DNA of 64,000 nt, taken from Candidatus Baltobacteraceae bacterium. Its GTDB lineage: Bacteria > Vulcanimicrobiota > Vulcanimicrobiia > Vulcanimicrobiales > Vulcanimicrobiaceae. The translations under genes and the position numbers were made by a program. Position 1 is the first letter of the stretch; every line of letters starts with the position of its first letter. Location: positions 1 to 64,000 of the forward strand of contig DASXGW010000005.1 of the NCBI GenBank assembly GCA_036488875.1. Reading direction: 5' to 3'. This document shows positions 1 through 64,000 of this stretch, piece after piece. The notes under the pieces were generated by a model, which saw only the letters and a list, made by a program, of their open reading frames with translations, made no database searches and was not told where the DNA came from.

Positions 1-185
<185 letters not shown>

Positions 186-197
186 TTATTCCTTTAG

Positions 198-218
198 TCC
201 TGAGCCTGTCGAAGGGCC
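198..218. repeat. short fragment of an intergenic repeat
   Basis: The sequence TCCTGAGCCTGTCGAAGGGC lies between the mutase small subunit and gltX. It resembles the core of the longer repeats at 3898-3960, 10976-11035 and 11095-11154, which share TCCTGAGC and GTCGAAGGGC blocks. Here the two blocks are closer together. Confidence 0.45.
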
Positions 219-634
219 TAACCGACTAGCTCGCGTCGCTTGCCGCACTCCGCTTCGACGAAATCGATGATCTCTTGGAGCGGCGCGCCGGGAGTAAACA
301 CCGCTTTGACGCCGGCCTTGCGCAATTCGTCCGCATCTTCGGGCGGAATGGTGCCGCCGCCGAAAAACACGACGTCTCCGGCGCCTTGCGCCTCGAGCTG
401 TTCGAGCACGAGCGGGAAGAGCGTCATGTGCGCACCGGAGAGAATCGAAAGGCCGATTCCATCGGCGTCTTCTTGAATCGCCGTTTGTACGATCTGTTCC
501 GGCGTCTGAAAGAGGCCGGTGTAGATGACTTCCATGCCCGCATCGCGGAGCGCGCGAGCGATGACTTTGGCGCCGCGGTCGTGGCCGTCGAGGCCCGCCT
601 TAGCGATGACGATGCGTAGTGGTCGGTTGGCCAT
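218..634 (-). CDS. mcmA2: methylmalonyl-CoA mutase, cobalamin-binding small subunit
   Basis: The 138-aa protein is a free-standing B12-binding domain. It has the DGHDRG motif near residue 16 (lower-ligand His of base-off cobalamin), a GLSILSGAH block and a GGGTIPPED block, all typical of the mutase C-terminal domain. It should pair with the large subunit encoded just upstream to interconvert methylmalonyl-CoA and succinyl-CoA. The length fits the split-subunit type rather than the fused type. The start ATG 634 has a GGA Shine-Dalgarno inside the small ORF 600-749, so translation may be coupled to that ORF. Confidence 0.95.
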   Translation of the reverse strand: MANRPLRIVIAKAGLDGHDRGAKVIARALRDAGMEVIYTGLFQTPEQIVQTAIQEDADGIGLSILSGAHMTLFPLVLEQLEAQGAGDVVFFGGGTIPPEDADELRKAGVKAVFTPGAPLQEIIDFVEAECGKRRELVG

Positions 635-749
635 AGATTCCTTTACGTTGAAGTTCCTCGCTCAAACGCAGCGCCTCTTCGAACTTGCGCTTGACTTCGG
701 CAAGCGTGCGCCGCACGCGATGCCGTTCGAATTCCGTTCTTATTCGCAT
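600..749 (-). CDS. 49-aa basic, helix-prone ORF between the two mutase subunits
   Basis: The reverse strand from ATG 749-747 to TAA 602-600 encodes a 49-residue protein beginning [20 protein letters not shown]. It is rich in Arg, Lys and Glu and predicted to be helical (KRKFEEALRLSEELQRKG). Its ATG overlaps the large-subunit stop codon as TAATG. Its last 35 bases overlap the start of the small subunit. This arrangement is typical of translational coupling. I do not recognise a family. It could be a true small subunit or assembly factor, or simply a coupling ORF that carries ribosomes to the small subunit. Confidence 0.5.
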   Translation of the reverse strand: MRIRTEFERHRVRRTLAEVKRKFEEALRLSEELQRKGIYGQPTTTHRHR

Positions 750-2461
750 TAAAACACCGATCGCTCCGTGTAGCGGCCGTACACCGCGGCCATTGCCTCC
801 ACGATTTCGCCTTCCGAGCAGTAGGCGTTGACGCAGTCGATGAGGTGCGGCATGAGATTGTCGCCTTCGTCGCGGCAGGCTTTTTGCAAGCGGTCTAGCG
901 TCTGTTGCACCTTGCCGGCGTCGCGTTTAGCGCGCAGCTCTTGCAACGAGCGCGCTTGACCTTGCGCGACTTCTTCGGTGATCTTGAGCAGATCGAGATC
1001 GCCGCGATCTTCTTCACGCTGGAAGTGATTGACACCGACGATCACGCGATCTTTCGATTCAATCGAACGCTGATAGCGATAGCTCGCCTCCGCGATCTCT
1101 TTTTGGAAGAACCCGGCTTCGATCGCTTCGACGACCCCACCGTACTCTTCGATCTGCGTGAAATATGCTTCGGCTTGCCGTTCCATCTCGTCGGTAAGCG
1201 CTTCGACGAAGTACGATCCGCCCAGCGGATCGACCACGTTGGTAACGTTGGTTTCGTACGCGAGCACTTGCTGAGTGCGCAGCGCGATCTCCACCGATTT
1301 TTCGGTGGGCAGCGCCAGCACTTCGTCCATCGAGTTGGTGTGCAGCGACTGCGTTCCGCCGAGCACCGCGGCCATCGCTTCGAACGCGACGCGAACGATG
1401 TTGTTCTCGGGCTGCTGTGCGGTCGCACTGCATCCGGCGGTTTGCGTGTGGAAGCGCAGCTTCCACGAACGCTCGTCCTTCGCGCCGTACTTATCGCGCA
1501 TGTGACGTGCGTAGATGCGCCGCGCCGCACGGAACTTGGCGATCTCTTCGAAGAAGTCGATGTGCGAGTTGAAAAAGAACGACAGCCGCGGTGCGAACTC
1601 GTCGACGTCCATGCCGGCCGCCATGCAGGCTTCGACGTACGCGAAGCCGTCGGCCAGGGTAAAGGCGAGTTCTTGCGCAGCCGTCGATCCCGCCTCGCGG
1701 ATGTGATAGCCCGAAATGGAGATCGTGTTCCACTTCGGCATCTCGCGCGTGCAGAATTCGATCATGTCGACGATGACGCGCATGTGCGGCCGCGGCGGGA
1801 AGATCCATTCTTTCTGCGCGATGTATTCTTTGAGAATATCCGCCTGAATCGTTCCGCCTAGCGCTTTGCGCGGAATGCCCTTCTTCTCAGCGGCTGCAAT
1901 GTATTGCGCAACTGCAATTGCGGCCGGCCCGTTGATCGTCATCGACGTGGTGATATCGCCCATATCGATGCCGTCGAACAGCGCTTCCATATCGGCGAGC
2001 GAGTCGATCGCGACGCCGCACTTGCCGACTTCGCCGCGAGCTTGCGGTGCGTCGGAGTCGTAACCCATCAACGTGGGCATATCGAAGGCTACGGAAAGCC
2101 CGTGCTGTCCTTGCTCGAGTAAAAAATGGTAGCGCTCGTTGGTCTGCTTCGCGGTGCCGAAGCCGGCAAATTGACGCATCGTCCAGAGGCGATCGCGGTA
2201 GCCGTTGGCGTGAATGCCGCGGACGTACGGAAACTCACCCGGCCACGCCAGATCGCGAGCCAGGTCCAGCCCGGCGACGTCGGCCGGGCCGTAAGCGGTC
2301 TTGAGCGGGACGTCTGAGATCGTGCGATCGGTGGCGCCCGACCCCGGACCGCGACGCGACTTCCCCTTGGCAGACGCCGCTTCCCAGCGGCGCTGCTCCT
2401 CTTGGAACTCCGGCGTCGGTTCCGCCCCCAGACCCGATGGGCGGTCGATCATTTTGGCCAA
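749..2461 (-). CDS. mcmA1: methylmalonyl-CoA mutase, large catalytic subunit
   Basis: The 570-aa protein matches the catalytic TIM-barrel chain of the split mutase. Visible landmarks are [12 protein letters not shown]-like text ([19 protein letters not shown]), the [16 protein letters not shown] substrate-binding block, GYDSDAP, TMTINGPA, and the late [20 protein letters not shown] and [14 protein letters not shown] blocks. It isomerises (R)-methylmalonyl-CoA to succinyl-CoA with B12 from the small subunit. I chose the TTG start at 2461 because AGAGGAA lies about 7 bases upstream. An ATG at 2452 is the alternative. meaB at 11166 is its usual partner. Confidence 0.96.
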
Positions 2462-2530
2462 AGGTCGCTTCCTCTTTTAAGACGATGCACGAATGCGAAC
2501 GAGAACGGTTCGACGGCGCTGGGTCATTTT

Positions 2531-2608
2531 CCCAAGATTGGGCGCCGGAAGCAACCGCCTTTTCGGCCGCAGGCCGAGGCAGCAGCTAGGTTCCGCGAGC
2601 GGGGGACC
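2531..2608 (+). promoter_or_regulatory. structured leader upstream of the sedolisin gene
   Basis: Three perfect hairpins follow each other before the sedolisin start: CCCA/TGGG at 2531-2542, TCGGCC/GGCCGA at 2563-2577 and GGTTCC/GGGACC at 2589-2608. The block GAGCGGGGGACCCG (2597-2610) recalls part of the c-di-AMP riboswitch core. The second conserved block of that aptamer is not seen and there is little room for it. I therefore call only a structured leader of unknown ligand. Gap 2462-2636 also has to hold promoters for both divergent genes. Confidence 0.3.
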
Positions 2609-2636
2609 CGATGATTACCTGGAGGAGGGCTCGCTT

Positions 2637-3869
2637 ATGATGAAGCCTTTGTCCCCACTTTTTGTGGCGGCCACCATCATCGTATTGGCGGGCTGCGGCG
2701 TGTCGCAGGCGACGCCTTCGATGCCCGCTTCCGGCGACGTCTTCGCGCTGCGCTCGGTAAACCAGGCGCCGTCGCGAGCCCTCGCACCGTTGTGCGCTTC
2801 ACCGCCCTTGGGATCGTTCCGCTGCTTCGCCTGGGCCCACGCCGCGCATCGCGGTATCGAAGGCTTGACGCCGCACGATCTCCAGAGCGCGTACCGTTTA
2901 CCTTCGACCAGTCGCGGCTCCGGCCAAATCCTCGCCATCGTCGACGCGTACGACGATCCGCGCGCCGAAAGCGACCTCGACGTGTATCGCGCGCACTTCC
3001 ATCTCGGCAGCTGCACGGTGAAGAACGGCTGTTTCGAAAAGATCAACGAGTACGGCGTCCGCGGCGATTATCCGCAAGTGGATCGCGGCTGGTCGGGCGA
3101 GATCTCGCTCGATCTCGACGCAGCTTCGGCCGTTTGTCCAAACTGCAAACTGCTGCTCGTCGAAGCCACGACCAACACGGCGCGCGATCTCGGTTTCGCG
3201 GTGAACGCAGCGGCACGCGCCGGCGCCGGCGTCATCAGCAATTCCTACGGCGGCTACGAATACGCACCGTACGATCCGAACTTCGACCAGCGCGGGAAGG
3301 CCATCGTCGTCGCCGGCTCCGGCGATAGCGGATATTTTCCCGAACAGCCGGCGTCGTTTGCGACCGTCGTGGCGGTCGGCGGCACGACGCTCGAACGCGC
3401 GCACAACGCGCGCGGTTGGACCGAGCGCGTTTGGAACGACCCCGATATCGGCGCGACCGGCAGCGGCTGCAGCGATTTCGTCGCTAAGCCCTCGTGGCAA
3501 ACCGACAGAGGCTGCCCGACGCGCGCGGCGGCCGACGTTTCGGCCGTCGGCGATCCGTTGACGGGGCTCGCCGTCTACGACTCGCTGCGGCTGGCGAAGA
3601 ATCGCCCGGGCGGATGGATGGTTATCGGCGGCACGAGCGCCTCAACGCCAGTCATCGCCGGCATCTACGCGTTGGCCGGTAATGCAAAGGCGCTGTCGTC
3701 GACGTTTGCGCAATCGATTTACTCGTCGGCCGGATCGCGATCGCTCAATCACATCCACGCAGGCAGCAACGGCAGCTGCCCGCTGGTCTACGACTACATT
3801 TGCCGAGCCGGCCGGGGCTATAACGGCCCGACCGGCTGGGGCACGCCCAACGGCATCGGCGCGTTCTAG
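2637..3869 (+). CDS. secreted sedolisin-type (S53) serine-carboxyl peptidase, lipoprotein
   Basis: The 410-aa protein starts with a lipoprotein signal (IIVLAGC). Its catalytic domain follows directly, with little room for a long propeptide. Catalytic residues of family S53 can be placed: Glu155 and Asp159 (GEISLDLDAA), Asp230 of the oxyanion hole (SGDSGYFP) and Ser334 (GGTSAST). The C-terminal GRGYNGPTGWGTPNG block matches the calcium-site region. Sedolisins are acid-active endopeptidases, so this suggests extracellular protein use in acidic habitat. Start chosen at ATG 2637 after TGGAGGAGGG; an in-frame ORF extends further upstream but lacks a signal peptide. Transcribed alone, divergent from the mutase. 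Confidence 0.92.
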   Translation: MMKPLSPLFVAATIIVLAGCGVSQATPSMPASGDVFALRSVNQAPSRALAPLCASPPLGSFRCFAWAHAAHRGIEGLTPHDLQSAYRLPSTSRGSGQILAIVDAYDDPRAESDLDVYRAHFHLGSCTVKNGCFEKINEYGVRGDYPQVDRGWSGEISLDLDAASAVCPNCKLLLVEATTNTARDLGFAVNAAARAGAGVISNSYGGYEYAPYDPNFDQRGKAIVVAGSGDSGYFPEQPASFATVVAVGGTTLERAHNARGWTERVWNDPDIGATGSGCSDFVAKPSWQTDRGCPTRAAADVSAVGDPLTGLAVYDSLRLAKNRPGGWMVIGGTSASTPVIAGIYALAGNAKALSSTFAQSIYSSAGSRSLNHIHAGSNGSCPLVYDYICRAGRGYNGPTGWGTPNGIGAF

Positions 3870-3897
3870 CTCCGAACAGCGAGTAGCGTCACCCTTT

Positions 3898-3960
3898 GTC
3901 ATCCTGAGCGTAGTGCCCGAAGGGCACGAAGTCGAAGGGCAGGCGCATGAGAAGTCTACG
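3898..3960. repeat. intergenic repeat with internal hairpin, between convergent genes
   Basis: The block begins GTCATCCTGAGCG and ends GGCAGGCGCATGAG, with an internal GTGCCC-GAA-GGGCAC hairpin. The same outer blocks recur in reverse orientation at 10976-11035 and 11095-11154. It lies between the convergent ends of the sedolisin gene and a membrane-protein gene. Position and symmetry suggest a REP-like element that may also help end transcription. Confidence 0.7.
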
Positions 3961-3969
3961 TCTCGCTGA

Positions 3970-4326
3970 TCACATGATGGGGAGCCTTACGCCGGCCAGG
4001 CCGGCGAGAATTCCAACGATAAAGCCGAGTGCGTCGGCGTAGAGCAACGCACGTTTCGGTGACAGCCGCTCGTAAAACCCAGCAACGGGGTTTCGGGAAA
4101 ACCAGAACAATGCAAAGCTCGCGGGTAAAATAACGACCGAAAGAACCGCCGTCAAGATCATTCCCTGCACGGCGGCTGCGACCAATCCCAATCCTAAATC
4201 CGCCGGAATCGTAATTCCGCCGACGGCGATCGCCCACGCAAAGATATAGACGGCCAGGCCTTGACCGAAACCCGCGAGCACCATACCGCTGCGTGCGGCA
4301 GCACGCCATCCCTTATTGGTTGCCAT
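3970..4326 (-). CDS. small membrane protein, unknown (three to four TM segments)
   Basis: The 118-aa protein starts MATNKGWRAAARSGMVLAGF and has hydrophobic stretches near residues 14-36, 43-75 and 94-115. I do not recognise a family. The start ATG 4326 overlaps the stop of the preceding gene as TAATG, so the two are probably translated together. It is the last gene of the minus-strand group that starts at 4988. Codon use and GC look like the neighbours. Confidence 0.75.
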   Translation of the reverse strand: MATNKGWRAAARSGMVLAGFGQGLAVYIFAWAIAVGGITIPADLGLGLVAAAVQGMILTAVLSVVILPASFALFWFSRNPVAGFYERLSPKRALLYADALGFIVGILAGLAGVRLPIM

Positions 4327-4655
4327 TACATATCGAATCGGCAATTTGTGGCGCCCGGCGGATTGTCGTAATGTGGGACCGCTTGGAATATCCCGATGAC
4401 GGCAATGCATATCACGATGAGTGCCGCCTGCACGATGAACGTCCATCGTGGATAGAAATAACCCGAAACCGCGGCGATGAGGGCGATGCCGAACGTTGCC
4501 GGAAGCGTCAACGCGACGATAAACACCGCGAAGGTCGCCTCGTCTTCGATTCCGCAGCGGTTCGGCATGCCGACTGCCGTCCAGAAGCACACGAGGAGCA
4601 GCAACGTCAAAGCGACCGCGAACGCAACGTAGCATACGCGCAAAACATATATCAC
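4326..4655 (-). CDS. small membrane protein, unknown (three TM segments)
   Basis: The 109-aa protein MIYVLRVCYVAFAVALTLL has TM segments near residues 5-28, 42-64 and 70-92, with two cysteines in the middle and end loops. No family is recognised. It sits 15 bases after the 4671-4988 gene and overlaps the next gene as TAATG. The three small membrane genes 3970-4988 therefore look like one transcript driven by the promoter region 4989-5075. Confidence 0.72.
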   Translation of the reverse strand: MIYVLRVCYVAFAVALTLLLLVCFWTAVGMPNRCGIEDEATFAVFIVALTLPATFGIALIAAVSGYFYPRWTFIVQAALIVICIAVIGIFQAVPHYDNPPGATNCRFDM

Positions 4656-4670
4656 GTTGGACTCCTTTCA

Positions 4671-4988
4671 TCAAAAATTTATGGTTGGACAGGGATTCAC
4701 CAAGCACGGAATCGCGATTGCCGCAAACGTGGCGAAGAGGATCGCGTAGCCGGTCGTCGTCCGAGCCGGCGTACGTCGAACTCCCGAGCTGATCAGCGCC
4801 CAAATCAGCGCGATGAAGGCGCAAACTGGAACCCACACCACGGACAAATAGAATAATGCTATGGGAATCGACAGAAGGGGTCCAGGGCAAGCGCGATTCA
4901 GGCACCAGCCGACAAGCGCTCCGAAAACCACGGAGAAACCTAAACCAAATCCGTATATGAACCGTGCGTAGTTCGAATATGTTGTCAC
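4671..4988 (-). CDS. small membrane protein, unknown (three TM segments)
   Basis: The 105-aa protein MTTYSNYARFIYGFGLGFSV has hydrophobic segments near 9-30, 40-70 and 80-95 and a cysteine pair at its end (PCLVNPCP). No family is recognised. Its upstream region carries a promoter/operator that closely matches the one in front of the DUF2339 gene at 8318. It is therefore likely to be controlled with that operon. Whether ATG 4988 or a nearby GTG is used is not certain. Confidence 0.72.
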   Translation of the reverse strand: MTTYSNYARFIYGFGLGFSVVFGALVGWCLNRACPGPLLSIPIALFYLSVVWVPVCAFIALIWALISSGVRRTPARTTTGYAILFATFAAIAIPCLVNPCPTINF

Positions 4989-4995
4989 GAACGTG

Positions 4996-5064
4996 TGTCC
5001 TTTTTGGCGAGTTCACGCTCAGGGTAGCAGCCGATGGCCCCAAAGACGTCCGTAGGATTACGGA
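4996..5064 (-). promoter_or_regulatory. promoter/operator P2, inverted repeat TCCGTA-N4-TACGGA
   Basis: The operator at 5049-5064 is a perfect 6-4-6 inverted repeat. Reading the minus strand, it is followed 20 bases later by GCTACCCTGAGCGTG (extended -10-like) and then the start of the 4988 gene. The same layout, spaced 21 bases, occurs at 8325-8397. The inverted repeat centre lies about 30 bases before the -10, where an activator touching RNA polymerase would bind. Confidence 0.6.
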
Positions 5065-5077
5065 AAAGTGGACCACG

Positions 5078-5428
5078 CTAAGGCCAAGGGCCGCAGGCTT
5101 GCATGGGCGCGAAAACGATCGCTAACAAAGCAGTCGCGATTGCGGCAAGGGGCGTTGCGACGATCACGAATCGTGCGTTCATCCTCATGCCGGACGGTAA
5201 CAGCCCACCGGCTACAAAAGCTGCTGTGAAAGCAGCGAGGGTGGCCATCTCCATCCACCACGGATCCTTAAAACTTAGCAGACCGGCCAGTACCGCTGGA
5301 AAAAGAAGGACCATCATAACTGCACCGAACGAGCCGCAGCTCTTTACAACCAACCCGAGCAAGAGCGCCAAGAGTAAGACGAGAACGAATAGAAGTGCCG
5401 TGAAAGCAGAACCGCATTTAAACTTCAC
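5078..5428 (-). CDS. small membrane protein, unknown (four TM segments)
   Basis: The 116-aa protein MKFKCGSAFTALLFVLVLLL has about four TM segments. The start is GTG 5428-5426. It is chosen because it overlaps the DUF3999 stop as GTGA and has GGAG about 9 bases upstream. No family is recognised. It is the third gene of the DUF2339-DUF3999 transcript. Operator P2 for the next group lies just past its stop codon. Confidence 0.72.
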   Translation of the reverse strand: MKFKCGSAFTALLFVLVLLLALLLGLVVKSCGSFGAVMMVLLFPAVLAGLLSFKDPWWMEMATLAAFTAAFVAGGLLPSGMRMNARFVIVATPLAAIATALLAIVFAPMQACGPWP

Positions 5429-6603
5429 GACGGACTCCTTGGTTTGAGCGTAAGGAGTGTGACCGCGCCGAGCAGCGCGATGGCGATGCCAAAGGCGATA
5501 CTGATCACGAGCGGCTGCGAAACCGTGACGACCGGCGAGCTGGAACGAACGGCGGTCGACTCGGCCAACTCCGCAGAGAGGAAATGCCGCGGGTTATCGT
5601 GTTCGATCAGCGCGCTCAGATCGTAGACCGGCGCTTGCGCGCCGTTCACGCGCTGCAAGCTGTACGATCGATGCGGCGCGGCGACGAACACGAGCGCGCG
5701 CCGTGGCCCGTACGCCGTCACGCCGAGGTCCTCAAGCGGTTCGTCGTCACCGTTCACGATCTCGGCACGAACGTAGCGTCCCGATCCGCCCGATAGCGGC
5801 ACTTCGAGCGTGGGAGAACCCTGAGCGAAGCGCTCGATGTCGCCCTCGCCGGCAAACTCCCAATTCTCCCCGTCGTCGCTGCGCGAGACCGTTACGCTGC
5901 GCGAGAACTCCGGTTGGGACGTCGTAAAACCAAGCGACGCGACGCGCGTGTTCGGCTCCCCAAGGTCGAGCGTCAGAATCGTGAGGTGCCGGTCGTCGTC
6001 TTCGCGCTCCGAGGTCTGCGCGTCGAGCCGGCGCATCGCCTCGGGAGCGGCGGATTCCGTTCCGTCGAGACTGGCCGTATCGATCGGAAACGACGCCTTA
6101 GGATCGCGCACGCGGATACGTATCCAGCGCGCCCGCGCCGGAAAAATCGCGATCGTTTGCGTTCCCGGATCGGCAGACGATCCGACGCGGTAGATGAGCG
6201 CGCCGGTTGCCACTTCGCGCCACGTCGCACGATCGTCGGAGATCGCGACGTCGGCGCGTTCGAAGAACGTGTCGCGCGACGTGGTCAACGAAACGCCTGC
6301 GTAGAGCTCGCCGCTCGTTCCGGCATCCAGAATCGCTTCGGTATAACGGCCCGGCACGAAGCCGAGATCGCTGATTGCGGCGTTGTGCGTCGGGATCGCC
6401 GCGCAATGCGGATCGAGAACGTACGGCGTTTGACGCCCGCGATCGTCGACGATCCGAAGGTCGCCGTAGGTTTGACTCGCTCCGGGATCGATCGCTTGCG
6501 GAAGTTCGAGCAGCGCCCAGGAGGGCCGCTCGCGCGGTGCGATAGCGATCGCGCGAGCGGCATTGTACGACAAACCTGCGGCCAGGAGCGCGGTCGCGAG
6601 CAT
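5425..6603 (-). CDS. DUF3999-family membrane-anchored protein
   Basis: The 392-aa protein has an N-terminal signal or anchor (MLATALLAAGLSYNAARAIA), a long mostly beta region and one C-terminal TM segment before LKPRSPS. This is the layout of DUF3999, whose gene usually sits next to DUF2339, as here. Function is not established; an envelope role is inferred. ATG 6603 overlaps the DUF2339 stop as TAATG, and its own stop overlaps the next start as GTGA. A longer upstream reading in the same frame is only the complement of the DUF2339 gene. Confidence 0.85.
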   Translation of the reverse strand: MLATALLAAGLSYNAARAIAIAPRERPSWALLELPQAIDPGASQTYGDLRIVDDRGRQTPYVLDPHCAAIPTHNAAISDLGFVPGRYTEAILDAGTSGELYAGVSLTTSRDTFFERADVAISDDRATWREVATGALIYRVGSSADPGTQTIAIFPARARWIRIRVRDPKASFPIDTASLDGTESAAPEAMRRLDAQTSEREDDDRHLTILTLDLGEPNTRVASLGFTTSQPEFSRSVTVSRSDDGENWEFAGEGDIERFAQGSPTLEVPLSGGSGRYVRAEIVNGDDEPLEDLGVTAYGPRRALVFVAAPHRSYSLQRVNGAQAPVYDLSALIEHDNPRHFLSAELAESTAVRSSSPVVTVSQPLVISIAFGIAIALLGAVTLLTLKPRSPS

Positions 6604-8318
6604 TACGCCGCCTCCAAGTCCTGGGGACGCCGCTGATAGGCGTACGACACACCGATGAGTGCGACGCCGACGAGGACTGCCGAGATAACCCGGTAGGACA
6701 AGTCGAGGAACGACAGATCGAAGACCAGCACCTTGATCGCGGTCACGACGATGAGGCTCAGACCTTCCCAACGCATGAACGCGTCGCGCTTGACGAGCCC
6801 CGAGCCGATCAGCAGCGCGGCAAACGTCGCCCAGACGATCGAGAGCGCGGCGTTCGACGCTTGCTCCGTTCCGTGGAAGTACGCGACCGTATCCCACGCT
6901 TCGGCTGACAGCGTCAGCAGTGCCAGCCCGTGCGCGACCGTGCGCAGGGTGCGAACGGCGCTATTGGCGTATTCCGCCGTGCTCATCAACTCGATGGCGC
7001 GCGCCATGACGTATGCGACGGCAAAGGCCGCGGCGCACGAGATGAAGCGCTCGTTGTAGAACGGGTGCGCCTGCGCGTGTCCCCCATACAGGGCGAGATC
7101 GCGCAGCAGATCCAATCCGAGCAGACCGAACGCCGCAATCGAGAGCACCTCGTCGCGATAGCGCAGTCCGGCGATCGCTAACGCGGCCGCTTCTAACGCG
7201 AAGGCCACGTTGACGAACGCGGCTTTGTCGAAGGCCGCGGGAATCGCAAACGTCAGCGCGGCAGCGGCGAGCCACGATTGGTACCGCGACTTAAACGCTA
7301 CCGCCGCCGTAAGGTGCAGCGCTGCTAAAGCGATCAGCGCACCGGCGAGAATGGTGCGATGCTCCGGCATCAGCGACGATTCCAAGCCGCCGAGCAGGCT
7401 CGCCATCGCGATCCCGCCGACGATCGAGCGCACGACGTCGAGCCGGCCCCGAACTTGCATCACGATCCAACCGGCCAGTGCGAAGACCGCGTACAGCGCC
7501 GTATAGATGGCGGCGCGCTGGACGTCGTCGATCGTGTGCGCCTGCGAAAAGCTGCCGGCCGAATAGACCAGCGTTCCGACCAGGGCGATCGGCGCGACGA
7601 TACGCGAATCGACGAGTTCAGCGAGCACCAGCAAGCCGGCGTCGAGCAGTCCGATATACGCCGCGAGCGTCACTTGATCGGCGCCTTGCGTTCCGGCAAG
7701 CAGCGGCGCCAAAAAACCGCCGATCGCTGCGAGGACGCCGAGGCGTTCGCTGCGATTGCGCCACGCGAGCACCGCGATCGCGGCGTTCACCGCAATCATG
7801 CCGGCCAGCGCGATGGTTGGAGAGGCGAGATGAAAAAGCGCGTTGGACGCGTAGAGCGATAAGAACTCGATGCCCGCGCCGAGCGCCGTAATGCCTTCGG
7901 AGAAGTATCGCTTTCCTCGGACGGCGAGCAGTTGCGCGTAGGCGATAATGGCCGCGCCGCCGGCGACGCCGAGTGCGACGCGAAACACGGGCGCGATCCA
8001 GTTGTGATCGAACGCGACCTTGAGAAAGAACGCGGTGCCGATGAACACGAGGAAGAGCCCGACGACGTGAAGCCAGCGGCCGCCGAGCGCGACTTCGACG
8101 TCGCCGGCGGTCAGCGGTTTGCGAATCGGAGGCGGCGGCGGTTTCGGCGCCGCCGCCGGCTGAGGAGGCGGAGCCGGCGGCGGCACGGCTTGCGGCGGCG
8201 GCACGGCTTGCGCGTGGGCGGTCGCGATGGCTGCGCGCAGATCTCGCTTGATGACGTTGAGGTCGGCTTCGACCGACGATAGCCTCGGGATGAGGTTCTC
8301 GAACGGGGCGGTTTCCAT
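6603..8318 (-). CDS. DUF2339-family polytopic membrane protein
   Basis: The 571-aa protein starts with a short helical part (ENLIPRLSSVEADLNVIKRDL), then a Pro-rich linker with repeated PPPQAVPPP text, then many TM segments from about residue 95 to the end. This matches DUF2339, a large multi-pass protein of unknown role that pairs with DUF3999. I chose ATG 8318 (GGAG 10 bases upstream) over the longer GTG at 8354, which falls inside the shared promoter block. First gene of a minus-strand operon, facing the LuxR-type regulator. Confidence 0.85.
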   Translation of the reverse strand: METAPFENLIPRLSSVEADLNVIKRDLRAAIATAHAQAVPPPQAVPPPAPPPQPAAAPKPPPPPIRKPLTAGDVEVALGGRWLHVVGLFLVFIGTAFFLKVAFDHNWIAPVFRVALGVAGGAAIIAYAQLLAVRGKRYFSEGITALGAGIEFLSLYASNALFHLASPTIALAGMIAVNAAIAVLAWRNRSERLGVLAAIGGFLAPLLAGTQGADQVTLAAYIGLLDAGLLVLAELVDSRIVAPIALVGTLVYSAGSFSQAHTIDDVQRAAIYTALYAVFALAGWIVMQVRGRLDVVRSIVGGIAMASLLGGLESSLMPEHRTILAGALIALAALHLTAAVAFKSRYQSWLAAAALTFAIPAAFDKAAFVNVAFALEAAALAIAGLRYRDEVLSIAAFGLLGLDLLRDLALYGGHAQAHPFYNERFISCAAAFAVAYVMARAIELMSTAEYANSAVRTLRTVAHGLALLTLSAEAWDTVAYFHGTEQASNAALSIVWATFAALLIGSGLVKRDAFMRWEGLSLIVVTAIKVLVFDLSFLDLSYRVISAVLVGVALIGVSYAYQRRPQDLEAA

Positions 8319-8324
8319 GGTGAA

Positions 8325-8397
8325 CGTGCTCCTCTCTGACGAGTACACGCTCACGGTAGCCCCCCGGCGCCGGCCCAGGCGTCCGTGGAATTACGGA
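8325..8397 (-). promoter_or_regulatory. promoter/operator P1, inverted repeat TCCGTG-N4-TACGGA
   Basis: Operator at 8382-8397. It has one mismatch from the perfect copy at 5049-5064, and the flanks also match (GCGTCCGT ... TACGGAAAAGT). On the minus strand it is followed 21 bases later by GCTACCGTGAGCGTG and the DUF2339 start. It also overlaps the proposed start of the divergent regulator gene, so autoregulation is possible. Confidence 0.6.
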
Positions 8398-10973
8398 AAA
8401 GTAGAGTCGCCTTGCACCCCGAGTACGTCTCCCGGCCGCGCGTCGAGCGGCACCTTCGCGCCGCCGTCGAGCGCACGCCGCTGACCCTGCTGCACGCTCC
8501 GCTCGGCTCGGGAAAGACCGCCGCGGCCGCGACCGCGTTCGACGACCTGCCCGAAACCGTCTGGATGGAGGCCCACCCGTGGCACGCCGGCGCGTTCGTA
8601 GCCGAGCTCGTCGACGCGGTTCGCAACGTTCGGCCGGAGTTCGGACGCATGACGTTGGGCGCGCTCGAGGCGGGCGCTCCGGTCGCGCACGTGGCCGCGA
8701 CGTTCGCGCGCGAGCTCACGCACATCGATGCGCCGCTGCTGCTCGTTCTCGACAACGTGCATGTGTTTGAAGAAGCGACGGACTTTTCGCGCTTCGTCGA
8801 TACGGCGGTAGCCGCGCTGCCGGCCGGCGTTGGCATTCTCGCGATGGGCCGCTCGTTGCCCGATCTCGCGCTCGGGAAAACGTTCGCCCTTGGAAAGGCG
8901 CAGATATTACCGTCGGAGTTTCTTGCCTTCGATGCTCAAGACGTCGGCGCGCTCGCGCGTCACTTTGGCCGCGACGTCGACGATGCCGAGATCGCGAGCA
9001 TCTTGCAGACGACCGAAGGATGGGCGGCGGGCGTCTCGCTGGCGTTGACGGCGCAGCGCATGTTTCTTACGCGCGAGCTGCTCTCCGGGCTCGACCGGCG
9101 CGACGTGGCGTTTCTCGAGCAAATCGCCGTGTTCGAGACGATCGACGTCGATATGCTTGAGCGGTCCGACGAGTTTGCCGACGCGCGCGAACGCGTTGCG
9201 CATTTGCGTCGAAACGGCGGACTGCTGACCGACATCGGCAAGGAACGCTACCGCTTGCATCCGGTGCTGCGTCAGCTCGCCGAAGATGCGCTCGAGAACA
9301 AGGGCGATCTCGCCGGTGCGCATCGAGCGGCCGCGGTGGCATACGCGCGAGCCGGCGAAATCGGCGCGGCGCTGTTTCACGCCGAAAAAGGCCGCGACCC
9401 AGATACGGTCGCCCAACTGCTGCGCAATCACGCGCTCGCGGCGATTGCCACGGGCGATCGGCGGCGGCTTCGCACGCTCGCCAACACGATCGATCCCGAC
9501 TCCAAAGACGCGAGCGTACGATGGTACGTCGACGGATTGCTCGAAAAGGCGCGTGGATCGGCCGAAACGCGCGCGTTTTTCACGCGGGCGTCCGACACCG
9601 CCGACCGTTCCGGCGACGCGACGACCGCCTTCGCTGCCCGCGCGCAAATCATCGAGCTCGACATCGGCCATACGCTGCACATTGACGAAATGGCACTCGC
9701 GGAGCTGACGCAGCGCGCGGATACCGCGGGACTTCCGGCCATGGTCACCGCACGCGTTCTGCGCGGTTGGTCGCGCGCGGTGAGTCACGACTTCGCGGGC
9801 GCGCTAGCGGAGCTCAGTCTGGTGCCCGCGCTCGCGGATCCGGCCACGCGCTTCAATACCGACATTCTCAAAGCGTATGCCGACACGGCGCTCGGCGAGG
9901 TCGAACGCGCGCAGGAAACCCTCGACGCGCTCACACGCTTGCTGGAAAACGACGACCGGATCGTGCTGCAGACCCTCACGCTCGTGTGGTTCGCGCGTTT
10001 GGCGCTGCTCTGGGGAAATACCGTCGTCGCCTCCGACGTCGCGGCGCAAGCCGAACGGCTCGCGTCGGCGCTGGACCTGCGCGCCGAGGAAGCCGCCCTG
10101 TACGTGGCGCTCGCGGAGATCGCGACGCATCAGGGCGACGTCGCCGCCTCAGTTCGCTACGCCGAGCGCGCGCGCAGCCGCGCCGACCGCGCGTGGTACG
10201 CGGGAGACGTCGCGCGCGTTCGCGCGTTTGCCGAGATCGCGCTCGCACGCGCCGCGTTTTTGGGGCACGACAATGCGATCGCTTGCGAACTCGTGGAACG
10301 CGCGGTTGCGGGCGGCGGATTTCCGCCGGTGCAGCGCGCGGTCGCGCTAACGGAAAGTGCGTTTTACACGCTGCTTAGCGATGCGACCGCGTCGGCGCGG
10401 CCGATTGCCGCCGCGCGGGAGGCGGTGGCATCGGCGACGCCCCTCGACGCCGCCGATGCCGTCGCGCTCGCCACGGCAGACGATTTGCTCTCGTTCCTCG
10501 ACGCGGCCAACGGCGTTGTCCACGAACCCGGCCTGCGGGGATGCGAGCCGTTCGAAAAACTGCTCGAGCGCCGGCGGGGGCTCGTAACGCTCGGGCACGC
10601 CGGCGTGGCAGTGGGGAGCGCGCGCCGCGGCTCAACCGAAAGCTCGGTACCGTTCGACACCGCGCTCGAAGTGCTCGTGCGCGACGGCCCGCGTTTTGAA
10701 GCGCGACTCGCACGCGCCTACGCGTCGACGTTCCTCAAGCCGAAGCCGTCGTCGACCACCGTCGCGTTCAGCGTTGATCTGACGGCTCGCGAGCTCGAAA
10801 TTCTCGAATTGCTTGTCGAAGGTCTCACGAATAAAGAGATCGCGCAGCGTTTGGTCGTCAGCCCGCGCACGATCGAGACGCACGTCGAACGCGTCCTCGG
10901 CAAGCTGGAAGTCGGTTCTCGCTCGCGCGCAATCGCCAAAGCATTACGCCTCGGCATCGTTAAGCTGGTATAG
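8385..10973 (+). CDS. large ATP-dependent LuxR-family (LAL/MalT-type) transcriptional regulator
   Basis: The 862-aa protein has an N-terminal P-loop ATPase (HAPLGSGKTAAA, Lys44) with Walker B LLLVLDNVH near residue 120. A long helical TPR-like middle region follows. The C-terminal LuxR-type helix-turn-helix is at about 798-845 (TARELEILELLVEGLTNKEI). This is the STAND/LAL architecture: ligand and ATP binding should allow oligomerisation and activation of target promoters. It lies head to head with the DUF2339 operon, and operators P1 and P2 are its natural candidate targets. Start GTG 8385 lies inside operator P1; TTG 8412 is a possible alternative. Its 3' end is duplicated downstream. Confidence 0.9.
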   Translation: MELRKSRVALHPEYVSRPRVERHLRAAVERTPLTLLHAPLGSGKTAAAATAFDDLPETVWMEAHPWHAGAFVAELVDAVRNVRPEFGRMTLGALEAGAPVAHVAATFARELTHIDAPLLLVLDNVHVFEEATDFSRFVDTAVAALPAGVGILAMGRSLPDLALGKTFALGKAQILPSEFLAFDAQDVGALARHFGRDVDDAEIASILQTTEGWAAGVSLALTAQRMFLTRELLSGLDRRDVAFLEQIAVFETIDVDMLERSDEFADARERVAHLRRNGGLLTDIGKERYRLHPVLRQLAEDALENKGDLAGAHRAAAVAYARAGEIGAALFHAEKGRDPDTVAQLLRNHALAAIATGDRRRLRTLANTIDPDSKDASVRWYVDGLLEKARGSAETRAFFTRASDTADRSGDATTAFAARAQIIELDIGHTLHIDEMALAELTQRADTAGLPAMVTARVLRGWSRAVSHDFAGALAELSLVPALADPATRFNTDILKAYADTALGEVERAQETLDALTRLLENDDRIVLQTLTLVWFARLALLWGNTVVASDVAAQAERLASALDLRAEEAALYVALAEIATHQGDVAASVRYAERARSRADRAWYAGDVARVRAFAEIALARAAFLGHDNAIACELVERAVAGGGFPPVQRAVALTESAFYTLLSDATASARPIAAAREAVASATPLDAADAVALATADDLLSFLDAANGVVHEPGLRGCEPFEKLLERRRGLVTLGHAGVAVGSARRGSTESSVPFDTALEVLVRDGPRFEARLARAYASTFLKPKPSSTTVAFSVDLTARELEILELLVEGLTNKEIAQRLVVSPRTIETHVERVLGKLEVGSRSRAIAKALRLGIVKLV

Positions 10974-11158
10974 CTCTACGTGAGATGCGCCTGCCCTTCG
11001 ACTTCGCTCACTTCGTTCGCTACGCTCAGGATGACAAGAGTTCGCGAGCAATCGCCAAAGCATTAAGTCTCGGCATCGTTACCTTGGCATAGCTCTACGT
11101 GAGATGCGCCTGCCCTTCGACTTCGCTCACTTCGTTCGCTACGCTCAGGATGACAATA
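10923..11158. repeat. tandem duplication of the regulator 3' end plus intergenic repeat
   Basis: Two copies lie 119 bases apart (10923-11041 and 11042-11158). Each holds the last 17 or so codons of the regulator gene with its TAG, then the intergenic repeat in reverse orientation. The first half differs by several substitutions (SRAIAKALRLGIVKLV versus SRAIAKALSLGIVTLA). The repeat half is almost identical. The second copy is not part of a gene. The block fills the gap between the convergent regulator and meaB. Confidence 0.9.
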
Positions 11159-11165
11159 AAAGCGA

Positions 11166-12152
11166 TTACGTTAGGCCTTTGACGGTGGCGCGGGGGCGGG
11201 CGACGCGCGCTTCGTCTTCCACGGCTTGCCCGGAATCGCCGAACTCGGTGAGAATGCGGTCCGCCGCTTCGTAGGGATCGACGCCGGTCGCGGCGTCGCG
11301 CGCCAGCTTGCGATCGAGCCGGCGTTCGATTCGGCCGAGCGCGAGCTGACGTACCTGATGCAAGAACGCTTGACGCCGCTTCTCTTCGATCTCGCCGCTC
11401 TCGTTGAGATAGGCGACGTGACGTTCGATAGCGGCCCACAAATTATCGACGCCGTCGCCGGCGAGCGCTTGCGTCATCACGAGTTCGGGAACCCATCCAG
11501 GAAACTGCAGCATCTCCATCATCGAGCGAATCTCGCGGCGCAGCTGATTGGCCATCGGGTGATCGGCTTTGTTGACGACGAAGATGTCGGCGATCTCCAT
11601 GATGCCGGCTTTGAGCACTTGAATCGAATCGCCGCTGCCGGGCTGAAGCGCGACGAGCGTCGTGTGCGCGAGCTCGGCGATTTCGATTTCGCTCTGGCCG
11701 ACCCCCACGGTCTCGACGAGGACGACGTCGAGGCCGAACGCATCCATCAGTAACACCGCGTCGGCCGTGGCGCCGGCGAGACCGCCGAGATGACCGCGGC
11801 TCGCCATCGAGCGAATGAACACGTTTTCGTCGGTGAAGTGCTCGGTCAAGCGAATGCGATCGCCCAGCAGCGCACCGTGCGAAAACGGCGAGCTCGGGTC
11901 GACCGAAACGACACCGACGCTCCTCCCGAGCGAACGCGCTTTACGCACCAGTGCCGACGACAAGGTCGACTTTCCGACACCGGGCGGCCCCGTGAGGCCG
12001 ATGGTCGTTGCCCGTCCCGTCTTTGCGTATAGGCGCCGAATCAGCTCGGCCGCGCGTCCCGATTCACCCCACGAAATCGCGCGCGCCAGCGCGCGCGGCT
12101 TTCCTTCGGAGAAGTCGTGCAGGAGCGAGTCGATCGCCTCTTGGTTTGCCAA
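11166..12152 (-). CDS. meaB: methylmalonyl-CoA mutase-associated G3E GTPase MeaB
   Basis: The protein has the P-loop GPPGVGKSTL, the SVDPSSPFSHGALLGDR switch block, SMASRGHLGG, VETVGVGQSE and the base-specifying NKAD motif, in the usual MeaB/ArgK order. MeaB gates cofactor loading and protects the mutase encoded at 218-2461. TTG 12152 gives 329 aa, close to the family length. The frame stays open to a GTG at 12263, but that would overlap the signal peptide of the divergent mannosidase, so I prefer the shorter form. The start is the uncertain part, not the identity. Confidence 0.93.
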   Translation of the reverse strand: MANQEAIDSLLHDFSEGKPRALARAISWGESGRAAELIRRLYAKTGRATTIGLTGPPGVGKSTLSSALVRKARSLGRSVGVVSVDPSSPFSHGALLGDRIRLTEHFTDENVFIRSMASRGHLGGLAGATADAVLLMDAFGLDVVLVETVGVGQSEIEIAELAHTTLVALQPGSGDSIQVLKAGIMEIADIFVVNKADHPMANQLRREIRSMMEMLQFPGWVPELVMTQALAGDGVDNLWAAIERHVAYLNESGEIEEKRRQAFLHQVRQLALGRIERRLDRKLARDAATGVDPYEAADRILTEFGDSGQAVEDEARVARPRATVKGLT

Positions 12153-12196
12153 AGTCCCGAATGATTGGCGCGCGAGGTCAGCGAAGCCTTTGGTCG

Positions 12197-13594
12197 ATGT
12201 CGAGAGCGTACTCTCGCCGGATCGCCGCGTTGTTTCTCGCGGCGGCTTTTGCAGCGGCCGCACTTTTACCAGCCGGCGCGCAAACGCTCAACATTCCCGT
12301 CGAGTCGCACATTCGGCCCATTCAAACGTCGGTGCTCTTCGGCGAGATCTTCGGAAACTTCTTCCCGGAGAGCGACGGCACGACGTACGTACAAACCGGC
12401 GACATTCCGGCGATGTGGCTGCGCGATTCGGCGGCGCAAACGATACCGTATATCCGGTTCGTGTCGGCGTATCCAGGCATGCGCTACGTCTTTTTCGGCG
12501 TGATTCAGCGCGACGCAAAAAACATTCTGGTCAACCCTCACGCCGAGGCGTTTAGCGCCGACTACCACGTCTGGGAAGGCAAGTGGGAGATCGACTCACT
12601 GTCGTGGCCGGTGCTGATGGCGTTCATGTACTACGCCAACACGCACGATCGAACGATCTTCACGCCGGTCTTGCACAAGGCGATGCAGACCATCGTGACG
12701 ACCTTGCAGTGCGAGCAGCACCACGCCACCTGCAGCCACTACTCGTGGCCGCACCCGGTGCCTACGAACAACACCTACAACCCCAATACCGGAATGATTT
12801 GGAGCGCCTTCCGGCCGTCCGACGACCCGGTGACGTACCGCTACAACGTTCCCCAGAACGCGATCGCCGTGATTGCCATGAAGTTGCTGGCGGCGTTCGC
12901 GCGCGACGCGTTCGGCGATCGAAAGCTCGCAAGCGATGCCATGACGCTCGCCGCGCAGGTCCAGACCGGCATCGAGCGTTACGGCCGAACGTGGGTGCCG
13001 AACAAAGGCTGGATGTACGTCTACGAAACCGACGGGTACGGCCGCGACAACCTCATGGACGACGCGAACATTCCCAACCTCACGACGCTGCCCTACCTCG
13101 GCTGGTGCGCGATCGACGATCCCGTCTATCAAAACACGCGCCGCTTCACCTTGAGTTCGCAGAACCCGTATTACTACTCAGGAAAATACGCGACCGGCTT
13201 GGGCAGCCCGCACACCCCTAAGGGGTGGGTGTGGCCGCTGGGCATGATGGGAGCCGCGCTGTCGACGCGCCGCAAAGCCAGAATCGAAAACGCCATCAAC
13301 ATGCTCGATGCCAGCGATACGCTCAATGGCTTGATGCACGAATCGGTCAATCCCAACGATCCGTCGCAGTTCACGCGCCCGGACTTCGGCTGGGCGAACG
13401 CGTTCTGGGCCGATCTGCTTTTTCGAACGGTCGCCGGATACCGCGCCACCGGTTTCGTGGAGTTCGATACCGTAACCCCGTTCGAGCCGCTCAGCGATAT
13501 TCCGACGATCACACCGTTGTTCACGCAGCTCGATAACACGGTGGAAATCAATATGACGCTCGGCGAGCTCCTGTCGCAGCACTCGGCGTTGTGA
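12197..13594 (+). CDS. secreted GH125 exo-alpha-mannosidase (copy 1)
   Basis: The 465-aa protein has an N-terminal signal peptide (SRRIAALFLAAAFAAAALLP, then AGA cleavage). A GH125 domain fills the rest: VQTGDIPAMWLRDSAAQT, KWEIDSLSWPV, MIWSAFRPSDDPVTYR, DANIPNLTTLPYLGW and the C-terminal HESVNPN and FGWANAFWADLL. GH125 enzymes are metal-independent, inverting alpha-1,6-mannosidases. The acid and base are probably the Asp in FRPSDD and the Glu in HES, by analogy. First of an overlapping set; its stop overlaps the next GTG as GTGA. A second copy is at 14700. Confidence 0.93.
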   Translation: MSRAYSRRIAALFLAAAFAAAALLPAGAQTLNIPVESHIRPIQTSVLFGEIFGNFFPESDGTTYVQTGDIPAMWLRDSAAQTIPYIRFVSAYPGMRYVFFGVIQRDAKNILVNPHAEAFSADYHVWEGKWEIDSLSWPVLMAFMYYANTHDRTIFTPVLHKAMQTIVTTLQCEQHHATCSHYSWPHPVPTNNTYNPNTGMIWSAFRPSDDPVTYRYNVPQNAIAVIAMKLLAAFARDAFGDRKLASDAMTLAAQVQTGIERYGRTWVPNKGWMYVYETDGYGRDNLMDDANIPNLTTLPYLGWCAIDDPVYQNTRRFTLSSQNPYYYSGKYATGLGSPHTPKGWVWPLGMMGAALSTRRKARIENAINMLDASDTLNGLMHESVNPNDPSQFTRPDFGWANAFWADLLFRTVAGYRATGFVEFDTVTPFEPLSDIPTITPLFTQLDNTVEINMTLGELLSQHSAL

Positions 13595-14703
13595 TCGCCG
13601 CGCTCGCGGCGGCCGCCCTCCTGAGCGCGTCGCAATCGAGCCGCATCGACGCGATTGTTGCGTCGGTCATGCGCGAAAGCCGCATTGCGGGCCTCTCCTT
13701 GGGAATCGCCCGCAACGGTTCGACGCTCTATCTGCGCGGGTACGGCCTTCGGGATGCCGCGCGAAACCGTCGGGCCGATGCCTTCACGATCTACGCTGCC
13801 GGATCGATAGCGAAACAGTTCACGGCCGCGCTGGTGTTGCAAGACGTGGCGCAAGGCCGGCTCGCACTCGACCAAGGTAAACCGTCGATCCAAGCGCTGC
13901 TGTGGCAAATAACCGACGACACGTGGGAGTACCGCAACGAGAACTACGCCGCACTGGGCACCGCGCTCGAGCGCACCGGCAACGCATCGTACTGCACGCT
14001 CGCGTCGCAGCGCATCTTCGTCCCGTACGGTCTGGTCTCGACGTGGTGCGGCGCGCCGTACCCGGCGTGGAATCTCGCCGTGACGCAACGCACGCCGCAG
14101 TGGATCGCTCCGGCAGCCGGCGGTCTCTGGTCCAACGCGCCGGACCTCTTGCGCTGGCTCGACGACTTGCGCACGGGTCGCGTCGTTACGCCGGCGTCGT
14201 TCGAGGCGATGACGACCTCGGGTCACCTGCGCGGCGGCATCCTCACGAACTATGGCTTCGGTTTCTTCACCGGCGTATGGTACGGCTATCCGGTGGCGTT
14301 CGCGGACGGATTGGTCGACGGCTACTCGTCCGAAGACGCGCTGTCGCTGAGCGACGGGCTCGAGCTGGCGCTACTCTCCAACGGCGATCGGGTCGATCTG
14401 ACCCCGCTGGCCAAAAGCGTCTTTTCTATCGTCGACCCGCCGCGCGACAAGAACTCCTACGCCGTACCGAACTCGGCGCCCGAAAACGAAAACACGCCGA
14501 TTACCGCAGCGATTGCGCGCGCGCTGCAGACGCCTGCGTACGCGAGCTACGGCAAGCTCGAGCTGCTGGAGTTCACCGAACGCACGATTAAGGGAACCAC
14601 GACGTACGACCGCTATCGCGCCACGTTCGAACGCGCCGTGCTGTGGGTTACCGTCGAATACGGGCCCGGCAACGCGATCGAATCGGTGAACGTCTCGCCG
14701 TGA
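13591..14703 (+). CDS. beta-lactamase-fold serine hydrolase between two mannosidases
   Basis: The 370-aa protein has a short signal-like start (MIAALAAAALLSASQS). It has the class C nucleophile motif S-I-A-K in YAAGSIAKQFTAALVL and the Y-x-N motif in YRNENYAALG. The third motif, usually H-x-G, reads ADGLVDGYSS, so the His is replaced. Substrate cannot be told: peptidase, esterase or transacylase are all possible. The GTG start overlaps the first mannosidase stop as GTGA, and its own stop overlaps the second mannosidase start the same way. It is therefore very likely co-translated with them. Confidence 0.85.
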   Translation: MIAALAAAALLSASQSSRIDAIVASVMRESRIAGLSLGIARNGSTLYLRGYGLRDAARNRRADAFTIYAAGSIAKQFTAALVLQDVAQGRLALDQGKPSIQALLWQITDDTWEYRNENYAALGTALERTGNASYCTLASQRIFVPYGLVSTWCGAPYPAWNLAVTQRTPQWIAPAAGGLWSNAPDLLRWLDDLRTGRVVTPASFEAMTTSGHLRGGILTNYGFGFFTGVWYGYPVAFADGLVDGYSSEDALSLSDGLELALLSNGDRVDLTPLAKSVFSIVDPPRDKNSYAVPNSAPENENTPITAAIARALQTPAYASYGKLELLEFTERTIKGTTTYDRYRATFERAVLWVTVEYGPGNAIESVNVSP

Positions 14704-16103
14704 GACGCATAGCCGCCCTCACGCTCGCCGCGGTCGTCGCGTACTCGTGCGCCCCCGCGCGCCTGGGGGCACAAGTGCTCTTCGTGCCGCTGACCGGTAA
14801 ACGCGTGCGCGACATTCAAACGGCGCAGCTCTTTCACACGCTCTTCACCGATTTCTTCTTGGAAGACGACAACACGACGTACGTTCAGACCGGCGACATT
14901 CCCGCTATGTGGATGCGCGATTCAGCCGCGCAAACGATCCCCTACGTGCGCTATCAGCGCGAATACCCCGTGCTGCACGCGCGCTTCGAAGGCGTCATCA
15001 AACGCAACGCGCGCAACGTTCTTACCGACGTGTACGCCAATGCGTTCCAAGCCGACTACCACGTCTGGGAACGCAAGTGGGAGATCGATTCGCTGTCGTG
15101 GCCGGTCGTGCTCGCTTGGGTGTATTGGCGCGTGACGCGCGATCGCACGATGTTCACGCCCGACTTGCACGTCGCGCTGCGGCAGATCGTCTTTACGTAC
15201 AGGTGCGAAGAGCACCACCGGAAGTGCAATCGCTACACGTATCCGTACCGCGTGCCGACGATCGACCGGTACAACGACGACACGGGAATGATTTGGAGCG
15301 CGTTTCGCCCGTCCGACGACCCGGTGACGTACCGCTTCAACGTGCCGCAAAACGCGTTTGCCGTCGTCGCGCTGCGCGACATCGAGCGGCTCGCGACCCA
15401 GGGCTACGGCGACGGCGAGCTGGCGACTGAGGCGCGCGCGCTCGGCGACCGCGTGCAACGCGGCGTTCAGTTGTACGGACGATTTTACAGTTCGGCGCGG
15501 CGCGCGTGGATGTATGCGTACGAAACCGACGGATACGGCAACTACAATCTTATGGACGACGCGAACATTCCCAACCTGACGACCTTGCCGTACGTCGACT
15601 GGTGCTCCGCCTACGATCCGGCGTACCTCGCCACGCGCACGTTTGCGCTCAGCATGGACAACCCGTATTTCTTCTCGGGGCGCTACGCGGAAGGCTTGGG
15701 CAGTCCGCACACGCCGTATGGTTACGTTTGGCCGTTGGGCATCATCGGGCGCGCGCTGACGTCGACCTCGTCGGCGGAGGTGGCCGAAGCGATCACCACG
15801 CTCGCGGAGACCAACGGCGACGCCGAACTCTTTCACGAAAGCTTCTATCCGGACGGGTACTGGCGGTACACGCGCAGCGATTTTGGATGGGCAAACGCGC
15901 TGGGCGCCGAGCTGTACTTTCGCAGCTTGGCCGGAGACTCAGCAACCCAGTTTGCGGCCGATGGTCCCGTGTTGCCCTTCGAGGGCCGAACCCGCACTCC
16001 GACCCTCGTCCCCGAGCTAACCCAGCTGCGCAACGCCGCCGAGCTGAGCGGCACCCTCGGCAACCTGCTCCACCGGCAGCCCGCACTGCCCCACGGACCC
16101 TAG
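14700..16103 (+). CDS. secreted GH125 exo-alpha-mannosidase (copy 2)
   Basis: The 467-aa protein starts at GTG 14700 with a signal peptide (RRIAALTLAAVVAYSCAPA, ALGA-type cleavage). It carries the same GH125 blocks as copy 1 (VQTGDIPAMWMRDSAAQT, KWEIDSLSWPVV, MIWSAFRPSDDPVTYR, DANIPNLTTLPY, HESFYPD). The two copies are clearly paralogous but have diverged over their whole length, so this is not a recent duplication. A Cys in the signal region (YSCAP) could make it a lipoprotein. Two mannosidases may cleave different mannosyl linkages or positions. Stop TAG 16101-16103; 53 bases to the tricorn gene. Confidence 0.93.
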   Translation: MRRIAALTLAAVVAYSCAPARLGAQVLFVPLTGKRVRDIQTAQLFHTLFTDFFLEDDNTTYVQTGDIPAMWMRDSAAQTIPYVRYQREYPVLHARFEGVIKRNARNVLTDVYANAFQADYHVWERKWEIDSLSWPVVLAWVYWRVTRDRTMFTPDLHVALRQIVFTYRCEEHHRKCNRYTYPYRVPTIDRYNDDTGMIWSAFRPSDDPVTYRFNVPQNAFAVVALRDIERLATQGYGDGELATEARALGDRVQRGVQLYGRFYSSARRAWMYAYETDGYGNYNLMDDANIPNLTTLPYVDWCSAYDPAYLATRTFALSMDNPYFFSGRYAEGLGSPHTPYGYVWPLGIIGRALTSTSSAEVAEAITTLAETNGDAELFHESFYPDGYWRYTRSDFGWANALGAELYFRSLAGDSATQFAADGPVLPFEGRTRTPTLVPELTQLRNAAELSGTLGNLLHRQPALPHGP

Positions 16104-16156
16104 GTGGAATTCGCTCCTAGGAGCGCCGGACCGCACAGCCAAGCACCGTTGACGTT

Positions 16157-19100
16157 ATGAACCAGGGCTACTACCGCTATCCCACTATCGCCGGCGACCG
16201 CATCGCCTTCATCTGCGAAGACGACCTCTGGAGCGCCGGGCTGCACGGCGGTGCCGGTATTCGCCTTACCGCGAGCTTCGGAACCTGCACCTATCCGCGG
16301 CTGTCGCCCGACGGCATGAAAATCGCGTTCGTCTCGACCGACGAAGGCAATCCCGAGATCTACGTGATGCCGTACGAGGGCGGTCAGCCGCAGCGGCTGA
16401 CGTTCTTGGGCTCGACACAAGCCGCGGTCACGGGATGGAGCGCCGACGGCAGCGAGATCTACTTCGTCGCCAATCCCGTCGCGTGGTTCGAAGGCGAAAC
16501 GCGTTTGTTCGCGATCTCGCACGAGGGAATCGGACATCCGCGCGAACTGCACTTGGGACACGCGCGAGCGATTGCGTTCGCCAACGACGCCAAGGTCGCG
16601 ATTGGACGGAACGCGATCGATCCCGCGCGCTGGAAGCGCTATCGCGGCGGCACCTCGGGCGAAATCTGGATCGACTCCACCGGCGGCGGAACGTTCTCGC
16701 GTTTGCCGCTGCCCGACGGAAATCCGTGCTGGCCGATGTGGTTGGACGATCGCATTCATTTTCTGGCCGATCACGAAGGCATTGCCAACATCTATTCGTG
16801 CGCGATCGACGGAAGCGACCTGCAGCGGCACACGCACGAAGCGGAATATTACGCGCGTTTTCCCTCGACCGACGGCCGCCGCGTCGTGTACTCCGCGGGC
16901 GGCGAGCTCGCGTGCTACGACGCGCAGACCGGTGCGGTCGATCGCATCGAAGTGGAAACGCATTCCTCCGCACCGCAAACGGTTCGCCGCTTCGAGAATG
17001 CGTCCGAATCGTTCGAACATTTTGCTCCGCATCCCGACGGGACGCGGCTGGCGTTCGTCTCGCGAGGGCAGCCGTTCACGATGCCGCTGTTCGAAGGCGC
17101 CGTGATCCATCACGGGCCCGGCGGCCGCGCGCGAGCGCGTCTGACCGAATGGCTCAGCGACGGCAAACGCTTCGTCTGCGTGACCGACGTCAACGGGTAC
17201 GAGCAGATCGCACTGCATCGCGCCGACCGATCCGAAGAACCGAAACTCGTCACCAGCGGCGACATTGGCCGCATCACCGATTTGAGCTGCTCGCCGTCGG
17301 CCGACGTCGTCGCCTTCGCCAATCACCGGCACGAGTTGTGCGTGCTCGATCTAGACGACGGTAAGATTCGCGTGCTCGACACGTGCCCGTCGCATCGTAT
17401 CGGCGATTTGGCGTTTTCCCCCGACGGCCGGTTCATCGCGTACGTGTGGTGGCCGGCTCACGGAACGTCGATCATTCGCGTGGCGAAGGTACGTTCGGGC
17501 AAGGTGCACGACGTCACCCCGCCGCTGCGAACCGATCAATCTCCAGCCTGGGATCCGGAAGGGAAGTATCTTTACTTCATCTCGTCGCGCGATTTCAATC
17601 CGGTCTACGACGCGCTCGCCTTCGACTTGAGTTTCCCGCAGGCGAGCCGGCCGTTCGTCGTCACCTTGCGCAACGACGTTCCGTCACCGTTCGTGCCGCC
17701 GCCCAAGCCCGTGCACCGCGATCACGACCACGATCGCGCCGACGAGAAGAAAAACGGGAAACCGGCCGATATCTCCATCGATTTCGACGGCATCGGCGGA
17801 CGCATACTCGGTTTTCCGGTTGAAGAAGGCGAGTACGATCAAATCGTCGCGGTTCGCGATCGCGCGCTCTTTACGCGGTTTCCGGTGAAGGGCATCAAAC
17901 CGGTGCGCCGCGAGGACCGCGAGGAAGACGCGCACGGCACGCTGTTGGCGTTCGACTTCGAACAGCAGCGTTTGGCGACCGTCGCCCAGGAATGCGACGA
18001 CATTCGAGTCGGCCGGGACGGTCGCACCTTGGTGTATAGCTCGGGAGAGCGGCTGCGCGCGATCGACGCGCTGCTCGATCTTCCCGAAGAAGGCGACGAT
18101 CAAAAGCCCAACACCGAGCCGGGCCGCAAGACCGGCTGGATCGATCTCGACCGCGCCAGCGTCGAAATCGTGCCGCGCGACGAATGGTCGCAGATGTATC
18201 GCGAAGCGTGGCGGTTGCAGACCGAACAGTTCTGGGTCGAAGACATGAACGACATCGACTGGGATCGCGTCTACGATCGTTACAAAGCGGTGCTGCCGCG
18301 GGTCCGTACCCGTGGCGAGCTCTCCGATCTCATTTGGGAGATGCAAGGCGAACTCGGCACCTCGCACGCGTACGAATACGGTGGAGACTATCGCGTGCCG
18401 CCGCAATACCAGCGCGGATTCCTCGGAGCGGACGTCGCGTGGGACGAAAGTTCGGGCGGCTATCGCATCGAGCGCATCTACCGCGGCGACTCTTGGAATC
18501 GCGAAACGGACTCCCCGCTTGCCGAGCCCGGCAACGACGTTCACGAAGGCGACGTCATCGTCGCGATCGGCGGCAAGCGCCTGTCGCGCGACGTAACCCC
18601 CGACCAACTGCTCGTCAACACGTCGGGCGGCGACGTTTCGATCACCCTGCGGTCGCGTAAGAACGACGAACGCACGGTGCTCGTCAAGGCGCTCGAAAGC
18701 GAAGCGGCGCTGCGGTATCGCGCGTGGGTCGAAGCAAAGCGGCGTTACGTGCACGAACGCACCGGCGAGCGCGTTGGCTACCTGCACGTTCCCGACATGG
18801 GACCGTGGGGCTTCTCCGAGTTTCATCGCGGCTACTTGAGCGAGTTCGACCGCAAAGGGCTCATCGTCGACGTGCGCTACAACCGTGGCGGTCACGTTTC
18901 TCCGCTGCTGCTCGAAAAGCTCGTGCGCAAGCGTGTGGGCTACGACGCACCGCGATACGGCGCCCCGATTCCGTATCCGCCCGAAGCCGTGGGCGGTCCG
19001 ATCGTCGCGGTGACCAATCAATTTGCCGGATCCGACGGCGATATTTTCAGCCACTGCTTCAAGCTGTACAAACTCGGCCCGCTGGTCGGTAAGCGTACCT

Positions 19101-19384
19101 GGGGCGGCGTTATCGGCATCGACCCGTACCATTATCTCGTCGACGGCACGCTCACGACGCAGCCGGAGTTTTCGTTCTGGTTCGTCGACGTCGGCTGGAA
19201 GGTCGAAAACTACGGAACCGATCCCGATTACGAAGTCGACATTGCGCCGCACGACTATCGTGACGACAAAGACCCGCAGTTGGATCGCGCGCTGAGCCTC
19301 ATGGAACGCGAGATCGAAAACTACGTCGAAGTGCGGCCCGACTTTACGACTCGTCCGTCCCTGGCACTCCCGACGTTAGCGTGA
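16157..19384 (+). CDS. tricorn-type protease (S41) with beta-propellers and PDZ domain
   Basis: The 1075-aa protein has the tricorn order: a WD40/PD40-like propeller (about 1-330), a second propeller (about 330-640), a C1 domain, PDZ (about 755-850) and the C2 catalytic domain. Catalytic residues by position: His737 (GTSHAYEYGG), Ser959 and Asp960 (FAGSDGD), near the Thermoplasma values of 746, 965 and 966. It has no signal peptide, so it is probably a cytoplasmic giant hexamer that trims peptides. The acidic, charged linker near 515-530 is His/Asp/Lys-rich. Its stop overlaps the next gene as GTGA. Confidence 0.93.
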   Translation: MNQGYYRYPTIAGDRIAFICEDDLWSAGLHGGAGIRLTASFGTCTYPRLSPDGMKIAFVSTDEGNPEIYVMPYEGGQPQRLTFLGSTQAAVTGWSADGSEIYFVANPVAWFEGETRLFAISHEGIGHPRELHLGHARAIAFANDAKVAIGRNAIDPARWKRYRGGTSGEIWIDSTGGGTFSRLPLPDGNPCWPMWLDDRIHFLADHEGIANIYSCAIDGSDLQRHTHEAEYYARFPSTDGRRVVYSAGGELACYDAQTGAVDRIEVETHSSAPQTVRRFENASESFEHFAPHPDGTRLAFVSRGQPFTMPLFEGAVIHHGPGGRARARLTEWLSDGKRFVCVTDVNGYEQIALHRADRSEEPKLVTSGDIGRITDLSCSPSADVVAFANHRHELCVLDLDDGKIRVLDTCPSHRIGDLAFSPDGRFIAYVWWPAHGTSIIRVAKVRSGKVHDVTPPLRTDQSPAWDPEGKYLYFISSRDFNPVYDALAFDLSFPQASRPFVVTLRNDVPSPFVPPPKPVHRDHDHDRADEKKNGKPADISIDFDGIGGRILGFPVEEGEYDQIVAVRDRALFTRFPVKGIKPVRREDREEDAHGTLLAFDFEQQRLATVAQECDDIRVGRDGRTLVYSSGERLRAIDALLDLPEEGDDQKPNTEPGRKTGWIDLDRASVEIVPRDEWSQMYREAWRLQTEQFWVEDMNDIDWDRVYDRYKAVLPRVRTRGELSDLIWEMQGELGTSHAYEYGGDYRVPPQYQRGFLGADVAWDESSGGYRIERIYRGDSWNRETDSPLAEPGNDVHEGDVIVAIGGKRLSRDVTPDQLLVNTSGGDVSITLRSRKNDERTVLVKALESEAALRYRAWVEAKRRYVHERTGERVGYLHVPDMGPWGFSEFHRGYLSEFDRKGLIVDVRYNRGGHVSPLLLEKLVRKRVGYDAPRYGAPIPYPPEAVGGPIVAVTNQFAGSDGDIFSHCFKLYKLGPLVGKRTWGGVIGIDPYHYLVDGTLTTQPEFSFWFVDVGWKVENYGTDPDYEVDIAPHDYRDDKDPQLDRALSLMEREIENYVEVRPDFTTRPSLALPTLA

Positions 19385-20865
19385 CGCGCGAGCGGGTTGC
19401 ACGCGCGGCGACCGTCGTCTGCGACGTGGCCGCGTTTGCCATTCCAACGGCCATTTACGTCGCCAGCGCTTCGCACGAGCCCGCTTCGTGGGATACGGCC
19501 GAATTTCAGGGCGTGCCCTATATCCTCGGCATTTCGCATCCGACGGGATTTCCGTTCTTCGTGCTGCTCGGCTACGCTTGGTCGCACGTCGTCGCGGTCG
19601 GCTCCGTGGCGTTTCGTATGAATGCCTTGAGCGCGGTATGTCTTGCGGTTGCCGCCGTCATGGCGTACGCCGTAGCGCTGCGGATCGGCGCGAGCCGGCC
19701 GGTCGCGCTTCTCGCGACGCTCTGGTACGCATTCACGCAAGACGTCTGGTCCCACGCCAATCGCGCGGAAGCGCAGGATTTAGCGGTGACGTGCGAGGCG
19801 CTGGCGATTTACGCTTTCGTACGTTGGCTGCAGGAAAACGACGGCCGATGGTTCGCCGGCGCCTTTGCGCTCTACGGACTCGGCATGGCGGCGCACCCCA
19901 ACGCTATTTGGCTTTTTCCCGGCTTCGTCGTCGGCGCGCTTACGGCGAAATGCCGCCCCTCGCTTCGCTTAGCGGCGGTTTCGTGCGCGCTCACCGTCGC
20001 CGGATTGGCGTTCTATCTGTATCTGCCGATACGCTCGGCGTACATCGTCGCGCACGGCCTCGATCCAACGCTCGCACTCGGAAGCGACGGCGGTATTTTT
20101 TGGAACTATCACAACCCGAGCACTCCGGGAGGTTTGCTGCTCGACCTCACCGGCAGCGAATCCAACGTTCCGGGCGCATTTCTCGGCTCGTTCAATCCCA
20201 TTCACATCCAGGACGCACTCTGGGCGTTCATTCAAGGATTGGGACAGCAATACGGCGCGTTTATCGTCGTGCTGACGTTCGGCGGTTTGGCCGTCGCGTG
20301 GAAGCGCGATTGGCGAACGGCGCTCTTTCTCTGCCTTGCATGCACCGTCGCGCTGCTGTTCTCGGTAACGTATTCAGTGGAAGGCGACATCGGACGCTAT
20401 CGGCTGTTGGCGTTGTGGCTCGCGGTGCCGCTGGTGGCTGCGATCGTCCCGCGCGACGCGCAAGGATGGAAGGCGACGCTCGCACGCACCGTCTTGATCG
20501 CGTTCTTGGCCGGCGGTACGTACGCAGCGGCGCGAGCGCATCCCGAATACTTCGACCACCATCCGGGCGAAGGCGGCCGCTGGGTCATCAACGTCGTCGC
20601 ACCGCTGACGTCGCCGGGCAGCATCATCATGGTCGATTGGCTCGATGCGACTTCGCTTGCGTACGGCGCTTACGTCGATCGATCGCTTCCCGGGCGCATT
20701 ATCGTATCGGGTTGGGATCCGGCAAAGATCGATCAGTACAAATTCTGGGCACGAACGCATCAGGTCTATATCCTCGTCAATCCGCACGACGTCGATGCCA
20801 TCGACGGCGCAAAATCGGTCGCGAAGATCGACGATTACCACGCGCTCTATCAAGTCACGAAATAG
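19381..20865 (+). CDS. DUF2723 multi-pass glycosyltransferase-like protein (possible protein O-mannosyltransferase)
   Basis: The 494-aa protein has about 10 to 12 TM segments and the GT-C style first loop with WDTAEFQGVPYILGISHPTG, the DUF2723 signature. The DUF2723 family includes the eukaryotic TMEM260 protein O-mannosyltransferases. It should use a lipid-linked sugar at the membrane; mannose as sugar is inferred from the two alpha-mannosidases upstream. The GTG start overlaps the tricorn stop as GTGA. Last gene of the run that begins at 12197. Confidence 0.83.
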   Translation: MTRERVARAATVVCDVAAFAIPTAIYVASASHEPASWDTAEFQGVPYILGISHPTGFPFFVLLGYAWSHVVAVGSVAFRMNALSAVCLAVAAVMAYAVALRIGASRPVALLATLWYAFTQDVWSHANRAEAQDLAVTCEALAIYAFVRWLQENDGRWFAGAFALYGLGMAAHPNAIWLFPGFVVGALTAKCRPSLRLAAVSCALTVAGLAFYLYLPIRSAYIVAHGLDPTLALGSDGGIFWNYHNPSTPGGLLLDLTGSESNVPGAFLGSFNPIHIQDALWAFIQGLGQQYGAFIVVLTFGGLAVAWKRDWRTALFLCLACTVALLFSVTYSVEGDIGRYRLLALWLAVPLVAAIVPRDAQGWKATLARTVLIAFLAGGTYAAARAHPEYFDHHPGEGGRWVINVVAPLTSPGSIIMVDWLDATSLAYGAYVDRSLPGRIIVSGWDPAKIDQYKFWARTHQVYILVNPHDVDAIDGAKSVAKIDDYHALYQVTK

Positions 20866-20899
20866 CGAAAACGGCCTATAAAAATATCAATAGACCATA

Positions 20900-20929
20900 T
20901 TGACAGGTTGATTCGGTTTCCCGTATACA
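20900..20929 (+). promoter_or_regulatory. sigma-70-type promoter for aceA
   Basis: TTGACA at 20900-20905 and TATACA at 20924-20929, spaced 18 bases, are close to consensus. Gap 20866-21024 is unusually AT-rich for this window at its 5' side (TATAAAAATATCAATAGACC) and otherwise holds no gene. Confidence 0.6.
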
Positions 20930-21024
20930 GGGTATAGCCATCCAACGGTTGCATGCAAGCCATCCAATGCATCCGGCCAATGATGGAACCAGACCGGTCC
21001 AAATCGACCTGGAGGTATGAATAG

Positions 21025-22335
21025 GTGAGTAAGAACGATCGCGCCGAGACGCTGCGCCGCTCGTGGGCGACTGACGGCCGGTGGAAGGGCATCGAGCGCC
21101 GGTACTCCGCCGAGGACGTCGTCCGCGTCGCAGGCAGCGTCGTCGTCGAGCATACGCTGGCGCGACTAGGCGCCGAACGCCTATGGCAGCTGCTCCACGA
21201 TGAGCAGCCGACGGCCGCGCTGGGCACGCTCACCGGAAACCAGGCAGTCCAGGCCGCGCGCGCCGGGCTCAACGCAATTTACTGCAGCGGATGGCAGGTT
21301 GCCGCCGACGCCAACGTCGCGGGCCAAATGTATCCCGATCAGAGCCTCTATCCGGTCAACAGCGTTCCGATGCTGGTCGAGCGCATCAACAACGCGTTCG
21401 CTCGTCTCGATCAAATCGAATCGCTCGAGGGACGCGGCGGTGCGCATTGGTACCTGCCGATCGTTGCCGACGCCGAAGCCGGCTTCGGCGGACCGCTCAA
21501 CGTGTTCGAGTTGATGAAGGCCATGATCAAAGCCGGCGCGGCCGGCGTTCACTTCGAAGATCAGCTCAGCTCGGAGAAAAAGTGCGGCCACCTCGGCGGC
21601 AAAGTGCTGATTCCGACACAGCAAGCGATTCGCCATCTGTTAGCCGCGCGTCTCGCAGCCGACGCACTCGACGTGCCGACGCTGATCGTCGCGCGCACCG
21701 ACGCCGACGCGGCGACGCTGATCACCAGCGACGTCGATCCGGCGGATGGGCAGTTCCTCACTGGCGACCGGACCGCCGAAGGCTTCTACGTCACGCGTAA
21801 AGGTATCGAGCCGTGCATCGCACGCGGTCTGGCTTACGCGCCTTACGCGGATCTGGTGTGGATGGAAACCTCCGAGCCGAGCATCGAGCAAGCACGCCGT
21901 TTCGCCGAAGCCATCCACGCCAAGTATCCCGGGAAGCTGCTCGCGTACAACTGCTCGCCGTCGTTCAACTGGAAGAAAAAGCTCGACGAACAATCGATTG
22001 CGACGTTCCGCGAGCAGCTCGGCGCGATGGGTTACAAGTTCCAGTTCATCACGCTTGCGGGTTTCCACTCGCTCAACTACGGCTTCTTCTCACTCGCGCA
22101 CGACTTCAAAGAGCGCGGCATGGCCGCATACGCGGAGTTCCAGCAAGCGGAGTTCGGCGGCGAAGCGCTCGGCTACACCGCAACGCGTCACCAGCGCGAA
22201 GTCGGCACCGGGTACTTCGACGAGGTCGCAACGATCGTGAGCGAAGGCCGCGCGTCGACGACGGCCTACAAAGGATCGACCGAAGCCGAACAGTTCTACG
22301 AGAACGGAAGCGCAAAGCGCGCGGTCGTCGCGTAG
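21025..22335 (+). CDS. aceA: isocitrate lyase
   Basis: The 436-aa protein carries the ICL signature [14 protein letters not shown] with catalytic Cys187, plus the [22 protein letters not shown]-type region and the FNWKKKL block. It splits isocitrate to succinate and glyoxylate. Start GTG 21025 is 9 bases after GGAGG. A tiny ATG AAT AGG TGA reading at 21017 overlaps that GTG. Paired with malate synthase 8 bases downstream, it forms the glyoxylate shunt needed for growth on acetate, fatty acids or other C2 units. Confidence 0.97.
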
Positions 22336-22343
22336 GCGGTACG

Positions 22344-23849
22344 ATGAACGTCGCTCCCGCCGGCTTTCAGCTTGCGCGCGATTTACCCGAAGGTTTCGCC
22401 GAGTACTTCCTGGCGCTGCACGACCGGTTCGGCGTGGATCGCCAGCGGCTCGTCCGCGCGCGGGCCGAACGGCTAACGCGCGCTCACGAGGGCTACTTGC
22501 CGACGTACCTTCCGCAATCGGAAGGTACGCGTACGCAGTGGAAGATTGCGCTGCCCGATTGGTGCCGCGATCAACGCAACCAAATGACCGGACCGGCCGA
22601 CGATGCCGAGCTGGTCGTCAAGATGCTCAACTCCGGCGCCCCCGGCGTCATGCTCGATCTCGAAGACTCGATGGCCAATACGTGGGAGCATCTCATGCTC
22701 GGCCACGAGAACATCGTTTCCGCGCTCTACGGCGAGCTGACGTACGAGGACGCAAAACGCGGCGGAACGGTGCCCATCAGGCCCAGCGATACCGTCGTGT
22801 GGAATCGCGTGCGCGGGCTGCATCTGTCGCAAGCCGGCGTTCTCGAAGACGAGATCACCAGCGCGTCGATCTTCGACTTAGCGCTCCTCACCTATCGCAT
22901 CGATTACGAGCGCCTCAAGCATCCGCTCTGCATCTACATTCCAAAATCGGAATCCGCCGAGGAAGCGACGTGGTGGAAGAGCCTGTTCGACGCACTCATC
23001 CTCGCCAAAGGCTGGCAGCCGGGTTCGATTCGCTGCATGGCGCTGGTCGAATCGCACCCGATCGCGTACGAAATGGAAGAGTTTCTCTTCAACCTGCGCG
23101 ACTATATCTTAGGGCTCAATCTCGGACGCTGGGATTACATGGCGAGCCTGATTCATTTCAACCTCAACGATCCCAACTGGCTGCTGCCCGACCGCAATAC
23201 GATTCCCACCGACGTGCCGTTCTTTCAGCGCGTGCGCACCTTGCTTCCCGAGATCACGCACAAGCACGGCGCGCTGGCCATCGGCGGCATGACGGCGCTC
23301 TATCCCAGTCGCGAGGATCTCGAGCTCAACGAGCGCGCGCTCGCGGTGCTCGAACGCGACAAGAAAAACGAGGCGTCGTGTTTGATGGACGGCGCGTGGA
23401 CCGGACATCCCGATCAGAATGCGATTGCGGTCGCCCAGTTTCCGTCACCCAATCAACTCGACAAGCGTCCTTCGCTGACCGATTATCACCCGGACCTTCG
23501 CCCGTCGCCTAAAGGCGTCGGCACGACGTCGATCGACGGCACGCGGGCGGCGGTTCGCACCGTGATTCGCTACCGTAACGGCGTCTTGGAAGGCAAGGGC
23601 GCGAGCTTGCTCGACGGCTACATGGAAGATCTCGCGACCGATCGCATCTACCGGCTGATGATCGCACAGCGGCTGCGCTATCCCGGCGAATACACGCCGA
23701 AACCGCTCGGCACGATGTTCGACGAGGAGCTCGAGCGGATCGTCCGCGAGCTGCCCAAAGACGCGAACGACGAGACGCGCGATCGGTATCGTAAGGCGCG
23801 CGAGCTTTCCGAACGCATGATCCTAACGGGGTCCTTCGACCCCACGTAA
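22344..23849 (+). CDS. aceB: malate synthase A
   Basis: The 501-aa protein shows DLPEGFAEYFLALHDRFG at its start, then the MLDLEDSMANTWEHLM and RVRGLHL blocks, YIPKSESAEEATWWKSLF, NLGRWDYMASLIHF and GGMTALYPSR, all typical of malate synthase A. It condenses glyoxylate with acetyl-CoA to malate. Start chosen at ATG 22344, soon after the aceA stop; the frame is open upstream but that part lies inside aceA. It is slightly shorter than the usual 530 aa. The operon with aceA is clear. Confidence 0.96.
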   Translation: MNVAPAGFQLARDLPEGFAEYFLALHDRFGVDRQRLVRARAERLTRAHEGYLPTYLPQSEGTRTQWKIALPDWCRDQRNQMTGPADDAELVVKMLNSGAPGVMLDLEDSMANTWEHLMLGHENIVSALYGELTYEDAKRGGTVPIRPSDTVVWNRVRGLHLSQAGVLEDEITSASIFDLALLTYRIDYERLKHPLCIYIPKSESAEEATWWKSLFDALILAKGWQPGSIRCMALVESHPIAYEMEEFLFNLRDYILGLNLGRWDYMASLIHFNLNDPNWLLPDRNTIPTDVPFFQRVRTLLPEITHKHGALAIGGMTALYPSREDLELNERALAVLERDKKNEASCLMDGAWTGHPDQNAIAVAQFPSPNQLDKRPSLTDYHPDLRPSPKGVGTTSIDGTRAAVRTVIRYRNGVLEGKGASLLDGYMEDLATDRIYRLMIAQRLRYPGEYTPKPLGTMFDEELERIVRELPKDANDETRDRYRKARELSERMILTGSFDPT

Positions 23850-23860
23850 AAAAGAGCGGC

Positions 23861-25621
23861 ATGAAGCGACGTGCCGCCCTCCGACTCACCGCCGCCGCGG
23901 CGGCAGCACCGCTCGTTCCGCGACCGGCGTTCGCGCGCCCCGCGGACGTCCGGCTGCGTCCCGGCGATCCGCGCTGGCCGGCGGGGGCTGCATGGCAAGG
24001 GCTCGCGCGAAGGCTTCGCGGACGTCTCGTCGCGCTGCACTCGCCCTTCGACACTTGCCGTAGCGCACCGAAAGGCGCGCAGTGCGCCGCGCTCTTTGAG
24101 AACGTGCGCAATCCGTACTACATCGGCGACGACCCGGCGCTCACGCAAACGCTGGGCTGGGTCGATGCATGGACGTCGCGCACGAGCGCGTACGCCGTCG
24201 AAGCGCGCGACGCTTCCGACGTCGCCGCCGCCGTAACCTTCGCGCGCGAGAACGACTTGCGGCTGGTCGTCAAAGGCGGAGGGCACAGTTACTTGGGCAC
24301 GTCGAACGCTCCCGATTCGCTGCTGATCTGGACTCGCCGCATGAACGATATCGTCGTGGAAAGCGACGCGGTCACGCTCGGCGCGGGCTGCATTTGGGTA
24401 CACGCCTACGACGCCGTCACCACCAAGGCGGGACGCTACGTTCAAGGCGGCGGGTGTACGACCGTCGGCGTCGCCGGACTCGTTGCGAGCGGCGGCTTCG
24501 GCAGCTTCTCCAAGCATTACGGCACCGCCGCATCGTCACTGCTCGAAGCCGAAGTGGTCACCGCCGACGGAAAGGTTCGCATAGCGAGCGCGTCGACGAA
24601 CGCCGATCTGTTTTGGGCGCTCAAAGGCGGCGGCGGCGGCACGTTCGGCGTGGTGACGAAGATCAAGCTTCGCCTGCACGATCTTCCCGAGTTCTTCGGT
24701 GCCGCTGCGATGAAAATTCGCGCGTCGTCCGACGACGCGTTTGCGCGGCTGATCGCGCGTATCGTCGATTTCTACGCGGAAAATCTCTTCAACGACCATT
24801 GGGGCGAACAGATTCACATCGGATCCGACAACACCCTCGAAGTCAGCATGGTCTCGCAGGGGTTGGATCAGGCTGCCGTGCAGGCGGTGTGGAAACCGTT
24901 TCTGGATTGGATTGCGCAGAACTCGAGCGACTATTCGTTCGTATCGAAACCCATTCTCGCCGTCGCTCCGGCACGAAACTGGTGGAACGCACAGTACATC
25001 GAGCAAAACTACCCCTTTGCCATCGTACAAAACAAACTCCCGGGTTCCGCCCCAAGCGAGTTTTGGTGGCGCGGCGACGGCAGCCAGGTGGGACAGGTCT
25101 TATACGCATACGAGTCGCTCTGGCTGCCGGCGTCGCTTCTCGATGGTGAGAACCGCCAACATTTAGCCGATACGTTTTTCCAAGCGTCGCGCAGTTGGGA
25201 TTTCGAGCTGCACTTCAACAAAGGTTTGGCGGGAGCACCCGCCGGCGCGATCGCCGCCTCCCGCGATACGGCCACCAATCCTGCGGTCGCATCGGCGTTT
25301 GCACTCGTCATCGCCGGCGACGGCCAGGGACCTGCGTATCCGGGCGTCCGCGGACACGAACCGGACGCGGCCGCAGCGCGCAAGAGCGCGCTTTCGGTGC
25401 GCCAATGTATGGACGGCCTGCGATCGCTGACGCCGCATCCCGGATCGTACGTGTCGGAAAGCGATTTCTTCGCCCGCGATTGGCGGCACTCGTATTGGGG
25501 CGCAAACTATGCGCGACTCGCGGCCGTCAAGAAAAAGTACGATCCCGACGGATTGTTCTACGTTCACCACGGCGTCGGATCCGAAGCGTGGAGCAGCGAC
25601 GGTTTCACCAGGCTGCGGTGA
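23861..25621 (+). CDS. exported FAD-linked oxidase of the berberine-bridge (BBE) type
   Basis: The 586-aa protein begins with a Tat-like signal (KRRAALRLTAAAAAAPLVP). The FAD-binding domain has KGGGHSYLGTSN and VQGGGCTTVGVAG, whose His and Cys are the two covalent FAD attachment sites of BBE-type oxidases. The C-terminal BBE motif is in YWGANYARLAAVKKKYDPDGLFYVHHG. It probably oxidises a sugar, alcohol or aromatic substrate in the periplasm with O2. Twin-arginine export fits a folded flavoprotein. Its stop overlaps the next gene as GTGA, so it may be functionally tied to the FUSC-type transporter. Confidence 0.9.
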   Translation: MKRRAALRLTAAAAAAPLVPRPAFARPADVRLRPGDPRWPAGAAWQGLARRLRGRLVALHSPFDTCRSAPKGAQCAALFENVRNPYYIGDDPALTQTLGWVDAWTSRTSAYAVEARDASDVAAAVTFARENDLRLVVKGGGHSYLGTSNAPDSLLIWTRRMNDIVVESDAVTLGAGCIWVHAYDAVTTKAGRYVQGGGCTTVGVAGLVASGGFGSFSKHYGTAASSLLEAEVVTADGKVRIASASTNADLFWALKGGGGGTFGVVTKIKLRLHDLPEFFGAAAMKIRASSDDAFARLIARIVDFYAENLFNDHWGEQIHIGSDNTLEVSMVSQGLDQAAVQAVWKPFLDWIAQNSSDYSFVSKPILAVAPARNWWNAQYIEQNYPFAIVQNKLPGSAPSEFWWRGDGSQVGQVLYAYESLWLPASLLDGENRQHLADTFFQASRSWDFELHFNKGLAGAPAGAIAASRDTATNPAVASAFALVIAGDGQGPAYPGVRGHEPDAAAARKSALSVRQCMDGLRSLTPHPGSYVSESDFFARDWRHSYWGANYARLAAVKKKYDPDGLFYVHHGVGSEAWSSDGFTRLR

Positions 25622-26820
25622 GCGCCGCATTCTTTCGTGCCTTGCACACGATTACGGCGGTCGTCGTCGCGTTCGTCGCCACCTACGCTTTGTGCGTTCG
25701 GGCCGGGACAGGCCCGGCACCGGCGATTCTCTCGGCGGCGCTGTGCGTGGGGCTCATGCGGCGCCCGGACGAGCTGACGTCGAGGTCGGTCTCAAAAAAG
25801 ATCGTGACGTTGCCGGTGGTCGCTCTAGCGGCGGGGCTCATCGGGCTCGCGTTTTTACGGCTGCCGTGGATGGGCGCACTGCTTTTTACCGCCGGCGTCG
25901 CGTCGTCGGTCGCACTTCGGGGCTACGGCGAACGCGGCGCGTCGATCGGGCGCGCGATCGCGCTCCCGCTGCTGACCATGCTCGTCGTACCGGTTGCGAT
26001 CGATCCGCGCGCGGGCATCGCCGTTACAACGCTGCTCGTGGTTGCGGCGGCACTCGTCGCGATACTGAGTGCGGCGACGGTTGCTTACCTGACGCGTTCC
26101 GCAAGCGTACCGCAAAAGGCGCGTCCGGCGCGTAAGCCGGCCGACGGCGCGATGAGCGTGCCCGTAAAGATGGCGTGGCAAATGCTCGTCGCGCTCGCGC
26201 TCGCATTCTCGATCGGCATGACCGCATTTGCGGCGCATTGGCCGTGGGTCGTGCTGAGCGCGTTCATCGTCTGCAGCGGAGCTATTGGGCGCGGCGACGC
26301 GCTGTATAAAGCTTTGCTGCGCCTCGCCGGCGCGGTCGGTGGAACGTTTGCGGCCGCCGTCGTCGCGCACGCGAGCCTGCCTAACCCGGCAACGAACGCC
26401 GCGCTGATCTTCGTCGTCTTGTTCGCCGGCATTTGGCTGCGCCAGATGAACTACGCCTACTGGGCGGCCTGCGCCACGCTGATCTTCGCACTGCTTCAGG
26501 GGAGTCAAGCTGAAAACGAAACGTCGCTCTTCGGCCTGCGCGTGCTGTGCATTCTGATTGGCGCGCTGTGCGGCGTCGTCGCAGTGTGGTTCGTGTATCC
26601 GATTCGCACCGAGCAAGTCGTGCGCCGCCGCGTCGCCGACGCGCTGGGAGCGATGCGCGACGCACTCGGCGGGTCGGAGTTCGACCCGGAGTACCATGCC
26701 GTCGAACTCAACGTGTGGCGCCGCCGGTGCGTCTGCACCGCGCGGTGTTCGGGGCGAAGGATCCCGACGAACATCCGGCCGGTTGGATCGATCGCGCGCA
26801 CGCACTGCTCGAACGCATGA
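25618..26820 (+). CDS. FUSC-family aromatic-acid exporter-like membrane protein, C-terminus frameshifted
   Basis: The protein starts at GTG 25618 and shows two sets of TM segments (about 8-150 and 180-330) joined by a polar loop, ending in a cytoplasmic part (YPIRTEQVVRRRVADALGAM). This is the FUSC / YccS-like layout. From codon 366 the frame reads an unlikely Arg/Cys-rich tail (VWRRRCVCTARCSGRRIP). The natural C-terminus is found in another frame at 26715-26897. A GT repeat (GTGT, 26713-26716) marks the likely 2-base insertion. It may be a true mutation or a sequence error. Confidence 0.8.
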   Translation: MSAAFFRALHTITAVVVAFVATYALCVRAGTGPAPAILSAALCVGLMRRPDELTSRSVSKKIVTLPVVALAAGLIGLAFLRLPWMGALLFTAGVASSVALRGYGERGASIGRAIALPLLTMLVVPVAIDPRAGIAVTTLLVVAAALVAILSAATVAYLTRSASVPQKARPARKPADGAMSVPVKMAWQMLVALALAFSIGMTAFAAHWPWVVLSAFIVCSGAIGRGDALYKALLRLAGAVGGTFAAAVVAHASLPNPATNAALIFVVLFAGIWLRQMNYAYWAACATLIFALLQGSQAENETSLFGLRVLCILIGALCGVVAVWFVYPIRTEQVVRRRVADALGAMRDALGGSEFDPEYHAVELNVWRRRCVCTARCSGRRIPTNIRPVGSIARTHCSNA

Positions 26821-26897
26821 AGACGCCCGATTTCGATCGCGCCGCAGCCGGCGCAGAGATGCGCAAACTGCGCGACTCGATCGCCAAGCGGCCTTAA
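26715..26897 (+). other. displaced C-terminal part of the FUSC gene
   Basis: Reading GTG at 26715-26717 gives VAPPVRLHRAVFGAKDP and ends in KLRDSIAKRP then TAA. It continues the FUSC cytoplasmic domain smoothly after ...FDPEYHAVELN. Removing one GT from GTGT at 26713-26716 would restore a single protein of about 425 aa ending at 26897. I see no start signal of its own. Confidence 0.7.
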
Positions 26898-26933
26898 TCG
26901 CATCTAAACGTTCGCAGCGTACACTCGAACGGC

Positions 26934-28376
26934 ATGAAATGGCGTGGGATCGCGTGCCTCTTCGTATTGGTCGCCGCCGGCTGCAACGCCGCCGGGTCAG
27001 ACTACGGTGGGGGAAGTCTTCCTGCGAACCGGCCGGCTGTTGCAAAGATCGTAAGCCTGTCGCTGGCAGCCGCGCTGGATCCGTCTAACGGTTTTCCCAC
27101 CTTCGTGTATGAAGGTACCTACGACGTCACGCCGACGATTCGCGTAAAACCCGGCGACTCGATCGAAGTTTTCCTCAACGACGAGCTTCCGGCGAGTAAA
27201 GGAATGGGCGACGACGTCAATCTGCATTTTCACGGACTCGGAACGTCGCCGTTAGCGCCGGCCGACGACGTTCTGACGATGCTGGCCACGCCGAATCAGA
27301 CGCTGCACTACGTCGTTCCGATACCGAAAAGCCAACCGCCGGGCCTCTACTGGTATCACACGCACGTGCACGGTGAGACGAACTATCAAGTCGGCGAGGG
27401 CGGAATGAGCGGCGCCATCGTCGTCGACGGGATCGAGGCGCACCTTCCGGGACTTGCGCGCATGCGCGAAAACCTCCTGATGGTGCGCGAGCTAGGGTCG
27501 GGCGCGGGCTCGATCCGCAGACTCCCACACACGGCAAACTCCAGCCCGTGCGCGCAAACAAAAGACGCCGTGATCAGCGTCAACCGTGAGTACCGGCCGA
27601 CGCTGCCGGCCGTTTCCGGTCAGCCGGCATTTTATCGCGTCGTCAACGCGACGGGACATCGCACGCTCGATCTTTCGATTGACGGAAGTCCGCTCGAAAT
27701 CGTGGCGATCGACGGTTATCCGCTCGATACGTATCCCGGTGCGGCCGCCACGCGCACGGTTTCGCACTACGTATTGCCGCCGGCCGCGCGCGTGGAGTTC
27801 GTCGCCGCTACGGCCGGCCCGAGCGTGTTACGGACGCGGTGCTATTTTTCCGGACCGGTCGGCGATCCCGATCCGGCGCAGATTCTCGCCTACCTCGGCA
27901 AGGCTCGCGGCGCGGCGATCCCCGCGCACGGATCAATAAAACTCCCGCATCTCGTCGCCGGCGCGCCGCTCGATCGCGACGGACCTGCCGGAGCTCTTCC
28001 GCAACCGGTCGTGACCCGTCGCGTGAGGCTGACCGAAAACGCTAAGGGGTTTTACATCAACGGTCACGCCTATTCGCCCGAGGCGCCGCCCACGTTCGTC
28101 GTGCACACGGGAACGACGGAGCGATGGACCGTCGAGAATCTCACGCAGGAAATACACGCCTTTCATATTCATCAAGTGCATTTCGTGGTCGAGAGCATTA
28201 ACGGCGCGCGCGTTGCGCATCGCCACTGGGCCGACACCGTCGTCGTTCCGTACAACGGAAACATGACGTTGCTGATGGACTTTCGCAGCCCGCTCATCCG
28301 CGGAACGTTCTTGTTCCATTGCCATATTCTCGATCACGAGGACATGGGCATGATGGCGAAGATCCAGGCGATTTAA
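26934..28376 (+). CDS. multicopper oxidase, lipoprotein
   Basis: The 480-aa protein starts with a lipobox (LVAAGC). It holds all four copper motifs in order: LHFHGLG, WYHTHVHGE, HAFHIHQVHF and HCHILDHEDMGMM. It is therefore an active laccase-like oxidase with three cupredoxin domains. Typical roles are copper tolerance, metal oxidation or phenol oxidation; the sequence does not tell which. It lies 36 bases after the FUSC gene on the same strand and converges on the alcohol dehydrogenase, with only 4 bases between stops. Confidence 0.94.
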   Translation: MKWRGIACLFVLVAAGCNAAGSDYGGGSLPANRPAVAKIVSLSLAAALDPSNGFPTFVYEGTYDVTPTIRVKPGDSIEVFLNDELPASKGMGDDVNLHFHGLGTSPLAPADDVLTMLATPNQTLHYVVPIPKSQPPGLYWYHTHVHGETNYQVGEGGMSGAIVVDGIEAHLPGLARMRENLLMVRELGSGAGSIRRLPHTANSSPCAQTKDAVISVNREYRPTLPAVSGQPAFYRVVNATGHRTLDLSIDGSPLEIVAIDGYPLDTYPGAAATRTVSHYVLPPAARVEFVAATAGPSVLRTRCYFSGPVGDPDPAQILAYLGKARGAAIPAHGSIKLPHLVAGAPLDRDGPAGALPQPVVTRRVRLTENAKGFYINGHAYSPEAPPTFVVHTGTTERWTVENLTQEIHAFHIHQVHFVVESINGARVAHRHWADTVVVPYNGNMTLLMDFRSPLIRGTFLFHCHILDHEDMGMMAKIQAI

Positions 28377-28380
28377 CGCG

Positions 28381-29415
28381 TCAGTACGTCAGCACCATCC
28401 GGAAGCGCGCGTCGCCGCTTATCATGCGGTCGAAGGCGTCCTGCGCACGCTCGATCGGCATCGTTTCGATCATCGCGCGGACACCGGCGAGAACGCTGAA
28501 CTTCATCGTATCTTCCGAGTCCACATTCGTTCCGGACGGCCATCCTTTGATCGAACGGCGCCCCCCGATCAGCGCGACCGTGTCGATCGAAGCGGGTTCG
28601 GCGGCCGCACCGAGCACCAGCATCTGTCCGTCGATGCCGAGTCCGCCGATCGCGTTCTCCAGCGCCTTGGCAGACGTCGCGGTAAAGGCAATCACCTTCG
28701 CGCCGCCGAGTTTCTGCAGCGCGGCGCCGACGTCGCCCGCGTTCGAGTCGACGTAGTGATGTGCGCCCAACTGTTTGGCCAGCGGTTCTTTCTCGGCGCC
28801 GCGGGCAATCGCGACGGTTTCGAATCCCATCTTCGCAGCGTACTGGACGGCGAGGTGGCCTAAGCCGCCGATTCCGAGCACGGCGACGAGATCGCCGGGT
28901 TGCGCGTGCGTGTGCCGCAACGAGTTGTAGGTCGTAACGCCCGCACACATCAGCGGCGCCGCTTCGGCCGCGGTAAGCGCCTCGGGAATCCGCGCGAGCG
29001 CCACGGCCGGCGCGATAACGAATTCCGCGTACCCGCCGTCATAGCTAAATCCCGGAATCTGCTGGTTGGAACACGTGAAAAAGTCGCCGCGGCGGCATCG
29101 ATCGCACGTGCCGTCGTGGCCGCCGTGCCAACCGACGCCCACACGATCGCCCGGTTTAAATCCAACGACGCCCTCGCCGACGGCGTCGATGACGCCGGCG
29201 ATCTCGTGACCCGGGGCGCGCGGAAAGTCGATCCCCGGCCACAGATTGTTGATCGCCAGGAAATCGCTATGACAGATGCCGCACGCCTGGACGCGAATGC
29301 GTACCGACCCGTGCCGGGGCTCGGGAATCGGCAGCTCGCTTAGCTCGAGACGGTGCACGTCGGCAGATGGTACGCGCGCCGCGCGCATGGTGGCCTTCGA
29401 AGTTGCAATCGACAT
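28381..29415 (-). CDS. zinc-type NAD(P)-dependent alcohol dehydrogenase
   Basis: The 344-aa MDR protein has catalytic-zinc ligands Cys48 (CGICHSD) and His70-Glu71 (GHE) and the Rossmann motif GIGGLG. The structural-zinc loop reads HDGTCDRCRRGDFFTC: in the C-x2-C-x2-C-x7-C pattern the first Cys is Asp. Similar to the AdhA/propanol-preferring group. Start ATG 29415 has GAAGG 6 bases upstream; the frame is open upstream but reads the complement of the hydrolase gene. It follows the hydrolase by 7 bases and is probably in its operon. Confidence 0.92.
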   Translation of the reverse strand: MSIATSKATMRAARVPSADVHRLELSELPIPEPRHGSVRIRVQACGICHSDFLAINNLWPGIDFPRAPGHEIAGVIDAVGEGVVGFKPGDRVGVGWHGGHDGTCDRCRRGDFFTCSNQQIPGFSYDGGYAEFVIAPAVALARIPEALTAAEAAPLMCAGVTTYNSLRHTHAQPGDLVAVLGIGGLGHLAVQYAAKMGFETVAIARGAEKEPLAKQLGAHHYVDSNAGDVGAALQKLGGAKVIAFTATSAKALENAIGGLGIDGQMLVLGAAAEPASIDTVALIGGRRSIKGWPSGTNVDSEDTMKFSVLAGVRAMIETMPIERAQDAFDRMISGDARFRMVLTY

Positions 29416-29422
29416 GGGGCCT

Positions 29423-30307
29423 TCAACCGTCGAGGATCTCCAGGAGTTTCGGATAGACGAGATCGGTGCGCGCGTGCGGATTGGCCGGATCGATGATGTC
29501 GTGGTTTTCGGGCAGCTTGCGCAGCTCGACGTAGGCGATCCCATTGCGGTTCCAGCCGCACCATTGGTTTGCGATTTCTTGCGTCGCCTCGTTGTTGACG
29601 GCAGGATCGCAGCGATTGACGACCGTGACGATGCGCTCGGCAAGCGGACGGCGCTCCTTGGCGGCTGCGTGCACGTCGTCGCCGATGCGCAGCGTCTGCA
29701 TCAGCGCGTGCGTCGAGCAGCGCGGATAGGCCGTCACCGGACGCTGCTTAATGCCCGCGCGCGGATCCCACCAGAAGAACACGTTGGGTAGCGTTAAGAA
29801 AATGCGCGCGAACAGCCGGCTCACCGGATACGGGAGCTGCAGCAGTGCAAAATCGGGCGCGACGGGAACCGCTAACGCGACCGAACGGTACTGGCCGAAG
29901 TACGCCGCGAGCGATCCACCCATCGAGATACCGAGCAGCGCGACGCGCTCGCCGAGGCCGAAAGCAATGTCCACCGCTTCGTTCGCACTGGCCAGCAGCG
30001 TTTCGGCGGTGAGCTTTGCCAGCCGCGTCGTCAAGCGATCCTTGTCGCCGTGCTCGGGCATTCGCGGCACGAACACGTTCGCACCGGCTTTATGCACGAG
30101 CGGCGCGAGCTCGACGTATTGCGCCGGATTATTGGTGATACCGTGAAACAGGACGACCGCCAGCGGCGTCCGAGCGCCGTGGTCGAGCAGCGCGGTGCGC
30201 GCGGCCGGCAAGATGGTATCGTCGTCGAGCGCCATGAACGCCCGCGCTCGCGCGACGGCATCGTCATAGGTCGGCGCCGGATGACTCGGCGGTACCGCTA
30301 CCATCAT
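29423..30307 (-). CDS. alpha/beta hydrolase
   Basis: The 294-aa protein shows VVLFHGITNNPAQY (oxyanion loop) and the nucleophile elbow GISMGG near residue 130. The late NHDII may hold the His of the triad, and a VNRCDP block suits the Asp. No signal peptide. It resembles the second hydrolase at 30861, including FFWWDPRAG versus FHWWNPVVR, so they are paralogues. ATG 30307 overlaps the tag stop as ATGA. Substrate unknown; a carboxylesterase or lipase role is plausible. Confidence 0.85.
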   Translation of the reverse strand: MMVAVPPSHPAPTYDDAVARARAFMALDDDTILPAARTALLDHGARTPLAVVLFHGITNNPAQYVELAPLVHKAGANVFVPRMPEHGDKDRLTTRLAKLTAETLLASANEAVDIAFGLGERVALLGISMGGSLAAYFGQYRSVALAVPVAPDFALLQLPYPVSRLFARIFLTLPNVFFWWDPRAGIKQRPVTAYPRCSTHALMQTLRIGDDVHAAAKERRPLAERIVTVVNRCDPAVNNEATQEIANQWCGWNRNGIAYVELRKLPENHDIIDPANPHARTDLVYPKLLEILDG

Positions 30308-30864
30308 TTACCCTTCCGCCACGCGCAATCGAGCACGTGGTCGTTGACTAAACCGACGGCCTGCATGAACGCGTAGCAGATCGTCGGTCCGACGAAGCGA
30401 AAGCCGCGCTTGCGCAAATCTTTGCTCATTGCTTCCGACACAGGCGTAGATCCGGGGAGCTGCGCGCGCCGTTTCCACTTGTTGAGGATCGGTTTGCCCC
30501 CGACGAAGCCCCAAATGTAGCGATCGAAGCTTCCACATTCGTCGCGCACCTCGAGAAACACGCGCGCGTTGTCGATGGCCGACTCGATCTTCGCGCGATT
30601 GCGAATGATACCGGGATCGCGCATCAGGCGGTCGACGGCACGCGCGTTCATCTTGGCGACGCGCTCGGGATCGAATCCCAGAAACGCTTCGCGATACCGG
30701 TCGCGCTTATTCAGAATCGTCTCCCAGCTCAACCCCGCTTGCGCGCCTTCGAGAATGAGGAACTCAAAGAGCGTGCGATCGTCGTGCACGGGCCGCCCCC
30801 ACTCGTTATCGTGGTACGGAATTGACAGCACCGTCGTGGCCCACGCACAGCGCTTCGGCGTCAT
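30304..30864 (-). CDS. tag: DNA-3-methyladenine glycosylase I
   Basis: The 186-aa protein matches Tag: CAWATTVLSIPYHDNEWGRP, LFEFLILEGAQAGLSWETIL, FVGGKPILNKW and the C-terminal KRGFRFVGPTICYAFMQAVG. The zinc-snap Cys and His residues are in place (C6, H18, and the late H and C). It removes 3-methyladenine in base-excision repair. ATG 30864 overlaps the upstream hydrolase stop as ATGA, and its stop overlaps the next gene likewise. It is thus embedded between two paralogous hydrolases. Confidence 0.95.
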   Translation of the reverse strand: MTPKRCAWATTVLSIPYHDNEWGRPVHDDRTLFEFLILEGAQAGLSWETILNKRDRYREAFLGFDPERVAKMNARAVDRLMRDPGIIRNRAKIESAIDNARVFLEVRDECGSFDRYIWGFVGGKPILNKWKRRAQLPGSTPVSEAMSKDLRKRGFRFVGPTICYAFMQAVGLVNDHVLDCAWRKGK

Positions 30865-31718
30865 CTCGTTTCCTCCGGATCGATGGCTCGCAGCAAGAAC
30901 GGATACGCCCGCTCGGCCAGATCGCTTCGCCGTAGCGGCTCGACCACGTCGTGGGACGGCGGCATGCCGCGCAGGACCAAAAGTTCGATCAGTTCGGGAT
31001 GCGTCGCGCGCCAATGACCGTAGAGCCGCCGGATCGCGCGGTTGTTGACCGTTGCTTCGCGCGCGTTGGTGACCAGCACGACTTTCCCGGCGCGCGGCGA
31101 ACGCCGGCGCGCCTCGCGCAACACGCCGTTGGCGATGCGAAACGCGTGAGCGACGGCGTGCGTGGCATAACGCGGATAGCCGTGTTCGGGCTGCTGCTTG
31201 TCGCGCACCACGGGATTCCACCAGTGAAAGCGGTTTGGTATAGCCAGCATCAGCTCGGCGACGCCGCCCATCATAAAACCCGGAATGAACGATACGCCGA
31301 AGAACGGCGCGATCGCGACCGCACGGTCGATGTCGAAGTTTTGCGCGGCCCACGCCGCGAGCAAACCGCCCAGCGAAAAACCGGCGACGGTAACGCGATC
31401 GCCGAGCTCGGCCGCGATCGCAACGTATTGCGCCGTCGCTTCGTACAAATCGTCGGGCCGCAGGCGTTCCAGCGCGGGCGACAGCCGGTCGGCGTGACCG
31501 TGTCGCGGCAGACGCGGAACGATGACGTTGTGCCCGCGCTCGTAGAGATCGCGCGCGAAACGCGCGAACTGCGGCGGACTGGCGCTCATCCCGTGGAGCA
31601 GGACGATCGCCCGCGGCCGGCGCTCGTCGTGCAGGTGCGCGATGGTACGCCCTTTGTCGCCGACGGCGGCGTGATCGCGTTCGAGAAGGCGCTGGAGGCG
31701 TTGTGAAAAGGTGGCCAA
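30861..31718 (-). CDS. alpha/beta hydrolase (paralogue of the 29423 gene)
   Basis: The 285-aa protein has IVLLHGMSASPPQFARFAR, the elbow GFSLGG near residue 116 and PPSHDVVEP, which may hold the catalytic His. It is cytosolic by sequence. The start is TTG 31718, with a weak AAGGACGG upstream; no better start is visible. First gene of the minus-strand group hydrolase-tag-hydrolase-adh. Divergent from rocD, so region 31719-31830 should hold promoters for both. Confidence 0.83.
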   Translation of the reverse strand: MATFSQRLQRLLERDHAAVGDKGRTIAHLHDERRPRAIVLLHGMSASPPQFARFARDLYERGHNVIVPRLPRHGHADRLSPALERLRPDDLYEATAQYVAIAAELGDRVTVAGFSLGGLLAAWAAQNFDIDRAVAIAPFFGVSFIPGFMMGGVAELMLAIPNRFHWWNPVVRDKQQPEHGYPRYATHAVAHAFRIANGVLREARRRSPRAGKVVLVTNAREATVNNRAIRRLYGHWRATHPELIELLVLRGMPPSHDVVEPLRRSDLAERAYPFLLRAIDPEETR

Positions 31719-31830
31719 GGGAACCGTCCTTAAATCTGGCTCTCAAGTGTTCCTCGAACGCGGGCGTTGGTGTCCCCGCGGTCCCCCTCCCCGGACGGGT
31801 AAACACGCGCGGCGCTATGGTGTAAACGGA

Positions 31831-33042
31831 ATGCAGGAACTGTCGCAGCGGGCGCGCGAGCTTATCGGCGCGGAGGAACGCTACGGAGCGCACAACTATC
31901 ATCCGCTCGATCTCGTCGTCGAACGAGCCGAGGGTGTTTGGCTTTGGGACGTCGACGGCAATCGCTATCTCGATTGCATCAGCGCGTATTCGGCCGTCAA
32001 TCAAGGTCATTGCCACCCGCGAATCGCGGCCGCGTTAACGGATCAAGCGAAAAAAGTAACGCTCACGTCGCGTGCGATGCGCAACGAACGCATGCCGGGA
32101 TTTCTGGAAAAGCTGACGCGACTGTGCGGCTATGACATGGCGCTTCCGATGAATACCGGCGTCGAAGCGGTGGAAACTGCAGTGAAGCTCGCGCGGCGCT
32201 GGGGATACGCCGTCAAAGGCATCCCGGACGGACAGGCCGAGATCATCGTCTTCTCCGACAATTTCCACGGACGCACGCTGTCGGCTATCAGCGCCAGCAC
32301 GACGCCGGAATATCGTAAGGACTTTGGGCCCTACGTCCCGGGATTCGTTGCGGTTCCGTACGGCGACGCCGATGCGCTCGAGCGCGCGATCGCGCCGAAT
32401 ACGTGCGCGATTCTCATCGAGCCGATTCAAGGCGAAGGCGGCGTCAACGTGCCGCCCGACGGTTTCCTCAAACGTGCGTGGGCGCTGTGCCGCGAACACG
32501 ACGTGCTCTTCGTCGCCGACGAGATCCAAACCGGATTCGGACGCACCGGCGACCTGTTCGCGTGCGATTACGACGGCATCAAAGCCGATATCTTGGTCGT
32601 CGGGAAAGCGCTCGCCGGCGGATTCTATCCGGTGTCGGCCGCGCTTGCCAACGAACCGCTCATGGGTTTGTTCCGTCCCGGCGAGCACGGCAGCACGTTC
32701 GGCGGAAATCCGTTGGGCTGCGCGGTAGCGGTTGCGGCCCTCGACGTCATCGTCGACGAGAAGCTCCCGTCGCGCGCTCGGTACGCCGGCGCAAAAATCA
32801 TGCAGGGACTGCGCGCGATCGCATCGCCGTTGATCGAAGAAGTGCGCGGCCGCGGGCTGCTGATCGGCGTACAGATGAAGGAGCCGGCACGCTTACTCTC
32901 CGACGCGCTGCTCGCGCGCGGCGTCGCCGCCAAGGACACGCACGAGAACGTGCTGCGCATCGCACCGCCGCTGGTCATCGACGACGAAGCAATCGACTTT
33001 CTTCTCGAGCGGTTCCGGGAAGCGATCGGAACCATTACGTAA
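31831..33042 (+). CDS. rocD: ornithine--oxo-acid aminotransferase
   Basis: The 403-aa class III aminotransferase shows NYHPLDLVVERAEGVWLWD, the PMNTGVEAVETAVKLARRWGY block typical of ornithine aminotransferases, DEIQTGFGRTG and the PLP Lys259 in GKALAGGFYP. It converts ornithine and 2-oxoglutarate to glutamate semialdehyde and glutamate. ATG 31831 gives the family length; the frame is open to 31711 but that part has no similarity to the family. The Shine-Dalgarno is weak. Its last 8 bases overlap the end of the convergent GNAT gene. Confidence 0.95.
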   Translation: MQELSQRARELIGAEERYGAHNYHPLDLVVERAEGVWLWDVDGNRYLDCISAYSAVNQGHCHPRIAAALTDQAKKVTLTSRAMRNERMPGFLEKLTRLCGYDMALPMNTGVEAVETAVKLARRWGYAVKGIPDGQAEIIVFSDNFHGRTLSAISASTTPEYRKDFGPYVPGFVAVPYGDADALERAIAPNTCAILIEPIQGEGGVNVPPDGFLKRAWALCREHDVLFVADEIQTGFGRTGDLFACDYDGIKADILVVGKALAGGFYPVSAALANEPLMGLFRPGEHGSTFGGNPLGCAVAVAALDVIVDEKLPSRARYAGAKIMQGLRAIASPLIEEVRGRGLLIGVQMKEPARLLSDALLARGVAAKDTHENVLRIAPPLVIDDEAIDFLLERFREAIGTIT

Positions 33043-33481
33043 GGCGTAATACCAATTCGCGGCCGCGTTCGAACCCGAGGTTACGATAGAGCGTTTCCGC
33101 GGGTTCGCTCGCGCTCAGCCGGACGAGCGTGCAGTGCCGGGCTCGCGCCCACGCGATCGCCGCCTCCGTGAGCTCGCGGGCCACACCCCGGCGACGGTAT
33201 GCCGGCCGAACGTACACCCCGGCGATGGTGGCCATCGGCCTGGCTTGAATCACCGATGTCTCGGCGATCAGTGCGCCGGCCGATGCGAAGGGCGCTCCAT
33301 CTCGGTCCCGAGCCACGAACCACCCGTGCCGGCCGTCGGCCATGCCCTCCGCGAAGAAACGGGTCAGGCGCTCCCGCCAGTCCGGCACGAACCCTCCGGG
33401 GGCCATGCTCAGCTCGTCGAGCATCGCCTTCCAGCAATCGGCGAGGAACGGCGCCTCGTCGGCACGCGCGGAATCCACCAT
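33035..33481 (-). CDS. GNAT-family N-acetyltransferase
   Basis: The 148-aa protein has the acetyl-CoA loop VRPAYRRRGVARELTEAAI and the C-terminal EPAETLYRNLGFE of the GNAT fold. Start ATG 33481 is chosen because GGGGAGGG lies 9 bases upstream; longer readings run into the infC leader. Substrate unknown. It is divergent from infC and its 5' end overlaps the possible infC promoter. Confidence 0.88.
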   Translation of the reverse strand: MVDSARADEAPFLADCWKAMLDELSMAPGGFVPDWRERLTRFFAEGMADGRHGWFVARDRDGAPFASAGALIAETSVIQARPMATIAGVYVRPAYRRRGVARELTEAAIAWARARHCTLVRLSASEPAETLYRNLGFERGRELVLRLT

Positions 33482-33515
33482 TGACAGTGACCCTCCCCGG
33501 CGTGATATGGTGTGC

Positions 33516-33582
33516 GGGCCGAAGTAGCGGCCCAAGCTCTCGGAGTTGGGGCTCGCTCACCGGATGCCTGCGGGCGATCCGG
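33516..33582 (+). promoter_or_regulatory. structured infC leader, hairpins 1 and 2
   Basis: Two strong hairpins precede the attenuator: GGGCCG/CGGCCC at 33516-33533 and CCGGATGCC-TGCG-GGC-G-ATCCGG at 33560-33582. Together with the terminator at 33621 they form an untranslated leader of about 160 bases. infC leaders in Gram-positive bacteria are known to be controlled by L20 or attenuation. A TTGACA at 33481-33486 with TATGGT at 33506 (19-base spacer, TG before the -10) is a weak promoter candidate. Confidence 0.5.
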
Positions 33583-33620
33583 TCTTCACTATAGGAACGA
33601 CGGCGGCGTCGTTTCAGCGG

Positions 33621-33648
33621 TGGGGTTGCTTCGGCGGCGCCATTTTTT
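33621..33648 (+). terminator. intrinsic terminator (attenuator) in the infC leader
   Basis: The stem TGGGGTTGC / GCGGCGCCA (33621-33642) closes on a TTCG tetraloop, with one G-G mismatch and two G-U pairs. Six T residues follow at 33643-33648, 26 bases before infC. As a terminator inside the leader of a ribosomal-protein operon it is best read as an attenuator. Confidence 0.65.
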
Positions 33649-33673
33649 ATTGCTTGTAACAGGAGTAACGCAC

Positions 33674-34276
33674 ATAGCACGACCTCTCCGCGTCAACGAT
33701 CAGATCCGCATTCGTTCGGTGCGCGTCATCGACGAAAACGGCGAACAACTCGGCATTCTGGCCACCGAAGACGCGCTCGCGCGCGCTCGGACGGCGGGAT
33801 TGGACCTGATCGAAGTCTCGCCGACGGCACAACCGCCGGTCTGTAAGATCGCCGATTACGGCCGTCTTAAATACGAGCAGTCCAAGAAAGACAAGGACGC
33901 TCGCAAAAAGCAGCGTCACTTCGAGTTAAAGGAAGTGAAGCTGCGTCCAAAGATCGAGACGCACGACTACGAGACCAAGGCGCGCATGGCCGAACGACTG
34001 CTGCTCGACGGAAGCAAGATCAAAGTGACGATCATGTTTCGCGGTCGAGAAATAACGTATACCTCTTTCGGGCGGCGGCTGCTCGATCGGATGGCCGAAG
34101 ACATGGGGCCTTTGGCAACGATCGAACGCGAGCCGCGACTCGAAGGAAAGAACATGTTCATGATTTTGGCGCCGCGCGCGACGCCAACGGGACCGCCGAA
34201 GTTCTCGCTGCATCGCGAGAAAGAAGCCAAACCCGTCGAGCGCGAAGCCGAAACGAAGGAGCCTACCAGTGCCTAA
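33674..34276 (+). CDS. infC: translation initiation factor IF-3, with ATA start codon
   Basis: The 200-aa protein reads ARPLRVNDQIRIRSVRVID at its start, then LDLIEVSPTAQPPVCKI and the C-domain KIKVTIMFRGREITY. The reading frame has no ATG, GTG or TTG at the right place. AGGAG at 33661-33665 is followed after 8 bases by ATA (33674-33676), directly before the conserved start. infC is known for rare start codons (ATT in E. coli) that let IF-3 limit its own synthesis. The C-terminus has an extra charged tail (REKEAKPVEREAETKE). Its end overlaps rpmI by 8 bases. Confidence 0.95.
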   Translation: MARPLRVNDQIRIRSVRVIDENGEQLGILATEDALARARTAGLDLIEVSPTAQPPVCKIADYGRLKYEQSKKDKDARKKQRHFELKEVKLRPKIETHDYETKARMAERLLLDGSKIKVTIMFRGREITYTSFGRRLLDRMAEDMGPLATIEREPRLEGKNMFMILAPRATPTGPPKFSLHREKEAKPVEREAETKEPTSA

Positions 34277-34475
34277 GATACGAACCCACCGCGCAACGGC
34301 CAAGCGCGTCAAGGTGACGGCGACCGGCAAAGTGCTGCATCGCCACCAGTTTAGCGGCTGCGGTCACATCCTCAGCAAAAAGACGCGCAAGCGTAAACGG
34401 AAATTCCGCAAGGATCAGCCGACGTTCAAGGGCGACCTCAAGCGCCTAGCGCCGACGATTCCGTACTTGGTGTAA
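34269..34475 (+). CDS. rpmI: 50S ribosomal protein L35
   Basis: The 68-aa basic protein reads PKIRTHRATAKRVKVTATGK and ends LKRLAPTIPYLV, the L35 pattern. Start GTG 34269 overlaps the infC stop by 8 bases, giving tight coupling. Second gene of infC-rpmI-rplT. Confidence 0.97.
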   Translation: MPKIRTHRATAKRVKVTATGKVLHRHQFSGCGHILSKKTRKRKRKFRKDQPTFKGDLKRLAPTIPYLV

Positions 34476-34489
34476 GGAGGCTTCGAAAG

Positions 34490-34849
34490 ATGGCACGCAT
34501 CAAGCGCGGCGTTCACGGTTTAAAGCACCGCCGCAAAGTCATGAAGCTCGTCAAGGGCTTCCGCGCCTCCCGCCGCCGCAACTACCGCGTGGCGAACGAA
34601 GCGCTTCTCAAATCGTTGGCGTACGCGTTTCGCGACCGTCGCGTTCGCAAGCGCGACTTCCGCTCGCTGTGGATCAGCCGCATCAACGCAGCGGCGCGCC
34701 GCGAGGGTATGACGTATTCGGTGTTCATGAACGGCCTTAAGAAGTCGGGCGTGAGCCTCAATCGCAAGGCACTGGCCGATCTTGCGATCTCGGATTCGAA
34801 AGCATTCGGATCGCTGCTGAACCTCGCGAAAAAAGCCGTGGGCAAATAG
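34490..34849 (+). CDS. rplT: 50S ribosomal protein L20
   Basis: The 119-aa protein reads ARIKRGVHGLKHRRKVMKLV and then RDFRSLWISRINAAAR, the L20 signature. It assembles early on 23S rRNA and in several bacteria represses its own operon by binding the leader. GGAGG precedes ATG 34490. A strong terminator follows at 34870. Confidence 0.98.
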   Translation: MARIKRGVHGLKHRRKVMKLVKGFRASRRRNYRVANEALLKSLAYAFRDRRVRKRDFRSLWISRINAAARREGMTYSVFMNGLKKSGVSLNRKALADLAISDSKAFGSLLNLAKKAVGK

Positions 34850-34869
34850 CGCCGACGACCCAGTAGTCC

Positions 34870-34900
34870 AAAAGACCCGGCGACGCCGCCGGGTCTTTTT
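34870..34900 (+). terminator. intrinsic terminator of infC-rpmI-rplT
   Basis: AAAAGACCCGGC pairs perfectly with GCCGGGTCTTTTT around the loop GACGCC. It is followed by a T-run and lies 20 bases after the rplT stop. This is the clearest rho-independent terminator in the window. Confidence 0.93.
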
Positions 34901-34981
34901 GCTTACTTTCCGTTGCTTTGCGCAGACCAAGGAAGCATCCGCGCCGTCGTCCAACACGCGGTCCGACCTTAGGAGTTCCGT

Positions 34982-36673
34982 TTGCTACCAGCGCTACGTC
35001 GATTCGGCCGCTTCACGGCCACCGCCATTCTTGCTTTGATTCTGCCCGCGTGTCACGGCTCGGCATCCGTCCTGCCGACTGCTGCCCCGTCGCACGGCGT
35101 CGCCGATAGATCGACCGGAGTCGTGGCATTCGTGATCTCGGACTACTTTCCGAAATCCGACACAAGACGGGCGCACTACTTTCCGAAAGAGACGCTGTCA
35201 CTTCTCATTCGGATTGGAGATCGCGAAAGCCGCGTCCACCTGTCGCCGTTGTCGCCGCAATGTCAGATTAGTGCGACGCACATAAAATGCGTCGTAAAGG
35301 TGAACGCCGCTCAAGGCCGCACGGCGTTTACGGTCACCGCCTTGGATTATGGCGGCCAGCCTCTGGCCGCCGCGACCGGCACCGCAAACATCGGAGCGCA
35401 GACGAATATTCCGCTGACGCTTCGCGGCATTGCGGCGCGGGCCACCGTGTCGCTGAAATCCACGGCGGTGCTCGGGAAGCCCTCGAACCTCGGCCTATCG
35501 ATTAACGCGTACGACGTGGACGGCGGCCTCATCGTCGGTAACGCTCCCTTCGATAAACCGCTTCAGTTAAAGAACTCCGACAAGTCCGGCGTCTTTCGTT
35601 TGAGCGATGCGACGGTTTGGGGACCCCAGAGCACCGTCGCGCTTCGATATAACGGGGGCCTCGCAAACACGAACGTTAGCATCAAGCCGCCGGACCCGAC
35701 ACAAGCCGTCGTGCCGGTATACCCTCAGCTCGCAGTCAAAACGTACCACGTCGGAAAGAGTACATTCAGCGGTTCGTTTCTCATACCCGGAAGCTTGACC
35801 GTGGGAACGAAAGGCGACATGGCGGTTGCGTACTATCACGGCTTCGCCACGGTTTCGCCGGCCGGACGCGTAACGCATCATTCGTCACACTTGCCCATAG
35901 CCTCGCTCGCCGCAGGCCCGGACGGCGCGTACTGGATGGGTCGGTCGAAATGCGACTTTCCGTCGAGCGACTGCAAAGTGACGTACGTGTCGCGCTTCGA
36001 CGGAACGTACAGCGACGTTTCCGTATCGGCCGCTGTGACGTCGATCGTCCGGGGTCCGGACGAAAAACTCTGGGCTCTTGCCGGCAGTCCAGAGACGGTG
36101 TTTGCGATCGACGCGGCAGGCACCGTCCAAACGTACGCCGTCCCCGATACGATCAGCCTACGAACGAGCAATGTCGTGGCGCCTGCCGACGGCAACGTTT
36201 GGTTTTACGACCGGGGCGGCAGCATCGGCAATAGTTCCGACCGCTTCGTCGTCGTTGCTCCGGATGGACGAATGACGCCGATCGACGTTCGCGGATCCGA
36301 TCCAGGAGCTCTCGCTTTATCTCCCGACAAAAAGACGATTTGGGTTCCCGAGAGTTTTTACGGCGGAATCGGGAAGATGGAAGTCGCGACGCGCAAATTT
36401 CAGACAATCCCCAACGTACCGATTCAATTTAGCGGCAACGTCATTCCGGCGGCCGCGAGCGCTGTCGGCCTGTGGGTGGAAGTTCAGCGGCCACGCTACA
36501 CACTGCCGTATGAAGTATTTCTCGGCTTTGTGCGACCTGACGGCTCCGTCGCTTATGTTGGAGTGCCCACCTCCAAAGAGGTGTCCGAGATTACATCGTT
36601 ATGCTTCGCGGCCGATGGAAGGCTGTGGTTCGCCACCGACACGGCAGTCGGCACCATTTCTTTAGGAAAGTAG
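34982..36673 (+). CDS. beta-propeller (NHL/Vgb-like) lipoprotein, copy 1
   Basis: The 563-aa protein starts at TTG 34982, 6 bases after AGGAG, with a lipoprotein signal ending in ILPAC. An N-terminal beta region (about 45-260) is followed by propeller-like blades with AAGPDGAYWMG, VRGPDEKLWAL, VAPADGNVWFYD and FAADGRLWFAT, as in streptogramin-lyase-like proteins. Enzymatic activity is not implied; surface binding or sensing is as likely. The next gene is a paralogue two bases after its stop. Confidence 0.8.
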   Translation: MLPALRRFGRFTATAILALILPACHGSASVLPTAAPSHGVADRSTGVVAFVISDYFPKSDTRRAHYFPKETLSLLIRIGDRESRVHLSPLSPQCQISATHIKCVVKVNAAQGRTAFTVTALDYGGQPLAAATGTANIGAQTNIPLTLRGIAARATVSLKSTAVLGKPSNLGLSINAYDVDGGLIVGNAPFDKPLQLKNSDKSGVFRLSDATVWGPQSTVALRYNGGLANTNVSIKPPDPTQAVVPVYPQLAVKTYHVGKSTFSGSFLIPGSLTVGTKGDMAVAYYHGFATVSPAGRVTHHSSHLPIASLAAGPDGAYWMGRSKCDFPSSDCKVTYVSRFDGTYSDVSVSAAVTSIVRGPDEKLWALAGSPETVFAIDAAGTVQTYAVPDTISLRTSNVVAPADGNVWFYDRGGSIGNSSDRFVVVAPDGRMTPIDVRGSDPGALALSPDKKTIWVPESFYGGIGKMEVATRKFQTIPNVPIQFSGNVIPAAASAVGLWVEVQRPRYTLPYEVFLGFVRPDGSVAYVGVPTSKEVSEITSLCFAADGRLWFATDTAVGTISLGK

Positions 36674-36674
36674 T

Positions 36675-38303
36675 ATGATACGCCGTTTTGCGTTTGTTTT
36701 AGCCTCGCTTGCACTGATTTCGTGCGGGTCGAAAGCCGTCCCGGCCGCGCCCGAGCAACCGTTCGGCGCGAGCCTACTGACGCCGCGCGGAAGCGCAACG
36801 GCGTCGTTATCGTTTCCGATTCCGTCGAGCGATGCGACCAATGGGTTTATTCCGAGCGAAACGGCGGCCGTCGAGGTGTCGATCCACGGCGTCTCCGCAT
36901 ACCAATCCGGAGCAGTTGAGGGTACAACCACGTTTTCGGCCACGTTTCCCGTTCCGTCCGGAACGGATCAGTTCGACATCTACTTGGTCGATCTCGTCGG
37001 CCACGAGCTGGCCCATGCCGGCACCACGCAAAGCATGCCGGCAGGAAAGACGACGAAATTGCGTGCGGTCTTTCACGGCGTCGTGAATCAGGTTCAGGCC
37101 AATCTCGACCTCAATCCACCGGTGGGCACGAACAAGACCGTGCCGTTCACAATCACGGCGAAGGACGCCGCCGGCGACACCATTTCCGGACCGGTACCCT
37201 ACGATAAGCCCCTCTACGTGTCTCAGAAAACCATCAGTGCAGAGGTGAAGCTCGAAGGATCTCGATTCGTGAGCCCGGGCGATACGCTGCACGTCGCCTA
37301 CAACGGGCGGCTAATGACGGCACCGGTCGACATTGCGTTTTCCGCGCCGACCAGCAGCGGATCGTACGGAACTCGTCCGCTTTCGTTTCTGGCTCAGGCT
37401 TACACAACGTTTAGCGTGAAGGGATACATTCAAGACATTGCCGTCGCGCCCGACCACGTGCTTTGGTTCGGCGCTTGCGGAGGCAATTCGGACGGCTGCG
37501 AAATCGGCAACGTCGATACCGCCGGCCGCGTACATAAGGTCGCAAGGGTTCACTACGTGCAGAACCTTATCGTTGGACCGGACCGCAACGTTTGGTTCAC
37601 CGAAGGTGAGAACATACGTGGCGAAAAGGGACCGACCGTCGGGAGAGTGACTCCGAGCGGCCAGGTGACGCAATACCTCATTCGCCCCACGGGCATACAT
37701 AGGGCGTTTGGAACGTACGCGATAACGACTGGTCCCGACGGCAATATTTGGTTTACGGAGTTCAACGCCGTCGACCGTATAACGACCAAAGGCAAGATAA
37801 CCTCATTTCCGACTACTGCCGAGCTTCGGACGACCTCCATGGTTGCGGGAAGCGACGGAAAGATCTACTTTGACGTTTGGGAATGGTCTGTCGGGTCGTG
37901 CGATATGAAAGGTCACATCAGCTTTTACGGCAGCGAAAAGCAGCCGTTAGGCGCACCGCTGGTGTGGAACGACGGCGAGCTTTTGGTTGCTCGGGGGCCG
38001 TGGGTGCTTACCGAAGCGGGATCGATTCATCATCTCCGGCTTCAAGACGCTTCCATTATGACCAGCGGCCCAAGCGGGACGGTCGTCGGCGCCGGGGTTG
38101 CGCAGGGAAGCGGCCTCTACGGGATTCAAGTTTCGAAATTAGCGCGCGCGACGCTGAAAGGAAAAACGTACCCGGAGATTTCGGCGTATAATGCCAACGA
38201 AGCGCTCACGAACGTCGTTGCCGATACCAACGGCTATTTTTGGGCCGCGAGCAGAACCGTCACCGAGAACGGCGCCATCGTTCGCTTCCGGTACGATCCG
38301 TAG
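36675..38303 (+). CDS. beta-propeller (NHL/Vgb-like) lipoprotein, copy 2
   Basis: The 542-aa protein starts MIRRFAFVLASLALISCGSK, a lipoprotein signal, just after the TAG of copy 1. The same layout follows: beta region (about 40-230) then blades with VGPDRNVWFTE, TGPDGNIWFTE, and VADTNGYFWAA, closer to the Vgb repeat than copy 1. The shared PYDKPL motif (PFDKPLQLKN versus PYDKPLYVSQ) shows that the N-terminal regions are also homologous. Function unknown; a pair of surface proteins made together. Confidence 0.82.
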   Translation: MIRRFAFVLASLALISCGSKAVPAAPEQPFGASLLTPRGSATASLSFPIPSSDATNGFIPSETAAVEVSIHGVSAYQSGAVEGTTTFSATFPVPSGTDQFDIYLVDLVGHELAHAGTTQSMPAGKTTKLRAVFHGVVNQVQANLDLNPPVGTNKTVPFTITAKDAAGDTISGPVPYDKPLYVSQKTISAEVKLEGSRFVSPGDTLHVAYNGRLMTAPVDIAFSAPTSSGSYGTRPLSFLAQAYTTFSVKGYIQDIAVAPDHVLWFGACGGNSDGCEIGNVDTAGRVHKVARVHYVQNLIVGPDRNVWFTEGENIRGEKGPTVGRVTPSGQVTQYLIRPTGIHRAFGTYAITTGPDGNIWFTEFNAVDRITTKGKITSFPTTAELRTTSMVAGSDGKIYFDVWEWSVGSCDMKGHISFYGSEKQPLGAPLVWNDGELLVARGPWVLTEAGSIHHLRLQDASIMTSGPSGTVVGAGVAQGSGLYGIQVSKLARATLKGKTYPEISAYNANEALTNVVADTNGYFWAASRTVTENGAIVRFRYDP

Positions 38304-38388
38304 GAGCTGGTACGGACGCTTCCCCGTGGAGCGACCAACGAAACGATATCCATGTTGAATCTGCGCATGCTTTGGGAAAATTCGGGCT

Positions 38389-38883
38389 ATGAGATTAGCG
38401 GTTATCAGCACGCTCGCCTTCGCCCTCGCTACGAGCATCCCGGCGTGGTCGGCAGTCAGTTCCGACGACGCGTCGTTCGTCCAAACGGCGCAGCACGACG
38501 CGCTCGGCCAGTATGCTCTTGCGTCGCTCGCGCGAGGTAAAGCGCAGAGCCCCGCCGCGAAAACCCTCGCGGTTCAGATCGCCACCAACGCCACGCAAGC
38601 GAACGATTTCATCAGGGAGTACGCAAAGACGCACGCCGTCACGTTAGACAATCAGCCCAGCACCCGCGCCGACAACCAATACAGCAACATTTCGTCGGAC
38701 AAGGGACCGCAGTTCGATAAAGAGTTCGGCAACGCCATCTACATCGATTCGAATATCTCGCTCGACGCCTATCAGGACGAGGCGGCTCACGGAAGCGATC
38801 CGGCTTTGCGCGCCTTCGCGAAGAAGCAGCTCGCTGCGTACGAGCAGTTCTCGAAGACCGCACAGAAGCTCTCGCCGCAGTAG
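38389..38883 (+). CDS. exported DUF4142 (ferritin-like fold) protein
   Basis: The 164-aa protein has a signal peptide (RLAVISTLAFALATSIPAWS) and a helical domain beginning DDASFVQTAQHDALGQYALASLA, typical of DUF4142. These domains are four-helix bundles found in envelope proteins of stress-exposed bacteria; function is not known. Upstream gap 38304-38388 shows no clear promoter. It precedes an ECF sigma gene and may belong to its regulon, which I cannot show. Confidence 0.88.
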   Translation: MRLAVISTLAFALATSIPAWSAVSSDDASFVQTAQHDALGQYALASLARGKAQSPAAKTLAVQIATNATQANDFIREYAKTHAVTLDNQPSTRADNQYSNISSDKGPQFDKEFGNAIYIDSNISLDAYQDEAAHGSDPALRAFAKKQLAAYEQFSKTAQKLSPQ

Positions 38884-38974
38884 GTAACCCTTCGTATCGA
38901 CCCTCGCCCGGGGCGGCGCTCATCCGAGCGACCGCCTCAAGGCGTTCCTTTAGGATGGTCGAACGCAGCGCGAA

Positions 38975-39526
38975 ATGGTCGACTCGGGCGGAACCGGTGA
39001 AGAACCGCTTGCGGACGGCTTTGCCGCGCACGAGCCGTGGGCGTTCGAGGAAGCCTATCGCCGTTACGGCCATCTGCTCTACTCGACGGCGTACAACGTC
39101 CTCGGGAACGCCGACGACGCCGCGGACTGCGTGCACGACGCATTGGCGCGCGTTTGGCGCTCGCGTAACGCCTACTCGCGCGCGCGAGGCGCGCTGCGCA
39201 GCTTTCTTACCGTCTGCGTCCGCAACGAAGCGATTTCCCGGCGCCGCGCTCAATCGCGCCGGCTTCGCCTGGCCGATCGATTGGCGGCCGAACCCGTCGA
39301 ACACGCCGAATTACAAGCCGGCGATCCGATCGAGCGCGACCGGCTGCGAACCGCGATGACGCAGCTTTCCGACGACCAGCGCTTACCGCTGCAGCTGGCG
39401 TACTACGAAGGCAAAACGCACACGGAGATCGCGCAGGAGCTGCAGATCCCGCTGGGCACGATCAAGAGTCGCATCGCCATCGGCTTACGCAAGCTCTCGG
39501 CGGCGCTTGGAGGTGCGCGCGAATGA
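38975..39526 (+). CDS. ECF-type RNA polymerase sigma factor
   Basis: The 183-aa protein has sigma region 2 (FEEAYRRYGHLLYSTAYNVLGNADDAADCVHDALARVW) and region 4 (LSDDQRLPLQLAYYEGKTHTEIAQELQIPLGTIKSRI). The order and spacing are those of an ECF factor. Its last bases overlap the anti-sigma start as ATGA, so the two are made together. It may direct its own operon and the neighbouring envelope genes. Confidence 0.94.
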   Translation: MVDSGGTGEEPLADGFAAHEPWAFEEAYRRYGHLLYSTAYNVLGNADDAADCVHDALARVWRSRNAYSRARGALRSFLTVCVRNEAISRRRAQSRRLRLADRLAAEPVEHAELQAGDPIERDRLRTAMTQLSDDQRLPLQLAYYEGKTHTEIAQELQIPLGTIKSRIAIGLRKLSAALGGARE

Positions 39527-40167
39527 GCGAGTTCGAACACCTCGACGAAGCGGCGGATCTCTACGCGATCGGCGCACTCGAGGACGCGCAACGCGAAGCG
39601 ATCGACCGGCACGTCGCGCGCTGCGACGAATGCGCGCGCATCCTCGCGGCGGCGGAGGATCGCGTTGCCGTGCTGGCCGCAGCCGAGGCGCAGCATGCGC
39701 CGCCCCCGCAGCTCGAGCGCCGCGTCGTTTCGCTGGTGCGACGTGAGCCCTCGCGGCTGCGCGCGTTGATTCCGGCAATCGCTGCCGCCCTCATCGTCGG
39801 CCTATTACCTTCGGCCTACTTCTGGCAACAGAACCAAGCCATGCACGCTGCAATGGTCGCCGAGAGCGACGCGATGAACCGCCTCGCGTTAATGCCGCAT
39901 CGCTCCGCAGCCTTCACGCAAATGAGCAGCGGCTCGGCTGCTAAGGTCATGTACGCGCCCGACGGATCGTGGTACGTCGTTTTCGTGCGCGGCGCGTCCA
40001 AAGCGCTCTCGGTTGCTTGGATGCACGACGGTCAGCGCACCATGCTGGGCACCGCAACTCCTCATGGCCAAGTTGCCATGCTCTACCTTCCGAGGAGCCA
40101 TCGCATGGACCAATTGGCCTTAATGGACGGAGAACGCGTCGTTGCCGAGGCACAGCTCGCCTACTAG
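39523..40167 (+). CDS. membrane anti-sigma factor (zinc-finger, RskA-like)
   Basis: The 214-aa protein has a cytoplasmic anti-sigma domain with the zinc motif H-x3-C-x2-C in HVARCDECAR (about 29-37), one TM segment near 87-103, and an extracytoplasmic domain resembling the RskA C-terminal domain (MYAPDGSWYVVFVRGASKALSVAW). It should hold the ECF sigma inactive until proteolysis. It overlaps the sigma gene by 4 bases. Confidence 0.9.
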   Translation: MSEFEHLDEAADLYAIGALEDAQREAIDRHVARCDECARILAAAEDRVAVLAAAEAQHAPPPQLERRVVSLVRREPSRLRALIPAIAAALIVGLLPSAYFWQQNQAMHAAMVAESDAMNRLALMPHRSAAFTQMSSGSAAKVMYAPDGSWYVVFVRGASKALSVAWMHDGQRTMLGTATPHGQVAMLYLPRSHRMDQLALMDGERVVAEAQLAY

Positions 40168-40183
40168 TCTAATCACCGAACTT

Positions 40184-41608
40184 ATGAAACGCTGGGTTTG
40201 TGCATTGGCGGCGTGCGCGGCAGTGTCCGCGCCGGCGGAGGCGCAACGGCCCAACTCGCCCAGCTCGCCCACCCCGCCGGCGTTCACGAGCGCGATGGCC
40301 GCGTGGATCGATCGGCTGGGCAAGTTTGAAATCCAGTCCCAACGCACGCCCGGCCTCGCGATCGGCGTTGCCGAGGAAGGGCGCATCGTCTACGCGCGCG
40401 GCTTCGGCTCGGCAAACGTTTCCGCCAACGTTCCCTTCGGTCCGGACACGGAATCGTACGTCGGCGGCGTTTCGATGCAGTTCGTCGCGGCCGCTTTGTT
40501 GATGCTCGAACAAGACGGCAAACTCAAACTCGGCGACAAGATCGTCAAATACTTGCCCGATTTCACGGTTGCCGGCGATGCCACCATCGCTCAGCTGCTC
40601 GCGCAGACGTCCGGTCTTCCGGACTACACGCGAGCGCGCGGCATCAATCTCGACCCGACGCACGAGACGAAAATCTCCGATCTGCTGGCTGCGGTCAACA
40701 AACTCAGTCCTTCGGCCGCGCCGGGATCGGCGTATGCGCCGAACGACCTCAACTACATCGTCGCCGCGACGATCGTCGAACGCGTCAGCGGCGTTCCGAT
40801 CTCGGATTTCTTGCAGCAGCGAATTTTCTTGCCGCTCGTGATGAACCATACGTTCTTGGCGGGAGATAGCGGGATCGCCGACTCTCACGCCGCCGGTTAC
40901 ACGTACTCGCCCGACGGCAAGTTCGTTCCCGTGCGTTCGTGGGATCGCACTTGGCTATACGGCGGCCGCAGCGTCGTCTCGACGATCTACGACTTGGCGA
41001 AGTGGGATATCGAGATGCCGATTCTGCTGCGCGTCGACGCCGTGCGCGCGATGTTTAGCCCAGGCAACGTTCCCGGACAGACGCAGTACGGCATGGGCTG
41101 GGTAATCGACCGCCGCGGCGGTAAGCTTTTTACGTGGTACGACGGCGAGATCGCCGGCTATCGGTCGATGAACGCGCTGCTGCCCGACGATCACATCGCC
41201 GTTATCGTCCTGACCAACGCCGATTCGTTCAAAGGCGGCCACATCGCCGACCCGCGTGCGATCGCGGCGCGCATTCTCGACCAAATCGATCCGCCGACGC
41301 GCGCGCAGCTCGATAACGCCGTCGTCTCGCGGGCAAGGGAATGGCTGGCGCGTTTAGCCCAAAGGCAAATCGATCGCACGCAGCTCACGGCGGATTTCAG
41401 CGCCTACCTGACCGACTCGCTGATAGCGCGCGAAAATTTCGCCGCGCTCGGAAGGCTGCAATCGATCGTGCCGATCGCGAGCTCGACCGATTCCACCGGC
41501 GACACGACGTACGAGTTTCTCGTCCGATACCCGCACGACGTGCAATATCATTACAAGTTCGGGATTACCAAAGACAACAAAATCGACCTCATAGAGCTCG
41601 CGGCCTAA
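40184..41608 (+). CDS. exported beta-lactamase-fold protein that lacks the catalytic residues
   Basis: The 474-aa protein has a signal peptide (KRWVCALAACAAVSAPAEA) and the class C / serine-hydrolase fold (LAIGVAEEGRIVYARGFG). The nucleophile motif, normally S-x-x-K before QF, reads GGVSMQF: Ser is Gly and Lys is Met. The Y-x-N motif is disturbed (YAPNDLNY) and the H-x-G motif reads YDGEIAGYRS. I infer a pseudoenzyme, perhaps a peptidoglycan or antibiotic sensor. It starts 16 bases after the anti-sigma gene, so it is probably in that operon. Confidence 0.83.
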   Translation: MKRWVCALAACAAVSAPAEAQRPNSPSSPTPPAFTSAMAAWIDRLGKFEIQSQRTPGLAIGVAEEGRIVYARGFGSANVSANVPFGPDTESYVGGVSMQFVAAALLMLEQDGKLKLGDKIVKYLPDFTVAGDATIAQLLAQTSGLPDYTRARGINLDPTHETKISDLLAAVNKLSPSAAPGSAYAPNDLNYIVAATIVERVSGVPISDFLQQRIFLPLVMNHTFLAGDSGIADSHAAGYTYSPDGKFVPVRSWDRTWLYGGRSVVSTIYDLAKWDIEMPILLRVDAVRAMFSPGNVPGQTQYGMGWVIDRRGGKLFTWYDGEIAGYRSMNALLPDDHIAVIVLTNADSFKGGHIADPRAIAARILDQIDPPTRAQLDNAVVSRAREWLARLAQRQIDRTQLTADFSAYLTDSLIARENFAALGRLQSIVPIASSTDSTGDTTYEFLVRYPHDVQYHYKFGITKDNKIDLIELAA

Positions 41609-41673
41609 CAATAGGAAAGATGAGCTGCTTCTAAGCAACCGGCGACTCGGATCGATTTTTTATCTAGGTTGGT

Positions 41674-41946
41674 TTAGTCGTCGCCTTCGGCGATTCGGCG
41701 GCCAGTAGCTTCGACGACTTTTCCTAGCATCGTTACGGATTCCGCACGCGTCGCGTTGCTGAACATGTAACGTAGACGCTCGTCCGCGTCCTCTACGATC
41801 AACACCGCTCTACGCCCCGAGCGAATAGACGTTATCAGCGAGTTTAAATACGCTTCGTCTTCTGGGGCGAGCATCGAGTCTGCGCCGTCACGAGGCGGAT
41901 CCAGCAACCGCTTAAGGACGGCGTCGATGTCGCGAGGTATTTCCAC
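41674..41946 (-). CDS. 90-aa hypothetical protein
   Basis: Start GTG 41946 follows GGAGG by 5 bases, which makes this a likely gene. The acidic protein begins MEIPRDIDAVLKRLLDPPRD and later reads RAVLIVEDADERLRYMFSNA. It has no TM segment or signal. No family is recognised. It lies 62 bases downstream of the NUDIX gene on the same strand. Gap 41609-41673 holds a T-run (ATTTTTTAT) but no clear hairpin. Confidence 0.55.
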   Translation of the reverse strand: MEIPRDIDAVLKRLLDPPRDGADSMLAPEDEAYLNSLITSIRSGRRAVLIVEDADERLRYMFSNATRAESVTMLGKVVEATGRRIAEGDD

Positions 41947-42008
41947 GACTTCCTCCAAGACCGATTCCCCGCGCCTGTAGGTACTACAGACCGGTGGTAA
42001 CCCGTAAA

Positions 42009-42569
42009 CTACATATCGACCGAAGCCCCTCGCGATTTCACCTGATTGCTTTCCGTCCACGCAAGGGCTAGAACGGTCTTCATATCGGCGATTTCCCCTT
42101 GGGCAACCAAGCGCCAAGCCGCATCCCGCGTGAACGTCGCAACCTCGATACGCTCGTCGTCATCGAGCATCTGTTCGCCCGCCGCCAGCTCGTGCGCAAC
42201 GAAGAAATGCATAATTTCGGTGCAGAAGCCGGGCGTCGCGTAGAGCGACCCGAGCGGGCGCATGCGCCCGGCCCGGTAGCCGGTCTCCTCCGCGAGCTCG
42301 CGAGCCGCCCCGGCCGCCGGCTCCTCGCCGAGCTCGGCCGTGCCGGCCGGCAGCTCCCACAGGGCCTTCGAGACGGCGTGACGGTACTGGCGCACCAGGA
42401 CCACTTCGTCTGGGCTGGGCATCGCGAGCACCGTAAACGAGCCGGGATGTTCGACGACGTCGATTCGGTGCTCGGCGCCGTCGGGATAGCGAATTCTGTC
42501 GATGCGGACGTTAAAAACGCGCCCTTCGAAAACGCGCTCGCTGCGCAGCACTTCGGGTCTCTCGTCCAT
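42009..42569 (-). CDS. NUDIX hydrolase, ADP-ribose pyrophosphatase-like
   Basis: The 186-aa protein has the NUDIX box GTAELGEEPAAGAARELAEETGYRAG, complete with the REL-x-EE core, and the upstream WELPAGT of ADP-ribose pyrophosphatases. It likely cleaves ADP-ribose or related nucleotide sugars. ATG 42569. Divergent from a small membrane protein gene. Confidence 0.92.
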   Translation of the reverse strand: MDERPEVLRSERVFEGRVFNVRIDRIRYPDGAEHRIDVVEHPGSFTVLAMPSPDEVVLVRQYRHAVSKALWELPAGTAELGEEPAAGAARELAEETGYRAGRMRPLGSLYATPGFCTEIMHFFVAHELAAGEQMLDDDERIEVATFTRDAAWRLVAQGEIADMKTVLALAWTESNQVKSRGASVDM

Positions 42570-42613
42570 CGGCGCAGTGTTGGCGGGAGCGCTGCGTCTC
42601 GCCTCGTACTTCG

Positions 42614-42826
42614 ATGACGATGCGGCAACAGCGCTCGTCGGTATTGGTGGAGATCGGATGGCTCGCGTATTTCTTCGCGATTTTCGTCGCGTTGGTGTAC
42701 GCGGCGGTCCTCTTCGTGGTGCCGCATCACTTCAACGACAAGGTCGCGATTACGCTAGCCGGCTTGATCGCCGGCGTCGTCATGATTGCGACCCGCGCGT
42801 GGGTAACCGCGCGCAAGACGCGGTAA
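42614..42826 (+). CDS. small two-TM membrane protein, unknown
   Basis: The 70-aa protein MTMRQQRSSVLVEIGWLAYF has TM segments at about 12-35 and 44-60 and a basic end. ATG 42620 is an equally possible start. It is 3 bases upstream of the rRNA methyltransferase gene, so the two are co-transcribed. No family recognised. Confidence 0.65.
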   Translation: MTMRQQRSSVLVEIGWLAYFFAIFVALVYAAVLFVVPHHFNDKVAITLAGLIAGVVMIATRAWVTARKTR

Positions 42827-42829
42827 TTC

Positions 42830-43621
42830 GTGCCCGTACGGCTAGGCGTTCACGCCGATCGCTTGACTGCGGTACGCGCGCTGCTCGCCGCCAAACGACG
42901 CCGCCAGAGCGGGCGGTTTACGTTCGAGGGCTCGACCCTGCTGCGCGAAGCGCACGCCAACGGCTTTCCCATCGAAGCGATCTACGCTACGCAGGAAGCT
43001 TACGACTCCGAGCCGCTCGTGGCGCAACTCGAAGCCGCGGGAACCGCGACGTTCGTCGTCGAGCCGCGCAGCGCGCAGAAGATTTCCGATCTCGAAACGC
43101 CGCCGGGAATCGTCGCGGTGAGCCCGATGAAATTTGCAACGCTCGACGAGATCTTCGGTGACGACGGCGTCGTGCTGATCTTGGCCGATCTCAACGATCC
43201 CGGCAACACCGGAACGCTGCTGCGCACGGCCGACGCGTTCGCCTGCCGCGGAGCGGTCGCCGGGACGAGCGGCACCGACCCGTACCATCCGAAGGTCGTG
43301 CGCGCGGCCATGGGGGCGATCTTCCGCCTGCGGGTCGCCGTGGCAGAACCCGCCGACGTCGCCCGTGCGGCCAAAGCGGGGCGGTACGAGTTAGCCGGCC
43401 TCGCGGCCCAGGGCGAGCCCTTCGGCGCCTCGGCGCTCCCCGCGCGCCTGGCGCTGGGGGTCGGCAACGAACGCCACGGTCTGGGCCGCTGGGAGGCAAT
43501 CCTGGACCGCCGCCTGGCCATTCCGATACGAAGTGAAGCCGAGAGCCTCAACGCTGCCGTAGCCGGGTCAATCGGCCTGTATGAAGCGGTTAAGCTACGC
43601 GGGGGTCCCCTTGCTCGTTGA
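42830..43621 (+). CDS. SpoU/TrmH-family RNA 2'-O-methyltransferase
   Basis: The 263-aa protein has an N-terminal substrate-binding part (FTFEGSTLLREA) and the SpoU domain motifs: ADLNDPGNTGTLLRTADAF (motif 1), LGVGNERHGLG (motif 2) and IPIRSEAESLNAAVAGSIGLYE (motif 3). The knot-forming fold methylates a ribose in rRNA or tRNA; the exact site is not readable. GTG start at 42830. Just before the pheS region, where TrmH-type genes are often found. Confidence 0.93.
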   Translation: MPVRLGVHADRLTAVRALLAAKRRRQSGRFTFEGSTLLREAHANGFPIEAIYATQEAYDSEPLVAQLEAAGTATFVVEPRSAQKISDLETPPGIVAVSPMKFATLDEIFGDDGVVLILADLNDPGNTGTLLRTADAFACRGAVAGTSGTDPYHPKVVRAAMGAIFRLRVAVAEPADVARAAKAGRYELAGLAAQGEPFGASALPARLALGVGNERHGLGRWEAILDRRLAIPIRSEAESLNAAVAGSIGLYEAVKLRGGPLAR

Positions 43622-43693
43622 GGCCTTCAATTGGGGCTGTCAAGACAGTGTCCAGAGGCCAAAAAGTCAAGACTACCGGCGCTAAAAGTCGCA

Positions 43694-43702
43694 TGTTATA
43701 CT
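43694..43702 (+). promoter_or_regulatory. extended -10 promoter upstream of the YqzL-like gene
   Basis: TG at 43694 then TATACT at 43697-43702 matches an extended -10 element. No good -35 is visible. It lies 48 bases before the ATG at 43751 and can drive the YqzL-like gene and pheST. Gap 43622-43931 otherwise holds that small gene and one strong hairpin. Confidence 0.55.
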
Positions 43703-43750
43703 CGCAGCATTCCGCGATAGGGTCCACCCCTGTAAGGAGACCGAGCGCAC

Positions 43751-43849
43751 ATGACCTCCAACCTCTTCTGGAAGCTTTTCGCCCAGACGGGCTCAATCGA
43801 CGCCTACCTCGCCTACAGACATCTACACCCAGCGCCAAGCCCGACCTGA
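43751..43849 (+). CDS. yqzL: YqzL-like small protein, 32 aa
   Basis: ATG 43751 follows AAGGAG. The peptide MTSNLFWKLFAQTGSIDAYL ends with AYRHLHPAPSPT. The W-K-x-F-x-Q-T-G-x-I/V-x-x-Y-L core is that of the YqzL family, tiny proteins of unknown role known from Firmicutes, where the gene lies near recO and the glycyl-tRNA synthetase genes. Here it lies between an extended -10 promoter and pheST. With only two Phe codons it is not a convincing Phe leader peptide. Confidence 0.75.
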   Translation: MTSNLFWKLFAQTGSIDAYLAYRHLHPAPSPT

Positions 43850-43880
43850 GCACGCGGAGAAAATCTAAACTCGTTTAGGA

Positions 43881-43912
43881 GACGCCCGGTAGAGTAGAGA
43901 ATACCGGGCGTC
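43881..43912 (+). other. strong hairpin between the YqzL-like gene and pheS
   Basis: GACGCCCGGTA pairs perfectly with TACCGGGCGTC around a 10-base loop. Only TC-TTC-type pyrimidines follow, not a full T-run. It may end part of the YqzL transcripts or control pheS access. pheS itself has no clear Shine-Dalgarno in front of ATG 43932. Confidence 0.6.
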
Positions 43913-43931
43913 TTCAATTCCATATTCATAG

Positions 43932-44966
43932 ATGAGCGAATTAACAGAAAAACTCGACGATCTTCATCGCCGCTTCGAAGTCGCTTTGACCGCAGCTTCG
44001 GACGAGCGCGCTTTGGAGGATGCCCGCATCGAGTTTCTCGGCCGCAGCGGCCACGTGACGCTCCTGCGGCGTGCCATCGGATCGCTGCCGGCGGCGGAGC
44101 GCCCCGGCGCCGGAAAGACGATCAACGACGCGGTCGCGACTATGGAGGCCGCGCTCGCAAAGGCGCAGATGCGTCTGCAGGATCGCGCCTTCGAAGCCGA
44201 ACTCGCCGCCAACATCGACGTGACGTTTCCCTCGATCCTTCCGGCTGCGGGCGCCATTCATCCGATCCGCCGGATCACCGAAGACGTGTGCGCGTATTTT
44301 GCGCGTCACGGTTTTGCGATCGTGCTCGGTCCGGAGGTCGAACCCGACTACTATAACTTCGACGCGCTCAACATTCCGGCCGATCATCCGGCGCGCGAGG
44401 GCTTCGATTCGTTCTGGCTCAGCAACGCGCTGCTGTTACGCCCGCACACGTCGCCGATGCAAATTCGAACGATGCAGCAGCATAAACCGCCGGTCGCGAT
44501 CTTGGCACCGGGCAAGTGTTACCGCCGCGACGCAGTCGACGCGCGCCACTCGTTCCAGTTCCATCAAATCGAAGGGCTGCTCGTCGCCGAGGACGTCCAC
44601 TTCGGCCATCTCAAAGGGATGCTCACCGGCATGTGCCGCGCGCTCTTCGGACCCGAACAAAGCGTGCGTTTCCGCCCGTCGTTCTTTCCGTTTACCGAGC
44701 CGAGCGCCGAAGTCGACACGACTTGTCCTCGCTGCAAAGGCATGGCCGCGCAATGCGGCATGTGCGGCGGATCGGGTTGGATCGAGCTGGGCGGCTCCGG
44801 CATGGTTCATCCGAACGTGCTGCGCGAGGTCGGATACGATCCCGACCGCTATTCCGGCTGGGCGTTTGGTTTCGGCGTGGAGCGCTTGGGCTTGACGCGT
44901 TACGAGGTCGACGACATCCGCCGCTTCGTCAACAGCGACCCCGATTTCTTACGGCAGCTGCAGTAA
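43932..44966 (+). CDS. pheS: phenylalanyl-tRNA synthetase alpha subunit
   Basis: The 344-aa protein has the N-terminal coiled-coil tRNA-binding arm and class II motifs: HPIRRITEDV, GPEVEPDYYNFDALNIPADHPAR, FRPSFFPFTEPSAEVD and the final WAFGFGVERLGLTRYEVDDIR. It contains a Cys-rich TCPRCKGMAAQCGMCGGSG insertion. It forms the alpha2-beta2 enzyme with pheT, 1 base downstream. Confidence 0.97.
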   Translation: MSELTEKLDDLHRRFEVALTAASDERALEDARIEFLGRSGHVTLLRRAIGSLPAAERPGAGKTINDAVATMEAALAKAQMRLQDRAFEAELAANIDVTFPSILPAAGAIHPIRRITEDVCAYFARHGFAIVLGPEVEPDYYNFDALNIPADHPAREGFDSFWLSNALLLRPHTSPMQIRTMQQHKPPVAILAPGKCYRRDAVDARHSFQFHQIEGLLVAEDVHFGHLKGMLTGMCRALFGPEQSVRFRPSFFPFTEPSAEVDTTCPRCKGMAAQCGMCGGSGWIELGGSGMVHPNVLREVGYDPDRYSGWAFGFGVERLGLTRYEVDDIRRFVNSDPDFLRQLQ

Positions 44967-44967
44967 T

Positions 44968-47292
44968 ATGCGCGTTCCGATTTCTTGGCTTCGAGAGTAC
45001 GTCGATCTGCCGCGCGACACCGATGAGATCGCGCATCGTTTGGCCATGCTCGGCTTTCCCGTCGAGGACGTCGTCAGGCGCCCGAAGATTACCGGCGTGG
45101 TCGTCGGAAAAATCGTGCGGCTCGAAAAGCATCCCAACGCCGACCGCCTCCAAGTCGGAACCATCGACGTCGGCAACGAGAAGCCGCTGACGATCGCCAC
45201 CGCGGCGACCAACGTCGCGGCCGGACAAGTGATTCCGGTGGCGACGATCGGCGCACGGCTGCCGCAGCTGACTATCGAGCCGCGCAAGATGCGCGGCATC
45301 GCGTCGGAAGGCATGATGGTCTCGGCCGACGAGCTCGCGCTGCCGTCCGAATGGTTCGAAGACGGCATCATGCAGCTCGAGCCGAACGCAAAAATCGGCG
45401 GTCACGTCGTGGCCGCCTACGGACTCGACGACGACGTTCTCGAGGTCGAGGTCACGAGCAATCGGGTCGACGCCATGAGCGTCATCGGCCTCGCGCGCGA
45501 GCTCGCCGCTTCGTACGGCGTCGAGCTGCGCTTACCGCCGGCGCCCAATCCCGGTACGCGCGACGAACCCGCAGGTCACGCGGTCGACGTCGCGATCGAA
45601 TCGCCGGACTGCCGCCGTTTCGTCGCACAGCGCTTCGACGGCATTACTGCGGGACCGGCGCCGGCGTGGATGCGCATTAAGCTGGCGCTTGCGGGGCAGC
45701 GACCGATCGGCAAACTCGTCGACGTTTCGAACTACGTCATGCTCGAAACCGGCCAGCCGCTGCACTTTTACGATGCGAAGAAGATCTCGGGGGACCGGCT
45801 GATCGTTCGCGACGGACGCGAAGGCGAAAAGACCGTGACGCTCGACGACGTCGAGCGCACGTTGTCGGCGCAGTCGCTGGTGATCGCCGACGACCGGCAA
45901 ACGCTCTGCTTGGCGGGCTTGATGGGCGCCGCAGCCGGTGAAGTCGACGATTCGACGACCGGCATCGTCCTCGAAGCTGCGAATTTCAACGGCGCGCGCG
46001 TTCGGCGCATGAGCAAAGCACTCGGCCTTCGCAGCGAAGCGTCCTCGCGACACGAAAAGTCGCTACCGCTCGCACTGACCGATGCCGGCGCGGCGCGCGC
46101 CGCGCAGTTGCTCGTCGAGCTCGGTGCGACGGCGTATCGTCCGCACGCTTTCGGCGACGCGATCGAGCCTCAGCCTCGGATCGAGCTGAAACTGTCCGAC
46201 GTCAAGCGTCTGCTCGGCATCGACATCCCGGGCGACCGCGTCGCGGCGCATTTGCGTTCGCTGGGCTGCAGTGTCGAACGGCGCGACGGCATGGTCGACG
46301 TGACGCCGCCGCCGTGGCGAAACGACCTGACCATTCCAGCCGACGCCATCGAAGAGATCGCGCGAGTCGAAGGCTATGAGAACATTCCCGCGGTCGAGCC
46401 GTCCGTGCCCGCGCACGACATCTCGAGCGCGCAGTACGCGCTCGAGAATCGCGTCGCCGCGGAGCTCGATGCGTTGGGATACTACGAGATCGTCACGTAC
46501 TCGCTGGTCGGGCGCCGCTGGGCGGACTCGGTGGAAGTGCTCGATCCGCTCTCCGAAGATCAGCGCTATCTGCGCACGTCGATACTGCCGGCGATGCTCG
46601 AGTACTTCGCAAAATACGACGCACCGGTGCGCGTTTTTGAAGCCGGCCATACTTTTCGAAGCGAGAACGGCCACATCGTCGAGTCGGCGGTCGTAACGTT
46701 CGGATTCACGTCCGAGCCTGCCGGCGATCCGGAGTGGTACGACTCGGCGTTTCTCCGGCTCAAAGGCGATGCGGAAGCGCTGCTGCGCCGGGTCACCGGC
46801 CGCGATGCCGAGGTGTCGCGCGACGTACGCGAGGGATTCCATCTTGGTAAAACGGGCGTGCTGATCGTCGACGGTCACGAAGTCGCTCAGCTTGGGCGGC
46901 TGGATCCGCGCAACACCGCGGCGGCCGGCGTGCGTCTGCCGGCGTATGCCTGCACCGTGCTGCTCGACCGGTTGCCGGAGTACCGCATCCCGCAGTACGT
47001 CCCGCCGCCGAAGTTCCCGTCGACCTATCGCGACCTCGCGCTGGAAGTCGACCTCGAGTTAACGGCGGCAGACGTCGAGCGCTCGGTTGCCGAAACCCTA
47101 GGACAGATGTGTACCGGCGTCCGGGTGTTCGACGAGTATCGCGGTCCGCAAGTACGAACCGGCCAGAAGAGTCTCGCGGTGAGGATCACCTTGCAGCGCT
47201 TCGACGGAACGATCACCGACGAGGAAGCCGACTCGGCCATCGAGCGCGTGCTCGTCGCCCTGCGCGAACGCGGAGCCGTCATCCGTCAGTGA
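44968..47292 (+). CDS. pheT: phenylalanyl-tRNA synthetase beta subunit
   Basis: The 774-aa protein has the full domain order: N-terminal core (MRVPISWLREYVDLP), EMAP-like tRNA-binding domain (about 40-150), B3/B4 editing domain, B5, the catalytic-like core (LENRVAAELDALGYYEIVTYS) and the C-terminal anticodon-binding domain (FPSTYRDLALEVD). It edits mischarged Tyr-tRNA-Phe. Its stop overlaps the cvpA GTG. Confidence 0.97.
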   Translation: MRVPISWLREYVDLPRDTDEIAHRLAMLGFPVEDVVRRPKITGVVVGKIVRLEKHPNADRLQVGTIDVGNEKPLTIATAATNVAAGQVIPVATIGARLPQLTIEPRKMRGIASEGMMVSADELALPSEWFEDGIMQLEPNAKIGGHVVAAYGLDDDVLEVEVTSNRVDAMSVIGLARELAASYGVELRLPPAPNPGTRDEPAGHAVDVAIESPDCRRFVAQRFDGITAGPAPAWMRIKLALAGQRPIGKLVDVSNYVMLETGQPLHFYDAKKISGDRLIVRDGREGEKTVTLDDVERTLSAQSLVIADDRQTLCLAGLMGAAAGEVDDSTTGIVLEAANFNGARVRRMSKALGLRSEASSRHEKSLPLALTDAGAARAAQLLVELGATAYRPHAFGDAIEPQPRIELKLSDVKRLLGIDIPGDRVAAHLRSLGCSVERRDGMVDVTPPPWRNDLTIPADAIEEIARVEGYENIPAVEPSVPAHDISSAQYALENRVAAELDALGYYEIVTYSLVGRRWADSVEVLDPLSEDQRYLRTSILPAMLEYFAKYDAPVRVFEAGHTFRSENGHIVESAVVTFGFTSEPAGDPEWYDSAFLRLKGDAEALLRRVTGRDAEVSRDVREGFHLGKTGVLIVDGHEVAQLGRLDPRNTAAAGVRLPAYACTVLLDRLPEYRIPQYVPPPKFPSTYRDLALEVDLELTAADVERSVAETLGQMCTGVRVFDEYRGPQVRTGQKSLAVRITLQRFDGTITDEEADSAIERVLVALRERGAVIRQ

Positions 47293-47831
47293 TCGGCGCC
47301 TTTGCGTGGGCCGATATCGTGATCTTCGCCGTGCTCGCGGTCACGACGTACCGCGGTTACGTGCGCGGATTCATTACCGAGCTGGCCGGGATCGTCGCAC
47401 TCGTCGCCGCACTGGTCGTTCCTTGGTACTACAACGGCATTCTCGACGGGCCGATCCACAGCGTCACCGGCCTTGCCGTTCCGCTCGCACACGTCGCCGG
47501 CATGGCCATTTCGGGAATCGCGGCCTACATCGTCGTCCTGATCGTCGCGAGCTTTCTCTCGCGCGTCAAATCGGTGCCGGTACTGGGGTTAGGCAACGCG
47601 CTCGGCGGCGCGGCCGTCGGATTCGCCAAAGGCGCAATCTTAGTGTGGCTCGTTCTTTTCGTCGCCCTGTACTTTCCGCTGACGGTGCCGATTCGATCGA
47701 GCCTGCATCAGTCGCGCCTCGCGCCGTTCTTCGTCGCGTTCGACGGGAACATCGACCACGCGGTCATGGCCACGATTCCGGCATTTGCCCTACCTCTGGT
47801 ATTGCCGTTCTTCAAACGTCACCACGTCTAG
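47289..47831 (+). CDS. cvpA: CvpA-family membrane protein
   Basis: The 180-aa protein starts at GTG 47289 (GTGA overlap with pheT) with about four TM segments and the CvpA features ADIVIFAVLAVTTYRGYVRGFI and GLGNALGGAAVGFAKGAIL. CvpA proteins affect envelope homeostasis and colicin V production in E. coli; exact role unclear. Position directly after pheT supports co-transcription. Its end overlaps the convergent gene by 4 bases. Confidence 0.87.
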   Translation: MIGAFAWADIVIFAVLAVTTYRGYVRGFITELAGIVALVAALVVPWYYNGILDGPIHSVTGLAVPLAHVAGMAISGIAAYIVVLIVASFLSRVKSVPVLGLGNALGGAAVGFAKGAILVWLVLFVALYFPLTVPIRSSLHQSRLAPFFVAFDGNIDHAVMATIPAFALPLVLPFFKRHHV

Positions 47832-48514
47832 TGCGCGCGCGCGCAGATCGTTGCGACGCGCACGATCTCGTCGGACGCTCGCGCTTCGAGCTGCGCCGTC
47901 GTCGCCTTATGGCTCGGCGAAGCAACCCATCGCGGCGACCCGCCTGGTCCTTCCGAAAGACCGGCGCCCGCAAGGGGCCCGGGCGTCTCCACGGGAGCCG
48001 GCTGTGCGTCCGGATCGGGAGCGGTCGATACGGAGCCAAAGCCCTCCATGAATTTCGGAAAATCCCTCATCATCTTGCCTAGCTCGGCAGTGTCCATCAT
48101 CCCATAGATCGCGTTGAGCTTTTGCTTCTGCGACGTTTCCACGTTTTGCAGAGCCGCTTTGACGTGGTCGGCAGTCCGCTCGTCATCGGTTTGCGGATTC
48201 GCCGGAAATTTCTTGGCATCGGCGAGAAGGCCGTCGATGAGGGCCAGGTTGTGAACCAGCGCCAAGCTGGCATTTTCCGTCTGAAGGCGAGCCACTCCAT
48301 CGGAAGGGTTGTGCATCATCTTCGTGAGAGCTTGCGCTCCATTGGCGATGACCTGATCGTTTCTTATCAAACCGACTAGCACGGGTGCTACCGTTTGCCG
48401 CAGCGTCGTGCAGAGCGCACTTTGCGAATGCACCTCGATGATCTGCTTCGGCGGTGCAGACTCCGAGGGCTGGGGAGTGCTCACCGCTATCGCAAGGAGG
48501 ATGGCTGCAACCAT
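47828..48514 (-). CDS. exported hypothetical protein
   Basis: The 228-aa protein has a short signal peptide (MVAAILLAIAVSTPQPSESA) and a helical mature part (about 25-150) followed by a Pro/Gly-rich tail. GGGAGG lies 7 bases before ATG 48514, supporting the start. Two cysteines at the ends may pair. No family recognised. It follows the esterase gene by 19 bases on the same strand. Confidence 0.72.
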   Translation of the reverse strand: MVAAILLAIAVSTPQPSESAPPKQIIEVHSQSALCTTLRQTVAPVLVGLIRNDQVIANGAQALTKMMHNPSDGVARLQTENASLALVHNLALIDGLLADAKKFPANPQTDDERTADHVKAALQNVETSQKQKLNAIYGMMDTAELGKMMRDFPKFMEGFGSVSTAPDPDAQPAPVETPGPLAGAGLSEGPGGSPRWVASPSHKATTAQLEARASDEIVRVATICARAH

Positions 48515-48533
48515 CGAGACACCTCCCGTCGGC

Positions 48534-49241
48534 TTAATAGAACCGGCGAACCGCTTCGTTCCACCACGGCCAATCGTGACCGAAAACGCCGGGCCAAATC
48601 TCGCAGTGATTCGGGACGCCTTTACTCCATAGCAACGTCGAGAAGTCGCGGTTCTGCTGCACGAGGGAGTCGTGCTCGCCCGTCGCGATCGTCCATTGCA
48701 CTGCGCGCAGGCGATCGATCCATTCGCCGTTCATATTCGGGACGTACGCCGTCGGACAGTTGAAGTAACAGTTATCGTCCCAATAACCGTTGACGAAACG
48801 GTGAATGTCGTAGATTCCCGACAAGCAGACCGCCTTGCTGACGAGCCCTGGATAGCGCGCCGCGAAGTTCGCCGCGTGGTACGCGCCGAAACTGCAGCCG
48901 AACACGCCCATGTCGCCTCGGTTTGCGACGTTTTGCACGTGCGGTGCGAACTCGTCGCGCAGATACGCATCGTACTGCGTCTGACGAAGCGCCCGGTACG
49001 ACGGCGGCGCGCCGTCGTTGTACCAACTCTCGGCGTCGACGGAATCGACGCAAAAGAGCTGAACGAACCCGGCGTCGACTTTATCGGTAAGGTAGCCGAC
49101 CGTATTCTGGTCTTCGTATTGATGGAAGCTGCCCATCGACGTTGGGAAAAAGATCACCGGGAAGCCGCGGTCCCCGAAGCGCAAGAAATCCATCTGGCGC
49201 TGTAAGGACTGGCTAAACCAGGACCCCTGTTGGCGGTTCAT
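48534..49241 (-). CDS. alpha/beta-hydrolase esterase (COG4947-like)
   Basis: The 235-aa protein has the nucleophile elbow GCSFGAYHA and FGHDWPWW near the end with the likely His-Asp. It begins MNRQQGSWFSQSLQRQMDFL, with no signal peptide. The pattern matches the esterase family often found beside ATP-grasp/GCS2 ligase genes. ATG 49241; longer reading upstream is the complement of the ligase gene. It is divergent from the ATP-grasp gene with 57 bases between starts. Within a ligase cluster it could act as a thioesterase, esterase or releasing enzyme. Confidence 0.87.
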   Translation of the reverse strand: MNRQQGSWFSQSLQRQMDFLRFGDRGFPVIFFPTSMGSFHQYEDQNTVGYLTDKVDAGFVQLFCVDSVDAESWYNDGAPPSYRALRQTQYDAYLRDEFAPHVQNVANRGDMGVFGCSFGAYHAANFAARYPGLVSKAVCLSGIYDIHRFVNGYWDDNCYFNCPTAYVPNMNGEWIDRLRAVQWTIATGEHDSLVQQNRDFSTLLWSKGVPNHCEIWPGVFGHDWPWWNEAVRRFY

Positions 49242-49298
49242 CGCTGGCCCGTTTCGGGCGCGCGTAGGGGCGCGCCTTCGTGCCTTGAATCTCCCTCT

Positions 49299-50273
49299 AT
49301 GGCACACGCACGCTCGAATCGCATCGGCATCCTCTTCGGTATGGAGGACACCTTCCCGTGGGCTTTGATGAACGCGATCACCACCCGGTCGGCGGGCGAA
49401 TTCGAGGGGTGTCCGGTAGAGCTTTCCTATCTGCACGACAAGCAGAACTTCAACTATGCGGCGATCCTCGACCGTATCAGCCACGACGTCAAGTTCTATC
49501 GCGTATATCTAAAATGCGCCGCCGCACGCGGCGTCGTCGTCGTGAACAATCCGTACTGGTGGACCGCCGACGATAAGTTCTTCAACAACCTCGTCGCCGA
49601 TTCGGTCGGCGTCGCGACGCCAAAAACCGTACTGCTGCCGCCCAAGGAGCATCCGCCCGGAACGCAAGCGACGTCGTTTCGCAACATGCGCTTCATCAAC
49701 TGGAGCGAAGTCTTCGGTTACTTAGGGTTCCCGATTTTTATGAAGCCGGCGGACGGCGGCGGATGGCGCGACGTACACAAATGCGACACCCCCGAAGAGT
49801 TCTTCGCCGCCTACGACAGCTCGCGCGATCTTTGCATGATGGCGCAAGAGGCGATCGACTTTACCGAGTACTTCCGACTTTACGTACTCGGGCGCTCGCG
49901 CGTCCACATCATGCGCTACGATCCCGGTGCGCCGATACACGAGCGTTACGTGAAGGACGCTCCGCCGATTCATCTTGAGATGGAGGCGCGGCTGCGCCGC
50001 GACGGTATCGCACTGTGCGAAGCGCTGGGCTACGACATGAATACGGTCGAGTTTGCGGTGCGCGACGGCATTCCGTACGCGATCGACTTCATGAATCCGT
50101 CGCCCGATGCCGAACGCGCGTCGGTCGGCGAAGAAAACTTTAACTGGGTCGTCGAGAACATGGCCGACGTGTTGATCGATCGCTGCCGGAATCCGCGGCC
50201 GTTCGAAACGACTGGCGTGTGGCCCAAGACGCTCGTCGACGGCAGCGGCTCGGCGCCGATCTCGGTGCATTAG
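49299..50273 (+). CDS. ATP-grasp ligase (RimK-like), first gene of an amidoligase cluster
   Basis: The 324-aa protein has the ATP-grasp central Lys region (FPIFMKPADGGGWRDVHKC) and the metal-binding end (NTVEFAVRDGIPYAIDFMNPSPD, with E and D-x-N). Such enzymes form an acyl phosphate and join it to an amine. No signal. ATG 49299 gives MAHARSNRIGILFGMEDTFP; its Shine-Dalgarno is weak. It leads a plus-strand series with GCS2, amidotransferase and a permuted ATP-grasp. Substrate unknown. Confidence 0.85.
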   Translation: MAHARSNRIGILFGMEDTFPWALMNAITTRSAGEFEGCPVELSYLHDKQNFNYAAILDRISHDVKFYRVYLKCAAARGVVVVNNPYWWTADDKFFNNLVADSVGVATPKTVLLPPKEHPPGTQATSFRNMRFINWSEVFGYLGFPIFMKPADGGGWRDVHKCDTPEEFFAAYDSSRDLCMMAQEAIDFTEYFRLYVLGRSRVHIMRYDPGAPIHERYVKDAPPIHLEMEARLRRDGIALCEALGYDMNTVEFAVRDGIPYAIDFMNPSPDAERASVGEENFNWVVENMADVLIDRCRNPRPFETTGVWPKTLVDGSGSAPISVH

Positions 50274-50281
50274 GTAGCGCT

Positions 50282-51400
50282 GTGACGGCAATCGCGGTGC
50301 CCACCTTCACGCTGGGTATCGAAGAAGAGTTCCAGGTCATCGATCCGGAGACGCGCGAGCTGCGCTCGCATCTCGCCGAAATGTTCGCGCAAGGCGAGCA
50401 AACCATGGGCGAACAGATCAAGCGCGAGATGCATCAGCCGGTGATCGAGGTCGGCACCAACATCTGCGCCGACATGCGCGACGCGCGTCGAGAAGTGACC
50501 AAGCTGCGCACGGAAATCGTGCGGCTCGCGCGGCAAAACGGAATGCGCGTCGCGGCGGCGGGAACGCATCCGTTCACGCACTGGTCGAACGTCGAGATCA
50601 CCGATCACGAACGCTACGCCAAGCTGATCTACGATCTGCAGATGGTCGCGCGCGCAAACTTGATTTTTGGATTGCACGTTCACGTCGCCGTCGAGGATCC
50701 CGACACCCGCATCCACATCATGAACGCCGTGCGGTACTTCTTGCCGCATATTTTTGCGCTCTCGGTGAACTCGCCGTTCTGGTGCGGCACCAACACGGGT
50801 TGGAAGAGCTACCGCGCGAAAGTCTTCGAGCGCTTCCCGCGCACCGGCATTCCGGATTACTTCGGCTCGGCGGCGGAGTACGAAGACTTCGTCAAGACGC
50901 TGGTCGTGACCGGCTGCATCGACAACGCGAAGAAGATCTGGTGGGACGTGCGTCCTCATCCATTCTTTCCGACGCTCGAATACCGCATCTGCGACGTTCC
51001 GATGCGCATCGACGAGACGCTGTGTTTTGCGGCGCTCTTCCAGGCGTTGACGTACAAACTTTACCGTCTGTTCAGCCGCAATCAAGGTTGGCGCCTCTAC
51101 CGCCGCTCGCTCATTGCCGAGAACAAGCAGCGGGCCGCGCGGTGGGGAATCGACGGAAAGCTCGTCGATTTGGGTAAACGCGTCGAGATTCCCACGGAGT
51201 CGCTAATGCAGGAGCTGCTGGCGTTCATCGACGACGTCGTCGACGATCTGGGTTCCCGTGAAGAAGTGAACTACGTCTACGAGATCATCCAGCGGCGAAC
51301 CGGCGCGGACCGGCAGCTGGCCGTCTACGAACAGACCGGCAGCTTGCAAGCAGTGGTAGACTATATCGTCAGTGAAACGGAACAAGGATTAACGGTTTGA
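50282..51400 (+). CDS. carboxylate-amine ligase, GCS2 family (COG2170)
   Basis: The 372-aa protein starts TLGIEEEFQVIDPETRELRS, the GCS2/YbdK-type start with the metal-binding Glu residues, and contains GLHVHVAVED and NSPFWCGTNTGWKSYRAKVF. It belongs to the glutamate-cysteine ligase superfamily and would make a gamma-glutamyl-type or other amide bond. GTG 50282, 8 bases after the ATP-grasp stop. Its stop overlaps the next start (TTGA). Confidence 0.9.
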   Translation: MTAIAVPTFTLGIEEEFQVIDPETRELRSHLAEMFAQGEQTMGEQIKREMHQPVIEVGTNICADMRDARREVTKLRTEIVRLARQNGMRVAAAGTHPFTHWSNVEITDHERYAKLIYDLQMVARANLIFGLHVHVAVEDPDTRIHIMNAVRYFLPHIFALSVNSPFWCGTNTGWKSYRAKVFERFPRTGIPDYFGSAAEYEDFVKTLVVTGCIDNAKKIWWDVRPHPFFPTLEYRICDVPMRIDETLCFAALFQALTYKLYRLFSRNQGWRLYRRSLIAENKQRAARWGIDGKLVDLGKRVEIPTESLMQELLAFIDDVVDDLGSREEVNYVYEIIQRRTGADRQLAVYEQTGSLQAVVDYIVSETEQGLTV

Positions 51401-52416
51401 GCGCAACGTTCGCATATCTACGGCCGCAAACGGCGGAGGAAATTCCCACTCCCGGTCCCGAGTTCGTCGACGTCGCCGTGCTCGACATGAATCACGCCCA
51501 CCACAACGCCGGGCACGATTCGATCGTCGGCCTGGTACGGCGTCTGTCCGCGGATATGGCTTCGAGCCTGGAGTCGGAGCGCCTGACCGTGCGTCTCACG
51601 TCGTACGACGTTCGCCGGCTCTCGCTGCTTCCGCGACTGCACGACGGTCCGTCGCTGATTTTGGGAACCGGCGGTCCCGGGCATCTGGATCCGCGACTCA
51701 ACCGCCGTGACGCCGTCGACGAAGGCGAGATTCTGGAGTCGGCGGAGTGGGAAGAACCGCTCTTCGATTTCTTCGACGCCGTCGACCGGCACGATACCGC
51801 GATGTTCTACGCCGTCTGCCATTCGTTCGGTCTGCTCTGCCGGTGGTCCGGAATCGCCGAGCCCACCCTACGCGGCGAGCGAAAGGGCGGGCCCAGCATA
51901 GGGATCGTCGATAACGTGCTGACGCCGCAAGCGCTCGAGCATCCTTGGTTCGCGCGCCTCGCGTCACACCTGCCCGACGGCAAACATCTTCCCGTCGTCG
52001 ACTCGCGCCATTACGACTTAATCCCCACGCGTAAGCGTTTTCCGCGCGGCGTCGTGCCGGTCGCTTTCGAAACGCAAGCCGGCGGCGAGCCGGGCGATGC
52101 GCTGACGATGGTCGAGTTCGCGCGCAAGCGCAACGGCACGCCGCGCGTCTTCGCGGTGAACCATCATCCGGAGATTCCCGACGCCGCCGAGCTCTCCGAA
52201 CTGCTCGAACGCAAGCTGCGCGAAGGCGAAGTCTCGCAAGACTGGTATGCGAGCCGAGCCGCGCTGGTCGAACGGCTGCAGCGCAACGATCACAGCGAGC
52301 CGGCGCGGCTGCTCGCCGCGGGTTATTCGTTCGCGTTTTTGGTGCGTGACGGTCTGAAGGATCTCATCGAAGATCGCAGGCAGCGGCGTGGACGCACGGT
52401 ATCGAGCGCTCTTTAA
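51397..52416 (+). CDS. class-I glutamine amidotransferase-like protein
   Basis: The 339-aa protein has a nucleophile-elbow Cys141 in FYAVCHSFGLL and a downstream VNHHPEIPD, matching the Cys-His-Glu triad of class-I amidotransferases. Extra N- and C-terminal helices make it longer than a bare domain. It may supply ammonia or hydrolyse a gamma-glutamyl bond (as in PuuD-type hydrolases). TTG 51397 overlaps the GCS2 stop. Its end overlaps the next gene by 29 bases. Confidence 0.85.
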   Translation: MSATFAYLRPQTAEEIPTPGPEFVDVAVLDMNHAHHNAGHDSIVGLVRRLSADMASSLESERLTVRLTSYDVRRLSLLPRLHDGPSLILGTGGPGHLDPRLNRRDAVDEGEILESAEWEEPLFDFFDAVDRHDTAMFYAVCHSFGLLCRWSGIAEPTLRGERKGGPSIGIVDNVLTPQALEHPWFARLASHLPDGKHLPVVDSRHYDLIPTRKRFPRGVVPVAFETQAGGEPGDALTMVEFARKRNGTPRVFAVNHHPEIPDAAELSELLERKLREGEVSQDWYASRAALVERLQRNDHSEPARLLAAGYSFAFLVRDGLKDLIEDRRQRRGRTVSSAL

Positions 52417-53632
52417 CGCCGGCTACACGGACGATCTCTATCGGCGGTATATCGCCGATTTTTTCCGGCGCTGCGACTGTCCGACCGACATGCAGATCGC
52501 CGAGACGCCGGTTTTTCTCCCCGCGAAGCTGCGCGAACGCTGCGAGCGCGCCGGCGCCGAAATCCTCGCGCAACTCTGCGACCCTGCGCGCATCTCCAAA
52601 ATGCGCGCCGCTATTGCGCCGCGGTGGGACACGCCGGGCGAAACTTCGCTGCCCACGTTTTGCATCATCGACTTCGCACTCACCGAGGACACCAACGGCG
52701 AACTGGCGCCGAAGCTCATCGAACTGCAAGGTTTTCCGACGCTCATCGGTTACGAAACGATGCAGCGCGACGCCTGGAACGAAGCTCTGCAATCGATCGG
52801 CGGGTTGGAGCTGGATTGGACGTGCTGGTTTTCGGGACTAAGCCGCGACGCGTTTATCGCTTTAGCTAAACGCGTCATTCTCGGCGACAAGGATCCGGAA
52901 AACGTCGTCCTCATGGATTTCGATCCGCCGGCGCAAAAGACGTATCCCGACTTCATCGCGAGCAAGGTGCTGTTCGGAATCGACTCGGTCTGCCCGACCT
53001 CGTTGACCAAGCGCGGCCGGCGTCTGTTTCGAAAGACTGACAACGGTAAAGACGTTCCCGTCGAGCGCATCTACAACCGCGTGATCTTCGATGAGCTCGA
53101 ACGCAAGAACGTGACCTTGGCTTGGGATTTTCGCGACGACCTCGACGTAGAATGGACGCCCCATCCGAACTGGTTCTGGACCTGGTCGAAGTTCTCGCTG
53201 CCCTTTCTCGACCACCCGGCGGCCCCGCGCGCTACGCTCGTTTCGCACCTCGACGATTTACCGGCGCACGTCACCGAGGGCTTCGTGACCGAAAACTACG
53301 TGCTCAAACCGTTGTTCTCGTTCGCGGGTGCCGGCGTCAACGTTTCGCCGACCGCGGCGGACGTCGCGGCGATTCCCGCGGATCAACGCGATGGCTGGTG
53401 CCTGCAAGAGAAGATCGCGTATGCGCCCGCGCTGCGGGCAGCCGATGGCGGAAGCGGCGTGAAGGTTGAGCTGAGGATGATTTACTTGCGGCCCGACGAC
53501 GCGCCGGAGTTTACGCTCGCGCAGAACCTATGCCGCCTGTCGCGCGGCGCAATGATGGGTGTCGACCACAACAAGAAGCATCGTTGGGTGGGTTCGTCGA
53601 TCGCCCTCTGGCCGGCGAGCGAGAGCGGATGA
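52388..53632 (+). CDS. circularly permuted ATP-grasp-like protein
   Basis: The 414-aa protein places an E-containing KLIELQGFPTLIGYET block (about 100-117) before the Lys/Gly loop ENYVLKPLFSFAGAGVNV (about 300-317) and the hinge-like LQEKIAYAP. That order is reversed relative to normal ATP-grasps and agrees with the glutathionylspermidine-synthase type. It likely makes another amide bond in the same pathway. GTG 52388 overlaps the amidotransferase gene by 29 bases. Family call is tentative. Confidence 0.65.
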   Translation: MDARYRALFNAGYTDDLYRRYIADFFRRCDCPTDMQIAETPVFLPAKLRERCERAGAEILAQLCDPARISKMRAAIAPRWDTPGETSLPTFCIIDFALTEDTNGELAPKLIELQGFPTLIGYETMQRDAWNEALQSIGGLELDWTCWFSGLSRDAFIALAKRVILGDKDPENVVLMDFDPPAQKTYPDFIASKVLFGIDSVCPTSLTKRGRRLFRKTDNGKDVPVERIYNRVIFDELERKNVTLAWDFRDDLDVEWTPHPNWFWTWSKFSLPFLDHPAAPRATLVSHLDDLPAHVTEGFVTENYVLKPLFSFAGAGVNVSPTAADVAAIPADQRDGWCLQEKIAYAPALRAADGGSGVKVELRMIYLRPDDAPEFTLAQNLCRLSRGAMMGVDHNKKHRWVGSSIALWPASESG

Positions 53633-54144
53633 GCGTCGACTGGGGCGTCGTCTTTGGCTTGACGGGTCTCGCCGTCGGCAGCCTCTCGCTGGTCTACGCC
53701 CGCACTCAGGCGATTCACGCTCGGCGTCAAGCCGATGCCGCACATTTATCTACTACGCTTCAGTTACAGCGCGAAATGAGCGATCGAATTTTCCAACACC
53801 GTGCGGCGCTGATACGCGATCCGTCGGTCGCCAAAGCCTACTACGAGGCCATCCCCCATTTCGCGAAGCTTCTGGACGAAGGCGCCGTGGGGATCGAGGG
53901 TATCACCACGATTCGCAACGCGATCGACGGTTTCCAAGACGTTTACTTCCTCCGCAAACGCGGGATCATCGAGGAGTACCACTGGCGTGCCTGGTATTCG
54001 GCATTCGCGGTACTCGCGCGTTCGCCGGTGATGCGCATCGTTTACGACGCCGCCATCGCGCGCAGCGCACTCGATCCCGAATTCGCGGCGTACTTCGCGC
54101 CGTTGCTCGACCTTCAACCGCTCGCCGATCCAAAAGGAAAATAA
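53629..54144 (+). CDS. 171-aa protein with one N-terminal TM segment
   Basis: The protein starts MSVDWGVVFGLTGLAVGSLS, with one TM segment then a helical cytoplasmic or periplasmic domain (QREMSDRIFQHRAALIRDPS). ATG 53629 overlaps the permuted ATP-grasp stop as ATGA, and a serpin gene follows 3 bases later. Similar small proteins of unknown role occur widely. Not recognised as a named family. Confidence 0.7.
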   Translation: MSVDWGVVFGLTGLAVGSLSLVYARTQAIHARRQADAAHLSTTLQLQREMSDRIFQHRAALIRDPSVAKAYYEAIPHFAKLLDEGAVGIEGITTIRNAIDGFQDVYFLRKRGIIEEYHWRAWYSAFAVLARSPVMRIVYDAAIARSALDPEFAAYFAPLLDLQPLADPKGK

Positions 54145-54147
54145 AGC

Positions 54148-55356
54148 ATGTGGAAGCGGAGCCGTACGATATGCACCCTCGCTCTCGCGCTGGGAGTCGT
54201 GCCGATCGCATGCGCGGCTTCTTCGGGCCCCGATCTTTCGCAAGCCTACAACGGCTTCGGATTCGCGCTCTTCGCGAACCTGGCCAAGGAAAACGCCGGC
54301 AAAAATACCTTCATTTCGCCGACGAGCATCGCGCTCGCGCTCGCGATCGCGTCCAACGGGGCGGCCGGAAACACCCGCGCGTCGATGCTGAAAACGCTCG
54401 GCGCGCCAGGCGCGTCGATCGAAGAATTCGATGCTTCCAATAAAGCGCTGATGGCGGAGCTGACGAATCCGGGCAGCGATCTTCAGTTCACGATCGCTAA
54501 CGCATTGTGGGTCAACAAGCAGTTTTCGATCGTGCCGGCGTTCGTCACGACGAGCCGCGACGTCTTCTCGGCAACCGCGCAAGACTTGCCGTTCGGTGAG
54601 TCGAGTGCGGCACAAACGATCAACGATTGGGTCAATAAGAACACGAACGGGCGGATTCCCGAGATCGTCGATTCCACCGATCCTAACGACGTGCTCGTGA
54701 TCACCAACGCGATCGCCATGAAAGCCAAATGGCTCGCACCGTTTCAAAAAGACGATACGCACGACGCGCCGTTCGAGACGGGGTCCGGCGGTCACGTGAC
54801 CGTCTCCATGATGTCGAGCAACGGCGGTTTCGAGTATGCCGATCGCGACGGCTGGCAGGTGGCACGGCTCCCGTATCGCGGCAACCGCTTCGCGATGTAC
54901 GTTTTGCTTCCGCACGAGGGAACGGCGCTGGGGGGCGTGCTGAACGCCTTCGACCGGGCCACCTTCGACCGCCTGACGTCCGGCCTGCCGGACCAGCGCA
55001 TCGCCTTCGCGATGCCGCGTTACACCGCGACCTTCAAGGCCGAGCTCAACGCGCCGCTCTCGCGGCTGGGCATGGCTGGGGCCTTTGAACCGGGCGCCGC
55101 CGACTTCAGCCGTCTCGTAGCCCCGCCCCAGCGGGCCTTCATCAGCCTGGTGGTCCACCGCGCCTTCGTCCGCGTCGACGAGGAAGGCACCGAGGCGGCA
55201 GCCGCCACCGCGGTCACGATGCGGGCAACGGCCATCATGATGCCGCCCGAAAAGCGGATGATCGTCGACCGCCCCTTCCTGATGGCCATCCGGGACGACC
55301 GCACGAAGCAGATCCTCTTCCTGGGAGCGATCTACGACCCGGGGAAACCTGAGTAA
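54148..55356 (+). CDS. exported serpin (serine protease inhibitor)
   Basis: The 402-aa protein has a signal peptide (TLALALGVVPIACA) and the serpin fold: NTFISPTSIALALAIASNGA, NALWVNKQF, VITNAIAMKAKWLAPF, and RPFLMAIRD near the end. The reactive-loop hinge EEGTEAAAATAV has small residues, as in inhibitory serpins. The P1 region is around ATA with no basic residue, so elastase-like or chymotrypsin-like targets are likely. Possible lipoprotein because of the Cys. 3 bases after the 171-aa gene. It could restrain the secreted proteases encoded nearby. Confidence 0.94.
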   Translation: MWKRSRTICTLALALGVVPIACAASSGPDLSQAYNGFGFALFANLAKENAGKNTFISPTSIALALAIASNGAAGNTRASMLKTLGAPGASIEEFDASNKALMAELTNPGSDLQFTIANALWVNKQFSIVPAFVTTSRDVFSATAQDLPFGESSAAQTINDWVNKNTNGRIPEIVDSTDPNDVLVITNAIAMKAKWLAPFQKDDTHDAPFETGSGGHVTVSMMSSNGGFEYADRDGWQVARLPYRGNRFAMYVLLPHEGTALGGVLNAFDRATFDRLTSGLPDQRIAFAMPRYTATFKAELNAPLSRLGMAGAFEPGAADFSRLVAPPQRAFISLVVHRAFVRVDEEGTEAAAATAVTMRATAIMMPPEKRMIVDRPFLMAIRDDRTKQILFLGAIYDPGKPE

Positions 55357-55364
55357 CCAGAGGC

Positions 55365-55392
55365 TAAACTAGGCCCTTGGACCCGCCGATGG
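55365..55392 (+). promoter_or_regulatory. sigma-28-like flagellar promoter
   Basis: TAAA at 55365-55368 and GCCGATGG at 55385-55392, spaced 16 bases, closely match the FliA consensus TAAA-N15-GCCGATAA. It lies 75 bases before the flagellin ATG. A hairpin GGGCAG/CTGCCC (55401-55418) follows in the leader. Confidence 0.65.
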
Positions 55393-55467
55393 TCGTATTA
55401 GGGCAGAAGGATCTGCCCAGTTAACGGTATTCCCTTTGGGGTCGCGATCAAGGAGGAAACGAGCGCG

Positions 55468-56823
55468 ATGTCTGACGGTTTGAGCATTGCCAACAATCTG
55501 CTCGCCAATAGCGTCCAGTTAAATCTGGACAGCAATCAGAAGCAGTTACAAAACACCGTTACGCAGCTCTCGTCGGGCTTGCGGATCAATTCCGCCGCGG
55601 ACGACCCGTCGGGCCTCGCGATCGCGACCAATCTGCAGACCAAAGCCGACGGTTTCAATCAAGCCGCGCAAAACGTGCAGAACGCGAACAACGCCACTCA
55701 AGTCGCGCTCGGTGCCCTCACGTCGACGACCAACATCTTGCAGCGCATCCGCAGTCTCGCCGTCGAAGCCGCGTCGGACATCAACAGCAACAACGACCGG
55801 CTCAACCTGCAGACCGAGGTCACGCAGTTGCTGCTGGAAGTCAACCGCATCTCGCAAAACACGAACTTCAACGGGCAGCCGCTGCTCGACGGCTCGCACG
55901 CCGGATTCCAATCCGAACAGGACGCGTTTCTTACGGTTACGGCCAACACCGCGCTCGCGACGAACGGCGCAAAGGCTAGCGTCAACGGCGTGAACTACGG
56001 CTTCTTGGTCGCTTCCGCGACGCCGTTTGCGGTCGGCGGTACCAACTACTTCAACACCACTCCGGGCGGCACGTATACGGGCGTTTTCGGTCTCGGGAAC
56101 GGCGGCGGCGATCAGGCAACGGTCGACGGCACGCTCGAACTGCAAGTCGTGAATACCGGCATCTCAATCGCCGTCCAAGAGACGTTCATCGAGAGCGCTA
56201 CGGGCCTCATATGCGTATCGAGCACCCTGTTCGGCCCCAGCGCAGCGACGGCGACCAAGCGAAACATCCTGAACAACGTCGTCGGCGCGCAGGGAGTGAG
56301 CGGGTTCGATAACGTCGTCATCACGCTGGGCGCGATAACCACCGCCGACGTTGGTACCACCGCGTACATCAAGATCAGTCAAAACGTCGCGGCCCTGACC
56401 AACCCGAACAATCCCGCCTTTAACTTCCAGTCGGGTTCCGACGAAGGCGACGTGATTCAGGTGGGCATCGAAGCGACCAACACGTCGACCTTGCGCATCT
56501 CGAACGTCAATCTCGCGATCTCGTCGGCCAACAATCCGTCGCTCGGTGCCGAAGACACCATCGGGCAGATCGATAACGCTCTACAGCGCTTGTTGAACCA
56601 GCAGGCGCAGCTCGGCGCGGTCGTCGTCCGCTTGAATATCGACGAAGACTCCGACAACGTCGCCGCAACGAATCTGCAGGCGGCCGAGTCGAACATTCGC
56701 GACCTTAACGTCGGCCAGGCGACCACCCAGTTTACCAAGCTGCAGATCCTCGTTCAGGTCGGCACGTCGGTGCTGGCGCAGAGCAACGCCAACGCGCAAT
56801 CGGTACTGACGCTCTTCCGTTAA
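55468..56823 (+). CDS. fliC: flagellin
   Basis: The 451-aa protein has the conserved D0/D1 start (LSSGLRINSAADDPSGLAIA, QTALGALTST-like region) and the C-terminal helices ending TQFTKLQILVQVGTSVLAQS. The central part (about 140-330) is variable and Gly/Thr-rich, with one Cys (LICVSS), rare in flagellins. AAGGAGG precedes ATG 55468. No other flagellar gene is in the window, so it is a lone filament gene behind a sigma-28 promoter. Confidence 0.95.
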   Translation: MSDGLSIANNLLANSVQLNLDSNQKQLQNTVTQLSSGLRINSAADDPSGLAIATNLQTKADGFNQAAQNVQNANNATQVALGALTSTTNILQRIRSLAVEAASDINSNNDRLNLQTEVTQLLLEVNRISQNTNFNGQPLLDGSHAGFQSEQDAFLTVTANTALATNGAKASVNGVNYGFLVASATPFAVGGTNYFNTTPGGTYTGVFGLGNGGGDQATVDGTLELQVVNTGISIAVQETFIESATGLICVSSTLFGPSAATATKRNILNNVVGAQGVSGFDNVVITLGAITTADVGTTAYIKISQNVAALTNPNNPAFNFQSGSDEGDVIQVGIEATNTSTLRISNVNLAISSANNPSLGAEDTIGQIDNALQRLLNQQAQLGAVVVRLNIDEDSDNVAATNLQAAESNIRDLNVGQATTQFTKLQILVQVGTSVLAQSNANAQSVLTLFR

Positions 56824-56830
56824 GCCGAAA

Positions 56831-57994
56831 CTAAGCCGAAACCGGCTTGCGCGCGGCTAACTCCTCGATCGCCGCGCGCGTGCCGGCGCCCGGCGTCGCG
56901 CTCGCCTCGAGATCCGCGAGCGTCAACTCGATCGCGCCGATTGCGCCGATGACGTCGCCTTCGCTCACGTCGCCCATCGTACCGAAGCGGACGATCTTGC
57001 CAGCAAACTCGCCTTGACCGCCCGAAAGCACGACGCCGTAGCGCTCCCGTAAGCGCTTGAGGAACGCCGTCGCATCGACACCGTCGGGGGGATAGGCGGC
57101 GATCACCGTCACCGAATGCGCGCCGGGACGGGAGAAGATCGTAAAGCCGAGAGCTTCGAGCGCCGCACGTACCGCGCTCGCATAGCGCGCGTGACGCTTA
57201 CACACCGCCTCTTGTCCCTCGGCGTGATAGCGATCGAGCGCCACTTCGAGCGCATAAATAATCGATATCGGCGGCGTCCACGGCGTCTGACCGGACTTGG
57301 CAAACTCGCGTGCTTTCCGCGCGTCGAAGTAAAAGCGCGGAACCGCGCTGCGCTCCATGCGCTCCCACGCGCGCTGGCTCGCGGCGAACATCGCGATGCC
57401 CGGCGGAGCGGCAAACGCTTTCTGCGAGGCGGTAACGACCACGTCGTAACCCCAATCGTCCATCCGAAAATCCGACGCGCCGAGACCGCTGATCGAATCG
57501 ACCAGCGTGATCGCGCCGTGCGCGCGAAGAATCGGCGCGAGTGCGGCCATGTCGTTCTGCACGCCGGTGGACGTCTCGTTATGCGTCAACAGCACGCCCG
57601 CGATACGCTTACCGCCGTCGGCTTCGAGTCGCGCCGCAAGCGCCTGCGGATCGAGTGCCGCTCCGGCCGGCGTGTCGAGCGTTTCCACGACGCAGCCGTA
57701 CGTTTGCGCGATCGACGCAAAGCGTTTACCAAAAACGCCGATCGGACACGACAGCACGACGTCGCCGGGTGAAAAGAGATTGACGAACGCCGCCTCCATC
57801 GCGCCGGTTCCCGACGATCCCAGCAACACGACGTCGCCGTTGGTCCCGAAGACGGGACCTAGTCCGCGCTCGATACGCGCGAGCATCTCCGCAAACTCCG
57901 GACCGCGATGGTTGATCATCGGCCGCGCCATCGCTTCCAGCACGGGCTGGGCGACCGGGACGGGGCCGGGGAGCAGCAGCAGCGACTTTTTCAT
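56831..57994 (-). CDS. class V aminotransferase (serine/alanine-glyoxylate type)
   Basis: The 387-aa protein reads LLLLPGPVPVAQPVLEAMARPMINHRGPEF at its start, then LGSSGTGAMEAA, ETSTGVQND, DSISGLGASDF and the PLP-lysine TASQKAFAAPPG near residue 193. It fits the alanine-glyoxylate, serine-pyruvate or purine-catabolism class. Transamination of glyoxylate would link with the aceA pathway, but that is inference. It is 2 bases after the lon stop and may be co-transcribed. Confidence 0.92.
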   Translation of the reverse strand: MKKSLLLLPGPVPVAQPVLEAMARPMINHRGPEFAEMLARIERGLGPVFGTNGDVVLLGSSGTGAMEAAFVNLFSPGDVVLSCPIGVFGKRFASIAQTYGCVVETLDTPAGAALDPQALAARLEADGGKRIAGVLLTHNETSTGVQNDMAALAPILRAHGAITLVDSISGLGASDFRMDDWGYDVVVTASQKAFAAPPGIAMFAASQRAWERMERSAVPRFYFDARKAREFAKSGQTPWTPPISIIYALEVALDRYHAEGQEAVCKRHARYASAVRAALEALGFTIFSRPGAHSVTVIAAYPPDGVDATAFLKRLRERYGVVLSGGQGEFAGKIVRFGTMGDVSEGDVIGAIGAIELTLADLEASATPGAGTRAAIEELAARKPVSA

Positions 57995-57996
57995 GG

Positions 57997-60462
57997 CTAG
58001 CGTTTACGCGCTAGCGACCGCCTTTTCCGCTCCCCGGAGCGAACGCGTTTGAGCACGCCGTTGCGCCGAATGGGAACGACGTTGCTTGCCCGGCCGGTGT
58101 CGTTTCCAAGTGGAACCGGCGTGATCAGCCGCTTACCGAGCGCGTGGTGCAAGACTTCCGAGAGCTCCTCAACCGTGACGAACGTCATGGAGTCGCGGAC
58201 TTCTTTCGGAATGTCCTCGAGATCGGCCTCGTTACGCTTGGGCAGCAGAATCTTCGCGATTCCGGCACGCTTTGCGCCGAGCACTTTCTCTTTGAGGCCG
58301 CCGATCGGCAGCACTTGCCCCGTTAGCGTGATCTCGCCGGTCATCGCGAGACTGGGATCGACTTTGAGCCCCGTCAACGTCGAAGCGATCGCCGTCGCGA
58401 GCGCGATGCCGGCCGACGGACCGTCCTTGGGCGTCGCACCGGCGGGAACGTGCACGTGGATATCGTGCTTGGCGAAGTAATCTTCCGCCAAGCCCAGTTC
58501 GCTCGAGCGCGAACGCAGGAACGAGACGGCAGCTTGGGCGCTTTCTTTCATCACGTCGCCCAGCTGGCCGGTAAGCACGAGCTTGCCCGAGCCCGGCATC
58601 GCCTGGGTCTCGATGAAGAGAATGTCGCCGCCCACCGGCGTCCAGAACATGCCCGTCGACACGCCGATCGACGCCGTGCGCTTGCGCACTTCGTTGAAAA
58701 AGCGCTGCCGGCTGAGATACTCCACCAAGTTCTCAGGCTTGACGCGCGCCTTGTAGCGTGGATGCTCGGCGATCTTGCGCGCGATCTTCCGGAAGACCGT
58801 GCCGATCTCGCGCTCGAGATTGCGAACGCCCGCCTCGCGCGTGTAATCGGTGATGATCGTGCGCAGCGCGGTGTCGCCGATCTGCGCCTGCGTCTCCTTG
58901 AGACCGTTGGCCTTGCGCTGCTTCTTGATCAAATAGCGCTTGGCAATTTGGAGCTTTTCGAGCTCGGTGTAGCCCGAGAGCTGGATGATCTCCATGCGAT
59001 CGCGCAGCGGCGGCGAGATCGTATCGAGGTTATTGGCGGTGCAGATAAAGAGCACCGACGAAAGATCGAACGGCAAATCGAGGTAGTGATCGCGGAAGTT
59101 GTTGTTTTGTTCGGGATCGAGCACCTCGAGGAGCGCGGACTGCGGATCGCCGCGGAAATCGGCGCCCACTTTGTCGATCTCGTCGATCATCATTACCGGA
59201 TTGCGCGTGCCGGCATCGCGGATCGCGCGAACGATCGTGCCCGGCATCGCGCCGATGTAGGTGCGGCGATGGCCGCGAATCTCGGCCTCGTCGCGCACGC
59301 CGCCGACGGACAGGCGCACGAACTTACGTCCCATCGCTCGCGCGATCGACTGACCGAGCGACGTCTTACCGACGCCCGGCGGTCCGACGAAGCACAGAAT
59401 CGGCCCGGTCAGCTTCTTCTTGAGCTTGCCGACGGCCAAGTACTCGATGATGCGATCTTTGATTTTCTCGAGATCGTAGTGATCTTCGTCGAGGATGCGC
59501 CGCGCCGCGGTAATATCCATATGGTCGGTCGTTTCGTTCTTCCACGGCAACGTCACGAGCCAATCGAGGTACGTGCGGATCACGCTGAACTCAGGACTCG
59601 CCTGCGGCACTTTGGAAAGACGGTCGAGCTCGCGATCCGCCGATTTCTTGACTTCCTCGGGCATCTGCGCGGCATCGATCTTTTCGCGCAGCTCGTTGGT
59701 TTCGGCTTGCTGCGGATCGACTTCGCCGAGCTCTTCCTGAATCGCGCGCAGCTGTTGGCGCAGGTAGAACTCGCGCTGGTTCTTTTCCATCTCGCGCTGG
59801 ATGTCGCTCTGAATCTTGTGACCCAGCTCGACGACCTCGAGCTCTTTGGTGAGCAAGAGGGTCAGCTTGCGCATGCGCTTGGCGGTGTCGCGCTCTTCGA
59901 GCAGCGCTTGCCGATCGGACGTCTCGAGCCGCATCGTCGACGCGACGAAGTAGGTCAGCACCGCGGGATCGGTGATGTTCTGAACGTCCATCTCCATCTC
60001 GCGCGGAGCTTGCGGCAGGTACGAGAGCAATTTCGAGAATAGGCCTGCCAGATTGCGCTGCATCGCGACGAGCTGCTCGTTCTCGACGGTCACGTCGGGC
60101 AGCTCCGCGTAGGCCGCAACCATATAGGGCGATACTTGCGTGAACTGCTCGATCTTGAAGACGCTCTGTCCGGCCACGATGCATCGCAGCGTGCCGTCGG
60201 GAACCTTCAACATCTTCTGAATGATGCCGATCGTGCCGACGCGTTGAACGTCGTCGGGGCCGGGATTGTCGACGTCGCGATCCTTGAGCACGGTCAGGCC
60301 GATCGGCTTGCCCTCGCGAAGCGCTTCCTCGACGAGTTGAATGCCCGGCTTCTTGACGACGGCCAGCGGAATGACGGTGTGCGGAAACAGCACCGCTTCC
60401 TGCAGCGGCAGAATGCCGATCAAGTTGGCGGGAACGATTTTCGATTCTGATTTGCTGGGCAT
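57997..60462 (-). CDS. lon: ATP-dependent protease La
   Basis: The 821-aa protein has the N-terminal substrate domain, Walker A GPPGVGKTSL near residue 360-368 and the S16 catalytic motif PKDGPSAGIA (Ser about 681) with Lys in IGGLKEKVLGA. Full-length and intact. The basic tail (KRVRSGERKRRSLARKR) is unusually rich in Lys and Arg. It lies 4 bases after hsp20 under a CIRCE operator, so heat-shock control is likely. Confidence 0.98.
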   Translation of the reverse strand: MPSKSESKIVPANLIGILPLQEAVLFPHTVIPLAVVKKPGIQLVEEALREGKPIGLTVLKDRDVDNPGPDDVQRVGTIGIIQKMLKVPDGTLRCIVAGQSVFKIEQFTQVSPYMVAAYAELPDVTVENEQLVAMQRNLAGLFSKLLSYLPQAPREMEMDVQNITDPAVLTYFVASTMRLETSDRQALLEERDTAKRMRKLTLLLTKELEVVELGHKIQSDIQREMEKNQREFYLRQQLRAIQEELGEVDPQQAETNELREKIDAAQMPEEVKKSADRELDRLSKVPQASPEFSVIRTYLDWLVTLPWKNETTDHMDITAARRILDEDHYDLEKIKDRIIEYLAVGKLKKKLTGPILCFVGPPGVGKTSLGQSIARAMGRKFVRLSVGGVRDEAEIRGHRRTYIGAMPGTIVRAIRDAGTRNPVMMIDEIDKVGADFRGDPQSALLEVLDPEQNNNFRDHYLDLPFDLSSVLFICTANNLDTISPPLRDRMEIIQLSGYTELEKLQIAKRYLIKKQRKANGLKETQAQIGDTALRTIITDYTREAGVRNLEREIGTVFRKIARKIAEHPRYKARVKPENLVEYLSRQRFFNEVRKRTASIGVSTGMFWTPVGGDILFIETQAMPGSGKLVLTGQLGDVMKESAQAAVSFLRSRSSELGLAEDYFAKHDIHVHVPAGATPKDGPSAGIALATAIASTLTGLKVDPSLAMTGEITLTGQVLPIGGLKEKVLGAKRAGIAKILLPKRNEADLEDIPKEVRDSMTFVTVEELSEVLHHALGKRLITPVPLGNDTGRASNVVPIRRNGVLKRVRSGERKRRSLARKR

Positions 60463-60466
60463 GCGA

Positions 60467-60856
60467 TTAGGAATGTGTCCTCTTTACCAGGATATGGAGC
60501 TCCGTCCGCATCGTGGGGCGGTAAGCGGTCGCTGAGATCGGCAATGCGACGACGAGAAAACCGCCGTCGTAGCTTGCCGCAACGCCTTCGTATTCCACTG
60601 CCACCGGGAGCGCGATGCGCTTGACGAAATCGCCGTAGACGATCTCTTTTTGCGCGAACGAGCCGCGCCGCAAACGAATCGCTTCGAGCCTGCGCCCGGC
60701 GATGAACAGACGCTGGTCTTCCACGCCGATTCGCAGCGAATCGGCGTCGGCGCCGGCGATCTCGACGACCGCCACGACGCGGCCGCCGTCTTCGTCGACG
60801 AACACGTCGGCGTTGGGTTCGAAAGTGCCCGCACGGGCCCGCAATACGAAATCCAT
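60467..60856 (-). CDS. Hsp20-family small heat-shock protein
   Basis: The 129-aa protein has an alpha-crystallin-like domain: EPNADVFVDEDGGRVVAVVEIAGADADSLRI, then RRLEAIRLRRGSFAQKEIVYGDFVKRIALPVAVEYEGVAASYDGGFLVVALP, the usual G-x-L motif being GFLVVALP. It holds unfolded proteins for refolding or degradation by Lon. ATG 60856. First gene of the CIRCE-controlled unit with lon. Confidence 0.9.
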   Translation of the reverse strand: MDFVLRARAGTFEPNADVFVDEDGGRVVAVVEIAGADADSLRIGVEDQRLFIAGRRLEAIRLRRGSFAQKEIVYGDFVKRIALPVAVEYEGVAASYDGGFLVVALPISATAYRPTMRTELHILVKRTHS

Positions 60857-60885
60857 GATGTGTCTTGAGCCTTAGACCCCTTATC

Positions 60886-60912
60886 TTAGCACTCGGATGC
60901 GCCGGGTGCTAA
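60886..60912 (-). promoter_or_regulatory. CIRCE operator (HrcA) before hsp20-lon
   Basis: TTAGCACTC, nine bases, GGGTGCTAA. The consensus is TTAGCACTC-N9-GAGTGCTAA, so there is one mismatch in 18 positions. It overlaps a promoter on the minus strand (TTAGCA ... 18 bases ... TAAGAT) and lies 30 bases before hsp20. HrcA repression is thus strongly indicated. Confidence 0.9.
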
Positions 60913-60929
60913 TGCGGGCTGTCCTTTCC

Positions 60930-61448
60930 CTATATCTGGGGGTCGGGGAGCGCCCGCCCGGCCGGCCAGACCACGCATGGCTCCAGCTCGATCCGCAGCG
61001 TCTCGAGCGCCGTCGCGACGATCTGGACCTTGAAGAACTGGTTGTACTTGGTCGCGACGCCATGGATCATCTGCGGCGGGAACTGGCTGACGTTGGCCCC
61101 CGGCACGTGCGTGGAGGAGAGGACCTGATTCATCTGACCGGCGGCCGCGCCGGACATGTAGGCCTGGGTCCGCTGCCCGAGCCACGTCGACCCGTCCTGG
61201 AGCGTGTAGAGAAACCCAATGGTCTCACCGGGCATCATCGAGGCCGTGGACACGACCTTGTCGATTCGGACGATCTGGTTGGCGCGCGTTACGGGCTGCT
61301 GGAGCACGCGGGGTACCGGCCGCGATGAGTCCAGGCACGGCCCGGTTCCGAGGGGCTCGAGTGCCGAGCCAGGGGCGGGTTGTGCCGCCGGCGCCTGCGC
61401 GAGCGTAATGGCCGCAAGAAGAATCGCTGCAAACATGGCTGACCTCAT
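60930..61448 (-). CDS. exported hypothetical protein
   Basis: The 172-aa protein starts MRSAMFAAILLAAITLAQAP, a signal peptide, and has a beta-rich mature part (KVVSTASMMPGETIGFLYTL) with Cys residues near 38 and 157. No family is recognised. Divergent from the 61472 hydrolase with 23 bases between, so promoters overlap. Confidence 0.7.
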   Translation of the reverse strand: MRSAMFAAILLAAITLAQAPAAQPAPGSALEPLGTGPCLDSSRPVPRVLQQPVTRANQIVRIDKVVSTASMMPGETIGFLYTLQDGSTWLGQRTQAYMSGAAAGQMNQVLSSTHVPGANVSQFPPQMIHGVATKYNQFFKVQIVATALETLRIELEPCVVWPAGRALPDPQI

Positions 61449-61471
61449 TCGCAGCCGAAACGCAAACTCCG

Positions 61472-62230
61472 GTGGACGTCCGCGGCTCGACGTCGGAGTT
61501 CGGCGATCGATCGAAGCCTCCGATCCTCTTTCTCCACGGTATCCGTTTGGGGCGCGAGATTTGGACGCCTCACGCGCGTGCGCTGGCGTCGCGATATCAC
61601 GTCGTCACTTCGGACTTGCCCGGGCACGGCCGGTTGGCGGGGATACCGTTCACACAGGATAGCGTCAACGCGCTGCTCGAGCACGTGATAAACGACGTCG
61701 TCGCAGCACCGCCGCTCATCGTGGGCTACTCGCTGGGCGGTTACGTAGCGATGCGTTTTGCCTCGCGTTCGCCCGAACGTACCGCGGGCTTGCTGCTCGC
61801 CGGCTGCACGCTCGATTTCGAAGGCTGGAAGTGGTGGCCTTATGACGCAAGCGTCAAGTTCACGGCGATGCTCCCGCGTCCGCTCTACGACGCCTTCGTG
61901 CACACGGCGCTGACGCTAACGCTTCCCCGCCAATGGGTGGACGTCGTCGAAGCGATTCCGTTCGACCGCGACGTCTTCAGCCAAACGAGCGCGATCGTCC
62001 GCGAGGGCAGTCACGCACTGGAAGCGATATCGAGCTACCGGAAACCGGTGCTCATCGTCAACGGAGAGTACGACTTCGCGTTCCGCTCCGACGAGCGGCG
62101 CTTCTTACACCGGCTGCCGCAAGCGCGGCTGCGCATCATCCATGGGGTCGATCATACCGGACCTTTGAGACGGGTCGAGGAGTTCACCGGGATCGTCGAC
62201 GGCTTCGCGAAGAACGTTCTGCATGCCTAA
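61472..62230 (+). CDS. alpha/beta hydrolase
   Basis: The 252-aa protein has ILFLHGIRLGREIW, the elbow GYSLGG near residue 89, the Asp block VNGEYDFAF and HGVDHTGP with the likely His. GTG 61472. No signal. Typical monomeric esterase, lipase or haloalkane-like hydrolase; substrate unknown. Overlaps the permease gene by 8 bases. Confidence 0.85.
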   Translation: MDVRGSTSEFGDRSKPPILFLHGIRLGREIWTPHARALASRYHVVTSDLPGHGRLAGIPFTQDSVNALLEHVINDVVAAPPLIVGYSLGGYVAMRFASRSPERTAGLLLAGCTLDFEGWKWWPYDASVKFTAMLPRPLYDAFVHTALTLTLPRQWVDVVEAIPFDRDVFSQTSAIVREGSHALEAISSYRKPVLIVNGEYDFAFRSDERRFLHRLPQARLRIIHGVDHTGPLRRVEEFTGIVDGFAKNVLHA

Positions 62231-63563
62231 ACTTCTGCGGAGACTCGGCGCACGGGACGCCGCGCTGATCGTGATGGGCGGCATCATCGGGTCGGGCATC
62301 TTTCGCAACCCGTCGGTCGTTGCGAAGTTCGCGCCCAGCGGCGTCGTCATCATGGCCATCTGGGCGATCGGCGGCGGCATCGCGCTGCTCGGCGGCGGCG
62401 TCTTTGCCGAACTCGCGGCACGGCGCCCGCACGACGGCGGCCTGTACGCCTATATGCGCGATGCGTTTCATCCGGTGATCGCGTTCATGTACGGTTGGAC
62501 CTTGCTGCTCGTCTCGCAGAGCGGCGGCATGGCAGCGGCGGCGGTGACGTTCGCAGGGTACGTAACGCCGTGGTTCGGTTTCCACGCGACCGAAACCGTT
62601 GCCGAGCGCGTTCTCGCGTTGGCGGCGATCGGCATTTTCACGATCGTCAACGCGCTGGGCGTGCGCCAGGGCACCAATGCACAGAACGCGTTCATGGTGC
62701 TCAAGATCGCGGCAATCGCCGGTTTCGTCGCGGTCGGCCTATTCGCGCCGCACGCGCCGGCCGCGGCCGCGACCGCGTCGAGCGGGTTCGTCGGCGGGAG
62801 CGTTATCGCGGCGATGGGCCTCGCGATGGTTCCGGTGCTCTTTTCGTATAGCGGTTGGCAAACGTCGAGCTTCATGTCGGCCGAGTTGAAGGATCCGCAC
62901 ATCACGTTGCCGCGCGGCATGATTATCGGCGTCGTTACCGTCGTCGTGCTGTACCTCGCGGTGAACGCGGTTTGCGTTCGCGCGCTCGGCGTCGAGAATC
63001 TCGCCGCCACCAACGCGCCGGCAACCGCGATCGCACAACTGGCCTTCGGGCAATCGGGTGCGGTGATCATTACGATCGTGGTCGCGCTGTCCACGCTTGG
63101 ATTCTTGAGCAATCAAATCCTGACGTCGCCGCGCGTCTATTTTCAGATGGCTGCCGACGGCACGTTCTTCAAGCAGCTCGCAAACGTTTCGGCACGTACG
63201 CACGTCCCGGTGCTCGCCATCGTCGCGCAAGGCGTCGTGGCCGCAATCATCACCCTGTCGGGCGCCTACGATCAGATTCTCAACTACGTCACGACCGTCG
63301 ACTATATTTTCTTCGGCCTCTCCGCGATCGCGCTGATCGTCTTTAGAAACCGCGACAAGATCGCCGGAGCGCCCAAGCCCTTTTACGTCATCCCGGGCCA
63401 CCCGTACAGTACGGTGCTTTTCTTGGCGATCGCGTGGACCATCGTCGGCGACGTGCTGATCAAATCGCCCGGCCCGACGCTCGTCGGCTTGGCGATTCTC
63501 GTCAGCGGCATCCCCGTATACTGGCTGTTCACGCGACGTAACGCAGAGCGGCCGGCGACGTGA
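62223..63563 (+). CDS. APC-family amino acid permease
   Basis: The 446-aa protein has about 12 TM segments. Features are GIIGSGIFRNPSVVAKFA in TM1, FSYSGWQTSSFMSAELKDPH in TM6 and RVYFQMAADGTFFKQLA later, as in amino acid/polyamine/organocation transporters such as the LAT and YfnA types. It takes up or exchanges amino acids with proton. Overlaps the hydrolase by 8 bases and the next gene by GTGA. Confidence 0.92.
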   Translation: MPKLLRRLGARDAALIVMGGIIGSGIFRNPSVVAKFAPSGVVIMAIWAIGGGIALLGGGVFAELAARRPHDGGLYAYMRDAFHPVIAFMYGWTLLLVSQSGGMAAAAVTFAGYVTPWFGFHATETVAERVLALAAIGIFTIVNALGVRQGTNAQNAFMVLKIAAIAGFVAVGLFAPHAPAAAATASSGFVGGSVIAAMGLAMVPVLFSYSGWQTSSFMSAELKDPHITLPRGMIIGVVTVVVLYLAVNAVCVRALGVENLAATNAPATAIAQLAFGQSGAVIITIVVALSTLGFLSNQILTSPRVYFQMAADGTFFKQLANVSARTHVPVLAIVAQGVVAAIITLSGAYDQILNYVTTVDYIFFGLSAIALIVFRNRDKIAGAPKPFYVIPGHPYSTVLFLAIAWTIVGDVLIKSPGPTLVGLAILVSGIPVYWLFTRRNAERPAT

Positions 63564-64000
63564 GACAGGCGCTGCGTGTTACCACCGTCTTCGTCATCGG
63601 CATTTTGGAGGTGGCCTGTTTCACCGTCGCGCTCGTGACGTGGAATACGCCGGGCGCCGAGTTCGGTTGGAATCTCGGAAGAGACGCCTTGACCGTCACG
63701 AGCGTCGAGCCGAATCTGCCCGCGGCCAGAGCCGGAATCGTTCCCGGTGACAAAATTGTATACGCGACGATGCCCGTGCTCGGGCGAATCGATGCGCTGC
63801 TGGCCGAGAGCGTTTATCCGGGAGCAACGATATCTTTTCGAGTAGTGCACGACGGCATCGAGCGGCAAGTCACGATGCAGGCGGAAAGCTTTCCGTCGAT
63901 TTCCGCGCCCGCAAACGTCGCGTACGCATTCGGCGGCCTGGCATTAGGATTGGTCGGGTTAGCACTCGTCGCGTTTCGACCCAGCGCGATGACGTGGGGA
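63560..64000 (+). CDS. membrane protein with PDZ domain, cut by window edge
   Basis: Start GTG 63560 overlaps the permease stop. The visible 147 aa show a TM segment (about 7-28), a PDZ-like domain (about 42-115, TSVEPNLPAARAGIVPGDKI) and a second TM segment near 125-143. The rest is missing. PDZ next to TM segments is found in site-2 proteases and in some sensor kinases; no choice is possible from this part. Confidence 0.78.
   Translation, partial: MRQALRVTTVFVIGILEVACFTVALVTWNTPGAEFGWNLGRDALTVTSVEPNLPAARAGIVPGDKIVYATMPVLGRIDALLAESVYPGATISFRVVHDGIERQVTMQAESFPSISAPANVAYAFGGLALGLVGLALVAFRPSAMTWG

Follow-up and report, generated by a model that had tools for sequence, protein, structure and literature searches.

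The locus considered here raises the question of whether five adjacent genes of a bacterium of the Vulcanimicrobiota (Candidatus Eremiobacterota; genome of 3.7 Mb) act together in forming amide bonds and, if so, what kind of molecule they make. Within the window (the whole stretch of 64,000 nucleotides that was analysed), the plus-strand operon ATPg-GCS2-GAT-cpATPg spans positions 49299-53632 and encodes an ATP-grasp ligase related to D-Ala-D-Ala ligase/RimK (ATPg, 49299..50273), a carboxylate-amine ligase of the YbdK family and PRK13515 equivalog (GCS2, 50282..51400), a protein of class-I glutamine-amidotransferase fold that is probably a gamma-glutamyl-type hydrolase (GAT, 51397..52416) and a circularly permuted ATP-grasp enzyme of the glutathionylspermidine synthetase/YgiC/glutathione synthetase fold (cpATPg, 52388..53632). 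Divergent to the operon, on the minus strand, lies the gene of an alpha/beta-hydrolase esterase (EST, PF00756; 48534..49241), which the first-pass annotation labelled COG4947-like. The first-pass annotation had described four tightly packed genes faced by an esterase, and the coordinates bear this out: ATPg and GCS2 are 8 bp apart, GCS2 and GAT overlap by 4 bp (TTGA), GAT and cpATPg overlap by 29 bp and the EST-ATPg spacer is 57 bp. The start of GCS2 is ambiguous, with the GTG at 50282 most likely and in agreement with the homologs, and a longer frame from 50219 also open. A small gene (53629..54144, +) is ATGA-coupled to cpATPg and may, in this genus, be part of the operon; of the Vulcanimicrobiota loci that were looked at, only that of a member of the same genus (L011, 15074-15523) has a homolog at this position. 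A promoter scan of the locus found nothing, no inverted repeat is reported in the EST/ATPg spacer, and terminator-like matches are only modestly above those of shuffled sequences and lie mostly inside genes. Elsewhere in the window are a full-length serpin (PF00079, 344 bits; 54148-55356, +), followed downstream by a flagellin-like gene (55468-56823), and, at 12008-16103 (+), two similar open reading frames that appear GH125-like by eye (12008-13594 and 14643-16103) with a beta-lactamase-like frame (13591-14703) between them.

Gene order is evidence that the cluster works as a unit and has been conserved as such. A scan of the genome collection with an ATPg alignment yielded 241 confirmed relatives, the best 80 of which were examined together with 40 further loci drawn from Acidobacteriota and Bacteroidota genomes. 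Loci with ATPg, GCS2 and cpATPg within reach were counted as complete (n = 71, a few species perhaps sampled twice), and in all 71, from Vulcanimicrobiota, Acidobacteriota and Bacteroidota, the arrangement ATPg-GCS2-[slot]-cpATPg is collinear and on a single strand. Chance is thus excluded, the possibility that the homologs are always scattered falls away, and the earlier proposal of a coherent amide-bond-forming cluster gains support. As the same order recurs in three phyla, the five genes probably constitute one conserved metabolic pathway, with a small peptide-like molecule as its predicted product. The orientation of EST varies: loci of the Vulcanimicrobiota/Thermoanaerobaculia type have it divergent, and in Bacteroidota and most loci that carry an M29 metallopeptidase in the slot it is co-directional.

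The distribution of the cluster is patchy. Of 118 genomes of the host phylum, 8 carry GAT, cpATPg and ATPg together (a count that leaves out one extra weak GAT match of 6e-4), all of them from the host's own family, within which the three genes searched are all-or-none; in other Vulcanimicrobiota families, ATPg is the only one of the three with relatives. Taken by itself, the ATPg marker is found in 59/199 sampled Acidobacteriota and 86/247 sampled Bacteroidota genomes, the full cluster being rarer. Trees built for ATPg, for GCS2 and for cpATPg recover the same three blocks: Bacteroidota, Bryobacterales, and Thermoanaerobaculia with Vulcanimicrobiota. Acidobacteriota are split in all three and the Vulcanimicrobiota cluster adjoins that of Thermoanaerobaculia, a topology that fits transfer of the cluster as a unit; the alternatives are vertical inheritance followed by loss, and errors of binning. 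Plasmid-borne spread was rejected, as none of 72,556 plasmids matched ATPg. One record titled Rhodospirillales (CAJCIN010000027.1, L022) bears a Vulcanimicrobiota-type cluster and is probably misbinned or misnamed.

The catalytic motifs named in the first reading are present and are invariant in the relatives of ATPg, GAT, cpATPg and the esterase. EST matches the Pfam Esterase family (PF00756, 2.9e-8) and esterase-family structures of the PDB, and its catalytic residues are S119 (the nucleophile of GCSFG), D193 and H224. ATPg retains K149, E184, E251, D263 and N266 (the Lys, the Glu and the metal-binding Glu/Asp/Asn); in the PDB, its profile finds D-Ala-D-Ala ligases as well as biotin carboxylases, and by sequence comparison the enzyme is a distant relative of D-Ala-D-Ala ligase/RimK. 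GCS2 has the GIEEEF motif, matches PF04107 (7e-62) and, at 525 versus 371 bits, exceeds the curated cut-off of PRK13515 (NF010039), above which no control genome has a match; the gene is the sole match to the GCS2 protein query across the host genome. GCS2 is thus placed among the YbdK/PRK13515 carboxylate-amine ligases and also matches YbdK structures; E. coli YbdK itself is not known to lie in such an operon.

The proposal that the last gene encodes a permuted ATP-grasp enzyme is upheld by the fold of its model (pLDDT 90). The structures that this cpATPg model resembles include E. coli YgiC (Z 25.7, 3.5 A over 344 residues), YjfC (Z 25.4), human glutathione synthetase GSS (Z 23.7) and glutathionylspermidine synthetase GspS (Z 23.1), as well as Cp1B and trypanothione synthetase, whereas against ordinary ATP-grasps (LysX/RimK) the Z score drops to about 8. 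D95, E112, Q114, K307 and E361 are invariant in 25/25 relatives. The window protein has no Pfam match and PF03738 is matched weakly in 8/25 relatives (best 6e-4), below the cut-off; cpATPg is therefore classed as having the same fold as, and working like, the PF03738 enzymes rather than as a member. A profile comparison with hhalign gave a weak match over the common SK..LP and VLKPLFS motifs, and a designed cytokine chain in the PDB, hit by the cpATPg profile, was set aside as a chance match. E. coli YgiC, YjfC and glutathionylspermidine synthetase (Gss) resemble cpATPg throughout the fold (Z 23-26) and in the region of the SK..LP and V[LV]KP motifs, but cpATPg has about 10-14% identity to them, the metal motif ELQ instead of E.N (Q where N is expected), no fused amidase and other gene partners. 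YgiC and YjfC, named peptide--spermidine ligases in RefSeq, are called peptidylpolyamine synthetases (PMC12568646) and, as that paper reports of Pederick 2023, are peptide-spermidine ligases. Eukaryotic glutathione/homoglutathione synthetase and Cp1B have the same permuted ATP-grasp fold at 7-14% identity in structural alignments and form amides onto an acid or a gamma-Glu peptide, Cp1B joining epoxysuccinate to amino acids in E-64 biosynthesis (PMC12568646). Unlike the Cp1B (E-64) system, the operon has neither an epoxysuccinate synthase nor an ANL ligase.

The slot between GCS2 and cpATPg bears most directly on what GAT does. GAT has the class-I glutamine amidotransferase fold (model pLDDT 92) and a Cys-His-Glu triad (C141, H257-P-E259) that is invariant in 25/25 relatives; PF00117 is matched in 11/25 of these relatives, and the window protein is without a Pfam match. 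Its top fold matches, spread over about 3 Z, include glutamine amidotransferases (those of Thermotoga and Methylobacillus, and DnfC, among the best), gamma-glutamyl peptidase 1 (GGP1), MetA, PuuD, SpuA and gamma-glutamyl hydrolase (GGH). True amidotransferases and gamma-glutamyl peptidases tie in Z, so that the fold is as compatible with ammonia transfer as with gamma-glutamyl hydrolysis; the fold and triad are common to GAT, GGP1, PuuD, SpuA, GGH and the class-I amidotransferases, from all of which GAT differs by extra C-terminal helices and by the lack of a Pfam match in the window protein. The slot holds GAT in 62/71 complete loci, an M29 metallopeptidase in 7/71 (from Bryobacterales and one Bacteroidota locus), nothing recognised in 2/71 and both in 0/71. 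The Bryobacterales slot gene is an M29 metallopeptidase by PF02073 (8e-14), and the M29 slot proteins keep the E, E, H and H-x-D positions, which are taken to be the expected M29 metal ligands. Since a peptidase can replace a gamma-glutamyl hydrolase and not a glutaminase that feeds ammonia, and since the two share the slot and never occur together, the swap favours a hydrolase. GAT is thus probably a hydrolase, likely of gamma-glutamyl type, rather than an ammonia supplier, a conclusion drawn from replacement; the exchange falls short of proof of functional equivalence, and two loci have neither GAT nor M29. The earlier description of a glutamine-cleaving domain holds as far as the class-I fold and triad go, and its ammonia supply is made doubtful by the M29 enzyme in the slot and by gamma-glutamyl hydrolases that fit equally well.

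Taken with the observed gene set, order, folds, invariant catalytic residues and slot swap, these assignments suggest, at about even chances, a non-ribosomal cassette for a small peptide, in which a unit of gamma-glutamyl type is joined with an amino acid and, probably, with an amine, and two hydrolases serve in trimming or turnover. GCS2 would activate a glutamate-type carboxylate and form a gamma-glutamyl (or similar) amide, the D-Ala-D-Ala-ligase-like ATPg may add or supply a second residue, and cpATPg would close the chain by joining its carboxylate to an amine, which may be an amino acid or a polyamine. Removal of an N-terminal or gamma-glutamyl residue may fall to the GAT-fold protein (in Bryobacterales, to the M29 metallopeptidase), and EST may hydrolyse an ester or amide bond of the product or of one of its precursors. 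Every substrate in this scheme is conjectural, as are the order of the steps and the direction, whether that of synthesis accompanied by trimming or of a cycle of making and breaking. A polyamine acceptor is supported indirectly, by the assignment of YgiC and YjfC as peptide-spermidine ligases and by the presence in the host genome of an AdoMet decarboxylase (AdoMet_dc, above cut-off) with a spermidine-synthase-like (SpeE-like) gene 2 kb away that scores below its family cut-off; spermidine would be a plausible acceptor for cpATPg. Polyamine genes are common, however, so their presence is weak evidence, and cpATPg is also near Cp1B, which links an organic acid to amino acids and not to polyamines. 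The equal Z scores of amidotransferases among the fold neighbors of GAT and the Q-for-N change in the cpATPg metal motif also count against the small-peptide cassette. More tentatively, and with the odds clearly against it, the product could be a widespread peptide-amine conjugate (gamma-glutamyl-X-polyamine or similar), with the GAT-fold protein and M29 as non-homologous stand-ins for one trimming step.

Other explanations of the gene set differ in the weight given to single members. Were GAT a genuine amidotransferase, ammonia from glutamine would pass to an ATP-grasp enzyme and give an amidated metabolite or a peptide carboxamide; the intact triad, the amidotransferases among the best folds and the PF00117 matches are all as this predicts, but the M29 metallopeptidase in the slot, the equally good gamma-glutamyl peptidase/hydrolase matches and the lack of any synthetase seen fused to GAT or of CarB type make it a rather unlikely alternative. 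A new low-molecular-weight thiol pathway, in which GCS2 would make gamma-Glu-Cys for extension by the GSS-fold cpATPg and ATPg to a glutathione analog, draws on the relationship of GCS2 to glutamate-cysteine ligase, on the eukaryotic glutathione synthetase fold of cpATPg and on the absence of a GshB (TIGR01380) match from the host genome (97.6% complete), for which reason canonical glutathione synthesis was rejected. Against this, cysteine specificity would have to be assumed, the substrates of YbdK-type GCS2 enzymes are broad or not known, neither an esterase nor a peptidase partner would be expected beside a standing thiol, and the distribution is patchy even inside one family (the 8/118 sampled genomes of the phylum); an analog of glutathione is thus considered improbable. 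The first-pass view that no known glutathione-like pathway fits stands insofar as no known pathway was found to explain the set, and is too strong in that the GSS/GspS fold of cpATPg and the glutamate-cysteine ligase kinship of GCS2 give the cluster a logic resembling gamma-glutamyl-peptide-polyamine chemistry, despite the absence of a bacterial glutathione synthetase.

Ester chemistry is suggested by the pair of EST and ATPg, the most stable of the cluster, which 14 loci carry without the other genes, GCS2 and cpATPg among them: an ATPg that acts like a D-Ala-D-Lac ligase would join a carboxylate to a hydroxyl, EST would open the ester and the other enzymes would add amide-linked residues to form a depsipeptide. 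While ATPg matches D-Ala-D-Ala and VanA-type ligases, the sequence similarity is weak, no hydroxy-acid genes were noticed nearby and the EST family is broad, with many substrates hydrolysed by its members, such that there is little probability of a depsipeptide route. Neighboring genes of particular lineages could instead point to a salvage module for dipeptides or arginine, tied to cyanophycin or arginine catabolism and not biosynthetic. Cyanophycin synthetase (cphA) lies directly beyond cpATPg in eight Chryseobacterium-lineage loci (L073, L082, L085, L087, L089, L092, L096 and L097), with cyanophycinase (cphB) also present in several; an arginase-like gene, judged by eye, is found just past EST in three Vulcanimicrobiota loci (L013, 771-1682; L016, 12833-13744; L020, about 1162-2493); and an M17 peptidase is encoded upstream in Weeksellaceae. 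These neighbors are lineage-bound and missing from most loci, and three ATP-consuming ligases are ill-suited to pure degradation, which renders salvage very improbable. Two further roles were rejected: anti-phage defence, as none of the five proteins matches a PADLOC model at E 0.01, and modification of the flagellin encoded 1.8 kb downstream, an idea prompted by the ATP-grasp gene of Shewanella sfm, as flagellin and serpin are not among the cluster neighbors listed for the relatives.

Bacteroidota show further variation around the core. Weeksellaceae have additional upstream genes for an esterase (with a weak N-terminal match of glycogen-binding type), the M17 aminopeptidase and an ATP-grasp_4 ligase, and an alternative Bacteroidota cassette (L179, 8059-13711; L180; L182) combines ATPg, CP_ATPgrasp_2, GAT and a second PF00756 esterase, with ATP-grasp_4 in some (e.g., L179). 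These differing cassettes suggest a modular exchange of ligases and hydrolases, as Iyer et al. 2009 reportedly described for amidoligase systems in general.

In kind, the cluster belongs to the ATP-grasp/GCS2 amidoligase operons already known from comparative genomics. Iyer et al. 2009 (Mol Biosyst 5:1636) are reported to have predicted operons in which ATP-grasp and glutamine-synthetase-like (GCS2) ligases occur with peptidases and hydrolases, and the present cluster resembles these. Apparently new here are the fold to which cpATPg is assigned, the exchange of GAT for M29 and the occurrence across phyla; in the open-licence literature searched, a functional study of this gene set was not found. 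The cpATPg fold and the GAT/M29 swap open concrete and cheap biochemical tests, and the cluster is present in cultured Weeksellaceae. Given the frequency of the ATPg marker in Acidobacteriota and Bacteroidota, a common metabolite of soil and host-associated bacteria may be uncharted.
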